The position numbers were made by a program, and so were the translations under genes. Of a DNA stretch of 64,000 nucleotides, positions 1-64,000 are shown piece by piece. Within the stretch, counting starts at the first letter, position 1; every line of letters starts with the position of its first letter. Location of the stretch: contig JAQBPO010000098.1 of assembly GCA_028287465.1 (NCBI GenBank), forward strand, positions 1-64,000, in the 5' to 3' direction. The notes below the pieces were generated by a model, which was given only the letters and a program-made list of their open reading frames with translations, had not been told where the DNA came from and did no database searches. The DNA is from Fibrobacterota bacterium (lineage in GTDB: Bacteria; Fibrobacterota; Fibrobacteria; UBA11236).

Positions 1-318
1 GGAATGGAGGGCGTCGGCACAAAGCCCGTGTCCGATTACGATAGCCTAAGATAAGTAAGGAGCGTAACCGGAATGATCCGTTTCCTGCGCGAATCGCCGG
101 AAACACCGGGAGTATTTATCCCAAAGAGTGACGATGGGGATTTCTGGGAAAAGCCGTTTTTCGCCTTTTCGGGCGTCGTGAACGTCCTATCATCCCCTTC
201 CCATTCCCCGTTTCGACCCCGTGGAATTCCTTGAAGAACATCTTACCTCAAATCCCCCCAAGCGCGCGTTTGGATCTTTGAGGACCCGCCCGAATCGGAC
301 TCGATTGGGCCTTGCGCG

Positions 319-336
319 GTTCTCCCCGGGGAGAAC
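319..336. promoter_or_regulatory. 18-bp perfect palindrome in the glucanase leader
   Basis: GTTCTCCCC is followed directly by GGGGAGAAC, a perfect palindrome without spacer. It lies about 137 nt upstream of the chosen start of the secreted glucanase. A dimeric regulator site is the simplest reading; this is inference. Confidence 0.35.
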
Positions 337-350
337 GCTTCGCGCGAAAC

Positions 351-371
351 GGGGCCGGGAGCACCGGCCCC
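351..371 (+). other. GC-rich hairpin in the glucanase leader
   Basis: GGGGCCGG (351-358) pairs with CCGGCCCC (364-371) around the 5-nt loop GAGCA. No T tract follows, so it is not an intrinsic terminator. It may be a leader RNA structure. Confidence 0.4.
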
Positions 372-472
372 GGCGTAACCTTCCCGGTACTATCAATACG
401 AGACCTTCAACGCCGCGGGCGCCCCTCGCGAAGGGGAACGCAGAGCCAGCGGCGGAACGGATGAGGACGGAC

Positions 473-2380
473 ATGGCAAAGAACGTGAACTATCGGAGCG
501 CGCCGGGCATCGGAGCCTTTTCGGGCTCGGCGAGGTTTTTAGCCGCCGCCGCGGCCTGCGCCCTCATCTCCGCCGCCGCCCTGCACGCCCGCGGCGCGGT
601 GGTCCCCTGGATCTCCTACGAAGCCGAGGATGGCGTCGCGCGCGGAGGCGCCTACGTGGCCGGTCCCGGACGCAAGCTGGGAACCCCTGAAGGGGAAGCC
701 TCGGGCCGCAAGACCGTCATGCTCAAGGATGCAGGCTCGTCCATCGAATGGGTCGCATCCGCTCCCGCCAATTCGATAGTGATCCGGAACTCCATCCCGG
801 ACGCGCCCAACGGCGGCGGCCAGGAGGCCACCCTGAGCCTTTACGTGAACGGCCAGAAGAAAGCCTCCCTGAAATTGTCGTCCGTCCACAGTTGGATTTA
901 CGGCGACGATGCGACCCAGACGGACTCGCCCGCCAACGGGCCCGCCCGCAAGATCTACGACGAATCCAGGTTGCTCTTCAATGGATTTTCCGTGGCCAAG
1001 GGCGATGTGGTGCAATTGAAGAAGGACGCCGGGGACGCCGCCGCATGGTACGCGGTCGACTTCGTGGATCTGGAGCAGGTCGCGCCTCCCCTGGCCAAGC
1101 CGGATGGCTACGTATCCATCACGGATCCCGGTCCCAGCTGGGCCGGCGCGGTCCCCAACGACGGCGTCCCGGACGACAATGTCATCAATCAATGCATCTG
1201 GGCGGCCCAGGCCGGCAAGTACAAGGGAGTATTCATTCCCGCCGGGACCTTCGACCAGGCGAACAAGATCCAGGCCAAGGGCGTCAAGATCCAGGGCGCG
1301 GGCATGTGGCATACCAAGCTCTATTGCGGCGCCAAGGGCGAGGACGCGGGCTGGGGCCAGACCGGATTCATCGTGACCGGGGACGCGGCCGAGTTCCGGG
1401 ACTTCTCCATCTTCGGCTGGGGCGGAACGCGCACCCAGGGAGGCAAGGCCTGGGTGAACTCCGCCTTCAGGAACACCGTCATCGAACGCATGTGGGTGGA
1501 AAGCGTGCAATGCGCCTATTGGGTGGGCGGACCGCAGGAATCCACCAACCTCCTCATCAAGGACTGCCGGTTCCGCAATACCGGCGCGGACGCCGTGAAC
1601 CTGTGCAACGGCAACCTCAACGGCATCGTGGACAATTGCCATGCCCGCAATACCGGCGATGACGCCTTCGCCATCTGGTCCGCCCGCGACCTCTATTCCC
1701 AGCCGTGCCGGAACAACGTGATCCGGAACTGCACCGTCCAGATCACCTGGCGCGCGGCCTGTTTCGCCATCTACGGCGGAACCGGCAACCGCATCGAGAA
1801 CTGCGTGGGCTCGGACGCCCTCACCTACCCCGGACTCACCGTCAGCAGCGAGTTCAATCCCTTTCCCATGGTCTCGGCCACGGTGGACGGCCTGACCCTC
1901 AACCGCTGCGGCGCGACGTATTGGGACGTTAACCAACAGTTCGGAGCGGTGTGGCTGTTCGCGGCGGAGAATACCATGACCGGCGTGACCATCCGCAACC
2001 TGGACGTGGTGAATCCCACCTATCAGGGCATCCATCTCCAAAGCAAGAACGCGATGCCCATGGACAATATCCTTTTCGAGAACGTCACCATCTCCAATCC
2101 CACCACCTATGGCGTGCAGGTCAAGGCCGGAACGGCGGGCTCCGCCCTGTTCCGGAACGTGGTGGTGAAGTCCGCTACGCCCGTGCCGGCCATGGCCAAC
2201 CAGTCGAGCGCCTTCAGGGTGATGACCGAAGCCGGCACCGGTTCCTCGACTCCGAGCTCCATCCTGATCGGAACCGCATCTTCCGCGGGCACCCAAGCGA
2301 CTAAAGTCCGCACCGGATACCTGGCCGACGGGAAAAAGCCAGCGGTGGCTCCCAAGGCCCAAAGGATATTCATGGATTGA
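473..2380 (+). CDS. Secreted GH87-type alpha-1,3-glucanase/mycodextranase-like protein
   Basis: A 635-residue exported polysaccharide hydrolase. After a signal peptide (Ala-rich hydrophobic core about residues 20-42) comes a carbohydrate-binding-type beta-sandwich, about residues 46-185, opening with WISYEAEDG and carrying IPDAPNGGG and the closing block KDAGDAAAWYAVDFVDLEQV. This arrangement is known from bacterial alpha-1,3-glucanases and mycodextranases. The rest is a right-handed parallel beta-helix. Two Asp-bearing turns, TGADAVNL near residue 372 and NTGDDAFAIWS near residue 395, fit the acidic catalytic cluster expected for GH87, which acts on alpha-1,3 linkages in fungal or bacterial glucans. 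Start 473 is chosen because GAGGACGG precedes it; the ATG at 461 is equally in frame. No neighbouring sugar gene shares the strand, so it looks monocistronic. Exact substrate is uncertain. Confidence 0.75.
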   Translation: MAKNVNYRSAPGIGAFSGSARFLAAAAACALISAAALHARGAVVPWISYEAEDGVARGGAYVAGPGRKLGTPEGEASGRKTVMLKDAGSSIEWVASAPANSIVIRNSIPDAPNGGGQEATLSLYVNGQKKASLKLSSVHSWIYGDDATQTDSPANGPARKIYDESRLLFNGFSVAKGDVVQLKKDAGDAAAWYAVDFVDLEQVAPPLAKPDGYVSITDPGPSWAGAVPNDGVPDDNVINQCIWAAQAGKYKGVFIPAGTFDQANKIQAKGVKIQGAGMWHTKLYCGAKGEDAGWGQTGFIVTGDAAEFRDFSIFGWGGTRTQGGKAWVNSAFRNTVIERMWVESVQCAYWVGGPQESTNLLIKDCRFRNTGADAVNLCNGNLNGIVDNCHARNTGDDAFAIWSARDLYSQPCRNNVIRNCTVQITWRAACFAIYGGTGNRIENCVGSDALTYPGLTVSSEFNPFPMVSATVDGLTLNRCGATYWDVNQQFGAVWLFAAENTMTGVTIRNLDVVNPTYQGIHLQSKNAMPMDNILFENVTISNPTTYGVQVKAGTAGSALFRNVVVKSATPVPAMANQSSAFRVMTEAGTGSSTPSSILIGTASSAGTQATKVRTGYLADGKKPAVAPKAQRIFMD

Positions 2381-2484
2381 TCGGTATCCGGATTTCCGCC
2401 GCCCCCCGGCGGAACCGCCCGCTCCGGACCGGACTCATCCGGGGCGGGCTCCACATCCCGGAACAGAATCAAACGGTACGGAAC

Positions 2485-2585
2485 GCGACGAGGGTGGAGT
2501 TGCGCAGCGACTCCTCAGCGAGGAGCCGGCGGTCTTCAGAAAGCGACGAGCGTGGAGTTGCGCAGCAACTCCTCAGCGAGGAGCC
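2485..2585. repeat. Tandem palindromic repeat, locus 1 (two 43-nt units)
   Basis: Two units (2485-2527 and 2543-2585) differ at only two positions and are spaced 58 nt start to start. Each contains the hairpin GGAGTTGC-GCA-GCAACTCC (the first unit has one mismatch), and a second small hairpin CTCCTC-AGC-GAGGAG. The second unit ends exactly on the last base of the stop codon of the minus-strand gene at 2585, so on that strand the repeat begins directly after the stop. Related pairs lie at 12285-12390 and 59326-59430. Confidence 0.85.
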
Positions 2586-3109
2586 TAGTCTTCGGAATCG
2601 TCGTCATCCTCCTCCTCATCCACGGTCGGGAAGTTGATGCCGCTGACATCCCCACCCTTCTCCTCGATCTTCCGCTTGAGGCGGTACAATTCGTCGAGGC
2701 GGACGTGGAATCCCTTCGCATCGTCATCGGTGATGCCTTGGAGGATGAGGAATTCGCAGACCTCGATCGCCTTGTCCAGGTTCTTCTGGTTCTGGTGGTA
2801 GGTGATGAGGGCCTTGGTCTGGGTGGCGACGAACTTGGGATTGTAACCGTAGGTCTTGATGGTCTGGCGCAGGAAGGCGAGGGAGAATTGCGCCAGCTGC
2901 TCCTTGTTCATCTTGGACTTGGATTCCTTTATCTTGAAGGTGAGCAGATCCAGGAACTCATGGGCCACTTCCACCTTCTCGAAGAACTGGGCGCCGGATT
3001 TCTGATAGTCGGTGAATTCGTCAAGGACGACGATGCTGTCCTCACGGAGCCCCTTCAGGAGCCCTTCCAGAAAATCGTCCTTCGAGACTGCCTTTCCCTC
3101 TTGCGCCAT
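2585..3109 (-). CDS. Acidic-tailed protein of unknown function
   Basis: I do not recognise this 174-residue protein. It is soluble, with no signal peptide or membrane segment, mostly helical and rich in charged residues. The last 15 or so residues are nearly all Asp/Glu. The middle (about residues 75-145) has the look of paired helices. The ATG at 3109 is preceded by AGGAAGGACT about 9 nt upstream. A promoter-like pair lies at 3199-3226, overlapping the end of the kinase gene, so it is probably its own transcript. Palindromic repeats begin immediately after the stop codon and may close the transcript. Confidence 0.7.
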   Translation of the reverse strand: MAQEGKAVSKDDFLEGLLKGLREDSIVVLDEFTDYQKSGAQFFEKVEVAHEFLDLLTFKIKESKSKMNKEQLAQFSLAFLRQTIKTYGYNPKFVATQTKALITYHQNQKNLDKAIEVCEFLILQGITDDDAKGFHVRLDELYRLKRKIEEKGGDVSGINFPTVDEEEDDDDSED

Positions 3110-3198
3110 GATGCCTAAGTCCTTCCTGGAGTGTAACGGAATCCGGAATACCGCTTCCGGAAATGCCGGACCGGATTAATCCCGGATCCCAAATTTAA

Positions 3199-3226
3199 TA
3201 AATACGGTCGGACGGGTATCCGTCAA
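3199..3226 (-). promoter_or_regulatory. Putative sigma70 promoter for the gene at 2585-3109
   Basis: On the minus strand TTGACG (3226-3221) is followed after 16 nt by TATTTA (3204-3199). It would start transcription about 80 nt before the ATG at 3109. The -35 box lies just past the stop codon of the kinase gene. Confidence 0.45.
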
Positions 3227-3229
3227 TCC

Positions 3230-4192
3230 CTAAGGAGGGATGCCTTTTTCAGGCCCTGGCAGGCCCGGATCGGTAAGCAACGGCTCGGCGGACTTGGCTT
3301 CCAGGGCCCGCAGGACGGGAGCGAGATTGCGCAGGGCTGCGAGCATGGCTTCAGCGTCCGTGAAGCGGGCTTCCCGCCTGGGTTGCAGCGCCAGGGAGAT
3401 GAAATCGCTCCAGGCCTTGGGCACGGTGGGGCTGTGGTCGGAGGCCATCCCGGTGAACATATCCGGGTTCTCCTTGGCCCGGGTCTGGAAAATCCTCTCG
3501 GGCCGCTCCACCTTGACCGGCAGGAATCCCAAGGTCAGTTCCAACAGGACGCATCCGAAGGAGAACAGGTCGGCGCGCCCGTCCACGGCCTCCCCGCGCG
3601 CCTGTTCCGGGGAGACGTACAGTGGCGATCCCAGGATGAAGGCCTTTTCCTCATCGTAAATCGTATGGTATACCGCGGCCAGACCGAAGTCGGCCACCAT
3701 GACCTTGCGGGATTTTTCGATCCAGAGGAGGTTTTCCGGCTTGATATCCCGGTGGACTACCCCCTCCCCATGGGCGAAAGCGAGGACTTCCAGAACCTGG
3801 TCCGCCAGGCGGATCAAGTCGTCCAGGGAGGGAAGGCGCTTCCTGGGCAGGGGGTGCTTCTTTTTCTGCTTAAGCCATTGGGACAGGCTGATGCCGTCCA
3901 CCAACTGCATGATGAAATACATGAAATCCGGGTGTTCGCCGAATTCGAAGATGGTGATGATATTGGGATGCACGAGATTGGCCACCACCTCGGCCTCCTG
4001 GCGGAACCGTTCCTGGGTGAAAAGCTTGTTCAGCTTGTTCCGGAAGACCACCTTGACCGCCACCGGACGGCTCAGGGTATTCTGGAAACCCCGGTAGACC
4101 ACCCCCATGCTGCCCTCGCCGATCTTGTTCAGCAGGGTGACGGTACCTAGGGTCTGGCCGGTCAAATCCGGTAAAGTGCGGGCCTGGGTCAT
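3230..4192 (-). CDS. Hanks-type Ser/Thr protein kinase, soluble
   Basis: A 320-residue protein kinase that is nearly all catalytic domain. Visible motifs are the glycine loop KIGEGSMGVV (residues 23-32), the ATP-binding Lys47 in VAVKVV, the catalytic loop VVHRDIKPENLL with Asp149, the DFG motif at 168-170, and SPLYVSPEQARG of the P+1 loop. All essential residues are present, so it should be active. There is no transmembrane helix or PASTA or other sensor domain, so it is a cytoplasmic signalling kinase whose input must come from a partner. The ATG at 4192 has GGAGG 5 nt upstream; a TTG 12 nt further out is less likely. It is divergent from the degenerate-GGDEF gene at 4315. Substrates are unknown; an FHA protein lies at 47140 but is far away. 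Confidence 0.93.
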   Translation of the reverse strand: MTQARTLPDLTGQTLGTVTLLNKIGEGSMGVVYRGFQNTLSRPVAVKVVFRNKLNKLFTQERFRQEAEVVANLVHPNIITIFEFGEHPDFMYFIMQLVDGISLSQWLKQKKKHPLPRKRLPSLDDLIRLADQVLEVLAFAHGEGVVHRDIKPENLLWIEKSRKVMVADFGLAAVYHTIYDEEKAFILGSPLYVSPEQARGEAVDGRADLFSFGCVLLELTLGFLPVKVERPERIFQTRAKENPDMFTGMASDHSPTVPKAWSDFISLALQPRREARFTDAEAMLAALRNLAPVLRALEAKSAEPLLTDPGLPGPEKGIPP

Positions 4193-4203
4193 GGTTGCCT
4201 CCA

Positions 4204-4212
4204 ATTATAGCA
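4204..4212 (-). promoter_or_regulatory. Extended -10 promoter element of the kinase gene
   Basis: The minus strand reads TGCTATAAT, a consensus extended -10. It ends only 11 nt before the ATG at 4192, so the 5' leader would be just a few nt and would lose most of the GGAGG. No clear -35 box is visible, as usual for extended -10 promoters. Confidence 0.45.
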
Positions 4213-4314
4213 TTAAGCGCCCACGCGGATCCCGATCCGGATATCGGTAAAGCCTCATCGGATCAAGGATTAGGTGGCGGATGCCGCGGGAAAGGGATAA
4301 AATATCCACGTCCC

Positions 4315-6585
4315 ATGAACCAAGATCCCAAGGGCTTCAGCCGCGCCGACGCCGAATTCCTGGTGAGGGTCTGGAACCTCTTTTACCAGCGGACCGTAGC
4401 CTACGCGTTCGACCATCCCGCCGCCCAGGAAACCATCCCCCGCGTCTACGAGGCCCTCCAGAAATGCCTGGGCCGGGAGCCCTCCCTATCCCTGCTTTTC
4501 CAGGAGTTCGGCTACTATATCGGCCATATCGATCTGGTTTACCAGCCGAACAACCGGAGGATCGCGGATCACCTCCGCCGCTTCGGGATCGAATCCATCA
4601 CCGTAAACCAACCCGTTTCCATCCTGGATTTCTCGCGGTTCCTGGACGCATGCAGCCTGACCCATGCGGATGCAGCCCGCTTCCTGGCCTACCTCACCAA
4701 TCAGGGCGTCACCTGTTTCAACGTCAACAACGTCTCCCTGCAGACCGTGAAGGAGGGCGACTCGATCGTGACGCAGGGCGCGGCGCGGCCACCCGGCCAG
4801 AACGGGGAGGCCGGAGACCCGAGCGGAACCTTTTCCGGCGAACTCCGGCGTAACGGAGGGACGGGGGAACGCAGCGCATTCGACGATGCCGCAATGCGCG
4901 TTGTACTAGGCCACCTGACCGCCCAGGAGATGAACGCCAATCTCAGCCTCCTACGCGTTCTGGAATCCCCTTCCGCCCTGCCGGACGCCATCATGAAGGC
5001 CTCCATCGGGAGCGCTCCCGGACATGAGGCCAACGCCCTCAAGCAAAGCCTGCTCAACGTGGTGGGCGCGTTCAAATCCGAGGCCGGCCAGGGGAACGTG
5101 CCCATCGAGGATCTCCTGGCGGGCATGTACAATATGCGCACCGAACTGCTGAAGGCGGTCAAGGCCCAGCAGGGAATCGCCCAGCACCTCTCGGGACCGG
5201 GAGGCGTAAACGGGTCCGCCCCTGGCGCGCCCAAGACCGCCGAGCAGGGCAGGATCGCCCAGAATGCCGCCCAGAACGCAACGCGGATGGCGGACGCGGC
5301 CGACGAGATTTTCGTGCAGACCGCCGCGCAACTGGTCATGGCGGAATACCAGAAATGCAAGGGCAACCCCAAACGGATGGCCCAGGTGGTCCAGCGCATC
5401 GTCCCCGATCGGCATCATCTGCAGCAGGTGCTCAACCTGTTCCGCACGGACCTGATCAAACAGGGCGTTCCCCTCATCGAATTCTTCAACCTGCTTTCCG
5501 AACTGAACTCCATCCTGGGGGCGGACCAGAGCTACCAGGAGTTCCTGAAGGCCGGCAACAGCCTGGGAATTAGCCATGAGGAGCTGCTGCGCGAACTGCA
5601 GGAGAATCCCCAGCAGGCCGCCCAGCTGATCGTGCTCGCCAGCGAGGCCCGAAAGGTGAACCGGGAGGGCTCGGCCGAAGAGATGATCCAGTCCCTGGCC
5701 GATTTCGTGGAAAAGGCGGGCGAAGCCGCCGGATTCCGCATGGAAAGCAATCCGAAGGAGGCGGTCAAGCTGACCTCCATGCTCCACCAGATGGAGGCGG
5801 AAGTCAACAAGGAGCTGAACCAGAAGGGGATTTCCGAGGAGCTCAAGACCATGGGGCAGCAGAAGCTGCGCATGCGCATGCAGCGCTCCATCACCGACCT
5901 GAAGGGAAAGGCGGCCCTGGCGCAGTTGCGGGACTCCGGCTCCAGCGAAGCCGAAAAGGTCCACTTCCTCCTGGAGATGTTCGCGGACGAGAAGGAACTC
6001 GAAGACGTGATGGGCCAGGTCAAGGAAAGCCTCGATCCGGAAACCGTGGCCAGGGACGTCGGGAACCAGGTCATGCAACGGGCCCGCCAGGAAATGGCCG
6101 CGCGCCGGGAAAAGCACATGTCCAAGGAGCTCCCCCACGGAGTCTACGTCAAGGCGGTGCTGGATTTCTTCATCAAGTCCGAAGTGAGCCGGGCCATGCG
6201 CTACGATCTGCCCTTCAGCGCCATGCTGATTTCCTTCCAGGGCCTGCCGGAGGACAAGGCCGGCCACGAAACCCACGGGGACGCCCTGCGCGGCCTCCAG
6301 AACGTGCTCATCGGCGACCTCCGGAAATTCCTGCGCGAGTCGGACTTCGTAGGTTACCTGACCTTCAACCGTTTCCTGGTGGTGCTGCCGATGACCACCC
6401 TGGACGCCACGCCCAAGATCCTGAAGAAATTCCAGGACAACCTGAACCGCCAGGTGGCCCTGCCCAATGGTACCCGGCTGTCCATCCGGCCGCGTTGCGG
6501 CCTGGCCGCCTTCGACAAGGCCACCTTGAACAATTACCCCAAGATTTACGCGGAACTGGTCCGCAGCTGGCAAGGCGCGGGTTAG
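4315..6585 (+). CDS. Large helical protein with degenerate C-terminal GGDEF-like domain
   Basis: A 756-residue cytoplasmic protein without signal peptide or membrane helix. The first 600 residues are mainly helical, with repeated segments rich in Gln, Glu and Ala, and I do not recognise a family there. The last 155 residues, from about KHMSKELPHGVYVKAVLDFF, match the layout of a diguanylate cyclase fold: an N-terminal helix with RYDLPFSAMLISF, then SDFVGYLTFNRFLVVLPMT where the GGDEF loop should be. The GGDEF signature is absent (YLTFN instead), so it cannot be a normal cyclase and is more likely a scaffold or nucleotide sensor. The start at 4315 is supported by an AT-rich box just upstream (TAAAAT, 4300s); an earlier in-frame start at 4195 would overlap the kinase promoter. 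The NtrC-type regulator follows 113 nt downstream. Confidence 0.7.
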   Translation: MNQDPKGFSRADAEFLVRVWNLFYQRTVAYAFDHPAAQETIPRVYEALQKCLGREPSLSLLFQEFGYYIGHIDLVYQPNNRRIADHLRRFGIESITVNQPVSILDFSRFLDACSLTHADAARFLAYLTNQGVTCFNVNNVSLQTVKEGDSIVTQGAARPPGQNGEAGDPSGTFSGELRRNGGTGERSAFDDAAMRVVLGHLTAQEMNANLSLLRVLESPSALPDAIMKASIGSAPGHEANALKQSLLNVVGAFKSEAGQGNVPIEDLLAGMYNMRTELLKAVKAQQGIAQHLSGPGGVNGSAPGAPKTAEQGRIAQNAAQNATRMADAADEIFVQTAAQLVMAEYQKCKGNPKRMAQVVQRIVPDRHHLQQVLNLFRTDLIKQGVPLIEFFNLLSELNSILGADQSYQEFLKAGNSLGISHEELLRELQENPQQAAQLIVLASEARKVNREGSAEEMIQSLADFVEKAGEAAGFRMESNPKEAVKLTSMLHQMEAEVNKELNQKGISEELKTMGQQKLRMRMQRSITDLKGKAALAQLRDSGSSEAEKVHFLLEMFADEKELEDVMGQVKESLDPETVARDVGNQVMQRARQEMAARREKHMSKELPHGVYVKAVLDFFIKSEVSRAMRYDLPFSAMLISFQGLPEDKAGHETHGDALRGLQNVLIGDLRKFLRESDFVGYLTFNRFLVVLPMTTLDATPKILKKFQDNLNRQVALPNGTRLSIRPRCGLAAFDKATLNNYPKIYAELVRSWQGAG

Positions 6586-6640
6586 ATTGTCCGGGACGGG
6601 CCAGGGCCGGTTCCATCGAGTTTTTTCGGCTCCGGTTGGC

Positions 6641-6646
6641 TATATT
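6641..6646 (+). promoter_or_regulatory. TATATT -10-like element before the NtrC-type regulator
   Basis: GGCTATATT lies 53 nt upstream of the ATG at 6699 in the gap after the preceding gene. The same GCTATATT or ACTATATT box recurs before other genes in this window (see findings). No -35 box stands out. Confidence 0.4.
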
Positions 6647-6698
6647 GGTTGGCCGCCTGATGGAATCAGAATGAAAACGGAAAACGCGGCCCTCCCCC

Positions 6699-8144
6699 AT
6701 GGATAACCTTTCCATCCTCATCGTCGACGATGAGAAAATCACGGCCTTCTACCTGAAGGACATCCTCACCGCCGCCAGTTACGACGTGCATCTCGCCCAG
6801 AACGGCGAGGAGGCCCTGGAACAGCTCGGGCGCAGGAAGTTCAACCTCATCATCACCGATCTGGTCATGCCCGGCATCGACGGGTTCGCCCTGGTCCGCC
6901 GGGTCAAACAGGTGCAGCCCGACCTGCCGGTGTTCATACTCACGGCGCATGGCTCCTACGACGTGGCGCGCAAGGCCCAGACCATCGGCGCGGACGATTA
7001 CCTGCTCAAGCCCGTGAACCCGGATCAGCTGCACGCGGCCCTGGCCAAGACCTTCGAGAAGGTGGCGCGACCCAAAGGCAGCCCTCTCGCCAAGCTCGGA
7101 GAAAGCGGATACGCGTCCCAGAACATCATCGGCTCATCAGAGCAGATGGCCGAAGTCTTCCGCCTCATCGAAAAGGCCCGCCACTCGCGCGGGCACGTGC
7201 TCATCCGGGGCGAGAGCGGGACCGGAAAGGAACTGGTGGCGAGGGCCATCTACAGCGCCGAACTGGCCGCGGCCGCGCACGGATTCGTGATCGTGAATTG
7301 CTGCGCCATCTCCGAAGGCCTGATCGAAAGCGAACTTTTCGGGCACGCGAAAGGCGCCTTTTCGGGCGCGCTCGCGGATCGGGAAGGATTGTTCGAAGTC
7401 GCGGACAACGGCACCATATTCCTGGACGAGATCGGGGACATCCCTCTCCGTAGCCAGACCAAGCTCCTGCGCATCCTCCAGGAAGGGGAATTCCGCCGGG
7501 TAGGCGAGAACAAGGTGCGGCACGTCAACGTGCGCGTGATCGCCGCCACCAACCGCAATCTCGAAGAAGCCATCAAGCAGGGGCATTTCCGGGAAGACCT
7601 GTACTACCGGCTCAACGTGATCCCCATCAACCTGCCGACCTTGCGGTCCCGTATAGCGGACGTCCCCCTGCTGGTCCGCCACTTCCTGGCCAAGCACCAG
7701 AAGCGCAGCGCGACCAAGGTGGGGGTAACCGACGAGGCACTGGAGGTGCTCTCCAATTACTCCTATCCGGGAAATATCCGCGAACTCGAGAACATCATGC
7801 AACGCGCCATCTCCTTCGCCAAGGGCCCGCAAATCAGCAAGGCCGAGGTGGAAGCGTGCCTGAGATCGGGATCGCCACAACTCGCCCAGCCCCTGGTGGT
7901 GGCGTTGGACAAACAGACTTACCCCAGCCTGAAAAGCCATTTGCGGAAAATCGAGCGCGACTACGTCATGGCGAAGCTGAAGGCATGCGAGTGGAGCGTT
8001 TCCGACGCCGCCAAGATGATGGAAATAACCCGGACCGCCCTTCACAACAAGATGAAGAAGCTCGGGATCAATACCAAGGAAATGCGGCAAACCGGTGAGA
8101 ACGCGGACGGTAAAGGCGGATCAGGTCTGGCACGTACGGGCTGA
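6699..8144 (+). CDS. Sigma54-dependent NtrC-family response regulator
   Basis: A 481-residue three-domain transcription activator. Residues 1-125 are a receiver domain with the acidic pair VDDE (9-12), phosphoacceptor Asp54 in IITDLVMPG and Lys in LLKPVN. Residues about 145-385 are the AAA+ sigma54-interaction domain with Walker A GESGTGKE, Walker B GTIFLDEIGD and the loop GAFSGA. The C-terminus is a Fis-type helix-turn-helix (SVSDAAKMMEITRTALHNKM). The sigma54-contacting loop is normally GAFTGA; the Thr is replaced by Ser here. No histidine kinase is adjacent, so the cognate kinase is elsewhere. A TATATT box lies upstream; no clear ribosome-binding site precedes the ATG. Confidence 0.95.
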   Translation: MDNLSILIVDDEKITAFYLKDILTAASYDVHLAQNGEEALEQLGRRKFNLIITDLVMPGIDGFALVRRVKQVQPDLPVFILTAHGSYDVARKAQTIGADDYLLKPVNPDQLHAALAKTFEKVARPKGSPLAKLGESGYASQNIIGSSEQMAEVFRLIEKARHSRGHVLIRGESGTGKELVARAIYSAELAAAAHGFVIVNCCAISEGLIESELFGHAKGAFSGALADREGLFEVADNGTIFLDEIGDIPLRSQTKLLRILQEGEFRRVGENKVRHVNVRVIAATNRNLEEAIKQGHFREDLYYRLNVIPINLPTLRSRIADVPLLVRHFLAKHQKRSATKVGVTDEALEVLSNYSYPGNIRELENIMQRAISFAKGPQISKAEVEACLRSGSPQLAQPLVVALDKQTYPSLKSHLRKIERDYVMAKLKACEWSVSDAAKMMEITRTALHNKMKKLGINTKEMRQTGENADGKGGSGLARTG

Positions 8145-8237
8145 AAACTCGCGATAATCCGGATCCGGTGGATCCGCGGTCATCGCTTGCCGGTCAACGG
8201 TGATCGGACTTCCGATCACCCTGTTCGGTCAAAAGGC

Positions 8238-8489
8238 TCAGACCGCCGGAACCAGCTCTTCCCGGGTCGACTGCTCTTCCAGCATGCGGGTCAATTCTTC
8301 CAATGAAGCGATCGGGAAGTTCCTTGAACCGAGGAAGTCATAGAGATCGGCGAGGGTAACCTTGCGGGGACCCCTTCCGATCCGGAACGAGCGCAACTGC
8401 TTGCGCTCGATCCAGGCGATGACGGTCTTCGGGCTTACTTCGCAGATCTTGGCTATCTCGCCGGTCGTAACGAATCTTTTCTTCGACAT
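8238..8489 (-). CDS. Small BldC/excisionase-like HTH DNA-binding protein
   Basis: An 83-residue protein. The segment FVTTGEIAKICEVSPKTVIAWIERKQLRSFRIGRGPRKV is a MerR-type winged helix-turn-helix as in the excisionase/BldC (HTH_17) family: helix-turn-helix followed by a basic wing. The C-terminal 30 residues are acidic and helical and may mediate dimerisation. The ATG at 8489 has GGAG 9 nt upstream; longer in-frame versions extend into the leader and look non-coding. It is divergent from obgE across a 490-nt gap. No integrase is nearby, so a chromosomal regulator is more likely than a phage excisionase. Confidence 0.8.
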   Translation of the reverse strand: MSKKRFVTTGEIAKICEVSPKTVIAWIERKQLRSFRIGRGPRKVTLADLYDFLGSRNFPIASLEELTRMLEEQSTREELVPAV

Positions 8490-8827
8490 CGATGGCAACT
8501 CCGTGTTGTGGTGTGTCCCCTGACGGATCTGAAATCCGTGCGCCATGTCTGCGATCAAGTTAACAACGGGTATCAAACCTCTCAAGATCCTGGAATCATT
8601 TGTTCCATACAGATCGTACACACTCCGTTGCCGCGCCTGGATTGGAATTGTCAATCTGACAGCCAAGCCGACCGCGATGCTCGGCCGGGAACGGGATGGA
8701 AAGGATACGGTCGAGCTCGATAGTGATTACGGCCGGGAGCCCCGTCCTTTAAGGCTTCCAGGCTACCGTGCCCTTCCGGTTTCCCTGGAACGTAGACATT
8801 TTGAGGCCTCAACCGATAAAAACAAAA

Positions 8828-8843
8828 ACCGGTGATATCCGGT
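8828..8843. promoter_or_regulatory. Inverted repeat, possible operator
   Basis: ACCGG and CCGGT flank a 6-nt spacer TGATAT. It sits between the divergent HTH gene and obgE, a natural place for autoregulation by the HTH protein. The link is inference only. Confidence 0.25.
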
Positions 8844-8967
8844 AAGCCAAGCCCTGGAGTCCCGGGAGCGGGGGAATCCGGCCTTCAGGGGCACTGGAAC
8901 CGCTCGATTGGATCGAATGGCACACGCTTTGCGTCCGCGGCGGACGCTTCGCGGGGGCATGGTTTAC

Positions 8968-8973
8968 TAAATT
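8968..8973 (+). promoter_or_regulatory. TAAATT -10 element immediately before obgE
   Basis: TAAATT is followed by exactly 7 nt (TAGCGCC) and then the obgE ATG, with no ribosome-binding site. A -10 box at this distance would start transcription at or next to the ATG. hemE has the same box at the same distance. Confidence 0.4.
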
Positions 8974-8980
8974 TAGCGCC

Positions 8981-9976
8981 ATGTTCATAGATGAATCCAA
9001 ATTGGAAGTCCATGCAGGGCATGGCGGCAAAGGCATGATCAGCTTCAGGCGGGAAAAGTTCGTCCCCCTCGGAGGCCCCAGCGGCGGCAATGGCGGCCGC
9101 GGCGGCCACATCATCCTCAAGGCAACGACGGAAATCCACACCCTGTACGATATCGGCAACAAGCGCATCTTCCGGGCGGACGCGGGCGGGCCCGGAGCGC
9201 CCTCCCTTTGCACCGGAAGGAGCGGACAAGACGTTGTGATCAACGTCCCGGTCGGCACCCTGGTCAAGGATCTGGTCACAGGGGACCTCCTTGCGGATTT
9301 GAAGGATCCCGATCAGACCTACATGGCGGCGGAAGGCGGGAAGGGAGGCCTGGGAAACGCCGCGTTCAAGAGCAGCACCAACCGTGCGCCGCGCAAATGC
9401 GGTCCCGGTACGCCGGGCCAATCCCGCAAGCTCATGCTTGAGCTGAAACTGGTGGCCGATTGCGGCCTGGTGGGATTCCCGAATGCGGGAAAGAGCTCCA
9501 TCATCCGGAAGCTATCGTCGGCGACGCCCAAGGTCGCGGATTACCCCTTTACCACCCTCAAGCCCGTTCTCGGCCTGGTAAGCGTGGCTCCGGGAAAGAG
9601 TTTCGTCCTGGTCGACATTCCCGGTCTCATCGAGGGCGCGGCCGAAGGCAAGGGCCTTGGGCACCAGTTCCTGCGCCACGTGGAGCGCAGCTTCTGCCTG
9701 GCCTACGTACTGGACAGCAGCGAAAAGGACCCTTACGGCCAATATCAGATCCTGCGCAAGGAAATGGAGAAGTTCCATCCCCTGCTGCTTACCAAACCCA
9801 AGCTCATCGTGCTCAACAAGGCCGATCTGGGGGACTTCAAGCTGGACAAGCGCTGGAAAAAGGAAGGCTGCCAGATCGTCAAGACCTCGGCGATCACGGG
9901 CGCCGGACTTCCGGACCTGAAGGGCGAGATCCGTGCCCTTATCGGGGAAAAGGGGATCCGCCAGGAAGGCTGGTAG
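8981..9976 (+). CDS. obgE: Obg GTPase, ribosome assembly and growth control
   Basis: A 331-residue Obg/CgtA GTPase associated with the 50S subunit. Residues 1-158 form the glycine-rich Obg domain (GGNGGRGGHIIL, and KGGLGNAAFK further on). The G domain follows, with G1 GFPNAGKSS, G2/switch area DYPFTT, G3 DIPGLIEGA, G4 LNKADL and G5-like TSAITG. The protein ends after the G domain and lacks the C-terminal OCT extension of some Firmicutes homologues, like many shorter Obg proteins. No ribosome-binding site precedes the ATG. rplU and rpmA, often found next to obg, are not present here. Confidence 0.97.
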   Translation: MFIDESKLEVHAGHGGKGMISFRREKFVPLGGPSGGNGGRGGHIILKATTEIHTLYDIGNKRIFRADAGGPGAPSLCTGRSGQDVVINVPVGTLVKDLVTGDLLADLKDPDQTYMAAEGGKGGLGNAAFKSSTNRAPRKCGPGTPGQSRKLMLELKLVADCGLVGFPNAGKSSIIRKLSSATPKVADYPFTTLKPVLGLVSVAPGKSFVLVDIPGLIEGAAEGKGLGHQFLRHVERSFCLAYVLDSSEKDPYGQYQILRKEMEKFHPLLLTKPKLIVLNKADLGDFKLDKRWKKEGCQIVKTSAITGAGLPDLKGEIRALIGEKGIRQEGW

Positions 9977-10029
9977 GATTCAGGCGGGCCGGGCCCGCCC
10001 CACCCCGCGCCTGGGGAAAAACCAGGCAT

Positions 10030-10057
10030 AAAAAAAAGGACCTCCAAAGAGGCCCTT
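10030..10057 (-). terminator. Intrinsic terminator of the SH3-domain gene
   Basis: On the minus strand a 9-bp stem (AAGGGCCTC / GAGGTCCTT, one G-U pair) with loop TTTG is followed by eight T. It lies 50 nt after the stop codon at 10107 and could also slow transcripts coming from obgE. Confidence 0.85.
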
Positions 10058-10106
10058 CCCTGCAGCGGTCCAGGTCCAGCCCAGCCGCCCGATACATTTA
10101 ATCTAC

Positions 10107-10565
10107 TTAGTTCTCGTCGTAGGTGCGCTCAACTTCTTCACGATCCTTTTTCTCGACGATTTCATTGTTGAAATTGCGGTCGATGGGCAAAGCGTTCAAA
10201 TCCGGGTTGGTATTGTCCAAGATGTACACGGCGGAAGGATTGTCCAGCCAGCCGACGACCTCGACGTCCTTCAGGTTATGCGAGCCGCCGCTGGAAATCT
10301 TTACCTTTTCCACGGTGCCGTTGTCGACCCAGCCCTTGATGGCGCCGGAGGTCTTGATCAGCGAGCGGGCCTTGCCCTGCTTGAGGATGGTGACTTCGTC
10401 GCCGGTTCCGATATCCGCGATCTTGTCGCCTTCATCCGAAGCCTCCGACTTGTAAATGGCGGCGCCGCCGGACTTGATCCGGGTGACCGTGGTGGTCTCC
10501 GTTTTGGATCCCGCCATGGCGATGGTGGCAAAGCCGAGGAGCAGGAAAGCGATAATCTTCTTCAT
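10107..10565 (-). CDS. Exported SH3-like domain protein
   Basis: A 152-residue periplasmic or secreted protein. It starts with a clean signal peptide (MKKIIAFLLLGFATIAMAGS; cleavage after AMA). Residues about 30-95 resemble a bacterial SH3 domain: a short strand with AAIYKSEASDEGDKI, then GDEVTILKQGKARSLIKT and GAIKGWVD, the usual pattern for ligand or cell-wall binding. The C-terminus is Asp/Glu-rich with no known motif. The ATG at 10565 has AAGGAAGG 6 nt upstream, clearly better than the longer in-frame start at 10700. A TATATT-type box lies 45 nt upstream and an intrinsic terminator downstream, so it forms its own transcript. Function unknown. Confidence 0.8.
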   Translation of the reverse strand: MKKIIAFLLLGFATIAMAGSKTETTTVTRIKSGGAAIYKSEASDEGDKIADIGTGDEVTILKQGKARSLIKTSGAIKGWVDNGTVEKVKISSGGSHNLKDVEVVGWLDNPSAVYILDNTNPDLNALPIDRNFNNEIVEKKDREEVERTYDEN

Positions 10566-10611
10566 AAATCCTTCCTTAAAAACCGGTGGGGAACCGTGTC
10601 CGATGGTTAGC

Positions 10612-10617
10612 AATATA
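10612..10617 (-). promoter_or_regulatory. TATATT -10-like element of the SH3-domain gene
   Basis: The minus strand reads GACTATATATTG; the TATATT lies about 46 nt before the ATG at 10565. It belongs to the recurrent TATATT set of this window. Confidence 0.4.
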
Positions 10618-10821
10618 TAGTCACCGGCCCGAATCCACAAGGGAACCCCTGAAGAAAATGCAGGGTTTTTGCGGGAAAACGTAAGAAATAACAACATCAC
10701 CTGAGGCCCTTGGACCCTAGGTCGGTGGGGTTGGAAATCAGGATACTGGAGATGGGAAGGTGGTCTTAGCCGTCTTAGCCCCTTGGAAGCGGAATTGAAT
10801 GGTTTTAAGACGAGCCATCAA

Positions 10822-10853
10822 GGCTCGCGGTTAGGTAAGGCTGGCCGCGAGCC
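10822..10853. repeat. Inverted repeat GGCTCGCGG / CCGCGAGCC
   Basis: Perfect 9-bp arms (10822-10830 and 10845-10853) enclose a 14-nt spacer. No T tract follows on either strand. It may be a protein site or an RNA hairpin in the leader of the plus-strand locus, but it is upstream of the predicted promoter at 10988. Confidence 0.4.
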
Positions 10854-10987
10854 ATAGCCGCCCCTCTATTCCCACCCCAACTCACCGCATACCCCCCCCT
10901 AACCCCTTGTCCTATATCGACTCCCAACGATTTGCCGGTCATTCGTCGGTCAATTCCACGGTATTCGCACAATCCGTACGCGCGCAT

Positions 10988-11017
10988 ATTGCATCAAAAA
11001 ATCAAGAAACGGTATAC
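10988..11017 (+). promoter_or_regulatory. Sigma70-type promoter of the TolQ/TolR operon
   Basis: TTGCAT (10988-10993) and TATACT (11012-11017) are separated by 18 nt. Transcription would start near 11024, about 30 nt before the ATG at 11056. Confidence 0.6.
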
Positions 11018-11055
11018 TAGACCCGAAACGCGATCTTTTAAAAGCCTGAGGTTTT

Positions 11056-11745
11056 ATGGAAATCCTGATGAAAATTGCCAAATTCGTCGACGAGGGTGGC
11101 GCCGTCGAATACCTGATCCTGGGCTTGCTGGGATTGGGTTGTTCCGTGATTTTCGAACGGATCTGGTTCTTTTTCATCAAGTGCCGGGTCAATTCCAAGA
11201 AACTCCTGGCCGATACCACGGCCCTCATCCGCAAGGAGAAGGTGGCGGAGGCCCGCAAGCTTTGCAGCCAGACCGGGACCCCGCTGGGATTGATTCTGGA
11301 GGCCGGGATCTGGAAATACGAGCAGGCGTCCACGGCCGAGGAAATCAAGGACGCCTTGGAGGAAGTCGCCCTCAGGGAAGTCCCTCGCCTGCAGAAAAGA
11401 ACCCATTACCTGGGACTGTTGGCCAACCTTTGCACCCTGGTGGGCCTGCTTGGCACCATTTTCGGGTTGCAGGAAGCCTTTTCGGCCCTGGAATCCGCCG
11501 ACCCGTCCCAAAAGAGCAAATTGCTCGCCCGAGGCATCACCTTGGCCCTCAATGCCACCGCCTTGGGCCTGATTTCCGCCATGATATGCATGGCCGCCTT
11601 TACCTGGCTGGGTTCCAAGGCCAACCACCTGCTGGAACAAATCGATGAGACCGTGCTGCGCCTGGTGAACTTCCTGAACGCCCAACGCAAGGCCAACCCG
11701 GAACGCCGGGCCGCGCCGGGTCCCGGAGGCCAGGCGGCAGGATGA
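11056..11745 (+). CDS. TolQ/ExbB/MotA-family proton channel protein
   Basis: A 229-residue inner-membrane protein of a proton-motive-force-driven motor. Three membrane helices fit the TolQ/ExbB fold: about residues 18-42 (EYLILGLLGLGCSVIFERIW), then a cytoplasmic helical stretch, about 118-142 (YLGLLANLCTLVGLLGTIFG) and about 158-185 (ITLALNATALGLISAMICMA). The LVGLLGTIFGL block and the Thr/Ala-rich third helix are the classic signature. With the TolR-type proteins it should form a pentamer around a dimer and convert proton flow into motion of a periplasm-spanning arm. It opens the locus behind a good promoter and overlaps the next gene by 4 nt (ATGA). Confidence 0.93.
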   Translation: MEILMKIAKFVDEGGAVEYLILGLLGLGCSVIFERIWFFFIKCRVNSKKLLADTTALIRKEKVAEARKLCSQTGTPLGLILEAGIWKYEQASTAEEIKDALEEVALREVPRLQKRTHYLGLLANLCTLVGLLGTIFGLQEAFSALESADPSQKSKLLARGITLALNATALGLISAMICMAAFTWLGSKANHLLEQIDETVLRLVNFLNAQRKANPERRAAPGPGGQAAG

Positions 11746-12278
11746 GCGGATCGGTTTCGGGCCCGTCTTCGGGAGGTAAAAAGCGCGGGGGAATCACGTC
11801 CAGAGGGGGGGCGGCCGATGCCGCGCCCATCGATTTGGACATGACCCCGATGATGAACATGCTCATCATCCTGATTTCCTTCCTCGTGACCATGGTGGTG
11901 TTCACCCAGCTGGCCGTGATCAAATTCAACCTGCCCCCGTCCCAAGGAGGCGCCGGCGACGAGGCCAAGGCGCCCGATACCACGGAGCAGAAGGAGAAGC
12001 TGCCGGAGGTGGACATCACCGTGGTCATCTCCGAGAACGGCTTCCAGGTCATCGGGGAAGGCCGGAAGCTGGACCCCATCCCCAAGGGAACCAAGGGCTA
12101 TGACTTTCCCGTATTGGCCAAATTCATGAAGAAGCTGAAAGACGAATACCCCACTTCCGAAAACGTGGTGCTCCTGATCGATTCGAACATCGTCTATCAG
12201 GACATCATCACCTCCATGGATGTGATGCGCGAGCAGAAGTTCCCGAACATCCTGCTCTCCGGAGGTTTATACCAATGA
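11742..12278 (+). CDS. TolR/ExbD-family protein, first copy
   Basis: A 178-residue protein with a Gly/Ser-rich cytoplasmic N-terminus, one membrane helix (about residues 28-55, DMTPMMNMLIILISFLVTM) carrying the conserved Asp before TPMMN, and a periplasmic ExbD/TolR domain. The domain has the usual insertion near residues 75-90 (charged Glu/Lys stretch) and ends with NILLSGGLYQ. It is translationally coupled to the TolQ-like gene. The Asp in the helix is the known proton-carrying residue of the family. A pair of palindromic repeats separates it from the second copy. Confidence 0.92.
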   Translation: MSGSVSGPSSGGKKRGGITSRGGAADAAPIDLDMTPMMNMLIILISFLVTMVVFTQLAVIKFNLPPSQGGAGDEAKAPDTTEQKEKLPEVDITVVISENGFQVIGEGRKLDPIPKGTKGYDFPVLAKFMKKLKDEYPTSENVVLLIDSNIVYQDIITSMDVMREQKFPNILLSGGLYQ

Positions 12279-12284
12279 GAGAGA

Positions 12285-12390
12285 GGCAATTCGCTATGGA
12301 GTTCGCAGATGCGAACTCCACGCTCATCGCAGGGCAAAGCTATCGGCAATTCGCTAGGGAGTTCGCGAAGGAGGACTCCACGCGCATTGC
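12285..12390. repeat. Tandem palindromic repeat, locus 2 (two 46-nt units)
   Basis: Units 12285-12330 and 12345-12390 are spaced 60 nt. Each has GGCAATTCGCTA, a hairpin with arms around GGAGTTCGC / GCGAACTCC (imperfect in the second unit) and the tail ACGC followed by a GCNC/ATCGC-like end. The first unit starts 7 nt after the stop codon of the first TolR gene. The family is the same as at 2485-2585 (opposite strand) and 59326-59430. Confidence 0.8.
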
Positions 12391-12411
12391 ATGTCATAGG
12401 AGAGGACTCCT

Positions 12412-12906
12412 ATGAAACTGGGCCGCTCCAGGCGGAAAGGTGGCGCGAACGAATTCGCGAAACCGCAGATGACGTCCCTCGTGGACGTGCTGACCGTGCT
12501 CGTGTTCTTCCTGCTGAAGAATTTCTCCACCGAGGGGGATATCGTAACCCCGTCGAAGAACCTGGAACTGCCGATGAGCAGTTCCAAATCCAAACCGGAG
12601 CAGATGCTCAACATCGCCATCAGCGCCAAGCATATCCTGGTGGAGGGAACGCCCGTGGCCGTGGTGAACGAGGAGCAGGAACGCCCGGGGAACGACATCC
12701 CTGGGCTGGCCCGCTTCCTGGAGGAAAAGCGCAAGCAGACCGAGGAAATCTCCGAGTACGACAAGAACGTGCAGTTCAGCGGGAAGCTGGTCATCCAGGG
12801 CGATCGGCTCATCCCCTACTGGCTCCTGCAAAAGGTCCTGGCGACCTGCGGCAACAACGGGTACAGCAGCTTCTCGCTGGCGGTGAATAAAAAAGATGTC
12901 GACTGA
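12412..12906 (+). CDS. TolR/ExbD-family protein, second copy
   Basis: A 164-residue second TolR/ExbD-type protein. A basic N-terminus (RSRRKGG) precedes the membrane helix at about residues 20-42 (QMTSLVDVLTVLVFFLL), which has the conserved Asp in SLVDVL. The periplasmic domain follows. It is only distantly similar to the first copy, so the two were not made by a recent duplication. A motor with two different TolR-type subunits is known from the Myxococcus Agl complex and from several ExbB-ExbD-ExbD operons. AGGAGAGGACTCCT lies just before the ATG. It overlaps the next gene by 11 nt. Confidence 0.9.
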   Translation: MKLGRSRRKGGANEFAKPQMTSLVDVLTVLVFFLLKNFSTEGDIVTPSKNLELPMSSSKSKPEQMLNIAISAKHILVEGTPVAVVNEEQERPGNDIPGLARFLEEKRKQTEEISEYDKNVQFSGKLVIQGDRLIPYWLLQKVLATCGNNGYSSFSLAVNKKDVD

Positions 12907-13936
12907 CCTGAAGGAAAAGCCCAAGCCGAGGCCGCCGGACGAATCCCAGCGCGGGTACAGGGGCGGCATATTCGATCATATCGATGTCCCATCCATCACC
13001 AGTTTCACGGCCTGCCTGCTGCTGTTCATCCTGATCCTGGTGGGCATACGCTCGATCGATTACAGCAGCCTGGACAAGCCCTCCCTGGAAGACCTTTCCG
13101 ACCGCGTTTCCAAGATCATCATGCCCCTGAAGCCGCCCGGGAAGGCCCCGCCCAAGCCGGAAGCCCCCAAGGGCGGAACCGGTAGCCAACGCAGGCCCAT
13201 TCCGGGTTCCCCCGGCGACGCTTCGGCCCTGGGCCGGATCGAGAGGTCGCGCCGAACGGTCACGGAGCAGATAGGGCAGGTGCAAGAGCGCATCACCAAG
13301 GCCGCCGTGCTTTCCATCCTTTCCGGCAAGGGACCCGGGACCACCGGGAAGACGGTGGGCCGCGCGCCCGGCGGCGGGGGCGACAAGTTCGCCGGCTTCG
13401 GCGACCTGGACTCGAAACTGGACAATATCGAGGGTCTGACCAAATTCGACGGCAAGAAGGGCGATTTCAACCAGGACGGCACCCCTCCCCCCTCTTCCAA
13501 AGGGGATGACATCGCCGCCACCAGCGGACTCGATAAGATGGTAAAAGGGTTCGAAAACGCCAAAAGCGGCCTGTTGACGAAAATGGGAGTGGCGGACGCC
13601 GGAAAACCGGAAGCGATGGATCGCTCCCCTAAATTCATCGGCAACCGCAGCCCGACGGACGTGGCCACCTTCATCAGTAAAAAACAATCCATGGTCAGCA
13701 TGCTCTATGAAGAAAGGCTGAAATCGAATCCGACCCTGGAAGGCAAGGTGACCGTTGTTATGGTTATCGAAGAGGATGGCACCGTATCGGCGGCCTCCAT
13801 ATTGCGTTCCGAATCCACCTTGGATGATCCCGATTTCACGGCCGAGCTCTTGCGTCGCATCAAACGTTGGATTTTCCCGCCCTCTTCCGGCGGGCCCGTG
13901 GAGATGAAATCCCCCTTTGTATTCAGGCCGGCCTAG
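12896..13936 (+). CDS. AgmX/TonB-like periplasm-spanning protein
   Basis: A 346-residue inner-membrane-anchored protein. After a Pro-rich cytoplasmic start comes one membrane helix (about residues 35-58, SFTACLLLFILILVGIRSI). Then a Pro/Lys stretch (KPPGKAPPKPEAPK), helical and Gly-rich linkers, and a C-terminal AgmX/PglI or TonB-type domain of about 95 residues: SMLYEERLKSNPTLEG, then VVMVIEEDGTVSAASI and a tail RRIKRWIFPP. In the family this domain reaches through the periplasm to outer-membrane or wall partners. It overlaps the second TolR gene and is followed after 13 nt by the polysaccharide export gene, so the motor and the export locus are probably one transcript. Confidence 0.85.
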   Translation: MSTDLKEKPKPRPPDESQRGYRGGIFDHIDVPSITSFTACLLLFILILVGIRSIDYSSLDKPSLEDLSDRVSKIIMPLKPPGKAPPKPEAPKGGTGSQRRPIPGSPGDASALGRIERSRRTVTEQIGQVQERITKAAVLSILSGKGPGTTGKTVGRAPGGGGDKFAGFGDLDSKLDNIEGLTKFDGKKGDFNQDGTPPPSSKGDDIAATSGLDKMVKGFENAKSGLLTKMGVADAGKPEAMDRSPKFIGNRSPTDVATFISKKQSMVSMLYEERLKSNPTLEGKVTVVMVIEEDGTVSAASILRSESTLDDPDFTAELLRRIKRWIFPPSSGGPVEMKSPFVFRPA

Positions 13937-13949
13937 GCAGAGGTGATCC

Positions 13950-14915
13950 ATGGCGTATAATCCCAGCATGAAGAACCTCCGTAACGCCCATCCCGGATCG
14001 ATGATCGGAAACCCCCTTCCGAGGACGATCCGCTTTTTGATGGCGTTGTTCCTGCTCGGCGCGGCGTTCGCTCAGGCTACCGTGATAAAGTCCGGGATGA
14101 TGTTGAACATCGTGGTCAAGAACGATAAGGATCTTTCCCAGATCGTACGCGTGAACGACAACGGGACCATCGACTATCCGCTCTACCAGGACATCTCGGT
14201 GGTCGACAAGACCACCAGCGAACTGCAGGACATCCTGACCTACAAGCTGGCCAAGGTGGTCGAGTCTCCCATGGTGCTGGTGAGCGTGATGACCGAGAAC
14301 CCCATCACCCTCTACATCCTCGGCCAGGTGAAGAAGCCCGGCCTGGTGATGGTGCCGCCCAAGTCCAGCCTCCAGGAGGTCCTGCTGGCTGCGGGAGGAA
14401 GCGTCGAGACCGCGGATCTCAACCGCGTGAAGATCGTCCACAAGAACCAGGGCGATGAGAACGCCAGCTACTACGATTTGCAGAAGTTCCTGAACTCCGG
14501 CGACCTGACCCTGCTTCCCTCCCTCATGGACGGCGATCGCATCATCCTGCTCTCGTCCAAGAAATCCAAGTACGTGAAGATCCTCGGTTCCGTCCAGAAG
14601 CCCGGCTTCTACCCCATCGGCGAGTCGGCTTCGGTTTTCGATATGCTCTACCTGGCCGGTGGGCCCGCCACCGACGCCAACATGTCCAAGGTGCGGATCA
14701 TCAGCAGCCCGGGCGGCCAGAAGGCCGACTTCCTGCTGGACATGCAGAAGTTCATCGACGACGGCAAGACCGATGACCTGCCCCTGCTCTCCGAAGGCGA
14801 CATGATGATCGTGTACGCCAAGACCATAACCTGGACCAAGACCCTGGAAATGACGCGCGACATCGTAGCCCTCCTCACGGCCTGGTTCGTGATATCATCG
14901 GTGCTCAAGAAATGA
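13950..14915 (+). CDS. Wza-like polysaccharide export protein (OPX, SLBB domains)
   Basis: A 321-residue periplasmic export protein. A signal peptide (about residues 25-47, IRFLMALFLLGAAFAQA) is followed by a polysaccharide-export domain and two SLBB domains (VSVMTENPITLYILGQVKKPG near 110-130; VKILGSVQKPGFYPIGES near 210-230). A hydrophobic C-terminal helix (about 300-319, IVALLTAWFVISSVL) could cross a membrane. There is no lipobox Cys, unlike E. coli Wza, and it is shorter. AGAGG precedes the ATG at 13950 by 6 nt; a later ATG at 13968 is possible. It overlaps the Wzz/kinase gene by 4 nt, the normal partner in Wzy-dependent export. Confidence 0.9.
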   Translation: MAYNPSMKNLRNAHPGSMIGNPLPRTIRFLMALFLLGAAFAQATVIKSGMMLNIVVKNDKDLSQIVRVNDNGTIDYPLYQDISVVDKTTSELQDILTYKLAKVVESPMVLVSVMTENPITLYILGQVKKPGLVMVPPKSSLQEVLLAAGGSVETADLNRVKIVHKNQGDENASYYDLQKFLNSGDLTLLPSLMDGDRIILLSSKKSKYVKILGSVQKPGFYPIGESASVFDMLYLAGGPATDANMSKVRIISSPGGQKADFLLDMQKFIDDGKTDDLPLLSEGDMMIVYAKTITWTKTLEMTRDIVALLTAWFVISSVLKK

Positions 14916-17065
14916 GAGAACCCGCCAAAGGACAGCGCGAACTCGCGTTCGGCGATTATTTCCGGATCCTGGTCAAGGGCCGATACATCCTGCTGTTCTC
15001 GATCGCGGCGTTCCTGGGGCCCACCTGGTGGTTCATCAAGCGGCTTCCGGACTTCTATATCACCTCCGCGCAGTTGGTGATGGACGAGAAGCAGGTCAAC
15101 CCGGCATCGGTGCTGGTGGACAATCAGGGGAGCCAGAAGAACATCGGGTTCTACCGCGCCATCTTCCAGAGCCGGGCGTTCCTGGACCGGATGGTGCAGG
15201 CCACCTCGCCGGATCTCGCGAAGGCGGGCATCACGTCCAAACAGAAGGATTACATCGCCGCGAACATCAGCGTGAACGAAGGCAGCGTGGAGTCCTTCAT
15301 CACGATAACCAGCAAGACCAATTCGGCGGCCTTGAGCTTCGCCCTCGCGAAGACCGCGACGGACAGCCTGATCGTGTTCTGCCGGAAGGTGGAGAACGAA
15401 GAGGCCAACAAGGCCATCAACGCCATCAAGGAGCAGATCGAGGTCTGCATCAAGAAGCGGGACGAGATCCAGCTGGAGCGCAACAAGAAGTCGGACATTT
15501 CGAGCCTCCAGAGCATCGGCGACGCCGCCGGCCTGGCGGCGCTGGAGAAGAATTACCAGGACGAACTGGTCAAGTTCGAGCTGGACAAGGCCAACCTGGA
15601 GGCCAAGCGCAGCTATTTCCGGTCATTGGACAACACCATCAATAAGCCCGCTTCCGGCGGAAACGAGAAGACGGTCGACTCCCTCCGCACCCAGATGAAG
15701 ATCCTGGAGAAGGAAAAGGAGAAGATGATGCGCCTGGGCATCGCCTTGACGCCGGACAGCAAGCTTGTGGTGGACATGGCCGCCCTGGAAAGCCGGATGG
15801 TCAAGCTCACCAAGGGCAGCGAGACCCAGCAGGACATAGGCATGCTGAACCAGTGGCAGGCGATCCGCAAGGAGCTGGCCACTTCCGAATCGGAAATGAA
15901 CATGAAGCGCGCCCGCCTGGACGCGTTCAAGCGCGCCATCGTGAATTACCGGGAAGGCCATCCCAAGGTGGGCCAGGAGGAATTCGAACTCTCCCAGATA
16001 GACAACCTGCTGGCGCGGTACATCAATACGAACCAACGCCTCTCGGAACGCCTCGAGGACGCGGTAATCCAGATGGAATCCAAGTCGGGCGGCCTCAAGC
16101 TGGTGGACGCGGCCCAGGTGCCCACGGAACCGGTGCCCCGCCGCGATATCGTTTTCTACATGGTCTCCCTGGTGGTGGGTTTCGCCATAGGCGTGGGCCT
16201 GAGCATCTTGCGCGAATTCATGGACGATACGGTCAAGTCCCCGGACGACGTGGAGAAGCAACTGGCGCTCACCCTGCTGGGCACCATCCCCCACATCAAT
16301 CCGAAGAAGTCGGACCTGGAGGTGAAGCGCACCTTCACCAAGGGCAAGAAGCAGCAGATACGCAACAAGTATCCCGGCTTGATGATGGGACCGCAGAACG
16401 AGGAAAGCGTCGTGGCGGAGGCCTACCGCTCCCTTCGGACCAACATCGTATTCTCCAGTCCGGACAAGGCGATCCAGACCCTTCTTATCACCAGCAGCGG
16501 CCCGGGCGAGGGCAAGTCCCTGACCATGGCCAATACGGCCCTTTCCTTCGCCCAGCAGGGCGAGCCTACCCTGGTGATCGACACCGATCTGCGACGCCCG
16601 GTGAACCATCACCTGTTCGGATTCGATCGCGGTCCGGGCTTCGGCGAGCTTTTCGCCGGCACCAATACAATTGACGAGGTTTGCCGCGAGATCCCCGGCA
16701 CCAACCTGAAGGTCATGACGGCGGGCGCCTACATGCCCAATCCCGCCGAGCTGCTCGGTTCCAAGAAGATGGACCACTTCCTGGAAGAGCTGAAGAAGCG
16801 CTACCGCTACATCCTCTTCGACACCCCCCCGGTCATCGCCGTCACGGACGCGGCCATCCTCGCGACCAAGCTGGACGGCGTGGTCCTGGTCATCCGCGCC
16901 AACAAGACCAGCCTGGCCGTGAGCGCCCGCACCCTGCAGGCTCTCCGCAACGTGAACGCCCGCGTACTGGGCTGCATCCTCAATGACGTGGACATCACCA
17001 AGGGCTATAGCTCCTACGGGTACTATAAGCACTACTACCATAATTACCTGGCCAAGAAGGACTAG
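14912..17065 (+). CDS. Wzz chain-length regulator fused to BY-kinase
   Basis: A 717-residue fused polysaccharide co-polymerase and tyrosine autokinase. The Wzz part has membrane helices at about residues 30-48 and 410-432 (YMVSLVVGFAIGVGLSIL) with a long coiled-coil periplasmic region between. The cytoplasmic kinase has Walker A SSGPGEGKSLTMANTAL, Walker A' LVIDTDLRRP and Walker B YILFDTPPV. The C-terminal tail has a Tyr cluster (SSYGYYKHYYHNY), the autophosphorylation sites of this family. It controls chain length and the phosphorylation cycle of export together with the Wza-like protein. Confidence 0.95.
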   Translation: MREPAKGQRELAFGDYFRILVKGRYILLFSIAAFLGPTWWFIKRLPDFYITSAQLVMDEKQVNPASVLVDNQGSQKNIGFYRAIFQSRAFLDRMVQATSPDLAKAGITSKQKDYIAANISVNEGSVESFITITSKTNSAALSFALAKTATDSLIVFCRKVENEEANKAINAIKEQIEVCIKKRDEIQLERNKKSDISSLQSIGDAAGLAALEKNYQDELVKFELDKANLEAKRSYFRSLDNTINKPASGGNEKTVDSLRTQMKILEKEKEKMMRLGIALTPDSKLVVDMAALESRMVKLTKGSETQQDIGMLNQWQAIRKELATSESEMNMKRARLDAFKRAIVNYREGHPKVGQEEFELSQIDNLLARYINTNQRLSERLEDAVIQMESKSGGLKLVDAAQVPTEPVPRRDIVFYMVSLVVGFAIGVGLSILREFMDDTVKSPDDVEKQLALTLLGTIPHINPKKSDLEVKRTFTKGKKQQIRNKYPGLMMGPQNEESVVAEAYRSLRTNIVFSSPDKAIQTLLITSSGPGEGKSLTMANTALSFAQQGEPTLVIDTDLRRPVNHHLFGFDRGPGFGELFAGTNTIDEVCREIPGTNLKVMTAGAYMPNPAELLGSKKMDHFLEELKKRYRYILFDTPPVIAVTDAAILATKLDGVVLVIRANKTSLAVSARTLQALRNVNARVLGCILNDVDITKGYSSYGYYKHYYHNYLAKKD

Positions 17066-17098
17066 GCCGCGATGCCGACCCCTTACCCCTAAGCCGCC

Positions 17099-18727
17099 AT
17101 GTCAGTCACCCTCCGCAATGTCGCCCGGAACATCGTCCATTTCCTGTGCTCCAATGCGGTATCCTTCGTGCTCGGAATGGCCGCTTCCGTGGTCATGGCC
17201 CGCTCCCTTGGACCCAACGACCTGGGGATCTTCCACCAGGTTTCCTGGTTCGCGGGCACGGTTTCCGTCATCATCTCCCTGGGGTTCATCACCTCGATAA
17301 CCAAGTTCACGGCCCAATTCCGATCGCAGGGCCGGGACGCCGACGTGCTCTCCGCCGTCCGTTACATCTTCTATATCGAGCTGGCCATCGCCATCGTCAC
17401 GACCATCGCCCTGCTTTGCTACGCGTCCTCCATCGCGGACCATTATTTCTCCAAGGACCAGAAGTGGATCTTCATGCTGGCCTTCATCGCGATCACCCCG
17501 GGCATCCAGACGGCCATCTTCTCCGCCACCCTCGAGGGGGCCCAGGTTTTCCGGTACCAGACCGTCCACTCCCTGACCGTCACGCCCGCGGCCCTGCTTC
17601 TCAAGGTTTACGTCATGATGAAGGGATACGGGCTCATCTCCCTCTTCGGGATCAACCTGCTCTTTTCCGTCGTCAACCTGGGGTTCTTCTATTATGCGGC
17701 ACGCCGCGAAGGCCTCCTCAAGGGATGGTTCAAGTTCAAGCCTTCCGACGGCAATTGGAAAAAGGAGATCCTGGCCTATAACAAGTCCGCCATCGGCATC
17801 CATTTCGTGGATCTGGTGGTCTGGTCCCGATCCGAGAATTATTTCCTGGGGCGCTATTGCCTCGCGCCGCAAATCGCCTATTACAACCTGGCCCAGAACC
17901 TGATCGTCAAGTTCACCGGCACCCTCCCCAATCTGATGTGGCGGATCCTCCTTCCCCTCTCAGCCGAGCACCACGGCCGAAACGAGACCGAGAAGATGAA
18001 GAAGACCTACCATCACGCCCTGCGCTATTCGGCCTTCATCGTCTTCCCGACCGTGGCCATCTGCTTCCTGGCCGCTTATGAGCTCATCGTCATCTTCTAC
18101 GGCCACGCCTATTCGGAAGCCAAGGATTGTTTCCAGATCCTGTGCGCCGGAGCATTGCTCTCATCCCTCGCCCAGCCGGGCTCCGCGGTCATCTACGCCA
18201 GCAACCGCCAGAATTTCATCCTGAAATACGGGGCCGTCCTGGCCGTCCTCAACATAGCCCTATGCTTCTGGCTGGTGCCGAAATACGGCGCCCGCGGGGC
18301 CGCGTTCTGCTATTCCTTCACCACCTCCCTGGGCGTGATCGGCGGATTCATCTTCACCACGCGCAAAATGGACCTGCCCATCCCATGGCCGGCATGGCTC
18401 AAGTGCGCGGGCGCGACCGCCCTGATGTGCGTGGCAATGTCCTGGCTGCTGAAGATCGAAACCGGCTATTTCACCCTGTTCCAGCCCACCCAGATGGTGT
18501 TGATGGATTGGACCGGCCATGATTTCGACCTCCTCCTGGGAGCGCGCGCGGTCAGGTTGATTTTCGCCTGCGCGGTTTCCGGCGTGGCCTATCTCACCCT
18601 GACGCTTTTCCTCTTCAAGCCCAAGGATGACGATCGTCGGATCCTGGCCGCCATGCACAAGTTCCTTCCCCGGCCCGTCTCCTGGTACCTGGAGCGCAAG
18701 CTGCCGGCCGGGAGCGGGATCCGTTGA
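17099..18727 (+). CDS. Wzx-type lipid-linked oligosaccharide flippase
   Basis: A 542-residue integral membrane protein of the MOP/polysaccharide-transporter superfamily with about 12-14 hydrophobic helices. The N-terminal stretch (SFVLGMAASVVMARSLGPNDLGIFHQVSWF) is typical of Wzx proteins. It would flip undecaprenyl-linked repeat units across the inner membrane. The position between the Wzz kinase and the glycosyltransferases supports this. The C-terminal 40 residues are charged and cytoplasmic. Confidence 0.9.
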   Translation: MSVTLRNVARNIVHFLCSNAVSFVLGMAASVVMARSLGPNDLGIFHQVSWFAGTVSVIISLGFITSITKFTAQFRSQGRDADVLSAVRYIFYIELAIAIVTTIALLCYASSIADHYFSKDQKWIFMLAFIAITPGIQTAIFSATLEGAQVFRYQTVHSLTVTPAALLLKVYVMMKGYGLISLFGINLLFSVVNLGFFYYAARREGLLKGWFKFKPSDGNWKKEILAYNKSAIGIHFVDLVVWSRSENYFLGRYCLAPQIAYYNLAQNLIVKFTGTLPNLMWRILLPLSAEHHGRNETEKMKKTYHHALRYSAFIVFPTVAICFLAAYELIVIFYGHAYSEAKDCFQILCAGALLSSLAQPGSAVIYASNRQNFILKYGAVLAVLNIALCFWLVPKYGARGAAFCYSFTTSLGVIGGFIFTTRKMDLPIPWPAWLKCAGATALMCVAMSWLLKIETGYFTLFQPTQMVLMDWTGHDFDLLLGARAVRLIFACAVSGVAYLTLTLFLFKPKDDDRRILAAMHKFLPRPVSWYLERKLPAGSGIR

Positions 18728-18757
18728 CGCCCCTCCTCGGCCGCGGGATACCCTGAC

Positions 18758-20035
18758 ATGGAAGTCGTTTTCATCGATTCCGAACCGCCCGACGCCGCCG
18801 GCGGAGGCATCCGCACCTACCTCCGCCTTGCCTTGGAGGCCTGCCGGGAGGCCGGCCTCGCCGCCCGAATCTATTCCCATAATCCAGGCGCCTATCCACA
18901 TGAAAGGGCCTCCCCCATCGGCCGCCGGCCATGCCTGCGCCGGCCCCTGCGCGGTTTGGCCTACCGCATGGGCTACCAGGAGAACGTGCTTTGGGAGCAT
19001 GCCCGTTGGCTGGATTCGGAATTGCAGGCCGGGGACGGGCCGGGCCGGGTCTACGAGTTCTGCGACTTCCTGGGGTACGGCTTTTTCGCCTTGCGGAATC
19101 CCGCCCTGCGCGACCGATGCATCCTGCGCGTGCATACCCCCAATTTCCTGGTGGCTTCGGAGCCTTCCGGGCTGTGGGCCCGGTGGGCCGCCCGCCTGGG
19201 CGCATGGCGCGAACGGGATTGCCTCGAGCGCGCTGCGCGCATCACCGTGCCGTCCGCCGAATTCGTGAAGGAAAAGCTTCCCTGGCTCACGGCATGGACG
19301 CACGTGCCCAATCCCTTGCCTCCGGAAATGCCCGGGGCCCCCTTACCGCCGGAGGTACCGGAGGCGATACCCGCCCTGGCGGCCGCCTCTGGCCTGGCCG
19401 GCCAGCAGGATGCGGATTGGCGCGCCGCCGATGAGGATCCCGTGGCCGTCGCGGAACGCAATGCCCCCCGGCCGACCCGGATCGAACCGGATCGTTTCCT
19501 CTATCTGGGAAGGGTGGAAGAACGGAAAGGGGTGCTCGTACTGGTGCGTGCCTTCCTGCGCCTGGCCGCGGAACGCCCCTATTGCAGCCTCACCTTGGTG
19601 GGCGGGGCCGCGCCCGGTCCCTATTCCGCCTCGGTGCGGTACCTGATCGAATCCCTGCCGCCGGCCCTAAGGCCCCGGGTGACCTGGGAATCCCCCTGCG
19701 CCCCGGATGCGCGCCCAGCGCTGTTCCGGCGCTTCACGGCCTTGGTGGCGCCGTCCTTATGGGAGAACAGCCCATACGTCTATTTCGAAGCCATGGCCGC
19801 CGGCCTCCATTGCATCGGTTCCGCGACCGGTGAAATGAAGGCCGTGGCGGCGATCACGGGATCCTTGACGGCCCGCCCCGGGGATGAGGAGGATTTGCTG
19901 AGGGTATTGAGGGCCCATTGCATGGGAGAAGGAAAGAAGGCTTTGCGGGCCCAATCCGGCTATCTCCGCTCCAGGCGATCCGGAATCCCAGGGCAACTGA
20001 TCGCGTCCTGGCGGGCCGCGGCGGAGGGCGCGTGA
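18758..20035 (+). CDS. Glycosyltransferase, GT4 family
   Basis: A 425-residue GT-B-fold sugar transferase. The N-terminal acceptor side has VFIDSEPPDAAGGGIRTYL with the glycine-rich turn near residue 15. The donor side has FLYLGRVEERKGVLVLVRAF (near residue 247) and VAPSLWENSPYVYFEAMAAG (near residue 331), the ExxxxxxxE-type nucleotide-sugar motif with Glu-Asn replaced around it. A stretch of low-complexity Pro/Ala (about 195-235) separates the lobes. It overlaps the next gene by 4 nt (GTGA). Sugar specificity cannot be read. Confidence 0.88.
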   Translation: MEVVFIDSEPPDAAGGGIRTYLRLALEACREAGLAARIYSHNPGAYPHERASPIGRRPCLRRPLRGLAYRMGYQENVLWEHARWLDSELQAGDGPGRVYEFCDFLGYGFFALRNPALRDRCILRVHTPNFLVASEPSGLWARWAARLGAWRERDCLERAARITVPSAEFVKEKLPWLTAWTHVPNPLPPEMPGAPLPPEVPEAIPALAAASGLAGQQDADWRAADEDPVAVAERNAPRPTRIEPDRFLYLGRVEERKGVLVLVRAFLRLAAERPYCSLTLVGGAAPGPYSASVRYLIESLPPALRPRVTWESPCAPDARPALFRRFTALVAPSLWENSPYVYFEAMAAGLHCIGSATGEMKAVAAITGSLTARPGDEEDLLRVLRAHCMGEGKKALRAQSGYLRSRRSGIPGQLIASWRAAAEGA

Positions 20036-21306
20036 AAATCGGCATCCTGTCGCGGGAATACCCCCCCTTAACCCATGTGGGCGGCATCGCCACCTATTCG
20101 GCCGCGGCCGCGGAGCTGTTGGCCCGGGAAGGCCATGAGGTCCACGTGGTATGCAACGGCCCGGAAGCGGAAGTGTCGACGCGTCGCGGGGTCACGGTCC
20201 ACCGGGTCGCCATGCTGAACCACCATTTCCCGTCCGGGCGCCTTTTCTACCCGTATCGCGCCTGGTACCGCCGGACCCTGCCCCATTACCTGGACGCCCT
20301 GACCTGGGCCCGCACCGCGGCGGCCTACCTGCGGGAAAACCTGGATCCTTCGGGCTTCGACGCCTGGGAATTCCCGGAGACCTCGGGCGAGGGCGCCTTC
20401 TTCCCCCGCCCTTCCGGCGCGAAAAAGCCCTGGCTGACCTGCCGTGTGCATACGGGTTGGATGGATGCCTACGCCGATAATCGCATCGAGCGGCGCATGT
20501 TGCTCGGCTTGCAACGCCGCGCGTGCCTTCGCGCCGACCTGGTCGTATCCCCCAGCGAATTCATGGCCGGCGACTACGTTCGCAGGATCTTGAGGCTGGG
20601 CCGCGAAGTAAGGGTAAACCGGAATCCGATCATACTCTGGAACGAACCCATCGATTGGGAGAGCAAACGTCCGGGGAACCTGCTGTACGTGGGCCGGGTC
20701 GAGCACCGAAAGGGCCTGCAGGTCCTGCTCCAGGCCCTGGACGAATTGGGTGCCGATTCGGAAGGCTTGACCTTGCGGGTGGTGGGCCACATGTATCCGC
20801 CCACCCGGGAACTTGACGTCAAATGCATTGATTTCTTCCAATCCCACAGGGACGGAAGCGCCGGTTCGGGGCGCCGGGGGTACCGCCTGGAATACGCCGG
20901 CCCCTGCGACCATTCCCTCATGCACAGGCATTACGATTGGGCCGGGGCCCTGATTCTGCCGTCCTTGATGGAGAACTACCCGTACGCGGCCCTGGAAGGG
21001 CTTTCCAGGGGGTGTTTCCTGTTGGGGAGCGACGTGGGCGGAATACCGGAAATCATCGACCGCCCCGGGCGGGGAATGCTGTTTCCGGTGGAAAACAGCG
21101 CCATCCTGGGCCGAAAAATAAGAGAATGGATTCAGCGGAATCAATCCATTCCGCAAGGGAATCAACCGGTTCGCCGGGAAGCGGAGCTTTCCGTCGACAT
21201 GAAAGACGTCGCCGCTGGAATCCGGGCGGAGTTCGCTCCGGAAGCCTGCGCTCTGCGACTTTTGGAAACCTATGGGCCAAACCTTCCGCAAAGGGATCGA
21301 GGATAG
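20032..21306 (+). CDS. Glycosyltransferase, GT4 family
   Basis: A 424-residue GT4 transferase starting at a GTG that overlaps the previous stop. Residues 1-30 (VKIGILSREYPPLTHVGGIATYS) show the normal acceptor-side start with GGIATYS. The donor side has LLYVGRVEHRKGLQVLLQAL and LPSLMENYPYAALEGLSRG, plus SDVGGIPEII. Longer in-frame versions only add coding sequence of the preceding gene, so the GTG is preferred. The 3' end overlaps the phosphoglycosyltransferase gene by 35 nt. Confidence 0.88.
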   Translation: MKIGILSREYPPLTHVGGIATYSAAAAELLAREGHEVHVVCNGPEAEVSTRRGVTVHRVAMLNHHFPSGRLFYPYRAWYRRTLPHYLDALTWARTAAAYLRENLDPSGFDAWEFPETSGEGAFFPRPSGAKKPWLTCRVHTGWMDAYADNRIERRMLLGLQRRACLRADLVVSPSEFMAGDYVRRILRLGREVRVNRNPIILWNEPIDWESKRPGNLLYVGRVEHRKGLQVLLQALDELGADSEGLTLRVVGHMYPPTRELDVKCIDFFQSHRDGSAGSGRRGYRLEYAGPCDHSLMHRHYDWAGALILPSLMENYPYAALEGLSRGCFLLGSDVGGIPEIIDRPGRGMLFPVENSAILGRKIREWIQRNQSIPQGNQPVRREAELSVDMKDVAAGIRAEFAPEACALRLLETYGPNLPQRDRG

Positions 21307-21907
21307 CGTTTACCAGGGCCTGAAACGCCTGGTGGACATCGTCGGCGCTTTGCTGGGGCTATTGGCCCTCTTCTGCACCTTCTGGCTGCTGGTCATTTTC
21401 ATCAAGATGGACTCCAGGGGTCCCATCTTCTTCGTGCAGACCAGGGTGGGCCAATACGGGCATCGCTTCAAGTTCATCAAGTTCCGCACCATGAGGGTGG
21501 GCGCGCACCTGAAGCAATGGGAACTGGACAACCTCAACGAGTCCGGCGGCATCACCTTCAAGCTCAGCAACGATCCCCGCATCACGCGCGTGGGACGCTT
21601 CCTGCGCCGCACAAGCCTGGACGAGATGCCTCAGTTCTGGAACGTCCTGCGCGGGGACATGTCCCTCGTGGGTCCGCGGCCGCCCTTGCTGCGCGAGGTG
21701 AGCCGATACAACGAGATCCAGAAGGTCCGCATGACCGTGCCGCAAGGAATGACCGGGCTCTGGCAGGTGCGGGGCCGCTCCAACCTCAAGTTCGACCAAA
21801 TGGTCGATCTGGACGTCCATTACGCCCTGCATGCATCCTTCCTGATGGACATGAAGATCCTGATGGCGACCTTCCCCACCGTGCTCCTTGGACGGGGAGC
21901 GGTTTGA
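21272..21907 (+). CDS. Initiating polyprenyl-phosphate glycosyl-1-phosphate transferase
   Basis: A 211-residue short-form phosphoglycosyltransferase (WbaP/PglC-type catalytic unit). One hydrophobic segment (about residues 17-45, RLVDIVGALLGLLALFCTFW) is followed by the catalytic domain with GPIFFVQTRVGQYGHRFKFI, KFRTM, then RRTSLDEMPQFWNVLRGDMS and LVGPRPPL. This enzyme attaches the first sugar phosphate to undecaprenyl phosphate and so starts the repeat unit. Its presence fixes the locus as a lipid-carrier pathway. The start overlaps the previous gene. Confidence 0.95.
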   Translation: MGQTFRKGIEDSVYQGLKRLVDIVGALLGLLALFCTFWLLVIFIKMDSRGPIFFVQTRVGQYGHRFKFIKFRTMRVGAHLKQWELDNLNESGGITFKLSNDPRITRVGRFLRRTSLDEMPQFWNVLRGDMSLVGPRPPLLREVSRYNEIQKVRMTVPQGMTGLWQVRGRSNLKFDQMVDLDVHYALHASFLMDMKILMATFPTVLLGRGAV

Positions 21908-21909
21908 AG

Positions 21910-22842
21910 ATGCCCCGGATAGCCCTGGCCTTGGCCACTTATAACCAGGCCGCTCTGCTCCGCCGCTTTCTGGGCAACTACCTCGAGTACGGCGCCTCGC
22001 TCATACCGCTCGTGATCGTCGACGATGGCTCGGATGATGCGACCCGGGAGGTCCTGCGGGAATCGGGAACGCATGCCAACATCACCGTGCACCGGCTCGC
22101 GCATGTGTCGGCCGCGCACGCCCGGAACCATGCCCTGAGGACGGCCGCCACCGAGTGGCTGGCATTCTCGGACACGGACTGCATCCTGGACAGGAAGTAC
22201 TTCGAAGCCCTCGCCTCGATTCCTGACCGGTTCCCCGGGACCGCCGCGGTGGAAGGGGCGGTGCGGCCCACACCCGGCCCCAAGCCTCCCTTCACCCATT
22301 CGCTCCACAATCCGACCGGCGGCACCTTCGCAACCGCGAACATGGTATTCCGCGTCCGGGACATCCTGGCGCTGGGCGGATTCGACGAGGGCTTTACCGT
22401 CAATTTCCGCGAAGACACGGATCTGGCGCTAACCATCCTCGATCGCGTGGGCGAGATCCCCTTTTGCCCGGATCTGGTGGTGGAGCATCCCCACATCCCC
22501 CGCAATTTCGCCAGCGCGCTCCGTAAGGCGTATGCGACCCAGGATCGCCTGGTACGCGCGGAAATCCGCCTCTACGGCAAACATCCCGGGAGCTACGCCA
22601 GGGTGCGCCATTATCGGGACGCGCGCGGCACCCTTTTCGCATGGTGCCGCAAATACTTCGCGCTTTACCTGAAGGAATGCCTGAGCTACCTCTTCCGGAC
22701 CCCCGGCCTGACCGCGGGCGATCGCCTCCGGGGCCTTATCCCGGCGGGCCAGGCCATGATCGTGGCGCTCCTGGAGCAGGTATGCATCGGGGCCATCTGC
22801 GTGGTACAATATGGCAAGATAAAGAGGCTCAAATCCCCGTGA
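21910..22842 (+). CDS. Glycosyltransferase, GT2 family
   Basis: A 310-residue GT-A-fold transferase: ALATYNQAALLRRFLGN at the N-terminus, VIVDDGSDDATREVL near residue 38, and the DXD-like FSDTDCILDRKYF near residue 90, then GGFDEGFTVNFREDTDLAL near residue 157. These are the nucleotide-sugar-binding and metal-binding sites of GT2. The ATG at 21910 lies 2 nt after the preceding stop; a TTG at 21904 is closer to GGGAG and would overlap the stop. A hydrophobic stretch near the C-terminus may anchor it to the membrane. Confidence 0.88.
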   Translation: MPRIALALATYNQAALLRRFLGNYLEYGASLIPLVIVDDGSDDATREVLRESGTHANITVHRLAHVSAAHARNHALRTAATEWLAFSDTDCILDRKYFEALASIPDRFPGTAAVEGAVRPTPGPKPPFTHSLHNPTGGTFATANMVFRVRDILALGGFDEGFTVNFREDTDLALTILDRVGEIPFCPDLVVEHPHIPRNFASALRKAYATQDRLVRAEIRLYGKHPGSYARVRHYRDARGTLFAWCRKYFALYLKECLSYLFRTPGLTAGDRLRGLIPAGQAMIVALLEQVCIGAICVVQYGKIKRLKSP

Positions 22843-23987
22843 GAATCCTGATCCTCTGGTCCGGCGCCGTGGTGCCCAGTTACCGCCAGTTCTTCCTGGA
22901 ATTGGCCAAGACCATGCGCGTGCGCGTCCTGGCCCCCCACCGTTGGACCCATGGCTCCACAAGCTTCGGGGACCATGACCCCGATCCTATCAGGACGGGA
23001 AGGGAAAGGGAACCGGATCCAGGGAGGGAGATCGGTTGCGAAATCCTGCCCGTGACCTACCTTCCGGAACGCAGCCCGCGATATTGGGTCCCATCCCTCG
23101 TATTCCACCTTTGGGCGTTCCGCCCGCGTTACCTCTACATCATGGACGAGATGGATCGCCCGAGCCTCGCCTGGCATGCCCTCATGGCCCGGATCGCCTG
23201 GCCGCCGGTGCGCGTCGTCAGCTACGCGCTCCAGAATCTCGCCTCGCCCAGCTACTACCGGTGGCATCACCGGCTCGCCACGCGCATCAATCAGGCCTTG
23301 GTCTCCCGGAGCATCGCCGCTTCCAGGGAAGCGGATGCGATCCTGAAGGGGAACGGCTACCGGAAACCCACCCGGGTAATCCCCCTTTGGGGTTCGGAAG
23401 CGTTCTTCTTCCCCGGCGAACCGGAGGGCAGGCTCGCCTTCCGGCGCGGCCTGGGCATACCCGGCGGCGACCTGGTCCTGGTCTATGCCGGCGGCATGGT
23501 GGAGGCCAAGGGCCTTACCCTATTGCGCGAGGTCCTTCCCCGCTTCCCCCGCTTGCGCGTGATCAGCGCCGGCAACGGGCCGCTCTCGGCCAGCCTGCCG
23601 GTGGATTCGGACGGACGGTGGATCCATCTGGGCGCCTTGGAGGGCGAAGATCTCCGCCGGCTCTACCAGGCCGGCGACTACGTCATCCTGCCTTCCCTGA
23701 CCCGGCCCCATTGGAAGGAACAGATAGGACGGTCCCTCATCGAAGGCATCCTCTGCGGATGCATCGCCCTGGGGAGCGATTCCGGGCATATTCCCGAACT
23801 CACCCTGTTCCCGCAAACCACCTTCCGGCAAGGGGACGCCGAAGCCCTGGCCGTCATGCTGGCGGGCCTGCCCCTTGCGGACGCCGGGTCCGTTCGCGAG
23901 GCCCAAGGAGCGAACGTCCGGGCCCGTTTCACCGCCGCCGCCGTGGCCCGCGCTACCACCGCCTTCCTCGCCGAGGCGGAACCGTGA
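22839..23987 (+). CDS. Glycosyltransferase, GT4 family
   Basis: A 382-residue GT4 transferase from a GTG overlapping the previous stop (GTGA). The C-terminal lobe has LVYAGGMVEAKGLTLLREVL and LPSLTRPHWKEQIGRSLIEG, then CIALGSDSGHIPEL, the usual donor-binding elements. The N-terminal lobe starts VRILILWSGAVVPSYRQFF. It continues the tightly packed cluster and is coupled to the next gene by GTGA. Specificity unknown. Confidence 0.85.
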   Translation: MRILILWSGAVVPSYRQFFLELAKTMRVRVLAPHRWTHGSTSFGDHDPDPIRTGREREPDPGREIGCEILPVTYLPERSPRYWVPSLVFHLWAFRPRYLYIMDEMDRPSLAWHALMARIAWPPVRVVSYALQNLASPSYYRWHHRLATRINQALVSRSIAASREADAILKGNGYRKPTRVIPLWGSEAFFFPGEPEGRLAFRRGLGIPGGDLVLVYAGGMVEAKGLTLLREVLPRFPRLRVISAGNGPLSASLPVDSDGRWIHLGALEGEDLRRLYQAGDYVILPSLTRPHWKEQIGRSLIEGILCGCIALGSDSGHIPELTLFPQTTFRQGDAEALAVMLAGLPLADAGSVREAQGANVRARFTAAAVARATTAFLAEAEP

Positions 23988-25063
23988 AGATCCTGTTCCT
24001 GCACCGGGACCTGCCTCCCGACACCTATACCGGAGTGGCCATCCAGGTGCACCGCCTGGCCAATGCCCTGGCCGACCTCGGCCACCAGGTTTCCGTCTAC
24101 ACCCATACCTCGCAGCCCGCAGACGCCCGCTACCGCGCGGTCCCCATCGAATTGCCTGGGCTCAGGACGGCGATGCGCGTCGCGCCTTTCCTGAAGCGTA
24201 TCTGGTATCCCCTATGGTACCGCAAGCTGGACATGGGCGGTTTCGATGCCGTCCACATCCACGGCGACGGAGGCTTCCTCACCTACCGGGGGAACTTCGT
24301 CCGCACGTTCTACGGAACGGCCGCCCTGGAATACCGGCATGCAACGAGCCTCAAGGGAAAGCTTGCCCAGGGACTCTCCTATTGGATGGAAAGGCGGGAG
24401 GCGAGACGCTGCCGCCTTACCGTGGGCATTTCGCCTCACGTCGCGGCCCACCTTCCCGGGGTCGACCGGGTGATCCCTTGCATGTTGCCGGGCCAACCCG
24501 ATCCCGCGCCCCCCCAAAAGACGCCTTTCCCGAGCCTGATATACCTGGGCTCCCAGCGTTCGCGCAAGCGCGGCGAGGAGGCCCTGGCGCTGTTCCTACG
24601 GCTAAGCAAGAACCACCCCGGCTTGAGGCTGAATTACGTGGGGCCCGAAAGGGAAATCTCCGAGCTCAAGGCCCGCCGCGAATACGCCGGCGTGGATTTC
24701 CACACCCGGTTGTCCCAGGACGAACTGGCGGGCCTCTACCGGGAAAGCTGGATCTACCTCTGCCTCTCCAGCTACGAGGGCTTCGGAGTGGGCATCATCG
24801 AGGCCATGTCCTTCTCGTGCCTGGTGGTTACCGCTCCCCATCCCGGCAGCGAATACCTGGTCCGGGACGGGGACACGGGGGTCATCTCGCCCCCGGAAAT
24901 GGCCGAGGCCCTGGTGGACCGGATCCTTAAGGACGAATCCTCCCGGAAGGAAATGGTCCGCCGAGGGCGTGAATTCTCGCGGAAGTTCTCGCCGGCCACG
25001 GTGGCGTCCTCCTACCTCGACCTCTACCGCATGGCGCAGGCCCGCACGGCAGGGTCCCCATGA
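23984..25063 (+). CDS. Glycosyltransferase, GT4 family
   Basis: A 359-residue GT4 transferase, GTG start overlapping the previous stop. Starts VKILFLHRDLPPDTYTGVAIQVHRLA; the donor lobe has LIYLGSQRSRKRGEEALALF and LCLSSYEGFGVGIIEAMSF, with EGFGVGIIE as the clear E-X7-E motif. The gene overlaps the start of the polymerase gene by 4 nt. Specificity unknown. Confidence 0.88.
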   Translation: MKILFLHRDLPPDTYTGVAIQVHRLANALADLGHQVSVYTHTSQPADARYRAVPIELPGLRTAMRVAPFLKRIWYPLWYRKLDMGGFDAVHIHGDGGFLTYRGNFVRTFYGTAALEYRHATSLKGKLAQGLSYWMERREARRCRLTVGISPHVAAHLPGVDRVIPCMLPGQPDPAPPQKTPFPSLIYLGSQRSRKRGEEALALFLRLSKNHPGLRLNYVGPEREISELKARREYAGVDFHTRLSQDELAGLYRESWIYLCLSSYEGFGVGIIEAMSFSCLVVTAPHPGSEYLVRDGDTGVISPPEMAEALVDRILKDESSRKEMVRRGREFSRKFSPATVASSYLDLYRMAQARTAGSP

Positions 25064-26634
25064 TGAAGACCGTCTTCTTCAAATACCTCATCATCCCGTT
25101 CCTGGCCCTGATCGGGTACGGATTCGTCTACCGTTTGATGCATATTCCCACGCGCGCGGAAACGGCGATCTTCTGCATCGCCTTCTTCCTCATCCCGACC
25201 CTCAAATACCCGAAGGTGGGCGTGTACTACCTTTTCTGTCTGCCCTTGTTCATCCCGCTCTTCCGCCGCATGTACTACCTCGTCAGCGAACGTCCGGCCC
25301 TGGATTACCTGATGCTGATTTCGGACGGGGTGATGGGCGGCCTGATTCTGGCCCTGATACTGCTTTGGATCCTGAACAAGGAACGATCCAAGGACATATT
25401 CTCCATACTGATCATGGTCTACACCCTGCTCCTTTTCATCAAGGTTTTCCTGGGCACCCAGTCGGATCTGCAAGGAGGCCTTTACGGATTCAAGTTCAAC
25501 GGGCTCTACGTTTTCTTCTTTTTCGCCGGAAGTTACGTCCTCACCACCTTGAAGGAGACGCGCGCCATATTCGGCTTCGCCTCCTGGCTGCTGTTCTTCA
25601 CCGCATTGTACGGAATCAACCAGATCCTTTTCGGGTTCACTTCATTCGAGCAGAAATGGCTCGACTCCATCACCTTCACCACCCTCCGGATCGATGGCGT
25701 CGTCCGCCCATTTTCCACCTATGTATCCCCGGCGGCCATGTCGGACGGAATGACCATCCTTCTCGTCCTCGGGATATACTGGATGCTCTGCAAGGGCCGG
25801 AACGTCAAGCCTTTCGGCCTCATGCTTTCCGTCTCGTCAATCGCGCCGATCATGATAGCGACCGTGCGCACGAACTGGCTCGCCGCCGTCGCGGGGATTT
25901 TCTTCTACACCACCTACCTGAGGCTGAAGAAGACCTGGATGCAGTGGACCCTGATCATCGCGATGATCGGAGGGCTCGGGTTCTATTCGGCCAAGGGAAG
26001 CTCCGGGAGCGGAGGCTCCGGCGCGCAGAACGCGGCGATCTCGGCCAAGCTCAACAAGCGAAGCGCCAACCTGACCCAGACCATGATCACCAATCGCACG
26101 GCCGCGCTGGCCAATCCGCTCCAGGAATACAGCGTCCAGAAGCGCATGGAAACCTGGACGGGCATCCTGTATACATCCTTGGTCTTCCCATTCGGAAAAG
26201 GCCAGGGCACGACCGGTTACGCACACAGCTATTATTTCCTTGTCCTGGGCGAGATCGGTTACCCCGGGCTGATTTGCTTCCTCGCCATCGTCTTCGTCGG
26301 GTTCTACCGGGGCATGAAGGTGATTTCCGGAACCAAGGATAAGGATGTGGCGGAATTGATGCGCCTGATGGTCACCATCATCTTCATGCTATCCGTCCTG
26401 AACCTGACCGGCACCCATCTTCATACCCCGCCGGGGGACATCTTCTTCTGGTTCACCATGGGTTGCATCTCCCGGTTCTACCGCGCCATGCGGGAGGAGG
26501 CCCGAACCGCGGCGGCGGCGGAATCCGCCTTGTCACGGATGGGCGAGGATCCGGCTTCGCTCCTTCCGAGGGGGGATGGCCTACCGACCGTGGAAGCGCC
26601 GTTTTCCTTTCCAGGCGGCACGCGTGCCGACTGA
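25060..26634 (+). CDS. Wzy-like polymerase / O-antigen ligase family membrane protein
   Basis: A 524-residue membrane protein with about 11-12 hydrophobic helices (from FLALIGYGFVYRLM to the block around 430-455). A periplasmic loop of about 70 residues (about 310-375) carries the Ser/Gly-rich SSGSGGSGAQNAA and VQKRMETWTGIL, as in the Wzy_C-type proteins. In a locus with flippase, Wzz and initiating transferase but no other candidate, it is best read as the polymerase that joins repeat units in the periplasm. A ligase function cannot be excluded. Confidence 0.82.
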   Translation: MMKTVFFKYLIIPFLALIGYGFVYRLMHIPTRAETAIFCIAFFLIPTLKYPKVGVYYLFCLPLFIPLFRRMYYLVSERPALDYLMLISDGVMGGLILALILLWILNKERSKDIFSILIMVYTLLLFIKVFLGTQSDLQGGLYGFKFNGLYVFFFFAGSYVLTTLKETRAIFGFASWLLFFTALYGINQILFGFTSFEQKWLDSITFTTLRIDGVVRPFSTYVSPAAMSDGMTILLVLGIYWMLCKGRNVKPFGLMLSVSSIAPIMIATVRTNWLAAVAGIFFYTTYLRLKKTWMQWTLIIAMIGGLGFYSAKGSSGSGGSGAQNAAISAKLNKRSANLTQTMITNRTAALANPLQEYSVQKRMETWTGILYTSLVFPFGKGQGTTGYAHSYYFLVLGEIGYPGLICFLAIVFVGFYRGMKVISGTKDKDVAELMRLMVTIIFMLSVLNLTGTHLHTPPGDIFFWFTMGCISRFYRAMREEARTAAAAESALSRMGEDPASLLPRGDGLPTVEAPFSFPGGTRAD

Positions 26635-27826
26635 GGGGACCGGATCCATCGGCAAGCCTGGAATACCGCGTAAACGCATTACCGTCATCGGTCATCCCTT
26701 ATCGGCCGGGGAAAACCGTCTCGCCTTCATGGGGTGGCAGCGCCACCGGGTCGATTTGATCCTCCCGCGCGCCTGGAATGCCCGCTCGCTCGGGCACGCA
26801 TACGCCTTCAATTGGGACGCGCCCGCCGGCATTGACGAGGGAACGGCCGCCTCCGCCGGGCCGGCCATGCACCCCCTGGACACCCGCGCTTCCGGGCGCA
26901 ATTCGCTTTTCCTATGGGTGGGACTTGGACCCCTCTTGCGTCGCCTGAGGCCGGATATCATCTACTGCTGGGAAGAGCCCTGGTGCCTTTCCACCTGGCA
27001 GGTCCTGCGCGCGGCGCGCCGAATGGGCATCCCCGTGGTGTTCTATACCGCCGAGAACCGCCCGAAGCGGCTTCCCTGGCCATTCCGGATCCTTGTCCGG
27101 GCGGCTTTCCGCGCTTGTCCCGCATGCGTCGCCCCTACGGAGGAGATCGCGGCGCGCGTCAAAGCCTGGGGCTATGGTGGGCGGATATTCGTCATACCCC
27201 TGTGGATCCGGCCCCGCCGCGAGGTCAACGCCGATGCCGCGGAAAAACGCCTGGTCTACGTGGGCCGGTTGATTCCCCTCAAACGGGTCGACCTGCTGGT
27301 GGAATGCCTGGCCCTCCTCCCCGGGTTCAGGCTCCGCATCATCGGGGACGGGCCAGAGAGGCTCCGGCTGGAGACCTTGGTCAAGGCCCTTGGCCTGGGA
27401 ACCAGGGTCGAGTTCCGCGGGCATGTCGACAATGGCCGGCTCGAGGACAGCCTGGAAGGCGCCTCCGTCCTGGTCCTGCCCACGGGGGAGAATGCCCGTC
27501 AGGCGGAGCAGTTCGGCAAGGCCGCCATAGAAGGCGTATCCTGCGGGTTACCCGTGCTCGCCAGCAGGACCGGGAACCTGGCCGATCTGGCCAGGATATT
27601 CCCCACCCTATCGGCCATGGATATGGACGACCCGGAACGGATGGCCGAAGCCGTATCCGGCGTGTTCCGCGCCTTCCCGGATAAGTCCCGACTCGCGGCC
27701 TCCCGACGCTTGGCCCAGGAAATATACGGACCGGATGCGGCGGCAAGGAGCCTCGAAGACGCCTTCGCGACCCTCGCGGCATCCCGGGCCGGTTCACCCG
27801 CCCTTCCGGCCGAGGCGGCCCCGTGA
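26624..27826 (+). CDS. Glycosyltransferase, GT4 family
   Basis: A 400-residue GT4 transferase. The donor lobe shows LVYVGRLIPLKRVDLLVECL and LPTGENARQAEQFGKAAIEG, then CGLPVLASRTGNLADL. The N-terminal lobe begins RITVIGHPLSAGENRLAFMG. A GTG at 26624 is chosen because AGGCGG precedes it; an ATG at 26576 is in frame and would overlap the polymerase gene by 59 nt. It is coupled to the GT9 gene by GTGA. Confidence 0.82.
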   Translation: MPTEGTGSIGKPGIPRKRITVIGHPLSAGENRLAFMGWQRHRVDLILPRAWNARSLGHAYAFNWDAPAGIDEGTAASAGPAMHPLDTRASGRNSLFLWVGLGPLLRRLRPDIIYCWEEPWCLSTWQVLRAARRMGIPVVFYTAENRPKRLPWPFRILVRAAFRACPACVAPTEEIAARVKAWGYGGRIFVIPLWIRPRREVNADAAEKRLVYVGRLIPLKRVDLLVECLALLPGFRLRIIGDGPERLRLETLVKALGLGTRVEFRGHVDNGRLEDSLEGASVLVLPTGENARQAEQFGKAAIEGVSCGLPVLASRTGNLADLARIFPTLSAMDMDDPERMAEAVSGVFRAFPDKSRLAASRRLAQEIYGPDAAARSLEDAFATLAASRAGSPALPAEAAP

Positions 27827-29031
27827 CCCGCAGCAACGGCTTCGTCCGCACCGTGGAGCACCTTGCCATGAAGGTGGTGTTCGCCGGCATCCGGATTCTC
27901 GAGCGAGGCCGCGCGCCTGCTCCCGAACCCGGGGGGCCCCAACGCGTGCTGGTCTGCAAGTGGTGTTGCATGGGGGACGCGATTGTCTCCCTCTACGCCC
28001 TCAGGGAATTCAAAGCGCGCCGCCCCGATATCGCCATCGATGTGCTGGTCTCCTCGCGCGTGGCGGCCGTATACCGCCGGGCCCCGGAAATCGGGGAGGT
28101 CCACGTTTTGCCGATCACGGGGCACCGGCTCGCCTTGGAGCTGATCGATCCGCGCCTGTGGATCCGGCTCGCCGTCCTTCTGCTTCGCTTGCGCCGCACC
28201 GGCTATTCCCAATTCATCGATCTGGAATTGTACCGGGGCACCGGACCCGTCCTGAAGCGTCTCTTGGGCATCCCCTTTTCCCGCGGTTTCCAGGTCGAGG
28301 GCGCTCTTCCGAAGCATCATGATTTCGAAGCGCCGTTACCGCGCGAAATGCCTGAATGGCAATGCTTTTATCGTGTCCTGGGGATGGATATCCCGAGGGA
28401 TGTTCCCGAGCCTTTATACGGTTCCCCTCGCGGACGGACCGGGGCCGCAGCACCCGGAGGCCCGTCCGGCAGCAAGATCGGGATAGTCTTCGGTTCATCC
28501 TTCAACTGGCCCCAGAAGAAATGGCCATGGGAACGGTACGCGGAACTGATCACCCTCATGTCCCCCGAAGGGCATGAATTCATCCTCCTGGGCGCGCCCA
28601 ATGAAAGGGAGGAAGCCGCGAAAATCTCGGCGAAGGCCGCGGGCAAGGTCCGGGACACGTCCGGACTCCTGGATTACGAAGGGCTGTTGCGCCAGGTATC
28701 GGAGTGCGATGTGGTGGTCGGCAACGATACGGGAACCATGCATCTGGCGGCGGCCGGGGGAATTCCCACGGTGACCTTGTTCGGCCCCACCGACCCCGCC
28801 AAATGGAATCCCCTTACGTCCACGCCGATCTTCCTTGAGCATATCCCCTGCCGCCCTTGCTACTACCTGGGATCGATGCCTCCTTGTTCGCACTTCTCCT
28901 GCCTCCGGAAAATGGAGCCCGCCCTGGTAGCGGAACGCATCCGCGGAGTCCTCGCAGGATCGAAGGAGCGCCGGGGTCCTGCGGGGGGAAACGAGGGCGA
29001 ACCGCCGGCCCCCCGGATCGCTCGCAAATAA
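27823..29031 (+). CDS. Glycosyltransferase family 9 (heptosyltransferase-like)
   Basis: A 402-residue GT9 protein. It has VLVCKWCCMGDAIVSLYALR with the usual GD turn near residue 50, then KIGIVFGSSFNWPQKKWPWE, and the conserved VVGNDTGTMHLAAAGGIPTV and LFGPTDPAKWNPL blocks near residues 302-330. Family members move heptose or other sugars from ADP- or GDP-sugars. A Cys-rich stretch (CRPCYYLGSMPPCSHFSC) near the C-terminus is also known from some GT9 proteins. The start is a GTG overlapping the previous stop. It ends the tightly coupled sugar block. Confidence 0.9.
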   Translation: MTRSNGFVRTVEHLAMKVVFAGIRILERGRAPAPEPGGPQRVLVCKWCCMGDAIVSLYALREFKARRPDIAIDVLVSSRVAAVYRRAPEIGEVHVLPITGHRLALELIDPRLWIRLAVLLLRLRRTGYSQFIDLELYRGTGPVLKRLLGIPFSRGFQVEGALPKHHDFEAPLPREMPEWQCFYRVLGMDIPRDVPEPLYGSPRGRTGAAAPGGPSGSKIGIVFGSSFNWPQKKWPWERYAELITLMSPEGHEFILLGAPNEREEAAKISAKAAGKVRDTSGLLDYEGLLRQVSECDVVVGNDTGTMHLAAAGGIPTVTLFGPTDPAKWNPLTSTPIFLEHIPCRPCYYLGSMPPCSHFSCLRKMEPALVAERIRGVLAGSKERRGPAGGNEGEPPAPRIARK

Positions 29032-29070
29032 ATGGAAACCGGCATGCCCATGGCGGGAAACGGCGGTAAA

Positions 29071-29099
29071 TTGCAATTTGTATTGGAAATTGCCATACT
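29071..29099 (+). promoter_or_regulatory. Putative sigma70 promoter of mltG
   Basis: TTGCAA (29071-29076) and CATACT (29094-29099) are 17 nt apart, in an AT-rich island between the GT9 gene and mltG. Start would be near 29106, about 33 nt before the ATG. Confidence 0.45.
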
Positions 29100-29138
29100 T
29101 GGTTCTGGACCGGACAACCTTAGCACAGTCGAACATTG

Positions 29139-30284
29139 ATGGCCAAAAAGGGAAAAAAGGGATTCTCTCTTTCCAGGGGCTTGGCCTTGCTGCTGCTCCT
29201 GATCGTCTGCACCCTTTCCGTCGTATGGGTGCTGACCGCCAAATCCATCCCGAAGCCCTATTCCGAAACGGGCCTGGAGGCCGACCCGGTCTCGGGGGAT
29301 GTCCTCTACGAAGTCCCGCCCAAAGCCTCCCTGAGCGCCCTGTCCGCGGACCTCCAGGCCAAGGGTCTTATCCCCAACGCCATGGTGTTCCGAGCCTTCC
29401 TGCGGTTCTCGCGCCAGGACAAGAAGATCCGCGCGGGATACTTCTACATCCGGCCTTCGAATTCCACCCTGGACCTGGCCTGGAAACTTACGAGCGGGAA
29501 AATGGCGACCCAGGTCGTGACCATCCCGGAAGGCAAGGCCTCCTGGGAAATCTTCTCCATCCTCAAGGCGCGGTTCCCCCTGGACACCTTGAGGTTCGAT
29601 TCCCTGGTCCACTCCGCCGGGTTCGCCAGGTCCTGCGACGTAGAGGCTCCGGACCTTGAAGGCTACCTGTTCCCGGATACCTATGTCCTGCCCTGGAAGG
29701 TGTCCGAGAAGGATGTCCTCAAGGTGATGGTCAAACGTTTCCACACCGTCATCCGTGAATTCAACCTCGCCACCCCCATGTACCAGAAGTACGGCCAGCG
29801 CGGTTGGCTGACCCTCGCCTCCATCGTGGAGAAGGAGGCCGCGGTGCCCACCGAGCAGGAGCCCATCGCCGGGGTATTCTACAACCGCCTGAACCAAGGA
29901 TGGAGCCTGGGAGCCGACCCGACGGTCCGCTTCGCGGTCCGCAAACCCACCGGCCCCCTTTTCGTATCCGACCTGAATTCGGATTCGCCTTACAATACGC
30001 GCAAGTTCACGGGCCTCCCACCGGGTCCCATCTGCAATCCGGGCCGCGGGGCCCTGCTGGCGGCCTTGAACCCCATGCGCACGGACAAGATGTATTTCGT
30101 GGCCAAGGACGACGGCTCGCGCGAGCATTTCTTTTCCGTGGACGGAAATGACCATTTGCATTTCAAGGACATGGCCGCGTCGAACCGGGCCAAGCGAAGC
30201 AAGGGCGACCAGTCGAAACAGCAGGGCAAGGAAAAGCCGGCATCCGTGAAACCCAAGCCCGTGCGCGTCAAAGGGTCGCCTTGA
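29139..30284 (+). CDS. mltG: MltG/YceG endolytic murein transglycosylase
   Basis: A 381-residue inner-membrane lytic transglycosylase that cuts nascent glycan strands and so limits their length. One N-terminal membrane helix (about residues 14-35, ALLLLLIVCTLSVVWVL), then a LysM-like part (DVLYEVPPKASLSALSADLQ), and the YceG catalytic domain. The catalytic Glu is in LASIVEKEA, about residue 230. Other signature parts are YNRLNQGWSLGADPTV and FTGLPPGPICNPG, and the end YFVAKDDGSREHFF. The ATG at 29139 is used; TTG 3 nt upstream is possible. The C-terminal tail is Lys/Pro-rich. Confidence 0.95.
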   Translation: MAKKGKKGFSLSRGLALLLLLIVCTLSVVWVLTAKSIPKPYSETGLEADPVSGDVLYEVPPKASLSALSADLQAKGLIPNAMVFRAFLRFSRQDKKIRAGYFYIRPSNSTLDLAWKLTSGKMATQVVTIPEGKASWEIFSILKARFPLDTLRFDSLVHSAGFARSCDVEAPDLEGYLFPDTYVLPWKVSEKDVLKVMVKRFHTVIREFNLATPMYQKYGQRGWLTLASIVEKEAAVPTEQEPIAGVFYNRLNQGWSLGADPTVRFAVRKPTGPLFVSDLNSDSPYNTRKFTGLPPGPICNPGRGALLAALNPMRTDKMYFVAKDDGSREHFFSVDGNDHLHFKDMAASNRAKRSKGDQSKQQGKEKPASVKPKPVRVKGSP

Positions 30285-30294
30285 ACCGTCGGGA

Positions 30295-31824
30295 ATGATC
30301 GGAACCACGGCGCGCGCGAAACGGCCGGGCGGGCAGGCATTCCTGACCATGGCCCTCGCCGCCGGAGGGCTCCATCTCCTGGTATTCCTGGCCGTGACAT
30401 CGGCCCGCATCGGCTATCGATACGAACTCGAATGGACCGAGGGGAGCATCCTCGTGCAGGTGCGCCAGATGATGCTGGGACTTCCCATCTATCGGGCCCC
30501 CGCTCCGGAATACGTACCTTACGTCTACACTCCGCTTTACTTCTACCTCGGCGCGGCGGCTTCCGCATTCGGAGGCGGTTTCCTGCCGTTGCGGCTGATC
30601 TCCCTCCTTTCCACCTTGGCAGGCATCGCCCTGGCCTACCGTTGGATCCGCGCCGATACCGGCAGGCCTGCCGCGGCCTTCCTGGCGGCGGGACTTTTCG
30701 CCGCATCATTCCGCCCAACGGGATTCTGGTTCGACCTGGCGCGCGTCGATTGCCTGTGCCTCCTTCTCCTTTTGCTGGGGTTGCGCGCTTTATCATTGAA
30801 TCCCCGTCCGCTCACCGCGATCGCGGCCGCCCTGGCCTTCACCTTGGCCTTCCAGACCAAGCAGACGTCCATCGCCGTAATCGTCGCGATGCTTCCCTAC
30901 GCGGTTTTGAAGGGCCTTTTCCGGAGGGGCGATGGGCGCATCCACCAAGGCAAATCCTTCCTGGCGTTCTTCCTCCTGGGCACGGTCCTGGGCGTGGGCG
31001 GATCGATATGGTTCCTCGGCCATATCGGACGAGGCTGGTACGGATATTACGTCCTCAAGGTTTCTTCGGGCCACGGCGCCTATCCCGGGGTATGGCTGAC
31101 ATTCTGGACCAAGGACCTCATCGGACAATTCGGACTTGCCCTCGCTTTGGCCGGGTTCGGGCTCTGGAGGATTTTCCGGGCGGAAGGGCGTTACTCCGAT
31201 AGGGGATGGTTCCGGGCCTGCGGGAGCGCGGGAATGATCGGTTCAGCCTGGATTACCCGCACCCATGTGGGCAGCTGGGACAATGTACTCCTGCCGGCCT
31301 TCGCCTGGCTGGCCCTGATGGCGGGTTGGGGGGTCGCGGAAACCCTGCCTTGGCGGGGATGGCGCGGACCCTTACTCGGAACGCTTTTCCTGATCCAATT
31401 CGCGCACCTCGGCTATAATCCGAGGTCTCAAATTCCCGACGCCGCGGATCGTGCCGAAGGCGATGCCCTGGTCCGGTACATATCCGGAATCGAAGGTACC
31501 GTCTGGGTGCCGGACCATGAGTATCTGGCCGAATGGGCCGGCAAGCCCACCTACGCCAACCGCATGCCGATGGAAGATTTGAGACGCGGTCAAGGGGGCG
31601 GGCCGGGGAAGGCCATGGAAGACTCCCTCCGGACCCTTTTGCGGCGTAAGGTTTTCAGCGCCCTTTTGCTCGATACGCCTGACTGGTCGGCGGCCGGATT
31701 CCTGCCGGGGGAAACCGGCGAATGGTATGCGCTCGCGGACAGCCTGCCTTTGCACGGGCGCGCCTTCTTCCCGAAGACCGGCGTGAAGTCCCGTCCGCTC
31801 TACCTGTACCGTCCGATCGAGTGA
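30295..31824 (+). CDS. Multi-pass membrane glycosyltransferase (PMT/ArnT-like, GT-C fold)
   Basis: A 509-residue membrane protein with about ten hydrophobic helices. After the first helix comes RYELEWTEGSILVQVRQMML, where the Glu/Asp-bearing first periplasmic loop of GT-C enzymes would be, then YVYTPLYFYLGAAASAF. The family uses polyprenyl-phosphate sugars outside the membrane. It lies 10 nt after mltG and may modify the exopolysaccharide or a lipid. The last 130 residues are soluble. The start ATG has no strong ribosome-binding site. Confidence 0.72.
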   Translation: MIGTTARAKRPGGQAFLTMALAAGGLHLLVFLAVTSARIGYRYELEWTEGSILVQVRQMMLGLPIYRAPAPEYVPYVYTPLYFYLGAAASAFGGGFLPLRLISLLSTLAGIALAYRWIRADTGRPAAAFLAAGLFAASFRPTGFWFDLARVDCLCLLLLLLGLRALSLNPRPLTAIAAALAFTLAFQTKQTSIAVIVAMLPYAVLKGLFRRGDGRIHQGKSFLAFFLLGTVLGVGGSIWFLGHIGRGWYGYYVLKVSSGHGAYPGVWLTFWTKDLIGQFGLALALAGFGLWRIFRAEGRYSDRGWFRACGSAGMIGSAWITRTHVGSWDNVLLPAFAWLALMAGWGVAETLPWRGWRGPLLGTLFLIQFAHLGYNPRSQIPDAADRAEGDALVRYISGIEGTVWVPDHEYLAEWAGKPTYANRMPMEDLRRGQGGGPGKAMEDSLRTLLRRKVFSALLLDTPDWSAAGFLPGETGEWYALADSLPLHGRAFFPKTGVKSRPLYLYRPIE

Positions 31825-31831
31825 TTATCCG

Positions 31832-31875
31832 CGCTTGAGGAAGCGGCGCGGTGAATGGCTTGGTCCGTAAGGACC
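31832..31875. terminator. Two hairpins between convergent genes
   Basis: CGCTT-GAGG-AAGCG (31832-31845) and GGTCC-GTAA-GGACC (31862-31875, GNRA loop) lie in the 53-nt gap between the converging membrane glycosyltransferase and prenyl synthase genes. Neither has a clear T tract, so they may only weakly end transcripts. Confidence 0.35.
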
Positions 31876-31877
31876 GC

Positions 31878-32888
31878 TCAGATGCCGCGATCCGTCATCA
31901 GACGGCACACCTTTTTCAGGTGCTGGGAGGCCGCCGTATCGGGGAGGCTCTCGAGGAAAGGGGTGCAGGCGTTGATCTTGGCGATCGCGATGTCCCGGGC
32001 CTTCTGGAAAGCCATGCGGGATTCCAACAGGCCCTTGATCTTGACCTGGCTGCTTTCCGTGCCCGCGGTGGCGAGCAGGTCCATCATCTCCTTGCGTTCC
32101 ACGGCGTCGCAGGACTCGAAGAAAAGGATGAGGGGCAAGGTGAAGTACCCGTTCTTCAGATCGGAGAAGGTACGCTTGTCGAGGTTCTCGGCCCCGTAGC
32201 CGAAGTCGAGCAGATCATCGATGATCTGGAAGGCCATGCCGAAATTGCGCCCCAGCTCGTTGCCGGAGCGGACCATGTTCTCGTCGAATCCGGCCAGGAT
32301 GGCGCCGCATTCGCCGCAGGCCATCAGCAGGGCGGCGGTCTTGCCTTCGATGACGGCGAAGTATTGCTCCAGGGAAAGGTCCGCGTTTCCCGCGCCTTCT
32401 ACCTCCATGACCTCGGCCATGATCAATCGGCTGGATGCCTTGCTCAGGCTAAGGGGGATGCGATGGTCCCGATCGCTCCAGACCATTTCCATGGACTTGG
32501 CGAGGGTATAGTCGCCGAGAAGGACCGCCATGCGGTTGCCCCAGCGCTTATGCGCCGTCTTCTCGTTGCGGCGCAAATCGCTGTCGTCGATGATATCGTC
32601 ATGAACCAGGGAGGCCAGGTGGATGAGCTCGATGGCGGCCGCGACCTGGACGGCGCGTTCGGAATTGAAGTTCCGGCCGGTGGAAGCCATCAGGAAAAGG
32701 AAGGTGGAGCGGATGCGCTTGCCCTTGCGGACGAGAAGCGAGTTCAATTGACCGGAGAGTTTGCCCGGCGCATTATCGGCGACCTCGAGCATAACCTTAT
32801 GGACTTCGTCCAGACCGTTGGCGACGCAGTCACGCGCTTCCCTGAGCACCTGCTCATAGGATACGACCGCGGACAGGGAATCGCTCAC
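31878..32888 (-). CDS. Trans-polyprenyl diphosphate synthase (IspB/HepT type)
   Basis: A 336-residue all-helical prenyltransferase. The first Asp-rich motif is HDDIIDDSDLRR (about residue 100), the second IIDDLLDFGYG (about residue 215); both DDxxD-type sites are complete. It elongates farnesyl or geranylgeranyl diphosphate with isopentenyl diphosphate to the side chain of menaquinone or similar. Length fits IspB/long-chain synthases. The start is a GTG at 32888 with AAGGAG 4 nt upstream. An extended -10 (TGCTATATT) lies 60 nt upstream. Product chain length cannot be read. Confidence 0.93.
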   Translation of the reverse strand: MSDSLSAVVSYEQVLREARDCVANGLDEVHKVMLEVADNAPGKLSGQLNSLLVRKGKRIRSTFLFLMASTGRNFNSERAVQVAAAIELIHLASLVHDDIIDDSDLRRNEKTAHKRWGNRMAVLLGDYTLAKSMEMVWSDRDHRIPLSLSKASSRLIMAEVMEVEGAGNADLSLEQYFAVIEGKTAALLMACGECGAILAGFDENMVRSGNELGRNFGMAFQIIDDLLDFGYGAENLDKRTFSDLKNGYFTLPLILFFESCDAVERKEMMDLLATAGTESSQVKIKGLLESRMAFQKARDIAIAKINACTPFLESLPDTAASQHLKKVCRLMTDRGI

Positions 32889-32947
32889 TGGGCTCCTTTT
32901 CCGAAGGCAGGTTTAAGGCCTGCTCCGGGGCATGGATTGGAGCGGTT

Positions 32948-32956
32948 AATATAGCA
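32948..32956 (-). promoter_or_regulatory. Extended -10 element of the polyprenyl synthase gene
   Basis: Minus strand TGCTATATT, about 60 nt before the GTG start. It is one of the recurrent TATATT boxes. Confidence 0.5.
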
Positions 32957-32986
32957 AACACCCCGGAAGATGAAAGGAAAAGTGCC

Positions 32987-32992
32987 TATATT
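32987..32992 (+). promoter_or_regulatory. TATATT -10-like element of prmA
   Basis: GCCTATATTTGC lies 39 nt before the prmA start, divergent from the similar box of the prenyl synthase gene about 40 nt away. Confidence 0.4.
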
Positions 32993-33031
32993 TGCGGTTC
33001 CGGGCGGTTTCGGAAATTGCGGAGGTTCTAA

Positions 33032-33883
33032 TTGGATTCCTATTGGTGGCTAAGTTTCCGGACTTCGAACGAATCCCTGGAATTGGATCAAGATCGCCTT
33101 TTCGAGACCGGCGCCACGGGCATAGAGGAGGTTGAGGAAAATCCCCCAGCCCAAGCCCCGGGAGTGCTCCTAAAAGCCTTCTACGGTAGCGTAAAGGAAA
33201 TGGAAACCGCGCGGGACTGGTTCGGGGATCGTAAAGAATTGGCTTTCGGCGAGGAGAAGGTCGAGGATTGGGACCGCAGCTGGCGTGATCGGCAGACCCC
33301 GGTCGAGGTTACGCCTTCCCTGGTGGTCATGCCTCCTTGGGTGGCCTCTCCCGCGGACGGCCGCCACGTCATCCGCCTGGAGGCGAAAATGGCCTTCGGG
33401 ACCGGGTCCCATGAATCCACCCGCATCGCAGCCACCCTTCTCGAACGCGTACCGGTAGCCGGCGGTTCAGCCCTCGATATCGGCACCGGAACCGGCATCC
33501 TCGCCCTATATGCCGCCCAATTGGGCGCGGCCACCGTGCTCGCCCTGGATATCGATCCCGTGGTCGGGCCCTGCCTGAACGAGAATCTGGTCCTCAATCC
33601 CCCGCCCCCCGCCTGTAGGTTCCGCACCTTGATCGGCGAAATCGATGCTCTCGAAAAAAGCGCCCGGTTCAGCGTGGTCATCTGCAATATGATCCGCACC
33701 GAGCTCTGGCCCTTCCGCGAGGAATTGCGGAGCCGCCTCGCCCCCGGAGGCGTATTCCTGGTTTCCGGCCAGCGCCTCGAGGACAAGCCCCATTTCCTGG
33801 CCTGGCGCGAAGGATCGCCGTTCCGAATCGTCCAGGAAGTGGAAATGGACGGATGGTGGGGGTTCGCCGCGTCCTTGGCCTGA
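33032..33883 (+). CDS. prmA: Ribosomal protein L11 methyltransferase
   Basis: A 283-residue class I methyltransferase that trimethylates ribosomal protein L11. The N-terminal substrate-binding part begins DSYWWLSFRTSNESLELDQD. The SAM site is GSALDIGTGTGILALYAAQL near residues 145-165 and motif II is VLALDIDPV. MAFGTGSHESTR just before the SAM site is the PrmA hallmark. The expected motif IV NxxxxP-type site is altered (VICNMIRTELW). The start is a TTG: GGAGG lies 6 nt upstream and no ATG or GTG fits as well. hemE follows after 34 nt. Confidence 0.9.
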   Translation: MDSYWWLSFRTSNESLELDQDRLFETGATGIEEVEENPPAQAPGVLLKAFYGSVKEMETARDWFGDRKELAFGEEKVEDWDRSWRDRQTPVEVTPSLVVMPPWVASPADGRHVIRLEAKMAFGTGSHESTRIAATLLERVPVAGGSALDIGTGTGILALYAAQLGAATVLALDIDPVVGPCLNENLVLNPPPPACRFRTLIGEIDALEKSARFSVVICNMIRTELWPFREELRSRLAPGGVFLVSGQRLEDKPHFLAWREGSPFRIVQEVEMDGWWGFAASLA

Positions 33884-33904
33884 CCCGCAGCGGGCTATTT
33901 GTTC

Positions 33905-33910
33905 TAAATT
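33905..33910 (+). promoter_or_regulatory. TAAATT -10 element immediately before hemE
   Basis: TAAATT is followed by 7 nt (ACCCTCC) and then the hemE ATG; there is no ribosome-binding site. The spacing is the same as at obgE. A leaderless transcript is the direct reading. Confidence 0.4.
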
Positions 33911-33917
33911 ACCCTCC

Positions 33918-34988
33918 ATGCCAGACATGAAACAATCGGGCGCCAGCGCCTCCTCAGCAACCTTCCTGAACAGCTCCCTGCTGGACGCCGCCCAGGGCCG
34001 CGTTCCCGCCCGCCAACCCGTGTGGATCATGCGCCAGGCCGGGAGGTACCTCGCGGATTACCGCCGCGTGCGCAGCCTCTTCCCCTCCTTCATGGATTTC
34101 TGCCGGTCCCCGGAGCATGTCGCGGAAGTGACCGTCCAACCCGTCGACCAGGTGGGCGTGGACGCGGCAATCCTGTTCTCGGATATCCTGGTGCTGCTGC
34201 CCCCCATGGGCCTGCAGGTGGACTTCAAGGAAGGCAAGGGTCCCGTAATCGCCAATCCCCTCCGCGACGATGCCGTCATCGCCGCATTGCCGGAAGGGAA
34301 CCTCAATTCGGAACTGGGCTACGTCTTCGAAGGCATCCGCCTCACCAAAAAGGCCCTGGGCAACCGGGTCCCGCTGATCGGATTCGCGGGCGGCCCCTTC
34401 ACGGTCGCTTCCTACATGGTGGAAGGCGGTTCCTCGAAAGAACTGGCCAAGCTGAAGGCGTTGATGTTCTCGCGGCCTGAAGTATTCACCACCCTTATCG
34501 GAAAACTCGCCTCGGTGACCGCCGCCTACCTGTGCGAACAAGCGCGCCAGGGCGCGGACGTCATCACCATCATGGACTCCTGGGCCGGCTATCTCGGTCC
34601 CAACGTATACCGCGATCTGGTCCTGCCCCATACGAAAAGGATCATCGCCGCGGTGAAGGCGGAATTCCCCCACGTGCCCGTGGTCCACTACGCCAATGGG
34701 GCCCCGCACCTTCTGCCCCATTTCGCCACCCTGGGCGCGGACGTTCTGGGCCTTGACTGGCGGGTGAACCTGGGCGATGCCTTGCGCGCCTATCCCAAGC
34801 AGGTCTTCCAGGGAAACCTGGATCCCTGCAACCTCTACGCCTCGCCGGACCAGATCCGGGCGAAGGTCAAGGCCCTCAAGGCCGAGGTGGGAGGAAGAGC
34901 GCATGTGTACAACCTGGGGCATGGGATCCTTCCCGACATCTCCCCGGATCATGCGCGCGCCTTCGTCGATGCGGTCCACGAGGAATAG
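33918..34988 (+). CDS. hemE: Uroporphyrinogen decarboxylase
   Basis: A 356-residue TIM-barrel enzyme that decarboxylates uroporphyrinogen III to coproporphyrinogen III in haem synthesis. Visible signatures are PVWIMRQAGRYLADYR near residue 34 (Arg residues bind substrate carboxylates), ILFSDILVLLPPMG with the catalytic Asp near residue 85, and GFAGGPFTVASYMVEG. The C-terminal YNLGHGILPDISPDHA is also typical. No other haem genes are adjacent. A 15-bp hairpin overlaps the stop codon. The ATG follows a TAAATT box by 7 nt. Confidence 0.97.
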   Translation: MPDMKQSGASASSATFLNSSLLDAAQGRVPARQPVWIMRQAGRYLADYRRVRSLFPSFMDFCRSPEHVAEVTVQPVDQVGVDAAILFSDILVLLPPMGLQVDFKEGKGPVIANPLRDDAVIAALPEGNLNSELGYVFEGIRLTKKALGNRVPLIGFAGGPFTVASYMVEGGSSKELAKLKALMFSRPEVFTTLIGKLASVTAAYLCEQARQGADVITIMDSWAGYLGPNVYRDLVLPHTKRIIAAVKAEFPHVPVVHYANGAPHLLPHFATLGADVLGLDWRVNLGDALRAYPKQVFQGNLDPCNLYASPDQIRAKVKALKAEVGGRAHVYNLGHGILPDISPDHARAFVDAVHEE

Positions 34989-35042
34989 AAGGACGCTTGG
35001 CGTCCTTCTATTCCTTTAGGAGTTCCGCCGAGCCGGAACTCC
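34982..35042. terminator. Bidirectional hairpins between hemE and queA
   Basis: GGAATAGAAGGACGC (34982-34996) and its exact complement (35000-35014) form a perfect 15-bp stem with a 3-nt TTG loop, followed by TTT; the stem contains the hemE stop codon. A second hairpin, GGAGTTCCG/CGGAACTCC with a 6-nt loop, lies at 35019-35042. Both lie between converging genes, so they probably end transcription from both sides. Confidence 0.65.
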
Positions 35043-35074
35043 AAGAAAAGACCGCCAAGCGGCCCTGCCACCGC

Positions 35075-36160
35075 CTATCGGATCAACATCGCGTCGCCGT
35101 AGCTGAACAGGCGGAAGCCTTGGGCGAAGGCTTCGGCGTAGGCGCGCTTGGCCCGCTCGGGACCCAACAAGCTGCATACCAGCATGAACAGGGTGGACTT
35201 AGGCCAATGGAAATTGGTCAGCAAGCCGTCTACGCCTTTCCACCGGTAGCCGGGATGGATGAAGATATCCGTTTCCCCTGCGCCGGGAAGGAAGGGATCC
35301 GGGTCCGAGCCCCGGGCCTGGGTCTCCAATACGCGCGCCGCCGTGGTGCCCACCGCCCAGACCTTTCCGCCCTTGCGGCGCACGGCGTTCAGGGCCGCGG
35401 CGGTTTCCTCCGGCATGACATAGGATTCGGAATGCATTACGTGGCCGCTCAGGTCTTCGCTCTGGACCGGTTTGAAGGTTCCCGCGCCCACATGCAGGGT
35501 GACCATGCGGATGTCCACGCCCTTGGCGCGGATGGATTCCAGCATGGCCTCGCTCAGGTGCAGGCTGGCCGTCGGCGCCGCCACCGATCCGGGATTGGCC
35601 GCGAAGACGCTCTGGTAGGCGCCGGCGTCCGCGTCCGAGGCTTCGCGCTTGATATAAGGCGGGAGAGGTATCCTTCCCGTTACCTCGAGCTCGGCATGGA
35701 ACGCGTGCGGGGCCAGATCGAACTCCAGGATGCGGGTACCGTCTTCGGCCACTTCCGCGACCTCGGCCACCAGGCGGTCGGAAAATCGGGCCTTGTCGCC
35801 GACGCGGAAGCGCTTTGCCGGCTTGACCATGGCCTTCCAGAGGGTGCGTTGCCCGGCGCGAGGAATGGCGGGCGCGGCCGTTGAAGGCGCGGCGGGCGCG
35901 AGCAACAGGGCTTCCACGCGGGCTCCGGCGGCATTCTCCCCGATCAGGCGGGCGCGCAGGACCCTGGTATCATTGAGGACCAGGGCGTCCCCCGGGGCGA
36001 GGAAATCAATCAGGTTGCGGGTATGGGTCAGCAGGGCGGCGGACTCCCCTCCCCCGTCCCGTTCCCGGTCCAAGACCATCATGCGCGATTCCCCGCGGAC
36101 GAGGGGATGGTAGGCGATCAAGCTTTCCGGAAATTCGAAATCGAAATCTGAGGTGAGCAT
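35075..36160 (-). CDS. queA: tRNA preQ1(34) S-adenosylmethionine ribosyltransferase-isomerase
   Basis: A 361-residue QueA that transfers and isomerises ribose from SAM onto preQ1 in tRNA to give epoxyqueuosine. Clear blocks are FPESLIAYHPL, SRMMVLDRERDG, VLNDTRVLRARLIGE, and the C-terminal HVGAGTFKPVQSEDLSGH and GYRWKGVDGLLTNFHWPKST. Length is normal. No other queuosine gene is in the window. A TATATT box lies 45 nt before the ATG; no ribosome-binding site is seen. It is last of the minus-strand run that starts with the radical SAM gene, but 206 nt separate it from the gene before. Confidence 0.96.
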   Translation of the reverse strand: MLTSDFDFEFPESLIAYHPLVRGESRMMVLDRERDGGGESAALLTHTRNLIDFLAPGDALVLNDTRVLRARLIGENAAGARVEALLLAPAAPSTAAPAIPRAGQRTLWKAMVKPAKRFRVGDKARFSDRLVAEVAEVAEDGTRILEFDLAPHAFHAELEVTGRIPLPPYIKREASDADAGAYQSVFAANPGSVAAPTASLHLSEAMLESIRAKGVDIRMVTLHVGAGTFKPVQSEDLSGHVMHSESYVMPEETAAALNAVRRKGGKVWAVGTTAARVLETQARGSDPDPFLPGAGETDIFIHPGYRWKGVDGLLTNFHWPKSTLFMLVCSLLGPERAKRAYAEAFAQGFRLFSYGDAMLIR

Positions 36161-36204
36161 GGAGGTTCGGATTTCCCCGGTTTTCTGCAGGTTGGAAGCC
36201 GGAA

Positions 36205-36210
36205 AATATA
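36205..36210 (-). promoter_or_regulatory. TATATT -10-like element of queA
   Basis: Minus strand GACTATATTTTCC, about 45 nt before the ATG at 36160. It belongs to the recurrent set. Confidence 0.4.
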
Positions 36211-36366
36211 GTCAACTGCCTGGAACCCCATTATCCGAGGGACAAGCGCTTCCGCTTCCAAAGGCCTTTCACGCCCTAGAGGCGCGGAAGATGGACGCCA
36301 GGAACTCAATCGGAGAAGTTGCACAGGGCAATCCGTAATTCCCGGCGAAAAGGCCGGCGCGGATTC

Positions 36367-37857
36367 TCAATTCGCCTTGGCGCGCTTCCGGGCGGGCGTC
36401 GCTGGAACCGGGGCCGATGCGGACTTGGCCGCGGTGCGTTCGCCTTTGAGCTGGCGGTAGGCCTCGCCCGCGGCCAGGGCCACGTTAGCGTCGGGGTCGG
36501 AGAGCAGGCGTTTGGCGTCCTCCATCGCCGCCCTGCTGCCGAGCTTGACCAAGGCGGTCAGGGCCTCGCGGCGGATGCGGGGGTCGGAATCCGAGCATAG
36601 GGCGCGCAAGGCGGTTACGTAGGCCGCGTCCTTGCTATAGGCCATCACCATCACCGCGTGGACGCGCAAGGCGCCGGCGCCGGTGTCGGCCGCGGTACGC
36701 TTGATCGCTTCGGCGGCTTCAGGACCCATTACGGCCAGCTTGCCCATGATTTCGCGGATCTCCTTGGGATCCGCCAGGTCGGAACTGGATTTCTCCGCGA
36801 TCGATTTCAGGTAGTAGTCCACCTTGGCGGCGGGAGCCATGGCATTCACGTCCGGGGCGATGGGCGCAGCGGGCACCGAATCCGGGGCGGCAATGGGGGC
36901 GGTTCCGCGGGCTTCCAGGTCCTCCAGGCGCCGCTTGACCTCGTTCATCTCCTCGAGCTGCCGCTCCAGCTCCACGTTCTTGACCTCCAGGATGGCTACG
37001 CGTTCCGGCAGGGTCCGTTTGTCCCGGTGCGGGACCCATCCCAGCACTTGCAGGGAGAAGGAGATGCCCGGGGAGTTGTATCCGTCCTTGAGGGTGCTGG
37101 ACGGGGTCGTGAAGAAACCCCATTCGCCGCCCTGGCGGATCCACGATTGGAATTCGGTCATGGCCAGGCTGAACCCGACCAGGTTCCGGTAACGCCATTG
37201 CAAGGTCAGCACCTGGTGGAAATCCGAGAAGCGTTCGAAGACTTCGTATCCGGCGTAGGCGCCGGCGCCCAGATCCTGTTCCACTCCCGCATTGAGGCTC
37301 ACCGGCCCCTTGTTGGAATGGGTCAGGACGGAGACGCCCAGATGGACCCGGGACCCGCTGGCGAAGGACTTGGCCGCGGTGGCGAAGCTTTCCGACTGCA
37401 GGTCCGTCAGGGTCTTGCTGTTGGTCACGCCGTACAGCCCGGCTTCCTGGCTCGCGAACAAGTTGCGCGCGCCGAACACCAGGTCCGGCCAAAGGAGGTC
37501 TTCGCGGAGCAGAAGGGCCTTGATGGACAAGGACAATTCGCGGCCGTACTGGACGCCGATTTCCGCCCGGTTCTCGATGCCGACCAGCAATTCCGAACTG
37601 TAGTTCAGGTTCTGGATTTGATCGGAGGCCGCGGGTCCGGTTTCGCCCATCGAGGTATCGACCGCCCCGATCTCGGTGCTGTTGAAATATTGGAAGCGGC
37701 CGGCCAGGCGGTACTGCCCGTGAAGGAGCAGATTGCCGGTGGGGATGGAAAGGAGGACGGGGGAATGTTCCTGGCGAGGGACGGGGATGGACGCGGCGCT
37801 TGCGAGGGCCGGCAAGGCCCACAGCATCAGTGCGGCATTAATCCTTTTTTTTCCCAT
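36367..37857 (-). CDS. Exported beta-barrel-like protein with coiled coil and HEAT repeats
   Basis: A 496-residue exported protein. A signal peptide (about residues 4-22, ending ALASAA) is followed by about 260 residues of alternating amphipathic strands (SIPTGNLLLHGQYRLAGRF, YSSELLVGIENRAEIGVQYG, VSLNAGVEQDLGAGAYAGYE), the pattern of an outer-membrane barrel. A short coiled coil lies near residues 290-325 (NVELERQLEEMNEVKRRLED), then a Pro/Ala linker, and the C-terminal 140 residues are helical HEAT-like repeats (DPRIRREALTALVKLGS; DPDANVALAAGEAYRQL). The C-terminal tail is Lys/Ala-rich. The start overlaps the pseudouridine-synthase gene by 20 nt. I do not know this combination; a transport or assembly scaffold is possible. 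Confidence 0.7.
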   Translation of the reverse strand: MGKKRINAALMLWALPALASAASIPVPRQEHSPVLLSIPTGNLLLHGQYRLAGRFQYFNSTEIGAVDTSMGETGPAASDQIQNLNYSSELLVGIENRAEIGVQYGRELSLSIKALLLREDLLWPDLVFGARNLFASQEAGLYGVTNSKTLTDLQSESFATAAKSFASGSRVHLGVSVLTHSNKGPVSLNAGVEQDLGAGAYAGYEVFERFSDFHQVLTLQWRYRNLVGFSLAMTEFQSWIRQGGEWGFFTTPSSTLKDGYNSPGISFSLQVLGWVPHRDKRTLPERVAILEVKNVELERQLEEMNEVKRRLEDLEARGTAPIAAPDSVPAAPIAPDVNAMAPAAKVDYYLKSIAEKSSSDLADPKEIREIMGKLAVMGPEAAEAIKRTAADTGAGALRVHAVMVMAYSKDAAYVTALRALCSDSDPRIRREALTALVKLGSRAAMEDAKRLLSDPDANVALAAGEAYRQLKGERTAAKSASAPVPATPARKRAKAN

Positions 37858-38539
37858 GCAGTCGCGATATCTCGGAAGCGTCGAGGCGGCGATATTCGCC
37901 CTCGGGCAAATCGCCCAGTTCCAACGACCCGAACCGGATCCTCTGCAAGTCTACCACTCGGTAGCCCACCACTTCCAGCATGCGGCGGATTTCCCGGTTT
38001 TTCCCCTCGCGGAGGACGATTTCCGTGTGGTCATCCATGGGTTTTATCGATACCGCCACCGCATCGTGATCGAAGCCGATATCCACCCCGGCCAAAAGGA
38101 TTTTCATGTCCTTTTTCGCAAGCGGCTTGCGGGTCCAGACGCGGTAGGTGCGCGGCACCTCTTGGCTCGGATGCAGTAAGGAATGGGTCAAACCGCCCTC
38201 GTTGGTGAGGAGGATAAGCCCACGGCTGTTGTAATCGAGGCGTCCTACGTAATGCAGCTTGCGGAATGCCGACGGCATCAGGCGGTAGATGGTAGGCCGG
38301 TCGAAAGGGTCGGTGGCGGAGCAGAGGTAGCCCTTGGGTTTATTGAGCATGACGTACTCATGCTCCTTGGGAGGCACGGCGGGCTTGCCCAGCACCTTGA
38401 CCTTATCCCCTTCGGCGATCTGGCGAGCCAGATCGTACGTGATTTCACCGCCGACGGAAACGGCTCCGCCGCGGATAAGATCTTCGACGGCCCGGCGGCT
38501 GCCGAATCCGCACAAGGCGAGGTAGCGGTTTATGCGCAT
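37838..38539 (-). CDS. RsuA/RluB-family 16S/23S rRNA pseudouridine synthase
   Basis: A 233-residue synthase. The N-terminal S4 RNA-binding domain (MRINRYLALCGFGSRRAVEDLI) is followed by the catalytic domain with the family motif GRLDYNSRGLILLTNEG; the Asp is the nucleophile. The C-terminal half carries LREGKNREIRRMLEVVG, typical of RluB/RluE/RluF. Position on rRNA cannot be read from sequence; RluB (23S) is likeliest by length. It lies 25 nt after the GppA-type gene in the same direction. Confidence 0.93.
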   Translation of the reverse strand: MRINRYLALCGFGSRRAVEDLIRGGAVSVGGEITYDLARQIAEGDKVKVLGKPAVPPKEHEYVMLNKPKGYLCSATDPFDRPTIYRLMPSAFRKLHYVGRLDYNSRGLILLTNEGGLTHSLLHPSQEVPRTYRVWTRKPLAKKDMKILLAGVDIGFDHDAVAVSIKPMDDHTEIVLREGKNREIRRMLEVVGYRVVDLQRIRFGSLELGDLPEGEYRRLDASEISRLHGKKKD

Positions 38540-38564
38540 AAGGTCTGGATTCCGGGAGCCATGT

Positions 38565-39467
38565 TCAATCTCGCTTCGATCTGTTCTTGATGTACCAATC
38601 GATAACCACGCCGTACCGGACTCCCCTATCGGAGACCCGGAATTCCGCCGCCCCGATCGCGTCCAGGAAGGCCTCCAGGATGCAAAGCCCGGGCATCAGG
38701 ATATCCGCGCGCGGCTTGTCCATTCCGGGAAGTTCCCGCTTCGCCGCGTCCGGAAGGCCGGCCAATAAGTCGATGGTCGCGGCGACTCGGTCCCGCCCGA
38801 TGCGCAATCCTTCGATGGCTCGGGAGTCGAAGGCGGGTAGCTTGAGTTCGAGCATGGCCAGGGCCGTCGCCGTGCCGCCGACCACGACCAGGTCGGAACA
38901 GCCGCGCCAGTCGGCGAACCCATCCGCGAAGGCGGACCGCGCCCTGGCGCGGCAGGCCGCCGCATCGGGGCCGCAGGCTTCCAGGGTATTCACCGCTCCG
39001 ATGGGCATGGACATGCCGCTTCCCTTGCGGGTGGCTTCCGTGCTGCCGCCGCCGATGTCGAGCACGGCCAGATCGGGGGAAGGATGCCGGTTGGCCACCG
39101 CCAGCCAGCCCAAACGCGACTCCTCGGGACCTGCGATGATGCGCGCTTCGATTCCGAGGAGGGCGGAAATCCTCGCGAGAAGTTCGGGACCGTTGGAGGC
39201 GATGCGGAAGGCCTCGGTGGCGATGGCGCCCACCAGGCGCGCCTCCCGTTCGCGGATCCCGGCCAGAAAGGAATCCAGGGCCCCGGCCAGGGCGGCGAAG
39301 GATTCTTCCGAGATGAGGCCTGTACCGGCCAAGTTACGGCCCACCCGGGGCACGGCCGCCATCTGATGCACGGGCTCGAGCATGCCGTTGCGCCGTTCCG
39401 CGATCAGGAGCAAGGCCGAGTTCGTGCCGATGTCGATTGAAGCGTAGAGTTCCCCGGATCCGCTCAC
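38565..39467 (-). CDS. Ppx/GppA-family phosphatase
   Basis: A 300-residue ASKHA-fold phosphatase. YASIDIGTNSALLLIAE is the first phosphate-binding loop, VLDIGGGSTEATRK (about residue 135) the second, and VVGGTATALAMLEL the third. These hydrolyse exopolyphosphate or pppGpp. Only the N-terminal catalytic module is present, as in short Ppx proteins. The start is a GTG overlapping the preceding acidic-protein gene by 4 nt. Confidence 0.92.
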   Translation of the reverse strand: MSGSGELYASIDIGTNSALLLIAERRNGMLEPVHQMAAVPRVGRNLAGTGLISEESFAALAGALDSFLAGIREREARLVGAIATEAFRIASNGPELLARISALLGIEARIIAGPEESRLGWLAVANRHPSPDLAVLDIGGGSTEATRKGSGMSMPIGAVNTLEACGPDAAACRARARSAFADGFADWRGCSDLVVVGGTATALAMLELKLPAFDSRAIEGLRIGRDRVAATIDLLAGLPDAAKRELPGMDKPRADILMPGLCILEAFLDAIGAAEFRVSDRGVRYGVVIDWYIKNRSKRD

Positions 39468-39955
39468 TCGGGGTTTTCCCCAGTAAGCCGGCTTCCCAGG
39501 GTCTTGCGCATCGCCTCGGGCTTGACGAGGAATTCCCGCGCTACGCGAACGGCGGTTTCCACCACCTCCTGGCCGTAGGTCTTCACCCAGCCGGCCACCA
39601 GATCGCCGGTCTCGCTTCCCAATTGCTTGCCGGACTTGAGCTCCTGGGCCATGCCCAAGGCCAGGCGGATTCCCATGCCCGCCTTGATTTTCTCTTCATC
39701 GTCCGCGGAGGCCAACAGGGCGTCCAACCGCTTGATGCTCTCCTGCAGGTCCGGCGGGGTGGTGGGGATCCCGCGGCGGAAGCCGGGCGCCTCTTCGCCC
39801 CCGTCTTCGTCTTCCCCATCGATATCATCCGGATCGATCAGGCCCTCATCCGCGCGATCGAGTCCTTCCGGGACCTCCGCCTGCTCGGACGCTTCCGGCT
39901 CATAACGCTCCTCATCGGAGTATTCTTCGCCCAGTTCGCGGGTATTGTCGTTCAT
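39464..39955 (-). CDS. Small acidic protein of unknown function between radical SAM and GppA genes
   Basis: A 163-residue protein of unknown family. The first 65 residues are strongly acidic (DEERYEPEASEQAEV, DDIDGEDEDGGEE) and look disordered; the second half is helical (LQESIKRLDALLASADDEEK; AVRVAREFLVKPEAM). It has no signal or membrane segment. It overlaps both neighbours by 4 nt, so it is translated in step with them. The ATG at 39955 is chosen because upstream frame reads only antisense to the radical SAM coding sequence. Confidence 0.65.
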   Translation of the reverse strand: MNDNTRELGEEYSDEERYEPEASEQAEVPEGLDRADEGLIDPDDIDGEDEDGGEEAPGFRRGIPTTPPDLQESIKRLDALLASADDEEKIKAGMGIRLALGMAQELKSGKQLGSETGDLVAGWVKTYGQEVVETAVRVAREFLVKPEAMRKTLGSRLTGENPE

Positions 39956-42687
39956 GGTCCATCCTCCCCGGGCATGGGCCCGGACGGGTCGTCGAGATAA
40001 GCCGGATCGGGGTCGGACAATTCCGGAACGGCGACGGCCCCCCGGTTCACGGTTCCCCCGGGCATGGCCCGGGCCGGTTGCATGCGGACCGCGTCCAAGG
40101 TGAAATCGTGCTTGTAGATGGGCGTGCTGCGCAGGACGTCCGGATCCGCGTCGAGCAAACCCGCGAAGGCCAGGTAGGGGCTGATGGAGGATCCGCTCGG
40201 ATGGGTCCTGGCGCGGACGCAGAGTTCGCCATCCTCCATCCATACGGCCTCGATCTCCTCGGAAAGATCGACATCCTTGTCCCGGTTCTTCATATGGCGC
40301 TTGTAGGTTCCGGCCTGGTACCGGTCGAGGCCGTCCTGGAGGGCGGCGGGCCCGCCGGGATAACGGCCGGAACGGTACGTCACGTCCGCCACGTGCGGCA
40401 TGCGGGACTTGGGTACCTCGCGGATGGAAACCACTTCCATGCCGACAGGCATGACAGCGGATAGGCGGCCGCAAATCTCGTGCAGATCCCCGGTCAGGCG
40501 CTCGCGCGTCTCGATGACCAGGAGCTCCTTCCGGGACTCGAGGCCCAGCGGAAGCGCGCCCGTATTCTTGATGATGGGCCGCGGGCTGAAGCCGTCCGAA
40601 TAGTTCAACTTCAGCTTGAGGCGCCGGAAACCTCGCTCGAACAGGTCCAGGGTATTCTGATGCGCGATATAGCGCGACAACCCCGACTTCCTGTAAAGCA
40701 GATGATAGCAGAACGTCCCCGACCGGCGTTGCTTACGCTCCGCCGCCAAGGCCTTGATTTCCGCGGGCTCGCGGCTCTTGGCCAGGTACTTTTCCGGCAT
40801 GGGCGACAACTTGGTGTCGATCCCGTTTCCGGGTATGCCGCACTTCTGGCAATCGCCCCATTTGCAATCCGGGACGGGAGCGCTATCCTCCTTGAGCATC
40901 TTCTTGTATTCGTTCTTGAGGAAGCCCTTGTTGGCGCCCGCATGGATGAAATCCCAGGGGAACACCTCGTCCAGGCCGCGTTCGCGGAAGATCCGTTCCT
41001 GCGGGTAGCCATGGTGCGCCCACAGGGCCTTCCAACCATCGTATTTGAAATGCTCGCTGAAGGATTCGAACACCATCCCCTGCTTATAGGCATCGTAGAT
41101 CATTGCCGAAGCCTTGCGGTCCGCGCGGGAGTAGAAGGCCTCCACATGGGACAGACCGTAATCCGCCCAGCTGATGCGCACGCTCTTCACGTACTTGAAG
41201 GCCTCGCGCACGAAGCGGATATGCTCGTTGACCTTCTGCTCTTCCATGGCCGGCACCCATTGCATGGGCGTGAACGGCTTGGGCACCAGGATTCCGATGC
41301 TGGCGTGGATGGTATTCTTGCGGCCGTATTTCTGGCCGATGCGGTTGAGATTGTCGATCAGGTCGCAGAAAGCGCGCATGTCGTCCAGGTTCTCGGTCGG
41401 CATGCCCACCATGGTGTACAGCTTGATGTTGTGGAACCCATTGGAGAAGACGCCCTCGGCCGCCTCGTACATGTCCTGGTTGCTGATGGTCTTGTTGATC
41501 ATCTTGCGCAGGCGCTCGGATCCGGTCTCAGGGGCGAAGGTCGCGCTCTTGCCGCCGTTGAGGGCCGCGGCCTTGCGGGCCAGGCCCTGGCCGAAGCTGT
41601 TGGCGCGAAGGGAAGGAAGCGACAGGCTGATGTCCTCGAAGTCGTCCTGATCGATCAGGGCATCCATCACCTTTTCCACCGGCCCGTAATCGGCCGTGGA
41701 CAGGGACAGCAGGCCCAGTTCGGTCTCGCCGGTGGCCTCCAGGCCCGCGCGGGAGATTTCCACCACCGCGTCCGCGTTCAGTTCGCGGTTGGGTCGGTAC
41801 CAATACCCGGCCTGGCAGAAACGGCAGCCCTGGGTGCAGCCGCGCATGACTTCCACGGAGAACCGATCGTGCACCAGCTTCACGTGGGGCACCAGGTTCC
41901 TGATCGGGTAATCATCCTTATTGAGGACTTCCACCCAGGCGCGCTGGATGGACTTGGCGCGCAGGTAGGGTCCTTGGGATCCGTCGATGCGCGGGATGGT
42001 CTCGCCGAAAGGGCTTTCGATGACGTCGAGGAAGCGAGGGACGTAGACGCCTTTGAGGGCGGAGAGGTTCCGGAGGATGGCCTCGCGGGAAATGCCTTCC
42101 TTGCGGCCGTTGCCGATGATGCGCAGCACCTCAACGGCCAGGATCTCGCCGTCCCCGATGACGAACAGGTCGAAGAAGTCGGCCACTGGTTCGGGATTGG
42201 CCATGCAGGGACCGCCGCCCACGACGAAGGGATCCGCTTCCGCGCGATCGCGGCTGAAGGCCTTCACGCCCCCGAGCTCGAGAACGTACGGGACATTGGT
42301 GTAGTTCAATTCGGTCTGCAGGGAGATCCCGATCGCGGAGAAATCCGAGATGGGACGGAAGGATTCCAGGGCGTAGAGGGGAATGCCCACTTCGCGCATC
42401 TTCTCGGCCATGTCCGGCATGGGGGCGAAGGCGCGCTCGACTGAGAGATCGGCTTCCCGGTTCAGGATATGGTACAGCACCTTGGTGCCGTTATGGGACA
42501 TCCCCAGGTCGTATACGTCCGGGAAGACCAGGACCATGGAGGCAAGCAGGCCCGAAGGATCCTTGACCACCTGGTTGTTTTCCCCGCCGATATAGCGGCC
42601 GGGATTCTTGACGAAGGGGAGAATCTTCTCCAGTTCGTCCAATAAGGAAGATTTTTGCATGTCCATCCGTTCGGGGAGGCCTGGCAT
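39952..42687 (-). CDS. TIGR03960-type radical SAM protein fused to DUF2344
   Basis: A 911-residue fusion. Residues about 45-240 form a B12-binding-like Rossmann domain (VLVFPDVYDLGMSHNG). The radical SAM core follows with the [4Fe-4S] motif CTQGCRFC (about residues 282-290) and the FAPETGSERLR strand. After the core is a stretch with CKWGDCQKCGIPG that could hold another cluster or zinc. From about residue 655 the DUF2344 (TIGR03936-type) domain starts (LLYRKSGLSRYIAHQNTLDLFERGF). Such fusions are found across many phyla and their reaction is unknown, probably tRNA or rRNA linked. Alternative starts at 42666 and 42660 exist. It heads a minus-strand run into the acidic protein, GppA and the pseudouridine synthase. 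Confidence 0.9.
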   Translation of the reverse strand: MPGLPERMDMQKSSLLDELEKILPFVKNPGRYIGGENNQVVKDPSGLLASMVLVFPDVYDLGMSHNGTKVLYHILNREADLSVERAFAPMPDMAEKMREVGIPLYALESFRPISDFSAIGISLQTELNYTNVPYVLELGGVKAFSRDRAEADPFVVGGGPCMANPEPVADFFDLFVIGDGEILAVEVLRIIGNGRKEGISREAILRNLSALKGVYVPRFLDVIESPFGETIPRIDGSQGPYLRAKSIQRAWVEVLNKDDYPIRNLVPHVKLVHDRFSVEVMRGCTQGCRFCQAGYWYRPNRELNADAVVEISRAGLEATGETELGLLSLSTADYGPVEKVMDALIDQDDFEDISLSLPSLRANSFGQGLARKAAALNGGKSATFAPETGSERLRKMINKTISNQDMYEAAEGVFSNGFHNIKLYTMVGMPTENLDDMRAFCDLIDNLNRIGQKYGRKNTIHASIGILVPKPFTPMQWVPAMEEQKVNEHIRFVREAFKYVKSVRISWADYGLSHVEAFYSRADRKASAMIYDAYKQGMVFESFSEHFKYDGWKALWAHHGYPQERIFRERGLDEVFPWDFIHAGANKGFLKNEYKKMLKEDSAPVPDCKWGDCQKCGIPGNGIDTKLSPMPEKYLAKSREPAEIKALAAERKQRRSGTFCYHLLYRKSGLSRYIAHQNTLDLFERGFRRLKLKLNYSDGFSPRPIIKNTGALPLGLESRKELLVIETRERLTGDLHEICGRLSAVMPVGMEVVSIREVPKSRMPHVADVTYRSGRYPGGPAALQDGLDRYQAGTYKRHMKNRDKDVDLSEEIEAVWMEDGELCVRARTHPSGSSISPYLAFAGLLDADPDVLRSTPIYKHDFTLDAVRMQPARAMPGGTVNRGAVAVPELSDPDPAYLDDPSGPMPGEDGP

Positions 42688-42740
42688 CCTGCTTCAGACG
42701 CGAAATTCAAAGGAAATAGGAGCGTGCCGGCCGGGGCGGA

Positions 42741-42746
42741 AATATA
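42741..42746 (-). promoter_or_regulatory. TATATT -10-like element of the radical SAM gene
   Basis: Minus strand AGCTATATTTCC, about 54 nt before the start at 42687, inside the 96-nt divergent gap to the ferredoxin gene. Confidence 0.4.
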
Positions 42747-42783
42747 GCTTTCCCCTCCCCTTCTTGTCTCAGTTTCGGCCGGC

Positions 42784-43080
42784 ATGGCCCTTTTTGCTAT
42801 TATTGATGGCCAGATCATGCCCGCCGTCAAGCCAAAGCCCAATAAAACCCTGCTGCTGGACCGGGAGACCTGCATTTCCTGCGCCGGCTGCGTGGGCACC
42901 TGCCCGGACCTGGCCCTGGACATGTTCGGCGTCGACCTCCAGGTCTTCCAGGACAAATGCACCTATTGCACCATCTGCGTGCGGTTCTGCCCGGTGGGGG
43001 CCTTGTCCATCGTTAAGACGGCGCCCGCCGCGCCAACCCCCTCCGCATCCGGCGCCCCTCCTGCGGGCCTCGCGGCATAA
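42784..43080 (+). CDS. 2x[4Fe-4S] ferredoxin
   Basis: A 98-residue bacterial-type ferredoxin. The first cluster motif is CISCAGCVGTCPDLA and the second CTYCTICVRFCPVGA, both complete CxxCxxCxxxCP. The C-terminal 15 residues are Ala/Pro-rich. An internal ATG at 42817 would remove an uncertain N-terminal part and is possible. It lies 18 nt before a geranylgeranyl-reductase-family gene, so it is probably its electron donor. Confidence 0.9.
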   Translation: MALFAIIDGQIMPAVKPKPNKTLLLDRETCISCAGCVGTCPDLALDMFGVDLQVFQDKCTYCTICVRFCPVGALSIVKTAPAAPTPSASGAPPAGLAA

Positions 43081-43098
43081 GGTCGAACGGACGCCCCC

Positions 43099-44298
43099 TT
43101 GCCTCAATCAACCGCTTACGACGTAGTCGTCATCGGCGCCGGTCCTTCCGGCAGCCTGTGCGCCCGCAACCTGGCCTCCAAAGGCTATCAGGTCCTGCTG
43201 GCCGAAAAGCGCCCCGTGGTGGGCGTGCCGGTCCGTTGCGGCGAGGCCACCGGCCGCCGCGCGCGTCTTTCGCGCTTCATGACCGTGAACGAGGAGTATA
43301 TCGAGACCGATCTGAACGGCGTCATCCTCCACGGGCCGGGCGGAGTATCGGTACGGTACGACAAGGACGACGTGGGCCTCATGATCGACCGCGCCAAGTT
43401 CGATCAGGACGTGGCCCGCCAGGCGCAAAGGGCCGGCGCCGAACTCTGCGTCAGCACCCGCATCGAAGGCATCTCCCCCGTAAAGAACGGGATCCGTGAA
43501 CTCACCCTGGTCGACGAGATCACCAAGGCGAAGTCCGTCATTACCGCCAAGCTCGTGGTGGGTGCGGACGGCGTCGAATCCTTGAGCGGCCGCTGGGTCG
43601 GCCTCAAGACCCGCCAGCTGCCGCCGCAGGTCTGTTCCGCCATCGAGCTCCGTGTGGACGCCATGGACGCCAACCCGAACCACCTCACCTTCTGGCAGGG
43701 CCATGAGTCCGTCAACAAGGGCTACGTATGGGTCTTCCCCAAGGTGAAGTCCGGCGTGGTCAATCTGGGTTCGGGCGTCCTCACGCCCAAGCTCGGCGAG
43801 AAGAACATGTACGACCTGAGCATGGAATACAAGGACCGGCTCTTCCCCGACGCCAAAGTGCTGGAAGTCCACGGCGGCGCCGTTCCCGTAAGCGGCAACA
43901 TGGAAGAGTACGTCGCCGACCGTTTCGTCCTATGCGGCGACGCGGCCCATCATACCAATCCCCTCACCGGCGGCGGCATCATCAGCGGCATCCTGGGCGC
44001 GGACATCGCGTCCACCTGGATCGACGCGGGCTTCAAGGCCGGGGACCTCGGCAAGGAATTCCTCCAGCAGTATCAACGGGATTGCTGGGTTCAATTCGGC
44101 AAGAACCATCGCTACCAGATGCGCATCCGGGATTTCGTCGTGGACCTGCCCTTGCCGGCGCAGACCGCATTCTATCGCATCTTCCAGGGAATGGTGAAGG
44201 GGAACCTCTCCATGCCTTCCAAATTCCTGGGGTATACGCGCATGCTCGGGCTCGCCGCGGGCAATTGGAAGACCACCAAGAAGGCCTTCTTCACCTGA
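43099..44298 (+). CDS. Geranylgeranyl-reductase-family FAD-dependent oxidoreductase
   Basis: A 399-residue flavoprotein. The FAD-binding Rossmann motif is VVVIGAGPSGSLCARNLA (from residue 9). VRCGEATGRRARLSRF, then VVGADGVESLSG and a second dinucleotide contact GDAAHHTNPLTGGGI near residue 280 follow the geranylgeranyl reductase/FixC pattern. Members reduce isoprenoid chains of quinones, lipids or pigments. The start is a TTG 18 nt after the ferredoxin stop. Pairing with ferredoxin suggests electrons come from it, and a polyprenyl synthase is in the same window. The substrate cannot be told. Confidence 0.9.
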   Translation: MPQSTAYDVVVIGAGPSGSLCARNLASKGYQVLLAEKRPVVGVPVRCGEATGRRARLSRFMTVNEEYIETDLNGVILHGPGGVSVRYDKDDVGLMIDRAKFDQDVARQAQRAGAELCVSTRIEGISPVKNGIRELTLVDEITKAKSVITAKLVVGADGVESLSGRWVGLKTRQLPPQVCSAIELRVDAMDANPNHLTFWQGHESVNKGYVWVFPKVKSGVVNLGSGVLTPKLGEKNMYDLSMEYKDRLFPDAKVLEVHGGAVPVSGNMEEYVADRFVLCGDAAHHTNPLTGGGIISGILGADIASTWIDAGFKAGDLGKEFLQQYQRDCWVQFGKNHRYQMRIRDFVVDLPLPAQTAFYRIFQGMVKGNLSMPSKFLGYTRMLGLAAGNWKTTKKAFFT

Positions 44299-44601
44299 AC
44301 CTTCTCTCTCCGGCATCCTTTCAAATCGCGAGCCGGCAGAATACCCAGAAGAGCAGGATGGCCACAGCCAGCTTGGCGAATCCATCGACATAGTTGTTTC
44401 CCAAAGGACCCCCTACGCGAACCCGCCGCTTCCTGGACGCGGAAGCCTGGACAGGACCGGTAAAGGGTGGAGCAAGCCCGGTGCCAGCCCAGGGCGGCGT
44501 TCTTCCCGGCCCTCGAAGGCTGATTTCCCATGGATCAGGGCCGTTCGGCCCGGAAGCGGAAGAAGCGGGACCGTTCGCCGGTCAAGTCTTAAGCGGAGCG
44601 C
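44299..44601. other. 303-nt region between the reductase and a minus-strand glycosyltransferase
   Basis: No confident gene. On the minus strand 44404-44321 there is a 27-codon open frame from a TTG start preceded by GGGGGT. It encodes a short peptide (start MGNNYVDGFAKLAVAI) with one hydrophobic helix ending in a stop, so it may be a small membrane protein or a remnant. The rest looks featureless. Confidence 0.35.
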
Positions 44602-45648
44602 CTATCGGATGGCGCCGGATCGCAGGGCCACGCGCACATATTCGGGGCCCAAAACATCATGCAACGGCTTCAACCATTCCGGGAACTCGGCACCGGCATC
44701 GGTCACCTCGGCCACGCCGCTGCCCCGGTGGCAGATCGCCTCGCTACCGCACAAGAGCGCTTCCATGACCGCGCGTCCATAGGGCTCGGGTTCGCGCGTA
44801 CAATGCAAAAGCAGGTGGCTTTGTTCGAGAAGCCTCTGCACCTCATCCGGGCCCTCCACCTTTCCGAAGAAGCGGACATGGGCCGAGAGGCGGAGTCGTC
44901 CCGTGATCTCGTAAATGCGTTCCCTGTATCGCGCATACGCATCCGCAGGATAGATGACATCGCCGATCACCCAGAACTCCGCGTCCACGCCCGAGTCGAG
45001 CAGCTTCCGGGCGCAGGTCAGGAAAAGATCCTGCCCTTTATAGGGGGCGAAATAGGCCAGATGGGAAATGATGCGCTTGCCTCCGGAAGCGCGTCTATCC
45101 ACCGGCTTCCGGCCCAAGGCCACCAAGGGATAGCGTACCTCAGCGGCGGGAAAGTCCGCCGCCACGGCCCGGCTGTTCGCGGCCACCCTGCAGCCGAAAC
45201 GGCGCGAGGCCCATGCGATGGCCTTGCGGACTGCGGGAGGGCGCAGGAAGTCCCGCACGTCGAAGAGCAGGCGGGACCGCAGCCAGGGTGAAAGCAGCAG
45301 GCAGGCGCCATGGCTTTTGACCCCGCTGGACCAGACCATACCGGCGTCGCGGAATTCGCGCCTCAGGCGGAACAGGTATGGGATGAGGCCGGGCAGGATC
45401 AAAGGGAGGGCGAACCAACGGCTTTGCGTGAGCCCGGCCAGGCCCCGCGGCCAGGGCACCACGTGCCACTCCCAACCGCGAGAGGCTATTGCGCGGGACA
45501 GGGCGCCCTCGGCGGGCACAAGGAAAAGGGGACGTAGGCCGGATTCCGCGACGGCGGCGAGCAGGCTGGCTTCGGCGCCGCCCATCTGGGCATTGGAATT
45601 ATGGACGACGAGGGGCCGCGGCGTCGATGCCCCGGCTTTCCCGCTCAC
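44602..45648 (-). CDS. Glycosyltransferase, GT4 family
   Basis: A 348-residue GT4 transferase separated from the main sugar locus. The N-terminal lobe has LVVHNSNAQMGGAEASLLAA (glycine-rich acceptor loop), and the C-terminal lobe HLLLHCTREPEPYGRAVMEALL with EPYGRAVME as the E-X7-E-type motif. The start is the GTG at 45648, overlapping the previous stop (GTGA); upstream codons overlap the regulator gene. It follows a receiver-domain gene, so both may be one unit. The receiving sugar polymer is unknown. Confidence 0.85.
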   Translation of the reverse strand: MSGKAGASTPRPLVVHNSNAQMGGAEASLLAAVAESGLRPLFLVPAEGALSRAIASRGWEWHVVPWPRGLAGLTQSRWFALPLILPGLIPYLFRLRREFRDAGMVWSSGVKSHGACLLLSPWLRSRLLFDVRDFLRPPAVRKAIAWASRRFGCRVAANSRAVAADFPAAEVRYPLVALGRKPVDRRASGGKRIISHLAYFAPYKGQDLFLTCARKLLDSGVDAEFWVIGDVIYPADAYARYRERIYEITGRLRLSAHVRFFGKVEGPDEVQRLLEQSHLLLHCTREPEPYGRAVMEALLCGSEAICHRGSGVAEVTDAGAEFPEWLKPLHDVLGPEYVRVALRSGAIR

Positions 45649-46835
45649 ACGATTTCCCGGGGAGCTCCCGAGCCGCAACCGTTCTTCCAGACGAGGTTGA
45701 TGCGCATCAACCACTCGCGCTCTTCCTCGGATATCTCCTCATAGCGCGCGTCCGCGTAGAGTTCCTCGACCTTCTTCATGATGTCGCGGCCCACGATGGT
45801 GCGGTTGAGGAGCATGTTGAGCACGATGCAGAAGAAATAGGTGCGTACCAGGACGCGGCGGGGCGTTTCCTTGTGCTTGAGCTGGTTCTCGAAGCTGGTC
45901 AGACCCTCGCGGAAATACTTCTCGGACGCCCAGTAATTGAGCGCGCCCTGGAGGGTCGTGAACACGCCCGCCTGGCAATAGGCCCCCGGCTTACCGGCGA
46001 GGATGAGGCCGTTGCTGCATTTCTCGGCCAGGATCAGGGAGAACATCACGGTGTCCCGATCGCGATGGGGATGGTCGAACCGGGGGTCGATATCCAGCGC
46101 TTCCGGCACCAGGCGTTTGCGGATGGAGATGGACCTGGCCAGGATCTTCTTCGATTCCTCGCTATAGGGGTAGGGCGAGTCCTTGCTGTCCGCGAAGTCG
46201 GCCGGATCGGAGGATGCGAAAAAGCAGTACGGGCAGACCATCACGAGGGTCTTGAGCATGTCCCATTCTTCGTAGCCGTTCTTGCTGTGGTACATGGGCG
46301 CGGACCCTCGGTTCCACTCCTCCGTATACGCATCCTTGATGGGCAGGAAGACCTGGACCTTTTCGTATCCGCAGATGAAGCAATATTTGCGCGCGATGCG
46401 GAACGGGTATTTGCGGCCCGTGGCCTTGTTCTCCATGGCTTCGTCAGCCTGGCTCACGGAGTTCTTGGATATGGCCTGCTGGAGGATGTCGATGAGTACG
46501 GGGAAATCCAGGGGCTTCGCGAGTATGGCATCGACGCCGAATTCCTTCGCATCGGATTCGACCGTCTGGCGCGGTTTGGCGGTGGCGATGATGACGGGGA
46601 TTTTCTGCCCCGAGCCGCGAAGCATCCTGAGGACCTCGAAACCGTCCGCCTTGGGCAGCACGAGATCCAGGACCACGGCGGCAAACCCATGCTGTCCCGA
46701 CAAGGAACGCATGGCCTCCTCTCCATCGTGGGCCATTTCCACGCGGAAGAAAGGCGAGAGCCTCTGCTCGATCACCTTCGCAAGCACGCGTGAATCCTCC
46801 ACGACAAGGAGCACGGGTTTCTCGGAATAATTCAT
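45645..46835 (-). CDS. Receiver domain fused to DUF2225 zinc-ribbon protein
   Basis: A 396-residue protein. Residues 1-125 are a complete receiver domain (LLVVEDSRVLAKVIE; phospho-Asp57 in VVLDLVLPK; Lys in LAKPLD). The remaining 270 residues are DUF2225-like: a zinc-ribbon-type pair of CxxC (YCFICGYEK and VCPYCFFAS), a GYEEWDMLKTLVMVCPYC block, and a helical C-terminal part with TPR-like character. No DNA-binding domain is present. The output is thus unknown, perhaps protein interaction. The ATG at 46835 fits the receiver start; an in-frame ATG at 46889 adds 18 residues. It is coupled to a glycosyltransferase gene by 4 nt. Confidence 0.8.
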   Translation of the reverse strand: MNYSEKPVLLVVEDSRVLAKVIEQRLSPFFRVEMAHDGEEAMRSLSGQHGFAAVVLDLVLPKADGFEVLRMLRGSGQKIPVIIATAKPRQTVESDAKEFGVDAILAKPLDFPVLIDILQQAISKNSVSQADEAMENKATGRKYPFRIARKYCFICGYEKVQVFLPIKDAYTEEWNRGSAPMYHSKNGYEEWDMLKTLVMVCPYCFFASSDPADFADSKDSPYPYSEESKKILARSISIRKRLVPEALDIDPRFDHPHRDRDTVMFSLILAEKCSNGLILAGKPGAYCQAGVFTTLQGALNYWASEKYFREGLTSFENQLKHKETPRRVLVRTYFFCIVLNMLLNRTIVGRDIMKKVEELYADARYEEISEEEREWLMRINLVWKNGCGSGAPREIV

Positions 46836-47139
46836 AGGCGAGCCAAACTCAGGATGAATCCGCGGGGCCTGAACGGGCGCCGTGGCCATTGGGAATCCAT
46901 TGGGATTTTATGATATGGAGGGGGGCCAGGTCAAAGCGGCGCGGGAATTTTACTAACTTTTGGCCGGGATCCGCCGGTCGGGGAACGAATGGGCGGCGCT
47001 TTAACTTCGCACTTTAACTTTGAATGCCGGCCGTTCCTCCGGCTCGGAATTCCCGGGAGGTTGACATGGGATTATCAGTTCAACCCTATGGAAACCCCGC
47101 CCTTCCTTAATCTAGTATGTACCCATAGCCGCAGGTTTT
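46836..47139. other. 304-nt region before the FHA gene
   Basis: No gene is visible. CTTTAACTT occurs twice (46999-47007 and 47012-47020, 13 nt apart). A perfect -35 hexamer TTGACA lies at 47061-47066 but the nearest -10-like box (TATGGA) is 20 nt away. TAGTAT at 47113-47118 lies 21 nt before the ATG at 47140 and could serve as -10. Confidence 0.35.
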
Positions 47140-47412
47140 ATGCCGTTTTTGGTTTGCAACAACTCCAGATTTCCGCTTAAAATCGGTATGAATATCGTCG
47201 GCAGGGATCAAAGCTGCGACGTTTTCGTCCCCGATCCGCATATTTCCCGGAAACACCTCTCTATCGACGTCGTGGGCGACGGCACCATCACCGTCATCGA
47301 TTTGGGCTCCACCAATGGCATGGTGGTGGACGGCGAACGCGTCCCCAGCGCCATCCTTCACCCCGGGCAAAGCTTCACGGTGGGACAGACGACCTTTCTG
47401 GTCGACGATTAA
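47140..47412 (+). CDS. Single FHA-domain protein
   Basis: A 90-residue protein that is essentially one forkhead-associated domain, a phosphothreonine reader. Visible signatures are NIVGRDQSCDVFVPDPHISRKHL (GR, then SxxH at residues about 43-46) and LGSTNGMVVDGERV with the NG turn. It has no extra domain, so it probably works as an adaptor for a Ser/Thr kinase, like the one at 3230. The stop codon overlaps that of the convergent methyltransferase gene (shared TTAA). Confidence 0.88.
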   Translation: MPFLVCNNSRFPLKIGMNIVGRDQSCDVFVPDPHISRKHLSIDVVGDGTITVIDLGSTNGMVVDGERVPSAILHPGQSFTVGQTTFLVDD

Positions 47413-48629
47413 GCCTCTCCGTCCTCCGAATCCTCCCCGGAATCCCCTTCCCTGCCGACCGCCTTGGTCCAAAAAACCGTTTTTCGATCCATCGCCTTCG
47501 TAAAGATCAGGGTGCCTTGATTGGCTCCGGAAAGCCTTAATCCCGCGCGGAACTCCTCCGGAATCAGGTTCACGCCCCTCTTCTTGATCTCGAGGCGCCC
47601 GACCTCCTCCTTCCTCAGGAATTCCTTGATGGCCTTGTTGTCGTAGGGCAGCTCCCTTTCGATCCGGTAGGCCTTGAGGAGCGGATCCCGCACCAGGCCG
47701 TTCCCCGACAGGTACGCTATGCGCGGATCGATTTGCCAAAGCTTTAACCGGGAGGCGAGCACCCCGAAAAGATGGGAGCGGACCACGGACTTTACCGGTT
47801 CGTAAAGGTATTCGCCCGGGGCGCCGGTTTCCCCGAAGGTGTCCGGCAAGTCCGCGCGGAGCGCTTCGATGGACGCGCCGTTGGGAAGTTCGACCGCGCG
47901 GACCCATCCCGGCCTGCCCAGGGAACCCGTCCATACCACGGCCTCAAGGCACTCATCACGCAGCCCCAGGTATTCCCACTCATGGGATTCCATGAACTCC
48001 GGAAAGGCTATGCCGGGACCGAGCTTGATCGCCATGCCCGCATAGCGACCGATCAATTTCTCGATCGCGTCCCAGCCGGGAGACATGTCCTGATCCTGCC
48101 ACCGGTCCGAGCGGCCCTTGGCCCGCCGCGCGGGATCCAGAAGCGCCACCTCCGCGCGCAAGGGACTCAAGGTTACGTCGGCCTGGACCGCCTGGGCCCT
48201 CCGCTTCAAAGAAACATTATGGCGGTAGGCCAGCAAAGCCGGGCGCGACATGTCCGCCCCGATAACGCGGACGTGCTCCGGTACGTAAAGGGAATCGCCA
48301 CCCAGCCCGCAACAGAGGTCGGCCACGCTCCGTACGCTTTCCGGGAGGCGCGAAGCCTTATAGGTGGACAGTTCCCAATGGGTAAGCTGTTCCAGGCCCA
48401 AGGGAGTGAACAACATGTCGAGGGCAAGCCGGCATTTCCGCAAAGCCTTGAACCGCAGCTTCCGCTGCTCCAGGATGGCGATGCGGCGCGGCGCGGGCAG
48501 GGCCTTCATCAAAGGCGAACCCGATATGGCCAGATCATCCCTGGGATCCTCGCAGACGGCCCGCAAAAGGGCCAGGGAGGCGGGCTCCAGCAGGAATGCC
48601 AGCTTCGCCGCGGCTTCAGCTTCGGCCAT
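47409..48629 (-). CDS. THUMP-like-domain class I methyltransferase
   Basis: A 406-residue SAM-dependent methyltransferase-like protein. The SAM site is VADLCCGLGGDSLYV near residue 122; motif II VIGADMSRPAL; and VALLDPARRAKG where the catalytic DPPY-type motif would be (DPAR here), typical of this THUMP-like group. The C-terminal part, from about residue 310 (SRLKLWQIDPRIAYLSGNG), corresponds to the THUMP-like domain. The family is predicted to act on RNA. The DPAR site lacks a clear aromatic residue, so activity is uncertain. Confidence 0.82.
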   Translation of the reverse strand: MAEAEAAAKLAFLLEPASLALLRAVCEDPRDDLAISGSPLMKALPAPRRIAILEQRKLRFKALRKCRLALDMLFTPLGLEQLTHWELSTYKASRLPESVRSVADLCCGLGGDSLYVPEHVRVIGADMSRPALLAYRHNVSLKRRAQAVQADVTLSPLRAEVALLDPARRAKGRSDRWQDQDMSPGWDAIEKLIGRYAGMAIKLGPGIAFPEFMESHEWEYLGLRDECLEAVVWTGSLGRPGWVRAVELPNGASIEALRADLPDTFGETGAPGEYLYEPVKSVVRSHLFGVLASRLKLWQIDPRIAYLSGNGLVRDPLLKAYRIERELPYDNKAIKEFLRKEEVGRLEIKKRGVNLIPEEFRAGLRLSGANQGTLIFTKAMDRKTVFWTKAVGREGDSGEDSEDGEA

Positions 48630-48771
48630 ATCGGACCCAAAAGGCTATATTGGCGTATATACTGTGTTTAGCGGCCCATTTGAGGCTCAAACGCAAATCG
48701 GCCCAAAGCGGATCCATATAATTCCGCGAGGGCGTCCGCTTGAAAAGCCGGGAAGAAATCCAGGGGATATA

Positions 48772-49134
48772 ATGGTTAAAGGAATCGGCACGGATATATC
48801 CCATATCGAAAGGATAAAAAAATTAAGCCCTGAAGCCGTTTCCAGGATCCTCACCGGGCCCGAAGCCGAATATTGCAACCGCTATACGGCGCCGCACGAA
48901 AGGATCGCCGGACGATTCGCCGCCAAGGAAGCGATCCTCAAGGCCCTCGGCACCGGCTGGGGACAGGGCCTGGGGTGGGGCCAGATCGAAATCCTTCCGG
49001 ATGCCTCCGGCGCGCCGGTGGCCACCCTTACCGGCGCCGCGAGGGACAAGCTCATCTCCTTGGGCGCAACCCGTTGTCTTGTATCGATATCCCATCAAGG
49101 GGACTACGCCACGGCCTTCGCGATCATCGAATAA
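48772..49134 (+). CDS. acpS: Holo-[acyl-carrier-protein] synthase
   Basis: A 120-residue phosphopantetheinyl transferase that activates acyl carrier protein. GIGTDISHIERI (Asp8-type metal ligand) and RFAAKEAILKALGTG (the WxxKEAxxK-like signature, Glu and Lys) are clear. Length is normal. The ATG at 48772 has AGGGG 6 nt upstream; longer frames run through the leader. A TATATT box lies 121 nt upstream. Usually this gene lies near pdxJ or other fatty acid genes; none is here. Confidence 0.95.
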   Translation: MVKGIGTDISHIERIKKLSPEAVSRILTGPEAEYCNRYTAPHERIAGRFAAKEAILKALGTGWGQGLGWGQIEILPDASGAPVATLTGAARDKLISLGATRCLVSISHQGDYATAFAIIE

Positions 49135-49249
49135 GCCCGTTCCGCGCCCCTGGAATATCGCCTCGCGACCGCGTCGATAAAGGCCTCCGAAGGCTTCAAG
49201 GCCCCTTCCCATCGGGGCTCCTGGCCGCCGGTTCCATCGATAATTCCGC

Positions 49250-49278
49250 TTGACACGCCCCACGGTAAGCAATAGACT
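49250..49278 (+). promoter_or_regulatory. Strong sigma70 promoter of the zinc-ribbon gene
   Basis: A perfect TTGACA (49250-49255) and TAGACT (49273-49278) are spaced 17 nt. Start near 49285 gives a leader of about 53 nt with AAGGAG before the ATG at 49338. Confidence 0.7.
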
Positions 49279-49337
49279 TAAATCAGGGACCAGCCCGGGA
49301 AGTTTGTATTTTCCTCATAAGGAGACAGGAGCTAAAT

Positions 49338-49730
49338 ATGAAACCCCTCTACGTAAAATGCCCGCACTGCAAAGAGGTCAGCGAACTCTTCCTGGGATCA
49401 GAAGCGTACATGATCGTGCTTAACTGCCCGTCCTGTAACTCCGCCCTGATGTACTACTACGGGAAGACCTTCGAGATCGACGAAAGCGAGATCGAGAAGA
49501 TCCAGGGTAACCTGCAGATGACTACGGTCCAGGGGATCCTGAAGAACATCAACGCAAGGGAGAGCACCAAGAGCCATACGTCTCTGATCGTGAAACCCGC
49601 CGAAGCCCGAGCCACCCACAAGGCCGGCGCGCCCATTCGCGACGCCCATTTCATGAGCGACGATATCACCAACCTCAAGATCGACCTCAATCGCGTCCAG
49701 GACGTGAACGACTTCATCCAGGGTTTATAA
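49338..49730 (+). CDS. Small zinc-ribbon protein of unknown function
   Basis: A 130-residue protein with an N-terminal zinc ribbon: CPHC (residues 9-12) and CPSC (about 31-34), the two CxxC knuckles. The remainder is helical and mixed-charge with no known domain (FEIDESEIEKIQGNLQ). It has the best promoter of the window, AAGGAG before the ATG and its own intrinsic terminator, so it is a well-expressed single gene. Function unknown. Confidence 0.8.
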   Translation: MKPLYVKCPHCKEVSELFLGSEAYMIVLNCPSCNSALMYYYGKTFEIDESEIEKIQGNLQMTTVQGILKNINARESTKSHTSLIVKPAEARATHKAGAPIRDAHFMSDDITNLKIDLNRVQDVNDFIQGL

Positions 49731-49786
49731 TCCCGGGTCAGGTCCCGGTCCTTCAGCATCCGAATACAGGTCCCGATATGGAAAAG

Positions 49787-49807
49787 CGCCGCCCCAGCGG
49801 CGTTTTT
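49787..49807 (+). terminator. Intrinsic terminator of the zinc-ribbon gene
   Basis: CGCCGC-CCCA-GCGGCG followed by TTTTT, 57 nt after the stop codon. Confidence 0.9.
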
Positions 49808-49887
49808 CTTTTGCGTCCTTTTTTTCACGGAATACCGGGCATCATGAGGCAGCGGCCGGCGCGTCCCTTGAATGCCGGAAGCCTGGA

Positions 49888-52164
49888 TCAATTCAAGGGA
49901 TAATGGCAGGCGACGCGCGCGCCCGGGCTTTGCTCCAACAAGGGTGGCATGGTCGACTCGCAGACCTTGGAGCCCTTGGACAGGTAGATGGGGCAACGGT
50001 TGCGGAAGGGGCAGCCGCCTTCAAGCCTCACCGGTTCGACATCGGGATAGGCGGAAAGGATTTCCCGGATGCCGGGATCCAAGCTCGGGGTCGACGCCAG
50101 CAGCAGGCGCGTGTAAGGATGCCGGACGCCGTGGACGGTGAAATGCTCCACGCGCGCTTCCTCGACCAGGTAGCCCATGTACATGACGCCGATGCGATCC
50201 GCGAGGATCTTCACCAGGGCCAGGTTATGGGAGATGAACAGATAGGACAGCCCCAGATGGCGCTGGAATTCCTTGAGCAGGGACATGACCTGGCTCTGTA
50301 TCGCCAGGTCCAGGCTGGCCACGGGTTCGTCGCAGACCAGGAAAGCCGGCTTGGTGATCAGGGCGCGGGCGATGGTAGCGCGTTGCTTCTCGCCGGAACT
50401 CAGGTTGCTGGGATAGCGGGCCCCGTGGCTCGGATCCAGGCGCACCTGTTCCAAGGCCTCGGCGACCCTGCGCACGATTTCGGATTTGGCAACGCGCCCT
50501 TCGCGCTCCAGGCCTTCCGCCAGGATGCTGTCGATGGTCATGCCGCTGTTCAGGACGCCTTCCGGATGCTGGAAGAGCATGCGGATTTCCTTCCGCAGGA
50601 CGAGCATGCGGGAACGGTTCTGCTTGAGGATGTCCTCGCCCTTGTAAAGGATCTCGCCTCCGTCCACCCCCTGCAGCGCCATGATGGATAAGCCCAAGGT
50701 GGATTTCCCCGATCCGCTCTCCCCCACCAGCCCATAGGTCTTTCCCTTGGGGATGGAAAGGGAGATGTCGTTGAGCGCCAGGAAGGAACGTGTTCCCTGG
50801 GAGAATCGCTTGCGCAGGCCCCGTACCTCGACGATGTTCTCCTCGCCGCCGGCTTCAGCGGAAAGCTTGTCCAGGTTGTAGGTGGATGGCGTGCCCGGCC
50901 CATGGGCCTTGCTCAGCCCGGGATAATGGCATTTGGACCAATTGATCGCTGCCTTGACCGCACCCGGAACCGCGGCGTCCCGCTGGCGGCCGGCAGGCAA
51001 GGCCGCCCGGTCCAGGTCCGCTGCCCGCAAGGCATCCGCCTGGCCGATGGGTTTGCGGTCCTCGCATGCCGCCCGTTCCTCGGCGGTCAGGCTTCCTCGG
51101 TAGGCCGCGCACATGTCGCGGTAAGCGCAGCCTTTGCCGCCGTCGGGATTGGACGGGGGCATGGGGAGCTTTTCGCCGAAGCGGGAGAAGGAATCCAGCA
51201 GGGAGGCCGTATAGGGATGCTTGGGCGATCCCAGTACCGTGGACGATGCGCCGGTTTCCACCACCGCTCCACGATGCATCACGTAGATGCGGCTGCTGAT
51301 CTCCTGGATGACGCCGATGTCATGCGAGATGATGATGATGGACAGCCCATGCTTGTCGCGCAAGGTCAGGAAAAGCTGCAACAGCTTCGCCTGGGTGGTC
51401 ACGTCCAGGGAGGTGGAAGGCTCATCCGCGATGAGCAGTTTCGGCTTGGCGCATAGGGCCATGGAGATCATCACCCGCTGGGCCATGCCTCCGCTGATTT
51501 CGTGGGGATGGAGCCCCCAGAGGTTTTCCGCGTCCACCAGGCCCACGTCCTTGAGGAGCCCTACCCCGATGGCCTTCAGGGCTTTCTTGCCGCCCCCCGC
51601 CTTTACGGCGTCCCCATGGCGGTCCAGGTTGCGTTCGAGGGCCTCCAGCATATGCTCGCCCACGGTATAGAAGGGGTCCAGGGAGGCTTTGGGCTCCTGG
51701 AAGATGGTGGCGATCTCGCGTCCCAGGACTCCGCGGAGTTGCCTGCGGTGGGCGCGTTGGAAGGGGATGTATTTCTTTTCGACGGTTTCCCCGGAACGGC
51801 CTTGGTCGCCTTTTCCGGCCGCGATTTCCTTACGCGTGATGAGCCTGGCCATGTCCGGAAGCAGGCTCTTTCCATCCAGCAAGGCTTCGCCTGACCAAAG
51901 GCCGGGATAGCCTTTGACCAGGCCCAGCAATCCCATGGCCAAGGTGGTCTTGCCGCTGCCCGACTGGCCTATCAGACCTACGATCTCGCCCCGGCCCACC
52001 TCCAGGCTGGCATGGTTGACGGCCTTGAGATAGTTGCCGCCTCCGCCGAACCAGATGCACAGGTCGCGGATCGAGAGCAGGGCGCCGCCGCCAACGGTTC
52101 CATCGGCTTTCACGGGCGCTCCGCCGCTTGATGTCCCATGGGACTTCGCATCAACGTCCTTCAC
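49888..52164 (-). CDS. Fused OppD-OppF-type peptide ABC transporter ATPase
   Basis: A 758-residue protein with two ABC ATPase modules. Module 1: Walker A GLIGQSGSGKTTL (about residue 63), signature GGMAQRVMISMAL, Walker B LLIADEPSTSLD. Module 2: Walker A GLVGESGSGKSTL (about residue 485), signature SSGEKQRATIARAL, Walker B FLVCDEPVASLD. Each ends in the oligopeptide/dipeptide C-terminal region with Cys (CAYRDMCAAY; CPFRNRCPIY). The first signature is GGMAQR and the second SSGEKQR rather than the usual LSGGQ. In E. coli the fused GsiA and YejF proteins have the same architecture. It powers import by the two permeases encoded next; the start overlaps the OppC gene by 14 nt. Confidence 0.95.
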   Translation of the reverse strand: MKDVDAKSHGTSSGGAPVKADGTVGGGALLSIRDLCIWFGGGGNYLKAVNHASLEVGRGEIVGLIGQSGSGKTTLAMGLLGLVKGYPGLWSGEALLDGKSLLPDMARLITRKEIAAGKGDQGRSGETVEKKYIPFQRAHRRQLRGVLGREIATIFQEPKASLDPFYTVGEHMLEALERNLDRHGDAVKAGGGKKALKAIGVGLLKDVGLVDAENLWGLHPHEISGGMAQRVMISMALCAKPKLLIADEPSTSLDVTTQAKLLQLFLTLRDKHGLSIIIISHDIGVIQEISSRIYVMHRGAVVETGASSTVLGSPKHPYTASLLDSFSRFGEKLPMPPSNPDGGKGCAYRDMCAAYRGSLTAEERAACEDRKPIGQADALRAADLDRAALPAGRQRDAAVPGAVKAAINWSKCHYPGLSKAHGPGTPSTYNLDKLSAEAGGEENIVEVRGLRKRFSQGTRSFLALNDISLSIPKGKTYGLVGESGSGKSTLGLSIMALQGVDGGEILYKGEDILKQNRSRMLVLRKEIRMLFQHPEGVLNSGMTIDSILAEGLEREGRVAKSEIVRRVAEALEQVRLDPSHGARYPSNLSSGEKQRATIARALITKPAFLVCDEPVASLDLAIQSQVMSLLKEFQRHLGLSYLFISHNLALVKILADRIGVMYMGYLVEEARVEHFTVHGVRHPYTRLLLASTPSLDPGIREILSAYPDVEPVRLEGGCPFRNRCPIYLSKGSKVCESTMPPLLEQSPGARVACHYPLN

Positions 52165-53248
52165 GGTATGCCAGCCTCGCGTTCAACCCGTCGCCCAGGT
52201 AGAAGAATCCCAGGATGGCCAGGATGATGGCCACCGCGGGGAAGAAGGTTATCCAGTAGAAGCCGCTGAAGAAGGACATCTGGCTGCCTTCGATGATGTT
52301 GCCCCAGGAGACTTCCGGTGGCTTGGTGCCGAACTGCAGGTAGCTCAGGGTGGTTTCCACCAGGATGGACTCGGCCATGATCAAGGAGAATTGGATGAAG
52401 AAGACCGCGCGGTTCTGATACCAGAAAAGATGGCGGTACAGGATCGTGAAGTCGCTCAGGGCCGCCTCCTTCGCGGCCAGGATGAAACCCATGTTGGAAA
52501 GGATGCGGACCCGGGTGGCGATCAGTTCCGAGACGCGGGGGATCAGGGTCGCCCCCAGAACGCCCATCGTGTAATAGACGTTTGGTTCCAAGGCGCAGAT
52601 GACGACCAGGATGAGGACCAACCGGGGAAGGGACAGGATGGTGCTGTTGAAGGTGCCTACGATCTTGCGCACGCGGCCCCCGTAGTATCCCGCGAAAAGC
52701 CCCAGGGGAACCCCCAGCCCCAGGGCGAAGGCGCAGGTCACCAGGCCGGGCAGGAAGCAATTCCGGGCCCCGGCGATCAGCAGGGCCAGCATGTCGCGGC
52801 CGTTCTTGTCGGTGCCCAGGACATGAGGCTTGGCTTTGCCCGCTTCCGACCGGTTGTCGCTCTCCCCTGTTTCAGGCACCCGACCGTTTCCGGTGCCGCT
52901 TCCTTCCATGCCGGTTGCGGTGCCCGCGGCGGCGCTATCCTGTACGCCGAGGAAATCCAGGTCTTCATCGTCCGAGCTAACCGGGCGAGCATGATTCTCC
53001 CCGCCGCGCCCGCCCGCCTGGTTGCGGGCCTGGATGCGCATGCCCTCTTCCGTAGTCAGCAGGCCCTTGAGCCATTTGACCGAGGGAGGCGACAGCAGGT
53101 TGTCGAGATCCAGATCATCGGGGCCGTATTTGGTCCATGCGCTTCCCGACAGGGTGGCCAATGCCAGCAGGAATACGATGACGCCTCCCGCCAGGATGCG
53201 GTAACTTCCAGGTTGCTTCAGAAACCTGCGGACGGGGGACTTGTTCAC
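52151..53248 (-). CDS. OppC-type peptide ABC transporter permease
   Basis: A 365-residue inner-membrane permease with an N-terminal helix (about residues 16-36, YRILAGGVIVFLLALATLSG), then a 120-residue hydrophilic insertion (Gly, Asp/Glu-rich, no known domain), and five to six helices with the family contact loop AAKEAALSDFTILYRHLFWY (about 255-275; EAA-type loop that docks to the ATPase). It is larger than most OppC proteins (about 300) because of the insertion. Coupled to the fused ATPase gene. Confidence 0.93.
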   Translation of the reverse strand: MNKSPVRRFLKQPGSYRILAGGVIVFLLALATLSGSAWTKYGPDDLDLDNLLSPPSVKWLKGLLTTEEGMRIQARNQAGGRGGENHARPVSSDDEDLDFLGVQDSAAAGTATGMEGSGTGNGRVPETGESDNRSEAGKAKPHVLGTDKNGRDMLALLIAGARNCFLPGLVTCAFALGLGVPLGLFAGYYGGRVRKIVGTFNSTILSLPRLVLILVVICALEPNVYYTMGVLGATLIPRVSELIATRVRILSNMGFILAAKEAALSDFTILYRHLFWYQNRAVFFIQFSLIMAESILVETTLSYLQFGTKPPEVSWGNIIEGSQMSFFSGFYWITFFPAVAIILAILGFFYLGDGLNARLAYREGR

Positions 53249-53258
53249 GGGAAGGGCC

Positions 53259-54167
53259 TCATTCGCGCATCCGCGGGTCCAGCCAGACGGCCAGGAGATC
53301 GTTGGCGAGCATGAAGACGCGGATCAGGAAGGCCATCACCAGGGTGATTCCCATGATGACCGAGAAATCCCGCTTAAGGGTGGCTTCCCAGCTGAGCCAT
53401 CCCAGGCCGTGGAAGTTGAAGATGCGCTCCACCACCACCAGGCCGCCCAGGAGAACGGCCATATTGGTGACGATGATGTTGAAGATGGGAAGCACCATGG
53501 AACGGAAGAAATGCCTCCACAACCGGCTTCCTCGGGCACGCGCCGCCTTGATGAACATTGCCCCGTTCACGTTCTGCACTTCCAGGGAGATGAAGCGCAC
53601 GAACTCGCCGATGGTCCCGTTGCCTACCGCCAGGACGAATATGGGCAGGGAGTAATAGCTGACGTAGGGCCAGAATTGGAAGGGACCCTCGGGAGGGGCG
53701 GTCACGTAGAACCGAAAGACGCCGAATACGACGGCCAGGACGATGTACCCGAGCACGAACACGGGTATTGAGGAAAGGGTATAGACGGCCAGGCTGATGA
53801 ACTTTCCCAGAGGCGAGACCGGGCGTAACCCGCGATACACGCCCAAAGGAATCGCAACCAGGAGGGACAGGAACAGGGAGCCGAAGGCGAGCAAGAGAGT
53901 GGGAGGCATATACTCGCCAATCAGGGAAGAAACCTTGGCCCCGTTGACCATGGAGATGCCGAAATCCAGGGTCAGGCACCCCTTGAACCAAAGGAAGTAT
54001 TGGACGATCATCGGGCGGTCCAGGTACAACTGGTGGGCCGTGGACGGGGAAAGGTTGTGGATTTCGGCGATGTCGCCGGGCGTCAGGTGGATGATCCCGA
54101 AAATCAGGAAAGAAACCAGGAGCAGGGAGCCGGCGAAAAAACCGACGATCTTGGCGATGGTCCGCAT
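53259..54167 (-). CDS. OppB-type peptide ABC transporter permease
   Basis: A 302-residue permease with six hydrophobic helices, starting RTIAKIVGFFAGSLLLVSFLIFG and with the docking loop KAARARGSRLWRHFFRSMVLP near residue 210. It is the partner of the OppC gene 10 nt downstream. Together they form the substrate pore. No upstream gene overlaps; the next minus-strand gene is a small lipoprotein 145 nt away, with an inverted repeat between. Confidence 0.93.
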   Translation of the reverse strand: MRTIAKIVGFFAGSLLLVSFLIFGIIHLTPGDIAEIHNLSPSTAHQLYLDRPMIVQYFLWFKGCLTLDFGISMVNGAKVSSLIGEYMPPTLLLAFGSLFLSLLVAIPLGVYRGLRPVSPLGKFISLAVYTLSSIPVFVLGYIVLAVVFGVFRFYVTAPPEGPFQFWPYVSYYSLPIFVLAVGNGTIGEFVRFISLEVQNVNGAMFIKAARARGSRLWRHFFRSMVLPIFNIIVTNMAVLLGGLVVVERIFNFHGLGWLSWEATLKRDFSVIMGITLVMAFLIRVFMLANDLLAVWLDPRMRE

Positions 54168-54238
54168 CCCTTTATTCCAACCCCTTCAAGAAGCCCATTC
54201 CCGACCTATTATGGCTTTCCGGACGGCCTACTAACAAG

Positions 54239-54270
54239 TCGCGGCCCGCTGCTATGCCGCAGGGCCGCGA
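54239..54270. repeat. Inverted repeat TCGCGGCCC / GGGCCGCGA
   Basis: Arms of 9 bp (54239-54247 and 54262-54270) around a 14-nt spacer, in the gap between the lipoprotein and OppB genes. No T tract on either strand. It may adjust the level of the downstream permease transcript. Confidence 0.45.
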
Positions 54271-54312
54271 TTCCGGCCTTGTTCGGGCCCCGATCATGTA
54301 AGAGACAAGGAA

Positions 54313-54720
54313 CTAAGGGCTGGACTTGAGGATCTTCTCGCCCATGCCGGTCGTATTGCCTTCATTGGGCCCGCCTTCCATCACGGCATCCTTGCCGTCG
54401 ATTTCCCGGGAAAGCCGGACAACGATATTCTTATTCGAGCCCTTCTTGGGCTTGAAGGAGCGGACATAACCCATGTTCCCGTCCTTGTCCTCGGCGATCA
54501 AGGTGTATTCGTTCTCCTCGATGACATTGCGGCCGATCTTGAAAACGCCTTCCTTGGTCACGCGGACGGATTCCGTCCGGGGGCTGGTATAGACGACCAC
54601 GCTCGGTTCCGTGAGCTTGGAACCATCCGGCTTCACCACCTGGCCGCTCATGGTGGTCCCGCATGCCGCCAGGACCAGGGGCAGCAGGGCCAATCCGAAA
54701 CCAAGGCGATTCCGCTTCAT
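54313..54720 (-). CDS. Small lipoprotein
   Basis: A 135-residue lipoprotein. Signal peptide MKRNRLGFGLALLPLVLAACG has the lipobox LAAC; the mature Cys carries the lipid. The mature part looks like a beta-sandwich (GQVVKPDGSKLTEPSVVVYT; EYTLIAEDKDGNMGYVRSF), with weak similarity to carboxypeptidase-regulatory-like (CarboxypepD_reg) domains. Start at 54720 has AGGA 6 nt upstream; earlier in-frame starts lack a signal. It lies between the substrate-binding protein and permease genes, so may be an accessory of uptake. Confidence 0.78.
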   Translation of the reverse strand: MKRNRLGFGLALLPLVLAACGTTMSGQVVKPDGSKLTEPSVVVYTSPRTESVRVTKEGVFKIGRNVIEENEYTLIAEDKDGNMGYVRSFKPKKGSNKNIVVRLSREIDGKDAVMEGGPNEGNTTGMGEKILKSSP

Positions 54721-54789
54721 CGCGTTCCTACCGACTTTCAGAGCCATCGCGGCCTTCCCAGGCAATGCAGCGTTTGCGACCATGTGCAC

Positions 54790-56403
54790 TCAATCCCTCT
54801 CATCCTCTGGAATGAACCAGTCGTTGATAAACGTGAAGAACCGGTAGGGATGAACCACCGCCTTCTTGACCTTGTTCTCGATGGCCGCGTTCTTTTCCAG
54901 GGTCCAAAGGAAGGTATACGGGCATTCCTCGGCCAGGATTTCATGCAACTCATAGTTGATGCGGCGGCGCACTTCATGATTGATGGTGGTGGAGAATTTC
55001 TGGAGCAGGCTGTCCACCTTGGGGTTCTTGTAGGAGATGAAATTGTCTCCGGAAGGCGGCTGGTTCTTGGCCGAATGGAACAGCGACGAGATATCGGAAG
55101 AGTTGTCGAAGAGCCACTCGGCGAACACGATGTCGAAATCATGCTTGGCCTTGACCTCTTCCTTCCACTTCTCGTATTCGCGATGCTGAAGCTCCACCTG
55201 GACGCCCAAGGTCTTCAGGTAATTCTGGAAGCGGAGGCAGACGGAAAGGCCGCCTTCATTGCCGCTGTAGATCGGGATTTTCAGCTTGAACTTGAGGGGC
55301 ATGCCCTTGTATTCGCGGATGCCGTCCCCGTCCGTATCCTTGATTCCGACTTTATCCAGCAGGGCCTTGGCCTTGGAAGCGTCATAGGGCCAGGGCGCGA
55401 CATCGGGATTATATCCCCACGAAGCCGGGGAGAACGGGCCCGAGATGACTTCGCCTTTCCCGAAATAGATGTCTTCCAGCATCTTGTTGCGATCCATGCC
55501 CATGGTGAAGGCCTGACGGACTTCCTTGATGCGCAGGATGGGATTGTTGCTGTTGTACCCGAAGAAGGCGAAGGCCAGGGAGTTGTACGGGATGATCATG
55601 AACTTGCCCGTATTGGCGATTTCCGCGATCTTGCCCGGGGGTACTTCCACCACCAGGTCGATGGCGTTCAGCAGGAGGCTCTGGACCAGAAGGGACATCT
55701 CGGGTTGGTACACCATCTTCACTTCGCCGATATTCGGGGGAGCCCCGTAATGGTCGGTGAAGGCGGTGAGGATCACGTCATGGTTCTTGGTCTCGCGGTC
55801 GAACTTGTAATAGCCGGTGCCGATGGGATTCTTCGAGAACTTCGAGAACTTGGACAGGACGGGCTTGCCGCCGAACAGGTGCTCGGGAACGATCTTGAAG
55901 AGGAAGCGGCGTTCGGGTTCGGCCACGCTGGTATTGAAGTCGAACTTGACCACGTAATCGCCGAGCACCGAGACGCTTTTGATGACCTCGAGGGCCTGGC
56001 GGCTTTCGGGCCGGACGTCCGAGAGGGGGTTCATGATGGCGTCATAGGTGAACTTGACATCATTGGCGGTGAAGGGGGTCCCGTCATGCCATTTCACGTC
56101 CTTGCGGAGGTAAAAGGTGATGCGCTGGTTGCCATTGAAGACGTTCCACTTCTCGGCCAGGCGGCCTTTGACCTCGCCGCGGTAATCGATATAGACCAGG
56201 GACTCGAACAGGAGTTCGGACAGCCGCAAGGAGGTTTCATTATCCGAAGTCGTGATCGGATCGTAGGTATCGGGCAAAATGGGTTCGGCGTAGATCAACC
56301 GACCGCCCTTGAGGGCATCTCCCTTCGCGGCGACGGCATCCATGGCCGTCGCGCCGCATAGCAAGGCCAGCGCCACGCAATTCAGAGTCTTGAAATATGG
56401 CAT
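54790..56403 (-). CDS. Family 5 extracellular substrate-binding protein (peptide type)
   Basis: A 537-residue exported binding protein of the SBP_bac_5 family (OppA/DppA class). A signal peptide (MPYFKTLNCVALALLCGATAMDAVAA) precedes mature sequence GGRLIYAEPILPDTYDPITT, the typical first strand. Further blocks are YIDYRGEVKGRLAEKWNVF, FYLRKDVKWHDGTPFTANDVKFTYD (family signature) and YYKFDRETKNHDVILTAF. The ATG at 56403 has AGGA 8 nt upstream; a start at 56460 lacks one. No lipobox, so it is a soluble periplasmic protein. It heads the importer gene set. The substrate is unproven; oligopeptides are the usual one. Confidence 0.92.
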   Translation of the reverse strand: MPYFKTLNCVALALLCGATAMDAVAAKGDALKGGRLIYAEPILPDTYDPITTSDNETSLRLSELLFESLVYIDYRGEVKGRLAEKWNVFNGNQRITFYLRKDVKWHDGTPFTANDVKFTYDAIMNPLSDVRPESRQALEVIKSVSVLGDYVVKFDFNTSVAEPERRFLFKIVPEHLFGGKPVLSKFSKFSKNPIGTGYYKFDRETKNHDVILTAFTDHYGAPPNIGEVKMVYQPEMSLLVQSLLLNAIDLVVEVPPGKIAEIANTGKFMIIPYNSLAFAFFGYNSNNPILRIKEVRQAFTMGMDRNKMLEDIYFGKGEVISGPFSPASWGYNPDVAPWPYDASKAKALLDKVGIKDTDGDGIREYKGMPLKFKLKIPIYSGNEGGLSVCLRFQNYLKTLGVQVELQHREYEKWKEEVKAKHDFDIVFAEWLFDNSSDISSLFHSAKNQPPSGDNFISYKNPKVDSLLQKFSTTINHEVRRRINYELHEILAEECPYTFLWTLEKNAAIENKVKKAVVHPYRFFTFINDWFIPEDERD

Positions 56404-56526
56404 GGTTCCCATCCTGAACACCGAGTTTATGGCTTTCCGTCCCTTCATGGTCCCTTTCATAAACGGGGGCTGTAGTCATCCCCCGCGGCGTCCCTTGGTC
56501 GCCTCACCCCTCACGGCCTACCGTCC

Positions 56527-56544
56527 CGGACCCTTCCGGGTCCG
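56527..56544. repeat. Inverted repeat CGGACCC / GGGTCCG
   Basis: A 7-bp perfect stem with TTCC loop between the TPR gene stop and the substrate-binding protein gene. No T tract. It may be a weak terminator of the TPR gene. Confidence 0.35.
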
Positions 56545-56594
56545 ACCGTCCTCCGCCTTGGAGAACGTCCATTCCTCACCTCGAGGAACGCCGG

Positions 56595-58022
56595 TCAGCC
56601 GCCCTTCCGGAAAATCCTTTGGGACTCATAGCTACGAGCCAGTCCCGCCGAAATCCCCTGCATGCAATAGTGCATCTGCCTGCACGCCGGGAATTCCTTT
56701 TGCAAATGGTACAGCGTTTCCACGATTTCCTCGTACCTGAGCTTGTTGGTCTTGAAAATCGCGTATGCGTAGTCCGTCATGTACTCCGGGTCGATTTGAT
56801 CGATTCGATTACGGTACTCGATTTTATAGCCCTTCGCGTATTGCTGCATCGCCGCTTCGGCCTGTCCGGTCGCGAAAAGCAGGTTTGCGAAGGTCCGATA
56901 GTAATTCGGTCCGTTCTTCTCCTTCACGGCTTGACCGGCCAGCTTCAAACCCTTATCCAGATCGAAACCCAAAAGATAATAACAGTCGGCGATATCCTTC
57001 TTATCGGAAGGGCTTTTCGCCGAATTCGAGAGGGATTCCATCAGGGATTTCGCCTCGTTCACCTTATTGGTATGGGCCAGTACCTGTGCCTTCAAGAGCT
57101 GCCCTTCGACATCTTCGGCCTTGGTCAGGAACCCGGCGGCTTCCTTCCACTGTCCCAGCCTGGCGCAGGATTCGGAGAGGGCCAAATCGGTGTTGAACTT
57201 GGCCGCCAAATCCGGGAATTTCTTCTCTTCGTCCCTGATGCGCAGGTTGGTCAGCTTGCTCAAGGTGTAATAGGTATCCGAAAGGGTTTCCATCAGGAAG
57301 GGATCATAGAAGTTTATCTGGGTATTCTTGCCCTGATCCAGGTACATCTCGGGCTGCTGGGCGTCGTTGAGGACCGCCTTCAAGGTGCTTTCGATCTCCT
57401 GGAAGGTCGGAGCGGATGTCCGCAGCAGGACCTTCAGCTTGCAGCGCCGGCTGCGCTGGGATTGCCCCCCCATTCCCTGGGGAACCTCGCCTGCCCCGGA
57501 ACCCTTCAGTTCCATGGCCTGCCACTGGGAGGCATTGTCCTTCACCCCAAGATTCATCTCCCCGGTAACTTCACCCAAGCGCTTGCGCGTGAAGAACAGG
57601 AATACGTCGACCATCTCGAGGATGTTCGGGCCCGCGCCGCCGAGTTTCTTGGCCTTCTCGAAGGAGGCCTTAGCCTCCCCGAATTTCCCTGTCTGGTACT
57701 GGATCTGGCCAAGGTAAAGGAAATGGATGGCGCTGGCGCCGGTTTCGATCAGGGCAGTATAGTATTCGGCCATGATGGCATTGGAAAAACCCGAATACTC
57801 GCCGTAAAGGCTTCCCAAACGGTAATAGGCAAGGGACTTCCCCTTCAAGGCCCGCAGGGCCTTTTCATCCAGCTTACCGCCCTCCAGATCTTTATCCCAG
57901 GAAGCGATCGCCTCGTCGTAACGATGCCGGCGGATGAGTTCTACGGGGTCTTCTTTTGCTTCGCTTGGCAGTTGGAGAAAAGCGAGGAAAAGAAAGAGGC
58001 CCTTAGTTCTTGAAAAGGTCAT
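56595..58022 (-). CDS. Exported TPR-repeat protein of the CsgG/TPR/propeller cluster
   Basis: A 475-residue exported protein. A signal peptide (GLFLFLAFLQLPSEA) is followed by long helical repeats of TPR type (AIHFLYLGQIQYQTGKFGEA, ADCYYLLGFDLDKGLKLAGQA, TFANLLFATGQAEAAMQQYA), with an unusual middle section (about residues 165-200) rich in Gly, Ser and Arg. Overlaps the upstream propeller gene by 20 nt, so it is translated with it. It is the last gene of the cluster. Role probably protein-protein scaffold in the periplasm. Confidence 0.75.
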   Translation of the reverse strand: MTFSRTKGLFLFLAFLQLPSEAKEDPVELIRRHRYDEAIASWDKDLEGGKLDEKALRALKGKSLAYYRLGSLYGEYSGFSNAIMAEYYTALIETGASAIHFLYLGQIQYQTGKFGEAKASFEKAKKLGGAGPNILEMVDVFLFFTRKRLGEVTGEMNLGVKDNASQWQAMELKGSGAGEVPQGMGGQSQRSRRCKLKVLLRTSAPTFQEIESTLKAVLNDAQQPEMYLDQGKNTQINFYDPFLMETLSDTYYTLSKLTNLRIRDEEKKFPDLAAKFNTDLALSESCARLGQWKEAAGFLTKAEDVEGQLLKAQVLAHTNKVNEAKSLMESLSNSAKSPSDKKDIADCYYLLGFDLDKGLKLAGQAVKEKNGPNYYRTFANLLFATGQAEAAMQQYAKGYKIEYRNRIDQIDPEYMTDYAYAIFKTNKLRYEEIVETLYHLQKEFPACRQMHYCMQGISAGLARSYESQRIFRKGG

Positions 58023-59301
58023 ACTTGGCCAAATCCACCTTCTCCGCGCCGAGTCTGAGGTCCGAACCGATCAAAACGGAAGCGAAGATCTGGAAATCCA
58101 GGCCGGACTGGCCCGCAAAGACGATGATGGGGTGGTTGGGCAGGCAGTCCACGTCCCGATGGATGTTCGATTGCGTAGTAATGGTCGCCCGGGTGTAATT
58201 CTGATCATAGAGCCACTTTTCCAGGTTCACGACTTCCAGCGGATTCAGCCGGCTGGATTCGCGCTTGGCGTATACGATGGCGCGGGAACCCGGCAGCCAG
58301 GTCGGGCCCGTATAGGAGCTGGGGTAGACATTCTCGGCAATCTTCGGGGTCTTGCCGTGAAGGTCGGCGACTTCGACCAGATGCCCTTGGGGGTCCACTT
58401 TCAATTGCATCACGCCGATATCCACGACCCGGTCATTCAGGTCGTTGGAGATCTGATAAGCTACGAAATGCCCGTCGAACGACCACGAGGGGTGGCTCTT
58501 GTTGTTCGTGATCTGATTGTTGAAGATCTTGATTTTATGATCGTCCTTGAAATCCATCAGGGCGATGGTATAAAGGCCGCGCTTCTTGTTGCCGCTGGTA
58601 CGGGTGGTATAGGCCAGGAAGCGGCCGTCCGGGGAATAGGCCGGGAACATCTCCTCGCCTGGATTGGTGGTGAGACGCTCGAAGGCGTTGCGGGCCTCGC
58701 GCTTGATATCCTTGCCGAGGTACTTGGTGATGTCAGGAACCAGGTACAAGTCGCCGTCCCCCGTGCGAGCGGAAACGAAGACGACGCTCTTGCCGTCCGG
58801 AGACCAGCGGGGAGTGCCGTCGACTTCGGGATCGAAGGTGAGACGGGTGTGGACCTTGGAGCCTATGGAACTGATGTATACATCGTGATTGTTCACGCCG
58901 CCGGCGCTCACGTAAAGGAAATACTGCACGCCGTCGTGGAGGACCGGGCACCATTCGAGTTCGTCCTCATATCCTTTGAAGATGCTCTGGTCGGTATCCT
59001 CATCGATGTTGACGTCTTCAATCTTGCTGCTGTTGGCCTTGGGAGTGATTTGGGTCAGCTCCTTGGTCTTCGAGTCGAACAGCCAGATCTGGCGGTTGTC
59101 CCGGATCTGCCGGACGAAGGCCACGTAATTGACCTGGTTGGGACAGATTTTCGGATGGAATAACTGACCCGAAATCTTCGGATTGTCGCTGGAAACGACA
59201 ACCACGGTTTTGCTCGCGTCCGTCGCCTCGGGACCCGCGAAGGCCCCGGTAACCGCAACCACGCCCACCAGCAAGCATTTGCTCAGGACTCTGCTCATCA
59301 T
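58003..59301 (-). CDS. TolB-like beta-propeller exported protein
   Basis: A 432-residue exported protein with a signal peptide (MMSRVLSKCLLVGVVAVTGAFA). The rest has PD40/TolB-like repeats: SPDGKSVVFVSARTGDGDLY, YSPDGRFLAYTTRTSGNKKR and SFDGHFVAYQISNDLN, each ending in a strand with DGxxVAY-type turn, as in TolB. TolB normally works with Pal and the TolQRA complex, but no pal gene is here, and the TolQ-like genes are at 11 kb. The start at 59301 has AAGGG 6 nt upstream; an in-frame ATG further upstream would read through the repeats at 59326-59430 and is rejected. Confidence 0.8.
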   Translation of the reverse strand: MMSRVLSKCLLVGVVAVTGAFAGPEATDASKTVVVVSSDNPKISGQLFHPKICPNQVNYVAFVRQIRDNRQIWLFDSKTKELTQITPKANSSKIEDVNIDEDTDQSIFKGYEDELEWCPVLHDGVQYFLYVSAGGVNNHDVYISSIGSKVHTRLTFDPEVDGTPRWSPDGKSVVFVSARTGDGDLYLVPDITKYLGKDIKREARNAFERLTTNPGEEMFPAYSPDGRFLAYTTRTSGNKKRGLYTIALMDFKDDHKIKIFNNQITNNKSHPSWSFDGHFVAYQISNDLNDRVVDIGVMQLKVDPQGHLVEVADLHGKTPKIAENVYPSSYTGPTWLPGSRAIVYAKRESSRLNPLEVVNLEKWLYDQNYTRATITTQSNIHRDVDCLPNHPIIVFAGQSGLDFQIFASVLIGSDLRLGAEKVDLAKYDLFKN

Positions 59302-59325
59302 GGAAACCCTTTTCTCCCCATAATA

Positions 59326-59430
59326 GGCGACTTCGCTCCGTAGTTGCTTCGCAACTCCACGCTCGTCGCTTACGAATTCATCGGCGATTCCGCTCCGGAG
59401 TCGCTTCGCAACTCCGCGCCCGCCTCTCGC
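59326..59430. repeat. Tandem palindromic repeat, locus 3 (two units)
   Basis: Units start at 59326 and 59383 (57 nt apart). The first contains AGTTGCTTCGCAACTCC followed by ACGCTCGTCGC, nearly identical to the complement of the locus 1 units; the second GGAGTCGCTTCGCAACTCC is more diverged. The pair fills the gap between the TPR/Pro-rich gene stop at 59445 and the propeller start at 59301. Translation of one frame gives SDERGVAKQLRSE, which is a coding artefact. Confidence 0.85.
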
Positions 59431-59444
59431 AAGTGCATCCGCCC

Positions 59445-60722
59445 TCATAAGCTGCTCAAGCTCTTGAGGTAATTTTCGGCCTTGAGGTTCTCGTTCTTGT
59501 ACTTGTCGTTCTTGGAGAACCAGACCTCATAGTCCTTCCATTTGAGTACGGCCTGCTGGCGGTAGAAGTTCTGCTTGTCCGGATTCGTGGCGTTCTTGTA
59601 GAGTCGGGTCCAGGCAAGGGCCCAGAAGTATTTGGTCCGCTGCATCACATCGTCGAATACGGCGGGTTCGATGAAGCTCTGGTCCCGGACGACGGCTTCG
59701 AAAGCCTGATGGGCCTTGGCGTATTGCTTGAGTTCAACGTAGCAGATGCCCAGGTTCATGTTCGCCAGGGGATAATACTTCTCGTACTCGAGCACGTTCT
59801 GGAAGGCGCTGACGGCTTCGCTCAAATGCCCGACCTTGAGGAGGGACATGCCCTTCAGGAAATTCGCCTGGACGTATTCGTCGCGATCCTGGGCACCGCG
59901 CTTCTTGGACGCAGGCCTGGGAACCGATGAGAAGGAACGAATGGCGTTCACATAGTCCTGTTGCCTGTAGGCGGACATGCCCAACTTGAAGCTGTTGGAG
60001 GCGTTGGGCGCATCGGCGGAAGTGGCCTCGACCTTGGGCATGGCGGATGCGGGAATGGCGGCGACCGCCTGCTTCGCCTCTTCCGTCGGCTCCGACTTCT
60101 CGGGCAGGGGAAGATCCTCGGGAGGGTAAACCTTGGTCGGCGAAACGGCCGCCGGAGCGGGAACGGTCTTGGGAACCGGAGCGGACGGAATCGGATCCGC
60201 CTTATGCATGGCCACCTGGATAGGCGGCTCGACCGGCGCGACCGGAGCGGGCTTGGGCGGCTTGGGTGCTACCGGTTCGGGCTTGGGAGCGGGCTTGACC
60301 GCGACAGGCTCGGGTTTGGGAGCGGGAGGATCCGGGGTATAGGCCGGTTCCTTGGGAAGGTCCACGGCTTTGACCGTTTCCTTCCGGACCTTGGCCGGTT
60401 TCACCGGGGCCGCGGGTTCCGGCTTCACGGGAGCGGGAACGACGGCGGGGGATTCCGTAACCGCGGGAGTATCCTGGACAACCACCCTGGTCGTATCCGC
60501 GAAGGGCTCCATGGTCGCTTCAGGCTCCTTGAAGCCCGGCTCGATCTGGCTGTTCAGGGCGTTCTTGATTCGCTCGGCGTTGCGGCTTTTTTGCAACTCG
60601 ATCCATCCCCAGACAATCACTCCCATCAGGACGATTGCCACGATGATGAGGACCGAGATGAATTGGTTCCGCTTCTTACGCTTTGCGGAAACTTCCATGT
60701 AACTGAAATTCGTATCGCTCAT
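59445..60722 (-). CDS. Membrane-anchored proline-rich TPR protein
   Basis: A 425-residue protein. One membrane helix near residues 21-43 (FISVLIIVAIVLMGVIVWGWI), then a Pro/Ala/Lys-rich arm (about residues 75-215, repeated KPEPVA and PKPEP) and a C-terminal TPR domain (SFKLGMSAYRQQDYVNAIRSF; ANMNLGICYVELKQYAKAHQAF). The arm is like that of TonB or TolA and long enough to cross part of the periplasm. It lies between the CsgG-like gene (46 nt upstream) and the repeats before the propeller gene. The ATG has AGGGA 7 nt upstream. Confidence 0.75.
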   Translation of the reverse strand: MSDTNFSYMEVSAKRKKRNQFISVLIIVAIVLMGVIVWGWIELQKSRNAERIKNALNSQIEPGFKEPEATMEPFADTTRVVVQDTPAVTESPAVVPAPVKPEPAAPVKPAKVRKETVKAVDLPKEPAYTPDPPAPKPEPVAVKPAPKPEPVAPKPPKPAPVAPVEPPIQVAMHKADPIPSAPVPKTVPAPAAVSPTKVYPPEDLPLPEKSEPTEEAKQAVAAIPASAMPKVEATSADAPNASNSFKLGMSAYRQQDYVNAIRSFSSVPRPASKKRGAQDRDEYVQANFLKGMSLLKVGHLSEAVSAFQNVLEYEKYYPLANMNLGICYVELKQYAKAHQAFEAVVRDQSFIEPAVFDDVMQRTKYFWALAWTRLYKNATNPDKQNFYRQQAVLKWKDYEVWFSKNDKYKNENLKAENYLKSLSSL

Positions 60723-60768
60723 ATGAAGTCCCTAAAAATAGAATGAAATCGGCTTCGTCCGTATCCGA

Positions 60769-61875
60769 TTATGGATCGTCGGGAGGTTTCGGTGGAAAAT
60801 CGATCGTTTTCTCGTTCGTCGTCGCTTTGTCCGGCTTCCTGAGATTCTCCACCCAATACGCCGCCACCCCGCCGCCTATCCCCAGAACGCCCAGGGAGAT
60901 CCAGAGCGCCTTGTTGGATTTGCCGCCATCCTTGACGGCCACCGACCTGGGTTCGTCCTTTTCCTTGCTGAATAGAGTATTGAAAAAAACCTTTTCATAG
61001 TCCAGTAGTTTGATGAGATCCTCGGAAGGTTGGGGAGGAAGTTCGAGGACGAGGGCCTTTCCAGATACATCATACATCGCGAGCCGGTAGATATAGCTAC
61101 GCCCGTCCCGATAGAGGCGGGAATAAAGAAGGTTGGACACCCCGAGCTTCTGTCCCAGGCCTATCATGTTTTCCAGGGACGGCACAACGGAGTACTTGTT
61201 GATCTCCAAGGCGGTAAGCAACTCGGTCAATTCCGTCGGGCTCATCAGATCATAGGCTTGGTTACCGTAAATACGTGTGCAGACGCGTTCGAAAAAGGCG
61301 CGGGACTGGGGGGAATTTTCGCTCAAGTCTATCACGGCCAGGGTCTGGCCATGCTTGGTCTTGTCCATATCCGGCTTGAGTCGGGAAATTTCCGATGCAG
61401 CCGCTGCAAATGCCTTTTCGAGGCTGCGGCCCCTATCGGATTCCGTCGAGCCCTCCCCTTCCAAAACCTTGGTCCAAACGATTTTGGCCGTAGGGATATG
61501 CAATAACTTGAGGGTGACGGCCTGGACGGAAACCAGGGCTGAGGCGGTTCCGAAGAGGACATACTCGGCCTGCACCACATTGCCGATGTCGAAACTGCAT
61601 TGGGGATTGTTGCAGCTTTGATGGGGATTGATATTGAATTCGCCCAGGCGCTTGGCTACGGAATCCCTTGCCAGTATGGTCCATTTGCCGGTGGCCAGAA
61701 GGGATTTCCGGAGCATATCCGAAATCTCCGGCTTTTGGCTGTTATCAGTGAGATCGACGAACTCCAATACCGCGATGCGGGCGGGGCCTTTGACGGGCTC
61801 CGCCTTGGCTTGAGCCTCGCGTACCAAGGCGGTCGCGAAGAAAGCCAAAACCATCAGCTTTGATATCCGTTTCAA
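60769..61875 (-). CDS. CsgG-like exported protein with C-terminal membrane helix
   Basis: A 368-residue exported protein. The N-terminal MKRISKLMVLAFFATALVREA is a signal peptide; residues about 30-170 resemble CsgG/TolB-N type domains (ARIAVLEFVDLTDNSQKPEI, LLATGKWTILARDSVAKRL, QAEYVLFGTASALVSVQAVT, LKLLHIPTAKIVWTKVLEG). The middle has a second similar domain (ENMIGLGQKLGVSNLLYSRL). A helix (KALWISLGVLGIGGGVAAYW) near residue 325 may anchor it, followed by a Pro-rich tail. There is no lipobox Cys, unlike true CsgG. The start is a TTG at 61875 preceded by GGGA; a TTG at 61893 is possible. First gene of the cluster. Confidence 0.7.
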   Translation of the reverse strand: MKRISKLMVLAFFATALVREAQAKAEPVKGPARIAVLEFVDLTDNSQKPEISDMLRKSLLATGKWTILARDSVAKRLGEFNINPHQSCNNPQCSFDIGNVVQAEYVLFGTASALVSVQAVTLKLLHIPTAKIVWTKVLEGEGSTESDRGRSLEKAFAAAASEISRLKPDMDKTKHGQTLAVIDLSENSPQSRAFFERVCTRIYGNQAYDLMSPTELTELLTALEINKYSVVPSLENMIGLGQKLGVSNLLYSRLYRDGRSYIYRLAMYDVSGKALVLELPPQPSEDLIKLLDYEKVFFNTLFSKEKDEPRSVAVKDGGKSNKALWISLGVLGIGGGVAAYWVENLRKPDKATTNEKTIDFPPKPPDDP

Positions 61876-61893
61876 ATCAGTTCCCAACGGCAA

Positions 61894-62122
61894 GTATGGA
61901 CGAAAAGTGAATATTCGAAGTGGGGCCCCCGAAGCAATCCATGTGTCCTAAAAATAACCAATGCCCGGAAAAATATGCCCCGTAAATAAAAAAAGTGAAG
62001 CGATTCCCGAGGCGGGGCCTATCCAATGCCAGTCCTTTCGGGACTTAGGTAAGAAAGGGCCCCTGCAGCAACCCGGCCTACTTGATTGAAATTCCCGGTT
62101 TTTTTTTTAACTTCAGCCCTGC
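61894..62122. other. Region between the CsgG-like gene and the tRNA
   Basis: No gene. GGGGCC (62014-62019) and GGCCCC (62058-62063) enclose a small hairpin AGTCC-TTTCG-GGACT-type, a possible larger RNA structure. An A-rich run (61987-61994) and T tract at 62099-62108 are visible. The plus-strand tRNA promoter is at the end. Confidence 0.35.
62082..62111 (+). promoter_or_regulatory. Putative promoter of tRNA-Cys
   Basis: TTGATT (62082-62087) and TTTAAC (62106-62111), spaced 18 nt, with the tRNA beginning 12 nt after the -10 box. Confidence 0.3.
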
Positions 62123-62197
62123 GGTGATGTACCCAAGTGGTAAGGGAGCGCTCTGCAAAAGCGTTATTCAGCGGTTCGAATCCGCTCATCACCTCCA
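62123..62197 (+). tRNA. tRNA-Cys (GCA)
   Basis: A complete cloverleaf of 75 nt with encoded CCA. Acceptor GGTGATG pairs with CATCACC; D arm CCC-AAGTGGTAA-GGG; anticodon arm GCGCT-CTGCAAA-AGCGT gives anticodon GCA at loop positions 34-36; T arm AGCGG-TTCGAAT-CCGCT. The discriminator base is U, as is usual for tRNA-Cys. Confidence 0.97.
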
Positions 62198-62262
62198 CTT
62201 CCCCAGGCTCGCGGTTGGAACCTAAGGTTCCCCATCCTGACGCCCATTCCAAGCGAAAGCTT

Positions 62263-62301
62263 CCGATAAAACAAGGCCCGCCCGGTTGAACCGAGCGGGC
62301 C
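62263..62301 (-). terminator. Terminator of the PEGA gene
   Basis: On the minus strand GGCCCGC...GCGGGCC (62301-62275) with an inner CGGTT/AACCG stem is followed by TTGTTTTATC. It lies 48 nt after the stop codon of the PEGA gene; the plus strand side is A-rich, so it may also end the tRNA transcript. Confidence 0.7.
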
Positions 62302-62348
62302 GAAAAGCCGAATGGAGCCGCTCTGCGCGCTCCTGGTCCAGGTTCCGA

Positions 62349-62924
62349 TTACTTGCCTTTGAAGTCCACGTTCAATTCAACCGTTTCTTCGGGCAGGACG
62401 TTCACGGAAACTTCCTTATGGTGCTTTCCGTTAGATACCTTGAAAATGCGGGTTCCGGCTTCAAGGCGATTAATGGTGAGAATGCCGCCCTTGGTGGACC
62501 CGACCTCTTCCCCATCAACGGTGACGCGGGCGTTCATTTTCAAGGGGTTTGTCTTCACGGCCACGCTGCCGTAGGGCATTTTCAGTTCCTTGGTGACCGT
62601 GGTCTTTTCGCCGGAGCAGATATTGACCCGCTCCTTGACCAGTTCTTCACCATTGAGCATGATGGTCAGGCTATGGCGGCCGCTGGGGAAAACCGTATCC
62701 ACCGGGGACAACCCGAGCTTCTGGCCGCCCAGATAGACGACCGCCTTTTCCGGGGTCGTGACCACGCTCACCGAGCCGTTTTGGCCGCGCGCGGGCGGAT
62801 TATCGGGATCTTGGGAGCAATTGCCGGTGGTCTCGCCGAGGGACACACCCGGCAGGGAAAGAGCCAATACCATTACGGCTCCCAAGATGCGGATGTGATG
62901 GTGCATTTTCGCGGCGAAAGCCAT
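62349..62924 (-). CDS. Exported PEGA-domain protein
   Basis: A 191-residue exported protein. The ATG at 62924 has GGAGG 4 nt upstream. Signal peptide (about residues 7-30, HHHIRILGAVMVLALSLPGVSLG) is followed by two PEGA-type beta domains: GSVSVVTTPEKAVVYLGGQK and GSVAVKTNPLKMNARVTVDG. PEGA domains are surface or periplasmic beta-sandwiches of often unknown role. A Cys pair (CSQDPDN and NICSGE) could form a disulphide. A TATATT box lies 29 nt upstream. Transcription ends at the hairpin at 62263-62301. Confidence 0.85.
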   Translation of the reverse strand: MAFAAKMHHHIRILGAVMVLALSLPGVSLGETTGNCSQDPDNPPARGQNGSVSVVTTPEKAVVYLGGQKLGLSPVDTVFPSGRHSLTIMLNGEELVKERVNICSGEKTTVTKELKMPYGSVAVKTNPLKMNARVTVDGEEVGSTKGGILTINRLEAGTRIFKVSNGKHHKEVSVNVLPEETVELNVDFKGK

Positions 62925-62952
62925 GTAACCTCCAGGGGTGAAAACCGGTATT

Positions 62953-62958
62953 AATATA
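62953..62958 (-). promoter_or_regulatory. TATATT -10-like element of the PEGA gene
   Basis: Minus strand GTGTATATTAA, about 29 nt before the ATG at 62924. Confidence 0.4.
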
Positions 62959-63005
62959 CACAGAATTGTAAAAAAAGCGACCAATTCGATATGGGAGGAA
63001 AGGCC

Positions 63006-64000
63006 TCAAAAAGCCTGGGCCAGGTCCAAAACCCACTGGTCATGCTTCCTTTCCAATCCATCCACGGCATAATCCAGCCTGAGATTGAAGATGGACAGAA
63101 GCGAATACCGGAGCCCCAGCCCGAAGGCCCGTCCTTCCCCTTCCCGGGTCATTGGCTCGCCCACATCCCAGACCCTTCCATAATCGACGAAAGGGACGAC
63201 CTGGACCCCAAGGAGGAATTTCCATTTACCTTCGGGATTGATGAAGGCGGGCGAAAAGGGGCTGGATCTGATTTCGAAGGAGGTAAGGTAGTAGGCGGGT
63301 TGGATGCCGTTTTTGACGCATACCCCGGTCGTGTCATTGATTTCCGGGCAGACCTTTCGCCAACCGAAGCTCCGCACGCTGCGCGGACCGCCCAGGAAGA
63401 ACCGCTCCGAATTCCGTTCCCCATCCCCGAAGAATCTGCCACCGTCCAGGCGGAAGGCCAGTTTTATCCTTTCCATGAGCGGATAATAATAGGCGGTTTC
63501 GACTTCGAGCCAGTTGTGGCGGCTGGACACGGGTACGTTGAACTCCCCCTCATTGAGAAAGCTTCCCCCGTTGCCCCAGGTCAGGGACCATCGCGCTCCC
63601 CTGGATGGATTCGTGGGATCATCCAGGAAGCTGAGGAAGCCGGAGTTGATGAAGTTCAGATTGAAAGACCGATCGGTATGGGCGGAATCGACCCGTTCGC
63701 TCAGGCCGGTCAACTCGGTGGCGCTCACTCCACGGGACCAGGATGTGAAGGAGCGCGATATCTTGCTGGCATTGGTGATATCGAAGTCCCCTTCGTAGGA
63801 GTCCGCATGCTCCTGCAACCTGCTGTCCTGGTACCAGTTCGTAATCAGGTCATTGTCGAAGCGGAGGCTGGTTCCGAAGAACAAGGGGGATGAGTAACCC
63901 AGGAAAACGCTCTGCTTGCGCTGGGCCCATGACCCGCCCAACCTGCCTTCATGGAGTTGGCCCAGGATATTGCCATGGGTCCAATTGGAGGCGATTCCGG
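63006..64000 (-). CDS. Omp85/BamA-family outer-membrane protein, 5' end outside the window
   Basis: The C-terminal 331 residues of an Omp85-type barrel; the frame stays open to the window edge (ASNWTHGNILGQLHEGRLGG before the first internal start codon), so the N-terminal part is missing. Alternating amphipathic strands are clear, with the family signature DDPTNPSRGARWSLTWGNGG and the loop-6 region GGPRSVRSFGWR. The last strands end RLDYAVDGLERKHDQWVLDLAQAF with a terminal Phe, as in outer-membrane proteins. The family inserts or exports outer-membrane proteins. Loop 6 usually has VRG(F/Y); here it is VRSF. Upstream POTRA domains or genes cannot be seen. Confidence 0.88.
   Translation of the reverse strand, partial: GIASNWTHGNILGQLHEGRLGGSWAQRKQSVFLGYSSPLFFGTSLRFDNDLITNWYQDSRLQEHADSYEGDFDITNASKISRSFTSWSRGVSATELTGLSERVDSAHTDRSFNLNFINSGFLSFLDDPTNPSRGARWSLTWGNGGSFLNEGEFNVPVSSRHNWLEVETAYYYPLMERIKLAFRLDGGRFFGDGERNSERFFLGGPRSVRSFGWRKVCPEINDTTGVCVKNGIQPAYYLTSFEIRSSPFSPAFINPEGKWKFLLGVQVVPFVDYGRVWDVGEPMTREGEGRAFGLGLRYSLLSIFNLRLDYAVDGLERKHDQWVLDLAQAF

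Follow-up and report, generated by a model that had tools for sequence, protein, structure and literature searches.

The Agl/Glt machinery of Myxococcus gliding combines the AglRQS motor, composed of one TolQ and two TolR subunits encoded in the order AglR-AglQ-AglS, with GltG, GltE, GltD and GltC. Luciano et al. in 2011 recognized a core complex as a functional unit, whose function is unknown outside gliders, and already reported it in one member of the Fibrobacteres (PMC3169522). In the Agl-Nfs system the Agl motor, with the NfsG arm, acts on a polysaccharide from a Wza-like exporter, moving the Exo polymer on Myxococcus spores after its export, for which Agl is not needed (PMC3858216). The motor of TonB-type systems has also been described (PMC12215075).

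Here we describe a locus in which a motor of this kind is joined to a Wza/Wzc polysaccharide exporter. The window, the whole stretch of 64,000 nucleotides that was analysed, comes from a member of the Fibrobacteria. The locus contains the following features:

10107..10565, minus strand: small secreted protein, SH3-like, divergent from tolQ, without a match in Pfam or NCBIfam
11056..11745, plus strand: tolQ, TolQ/ExbB-family proton-channel scaffold of the AglR-type clade; PF01618 (MotA_ExbB), 87.7 bits
11742..12278, plus strand: tolR1, in the AglQ position; PF02472 (ExbD), 48.1 bits; TPMMN, with Asn for the proton-binding Asp
12279..12411, no strand: pair of REP/BIME-like palindromes within the tolR1-tolR2 gap
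12412..12906, plus strand: tolR2, in the AglS position; PF02472 (ExbD), 53.0 bits; TSLVD, with Asp retained
12896..13936, plus strand: agmX, AgmX/GltG/TonB-like arm; matches to NF033768, the C-terminus of NF033760 and TonB_C
13950..14915, plus strand: wza, Wza-like OPX protein; signal sequence, Poly_export, two SLBB domains and a C-terminal helix
14912..17065, plus strand: wzc, Wzc-like chain-length regulator with a BY-kinase domain; TIGR01007, 185.7 bits
17099..18727, plus strand: wzx, Wzx-like flippase; PF13440, 85.5 bits
18758..29031, plus strand: glycosyltransferases and a weak Wzy candidate of the polysaccharide locus, from profile matches

Three of the junctions are overlaps (tolQ/tolR1, 4 nt; tolR2/agmX, 11 nt; wza/wzc, 4 nt), and the other two are gaps of 133 nt (tolR1/tolR2) and 13 nt (agmX/wza). 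The earlier note had read this row as one TolQ, two TolR and an AgmX/TonB-like gene, followed after 13 nt by wza and an exopolysaccharide locus. The reading frames were confirmed at these coordinates with matching domains, and profile searches recovered the OPX protein, Wzc BY-kinase and Wzx of Wzx/Wzy-Wzc-Wza export, together with glycosyltransferases, downstream of the motor; the Wzy candidate (25060-26634) is weak, with a Wzy_C score of 22.5 bits, under the cut-off of 31.7. The OPX protein, BY-kinase PCP, flippase and glycosyltransferases are those of group 1 capsule type systems, from which the locus differs in having a proton motor and its arm ahead of wza in one gene row. A promoter-like match spanning the agmX-wza junction (13934-13961) was discarded as no more than chance, with 1 found against 2.2 expected. 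The divergently encoded small protein, whose description as SH3-like is a reading of its sequence, is 79-92% identical across the congeners, every one of which keeps it beside the locus, and 45% identical to a protein adjoining wza in a further genome, G010.

The earlier note had likened the one TolQ and two TolR proteins to the subunit set of AglRQS and had proposed a phylogeny against Agl, Exb and Tol sets, and the trees favour Agl. The window TolQ falls in a clade with Myxococcus AglR and its paralogue (support 99/96), outside all other TolQ/ExbB proteins of its own genome and of three Myxococcus-type genomes, in which the assignment of AglRQS rests on D28 of AglQ, gene order and lengths. 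The complete TolQ+TolR+TolR set likewise groups with AglRQS and the AglRQS paralogue and does not fall among ordinary ExbB/TolQ, and TolR1 and TolR2 correspond by position to AglQ and AglS. In the comparison of TolQ proteins AglR scores 113-136 bits, the AglR paralogue 141-145 and other Myxococcus-type TolQ/ExbB proteins at most 79, and with the TolR2 profile the AglS-type proteins stand out with much higher scores than the remaining ExbD; the window TolQ itself lies under every curated TolQ or ExbB cut-off. Sequence searches of the PDB with TolR1 and TolR2 gave nothing relevant.

Changing the proton-binding aspartate to asparagine inactivates Myxococcus AglQ. Alignment of the TolR proteins revealed that this aspartate is missing from all TolR1 sequences (0/45; Asn in 42, Ser in 2 and Gly in 1) and present in all TolR2 sequences (46/46), whereas Myxococcus-type sets keep it in both subunits; the window TolR1 lacks the residue that AglQ needs. 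From this natural asparagine follows a clear prediction of how many protonation sites are required in a 5:2 motor, and the substitution is also relevant to the proposal that AglQ and AglS work hand-over-hand (PMC9120999).

The arm has a single N-terminal transmembrane helix (residues ~33-51), a long linker and a TonB-type C-terminal domain (~252-344). The earlier note had called this protein AgmX-like (GltJ), and its C-terminal domain matches the AgmX/PglI C-terminal domain NF033768 at 75.3 bits (cut-off 40); the protein is nevertheless nearer to GltG, and has the extra domains of neither, lacking among them the FHA part of GltG. The match to the C-terminus of GltG (NF033760) reaches 53.6 bits against a full-length cut-off of 650, and up to 112.6 bits in the arm of another genome, G167; TonB_C gives 27.2 bits. 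The structure model of the arm, of low confidence and usable only around the C-terminal domain, finds TonB C-terminal domains as its best fold matches in the PDB (E about 1e-3). The Ser-x3-His motif of the TonB/TolA helix occurs in 19 of 19 arms from the other class or classes of the phylum and is replaced by Ala-x3-Phe in 5 of 5 from the window's genus, which has lost it; its presence in the former speaks for the core-complex reading given below, and its loss in this genus against it.

Examination of the gene neighborhoods showed that the order tolQ-tolR1-tolR2-agmX-wza-wzc is kept in all six congeners, the window included, with TolQ 85-93% identical among them. Beyond the genus, tolQ-tolR1-tolR2-agmX runs directly into wza at 18 of 19 readable loci from the other class or classes of the phylum, representing seven further families, so that co-location of motor and wza spans eight families with the window's own; the agmX-wza distance in these loci is about -70 to +40 nt, as measured from longest-ORF starts. 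The checked genomes have 2-8 OPX genes each, and the motor-linked one is always of the roughly 300-aa type. Given the order kept across the congeners and the other class or classes, the linkage is beyond chance. It is not universal: in G167 the motor and wza lie on different contigs, and in G010 the flank-wza-wzc-wzx order is that of the window with the motor genes absent there. A TolQ set encoded in G010 was considered as a further polysaccharide-linked case and rejected, the trees placing it in or beside a receptor-linked clade. A literature search, with most subscription journals and preprints outside its coverage, found no report of the motor-exporter linkage or of the Asn/Asp asymmetry.

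In the other class or classes the operon is longer, and upstream of the motor it codes for a pair of putative outer-membrane proteins, a pair of large TPR proteins and one small protein of the periplasm. In the window's genome this upstream half lies on another contig (C76:155483-164863), where profile searches recover the TPR proteins at 622 and 577 bits and the putative outer-membrane proteins at 182 and 187 bits. The greater part of the presumed outer machinery is encoded away from the window locus, elsewhere in the genome, and because it is unlinked to the motor in this genus, its partnership with the motor is drawn from the other families. The TPR profile also picks up the TPR protein encoded in the glt locus of Myxococcus (156-160 bits). 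The two putative outer-membrane proteins have no family match in Pfam or NCBIfam.

Taken with the one TolQ and two TolR, the shared clade, the partly GltG-like arm and the large TPR proteins, these observations suggest that the motor represents a variant Agl/Glt/Nfs core complex whose dedicated substrate is the adjoining Wzx-Wzc-Wza polysaccharide, probably moving or organising the polymer after export, a reading that we place, from sequence comparison, at a probability of about 0.55. A TolQ scaffold around the TolR1-TolR2 pair, with the TonB/GltG-type arm, would form a proton-driven inner-membrane motor. Protons would pass at the TolQ-TolR interface by way of the TolR2 aspartate only, because TolR1 has asparagine, and their flow would move the TolR pair and the periplasm-crossing arm. 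The TonB-type domain of the arm could then engage the TPR, small periplasmic and two putative outer-membrane proteins, and these outer parts, assembled with the motor into one complex, might pull on the polymer, or arrange it, as it leaves Wza at the cell surface, just as Agl-Nfs moves Exo on Myxococcus spores. The earlier note had proposed a proton-driven motor that moves or exports polysaccharide; the linkage on which it drew is conserved well beyond this genome, and moving is better supported than exporting because the Myxococcus Agl motors act after export and are dispensable for it (PMC3858216). The arrangement differs from Agl-Nfs in that motor, transducer and exporter, separate loci in Myxococcus, are gathered into a single operon across most of the examined phylum, and in that the Exo pathway of Myxococcus is a spore-coat pathway, whereas the present system is not known to have a role in sporulation. 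The phylum-wide pairing of motor and polysaccharide export genes suggests a dedicated machine working on exported polymer. Moreover, since the core complex is here tied across the phylum to one specific partner, the Wza/Wzc exporter, work on exported polymer may be its old role and gliding one later use, and the compact operon offers a means of testing this polymer role. In a stronger form, in which a motor powered by the proton-motive force, with its one-aspartate TolR pair, would belong integrally to the Wza/Wzc exporter throughout the phylum and drive polysaccharide through or along the outer membrane, the proposal is doubtful.

An alternative is that export itself is powered or gated by the motor, with the arm pushing Wza or an outer-membrane partner open, or ratcheting the polymer outward. 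Opening of outer-membrane proteins by TonB-type arms is well known, and the motor is bound more closely to wza and wzc than it is to the outer parts, the window's genus having kept wza beside it with the outer parts elsewhere. Nonetheless, Wzx/Wzy-Wzc-Wza export is known to need no such motor, G010 has the same export genes with no motor beside them, and the Myxococcus polymer reaches the surface without Agl (PMC3858216), all of which makes direct powering unlikely.

The core genes are also those of Agl/Glt, and the locus could encode a gliding machine with the exported polysaccharide as its slime. Two Myxococcus-type genomes (L203 and L214) contain a GltG/TPR cassette, also a precedent for the polymer reading, that adjoins mglBA, assigned because the mglA product matches MglA structures over its full length, and a Wza exporter with its barrel, probably WzaB-WzpB, the identity with MXAN_1915/1916 being deduced from size, neighbours and mglBA. 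This cassette shares with the operons described here the order TPR-TPR-small-GltG-like next to an OPX gene, but it is without TolQ/TolR genes and has a cyclic-nucleotide-binding protein and a barrel-like partner. The putative outer-membrane proteins found no match in two Myxococcus-type genomes. Furthermore, the literature search gave no motility report for this group, and Luciano et al. argued that motility takes more than the core complex alone and that most of its carriers have no documented gliding (PMC3169522). We regard a gliding role as quite improbable.

Slightly less probable still is a TonB-type uptake energiser lying beside the polysaccharide genes by happenstance, as the TonB-type C-terminal domain of the arm might suggest. 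The nearest sister group is a Ton-type TolQ-TolR-TolR set, a second paralogue in the other class or classes, which shares the motor family, the Asn/Asp TolR pair and a TonB-type arm and is followed by a TonB-dependent receptor instead of wza; a Ton-like mode of action is thus close by. However, such a receptor was found only with the sister set, none being present in or beside the window set, and the concatenated tree unites the window set with the wza-linked operon (93/93) and gives the receptor-linked set a clade of its own (100/100). A weak joining of the window's genus to the latter in the TolQ-only tree (90/70) is absent from the concatenated one. Ordinary Ton uptake was rejected on this receptor content and separate clade, and kept as a rival against which co-location with wza across eight families also speaks. 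Finally, a Tol-like envelope-stability machine, co-regulated with capsule synthesis and without a direct role on the polymer, is consistent with the TolQ/TolR homology and with scores of the TPR proteins to tol-pal YbgF but is very improbable, an ordinary Tol-Pal system being ruled out by scores far below the family cut-offs (TolQ 57.7 bits against 221; TolR 20.8 against 127.3) and by gene content, with neither tolB nor pal seen in the locus and export genes as the conserved neighbours.

Known Wza structures match the window Wza over about 150 residues, and its own structure model (mean pLDDT 43.5) was set aside as too poor for use. Its C-terminal helix bears on the choice between OPX structural classes 1 and 3, which turns on whether the protein spans the outer membrane with such a helix or relies on a beta-barrel partner. 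The palindromes in the tolR1-tolR2 gap have about 40 partial matches elsewhere in the genome (42 matches within it at E<=10, some 20 of these below 0.02) and a fold z of -4.8. In the other class or classes of the phylum this position between the tolR genes is usually occupied by a STAS gene, a further difference from Agl/Glt.

The four motor genes and the adjoining Wza-like gene of the window lie exactly where the earlier note had placed them:

11056-11745, tolQ (MotA_ExbB match, 87.7 bits)
11742-12278, tolR1 (ExbD match, 48.1 bits)
12412-12906, tolR2 (ExbD match, 53.0 bits)
12896-13936, agmX, encoding the arm (AgmX/PglI C-terminal domain match, 75.3 bits)
13950-14915, Wza-like gene (Poly_export and two SLBB domains)

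The genes that follow encode a BY-kinase resembling Wzc, a flippase resembling Wzx, glycosyltransferases and a weak candidate for Wzy. The gap between tolR1 and tolR2 (12279-12411) holds a REP/BIME-like palindrome pair with ~40 partial matches genome-wide. Two congeners have tolR1 and tolR2 nearer each other here, or overlapping.

The best-supported reading of this sequence is that the motor would be an Agl/Glt/Nfs core-complex variant dedicated to the polysaccharide of the locus. Three Myxococcus-type genomes each contain only two tolQ genes that precede genes for both of this set's TolR types: the first belongs to AglRQS, judging by order, length and AglQ D28, and the second to its paralogue, which we take to be MXAN_3003. 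In these genomes a window TolQ profile scored 113-145 bits for the AglR-type protein and its paralogue versus no more than 79 for other TolQ/ExbB. A tree of 91 TolQ proteins, in which the long-branched L054 of the AglR-type clade is poorly placed, united AglR, the paralogue and the Fibrobacterota TolQ-TolR-TolR sets, including that of the window, in one clade (99/96) with the ordinary TolQ/ExbB of the same genomes outside it, bearing out the Agl-type lineage proposed earlier. In a concatenated TolQ, TolR1 and TolR2 tree the polysaccharide-linked sets and the window's genus grouped together (93/93), apart from the receptor-linked sets (100/100), which continue with a TonB and a TonB-dependent receptor.

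The linkage to polysaccharide export, likewise proposed earlier, is upheld by gene order kept in congeners and across the phylum. All five congeners retain the block running from a small secreted protein through tolQ, tolR1, tolR2, agmX, wza, wzc and wzx to the glycosyltransferases, and four of them carry obg on its far side; in the fifth, obg went unmatched within the stretch read. A profile of the window TolQ also recovered strong matches in Fibrobacterota outside the class Fibrobacteria, where the 21 neighborhoods that we read revealed a single long operon. The 5' half of this operon encodes two putative outer-membrane proteins, TPR proteins of ~1160 and ~1000 aa and a small periplasmic protein; the 3' half comprises tolQ, tolR1, usually a STAS gene, tolR2, agmX, wza, wzc and glycosyltransferases. 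Where agmX was complete and the contig continued, wza directly followed it in 18 of 19 loci from seven families, while in the lone exception (G167) a different contig begins with wza-wzc. As the genomes checked encode 2-8 OPX proteins each, the linkage is specific to one particular OPX gene. The STAS-domain gene between tolR1 and tolR2 in most of these loci (L097-L119), absent from the window locus, suggests regulation of the motor.

G010, from another family of the same order, serves as a negative control: its small-secreted-protein homologue directly flanks wza-wzc-wzx-glycosyltransferases, with no motor genes between it and wza at that locus. Thus the export genes can exist without a motor alongside, and since this genome is only 79% complete its motor may be located elsewhere.

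Profile searches located the outer-membrane and TPR proteins of the window's own genome on another contig (C76:155483-164863), ordered as in the other class or classes, with the small protein last. The operon therefore appears to be split in the window's genus, with motor and exporter in the window and the putative transducer elsewhere. In G003, which has this half as well, a STAS-domain gene (L202 11214-11645) follows the small-protein gene at a distance of ~5 kb; none was seen at the matching site of the window's genome.

The residue at the proton-binding Asp position differs between the paired TolR proteins. Across polysaccharide-linked, receptor-linked and C96-type sets (the last named for another contig of the window's genome) and one Myxococcota MAG, TolR1 has Asn in 42/45, Ser in 2/45 and Gly in 1/45, and TolR2 has Asp in 46/46; owing to the relatedness of the sequences, these are not independent events. 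Asp is kept in both AglQ and AglS of Myxococcus-type genomes and is present in the four other ExbD proteins of the window's genome. In Myxococcus, AglQ D28N abolishes motor function (PMC3858216); of the two Asp residues in the Tol structure from E. coli, a single one contacts the TolQ threonines (PMC12215075).

In a low-confidence model the C-terminal domain of the window arm resembles TonB C-terminal domains. The Ser-x3-His motif through which TonB and TolA are coupled to their motors is found in the arm helix at 19/19 loci of the other class or classes, is replaced by Ala-x3-Phe in the window's genus and is also missing from true GltG.

As to what such a motor would do, the Myxococcus precedent favors a motor that works on polymer already exported, since Exo export there does not depend on Agl (PMC3858216). 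Less probably, the motor might act on export directly, given that in the window's genus it is tied more tightly to wza than to the transducer. A gliding machine is possible but unsupported. The earlier interpretation of a motor moving or exporting surface polysaccharide is supported in part, in its lineage and its linkage.

An independent parallel to the window linkage is seen in two Myxococcus-type genomes, where one row of genes comprises mglBA and those for two TPR proteins, the small protein and a GltG-like arm, followed by genes for cyclic-nucleotide-binding, barrel-like and Wza-type proteins:

L203 2871-16908, GltG/TPR and Wza-type cassette beside mglBA
L214 4525-18515, the corresponding cassette of the second genome

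Size and neighbors point to the WzaB/WzpB (MXAN_1915/1916) region as its probable identity; MXAN_1915 was termed orphan-like by Islam et al. (PMC7310880). In a Myxococcota MAG the order is similar, and the TolQ-TolR-TolR motor lies within it.

Two further TolQ-TolR-TolR sets were observed. One, conserved in Fibrobacteria, is the second such set with an arm in the window's genome (L047 1238-13872, contig C96), flanked upstream by genes for OmpA-like and TPR proteins and downstream by mreB-, mreC- and mrdA-like genes; it is probably the core complex reported in 2011 for a Fibrobacteres member. The other, TolQ-TolR-TolR-TonB, occurs in the other class or classes (L117, L118, L120-L132) and is mostly followed by a large TonB-dependent receptor with its own TonB_C domain and a carboxypeptidase-like domain.
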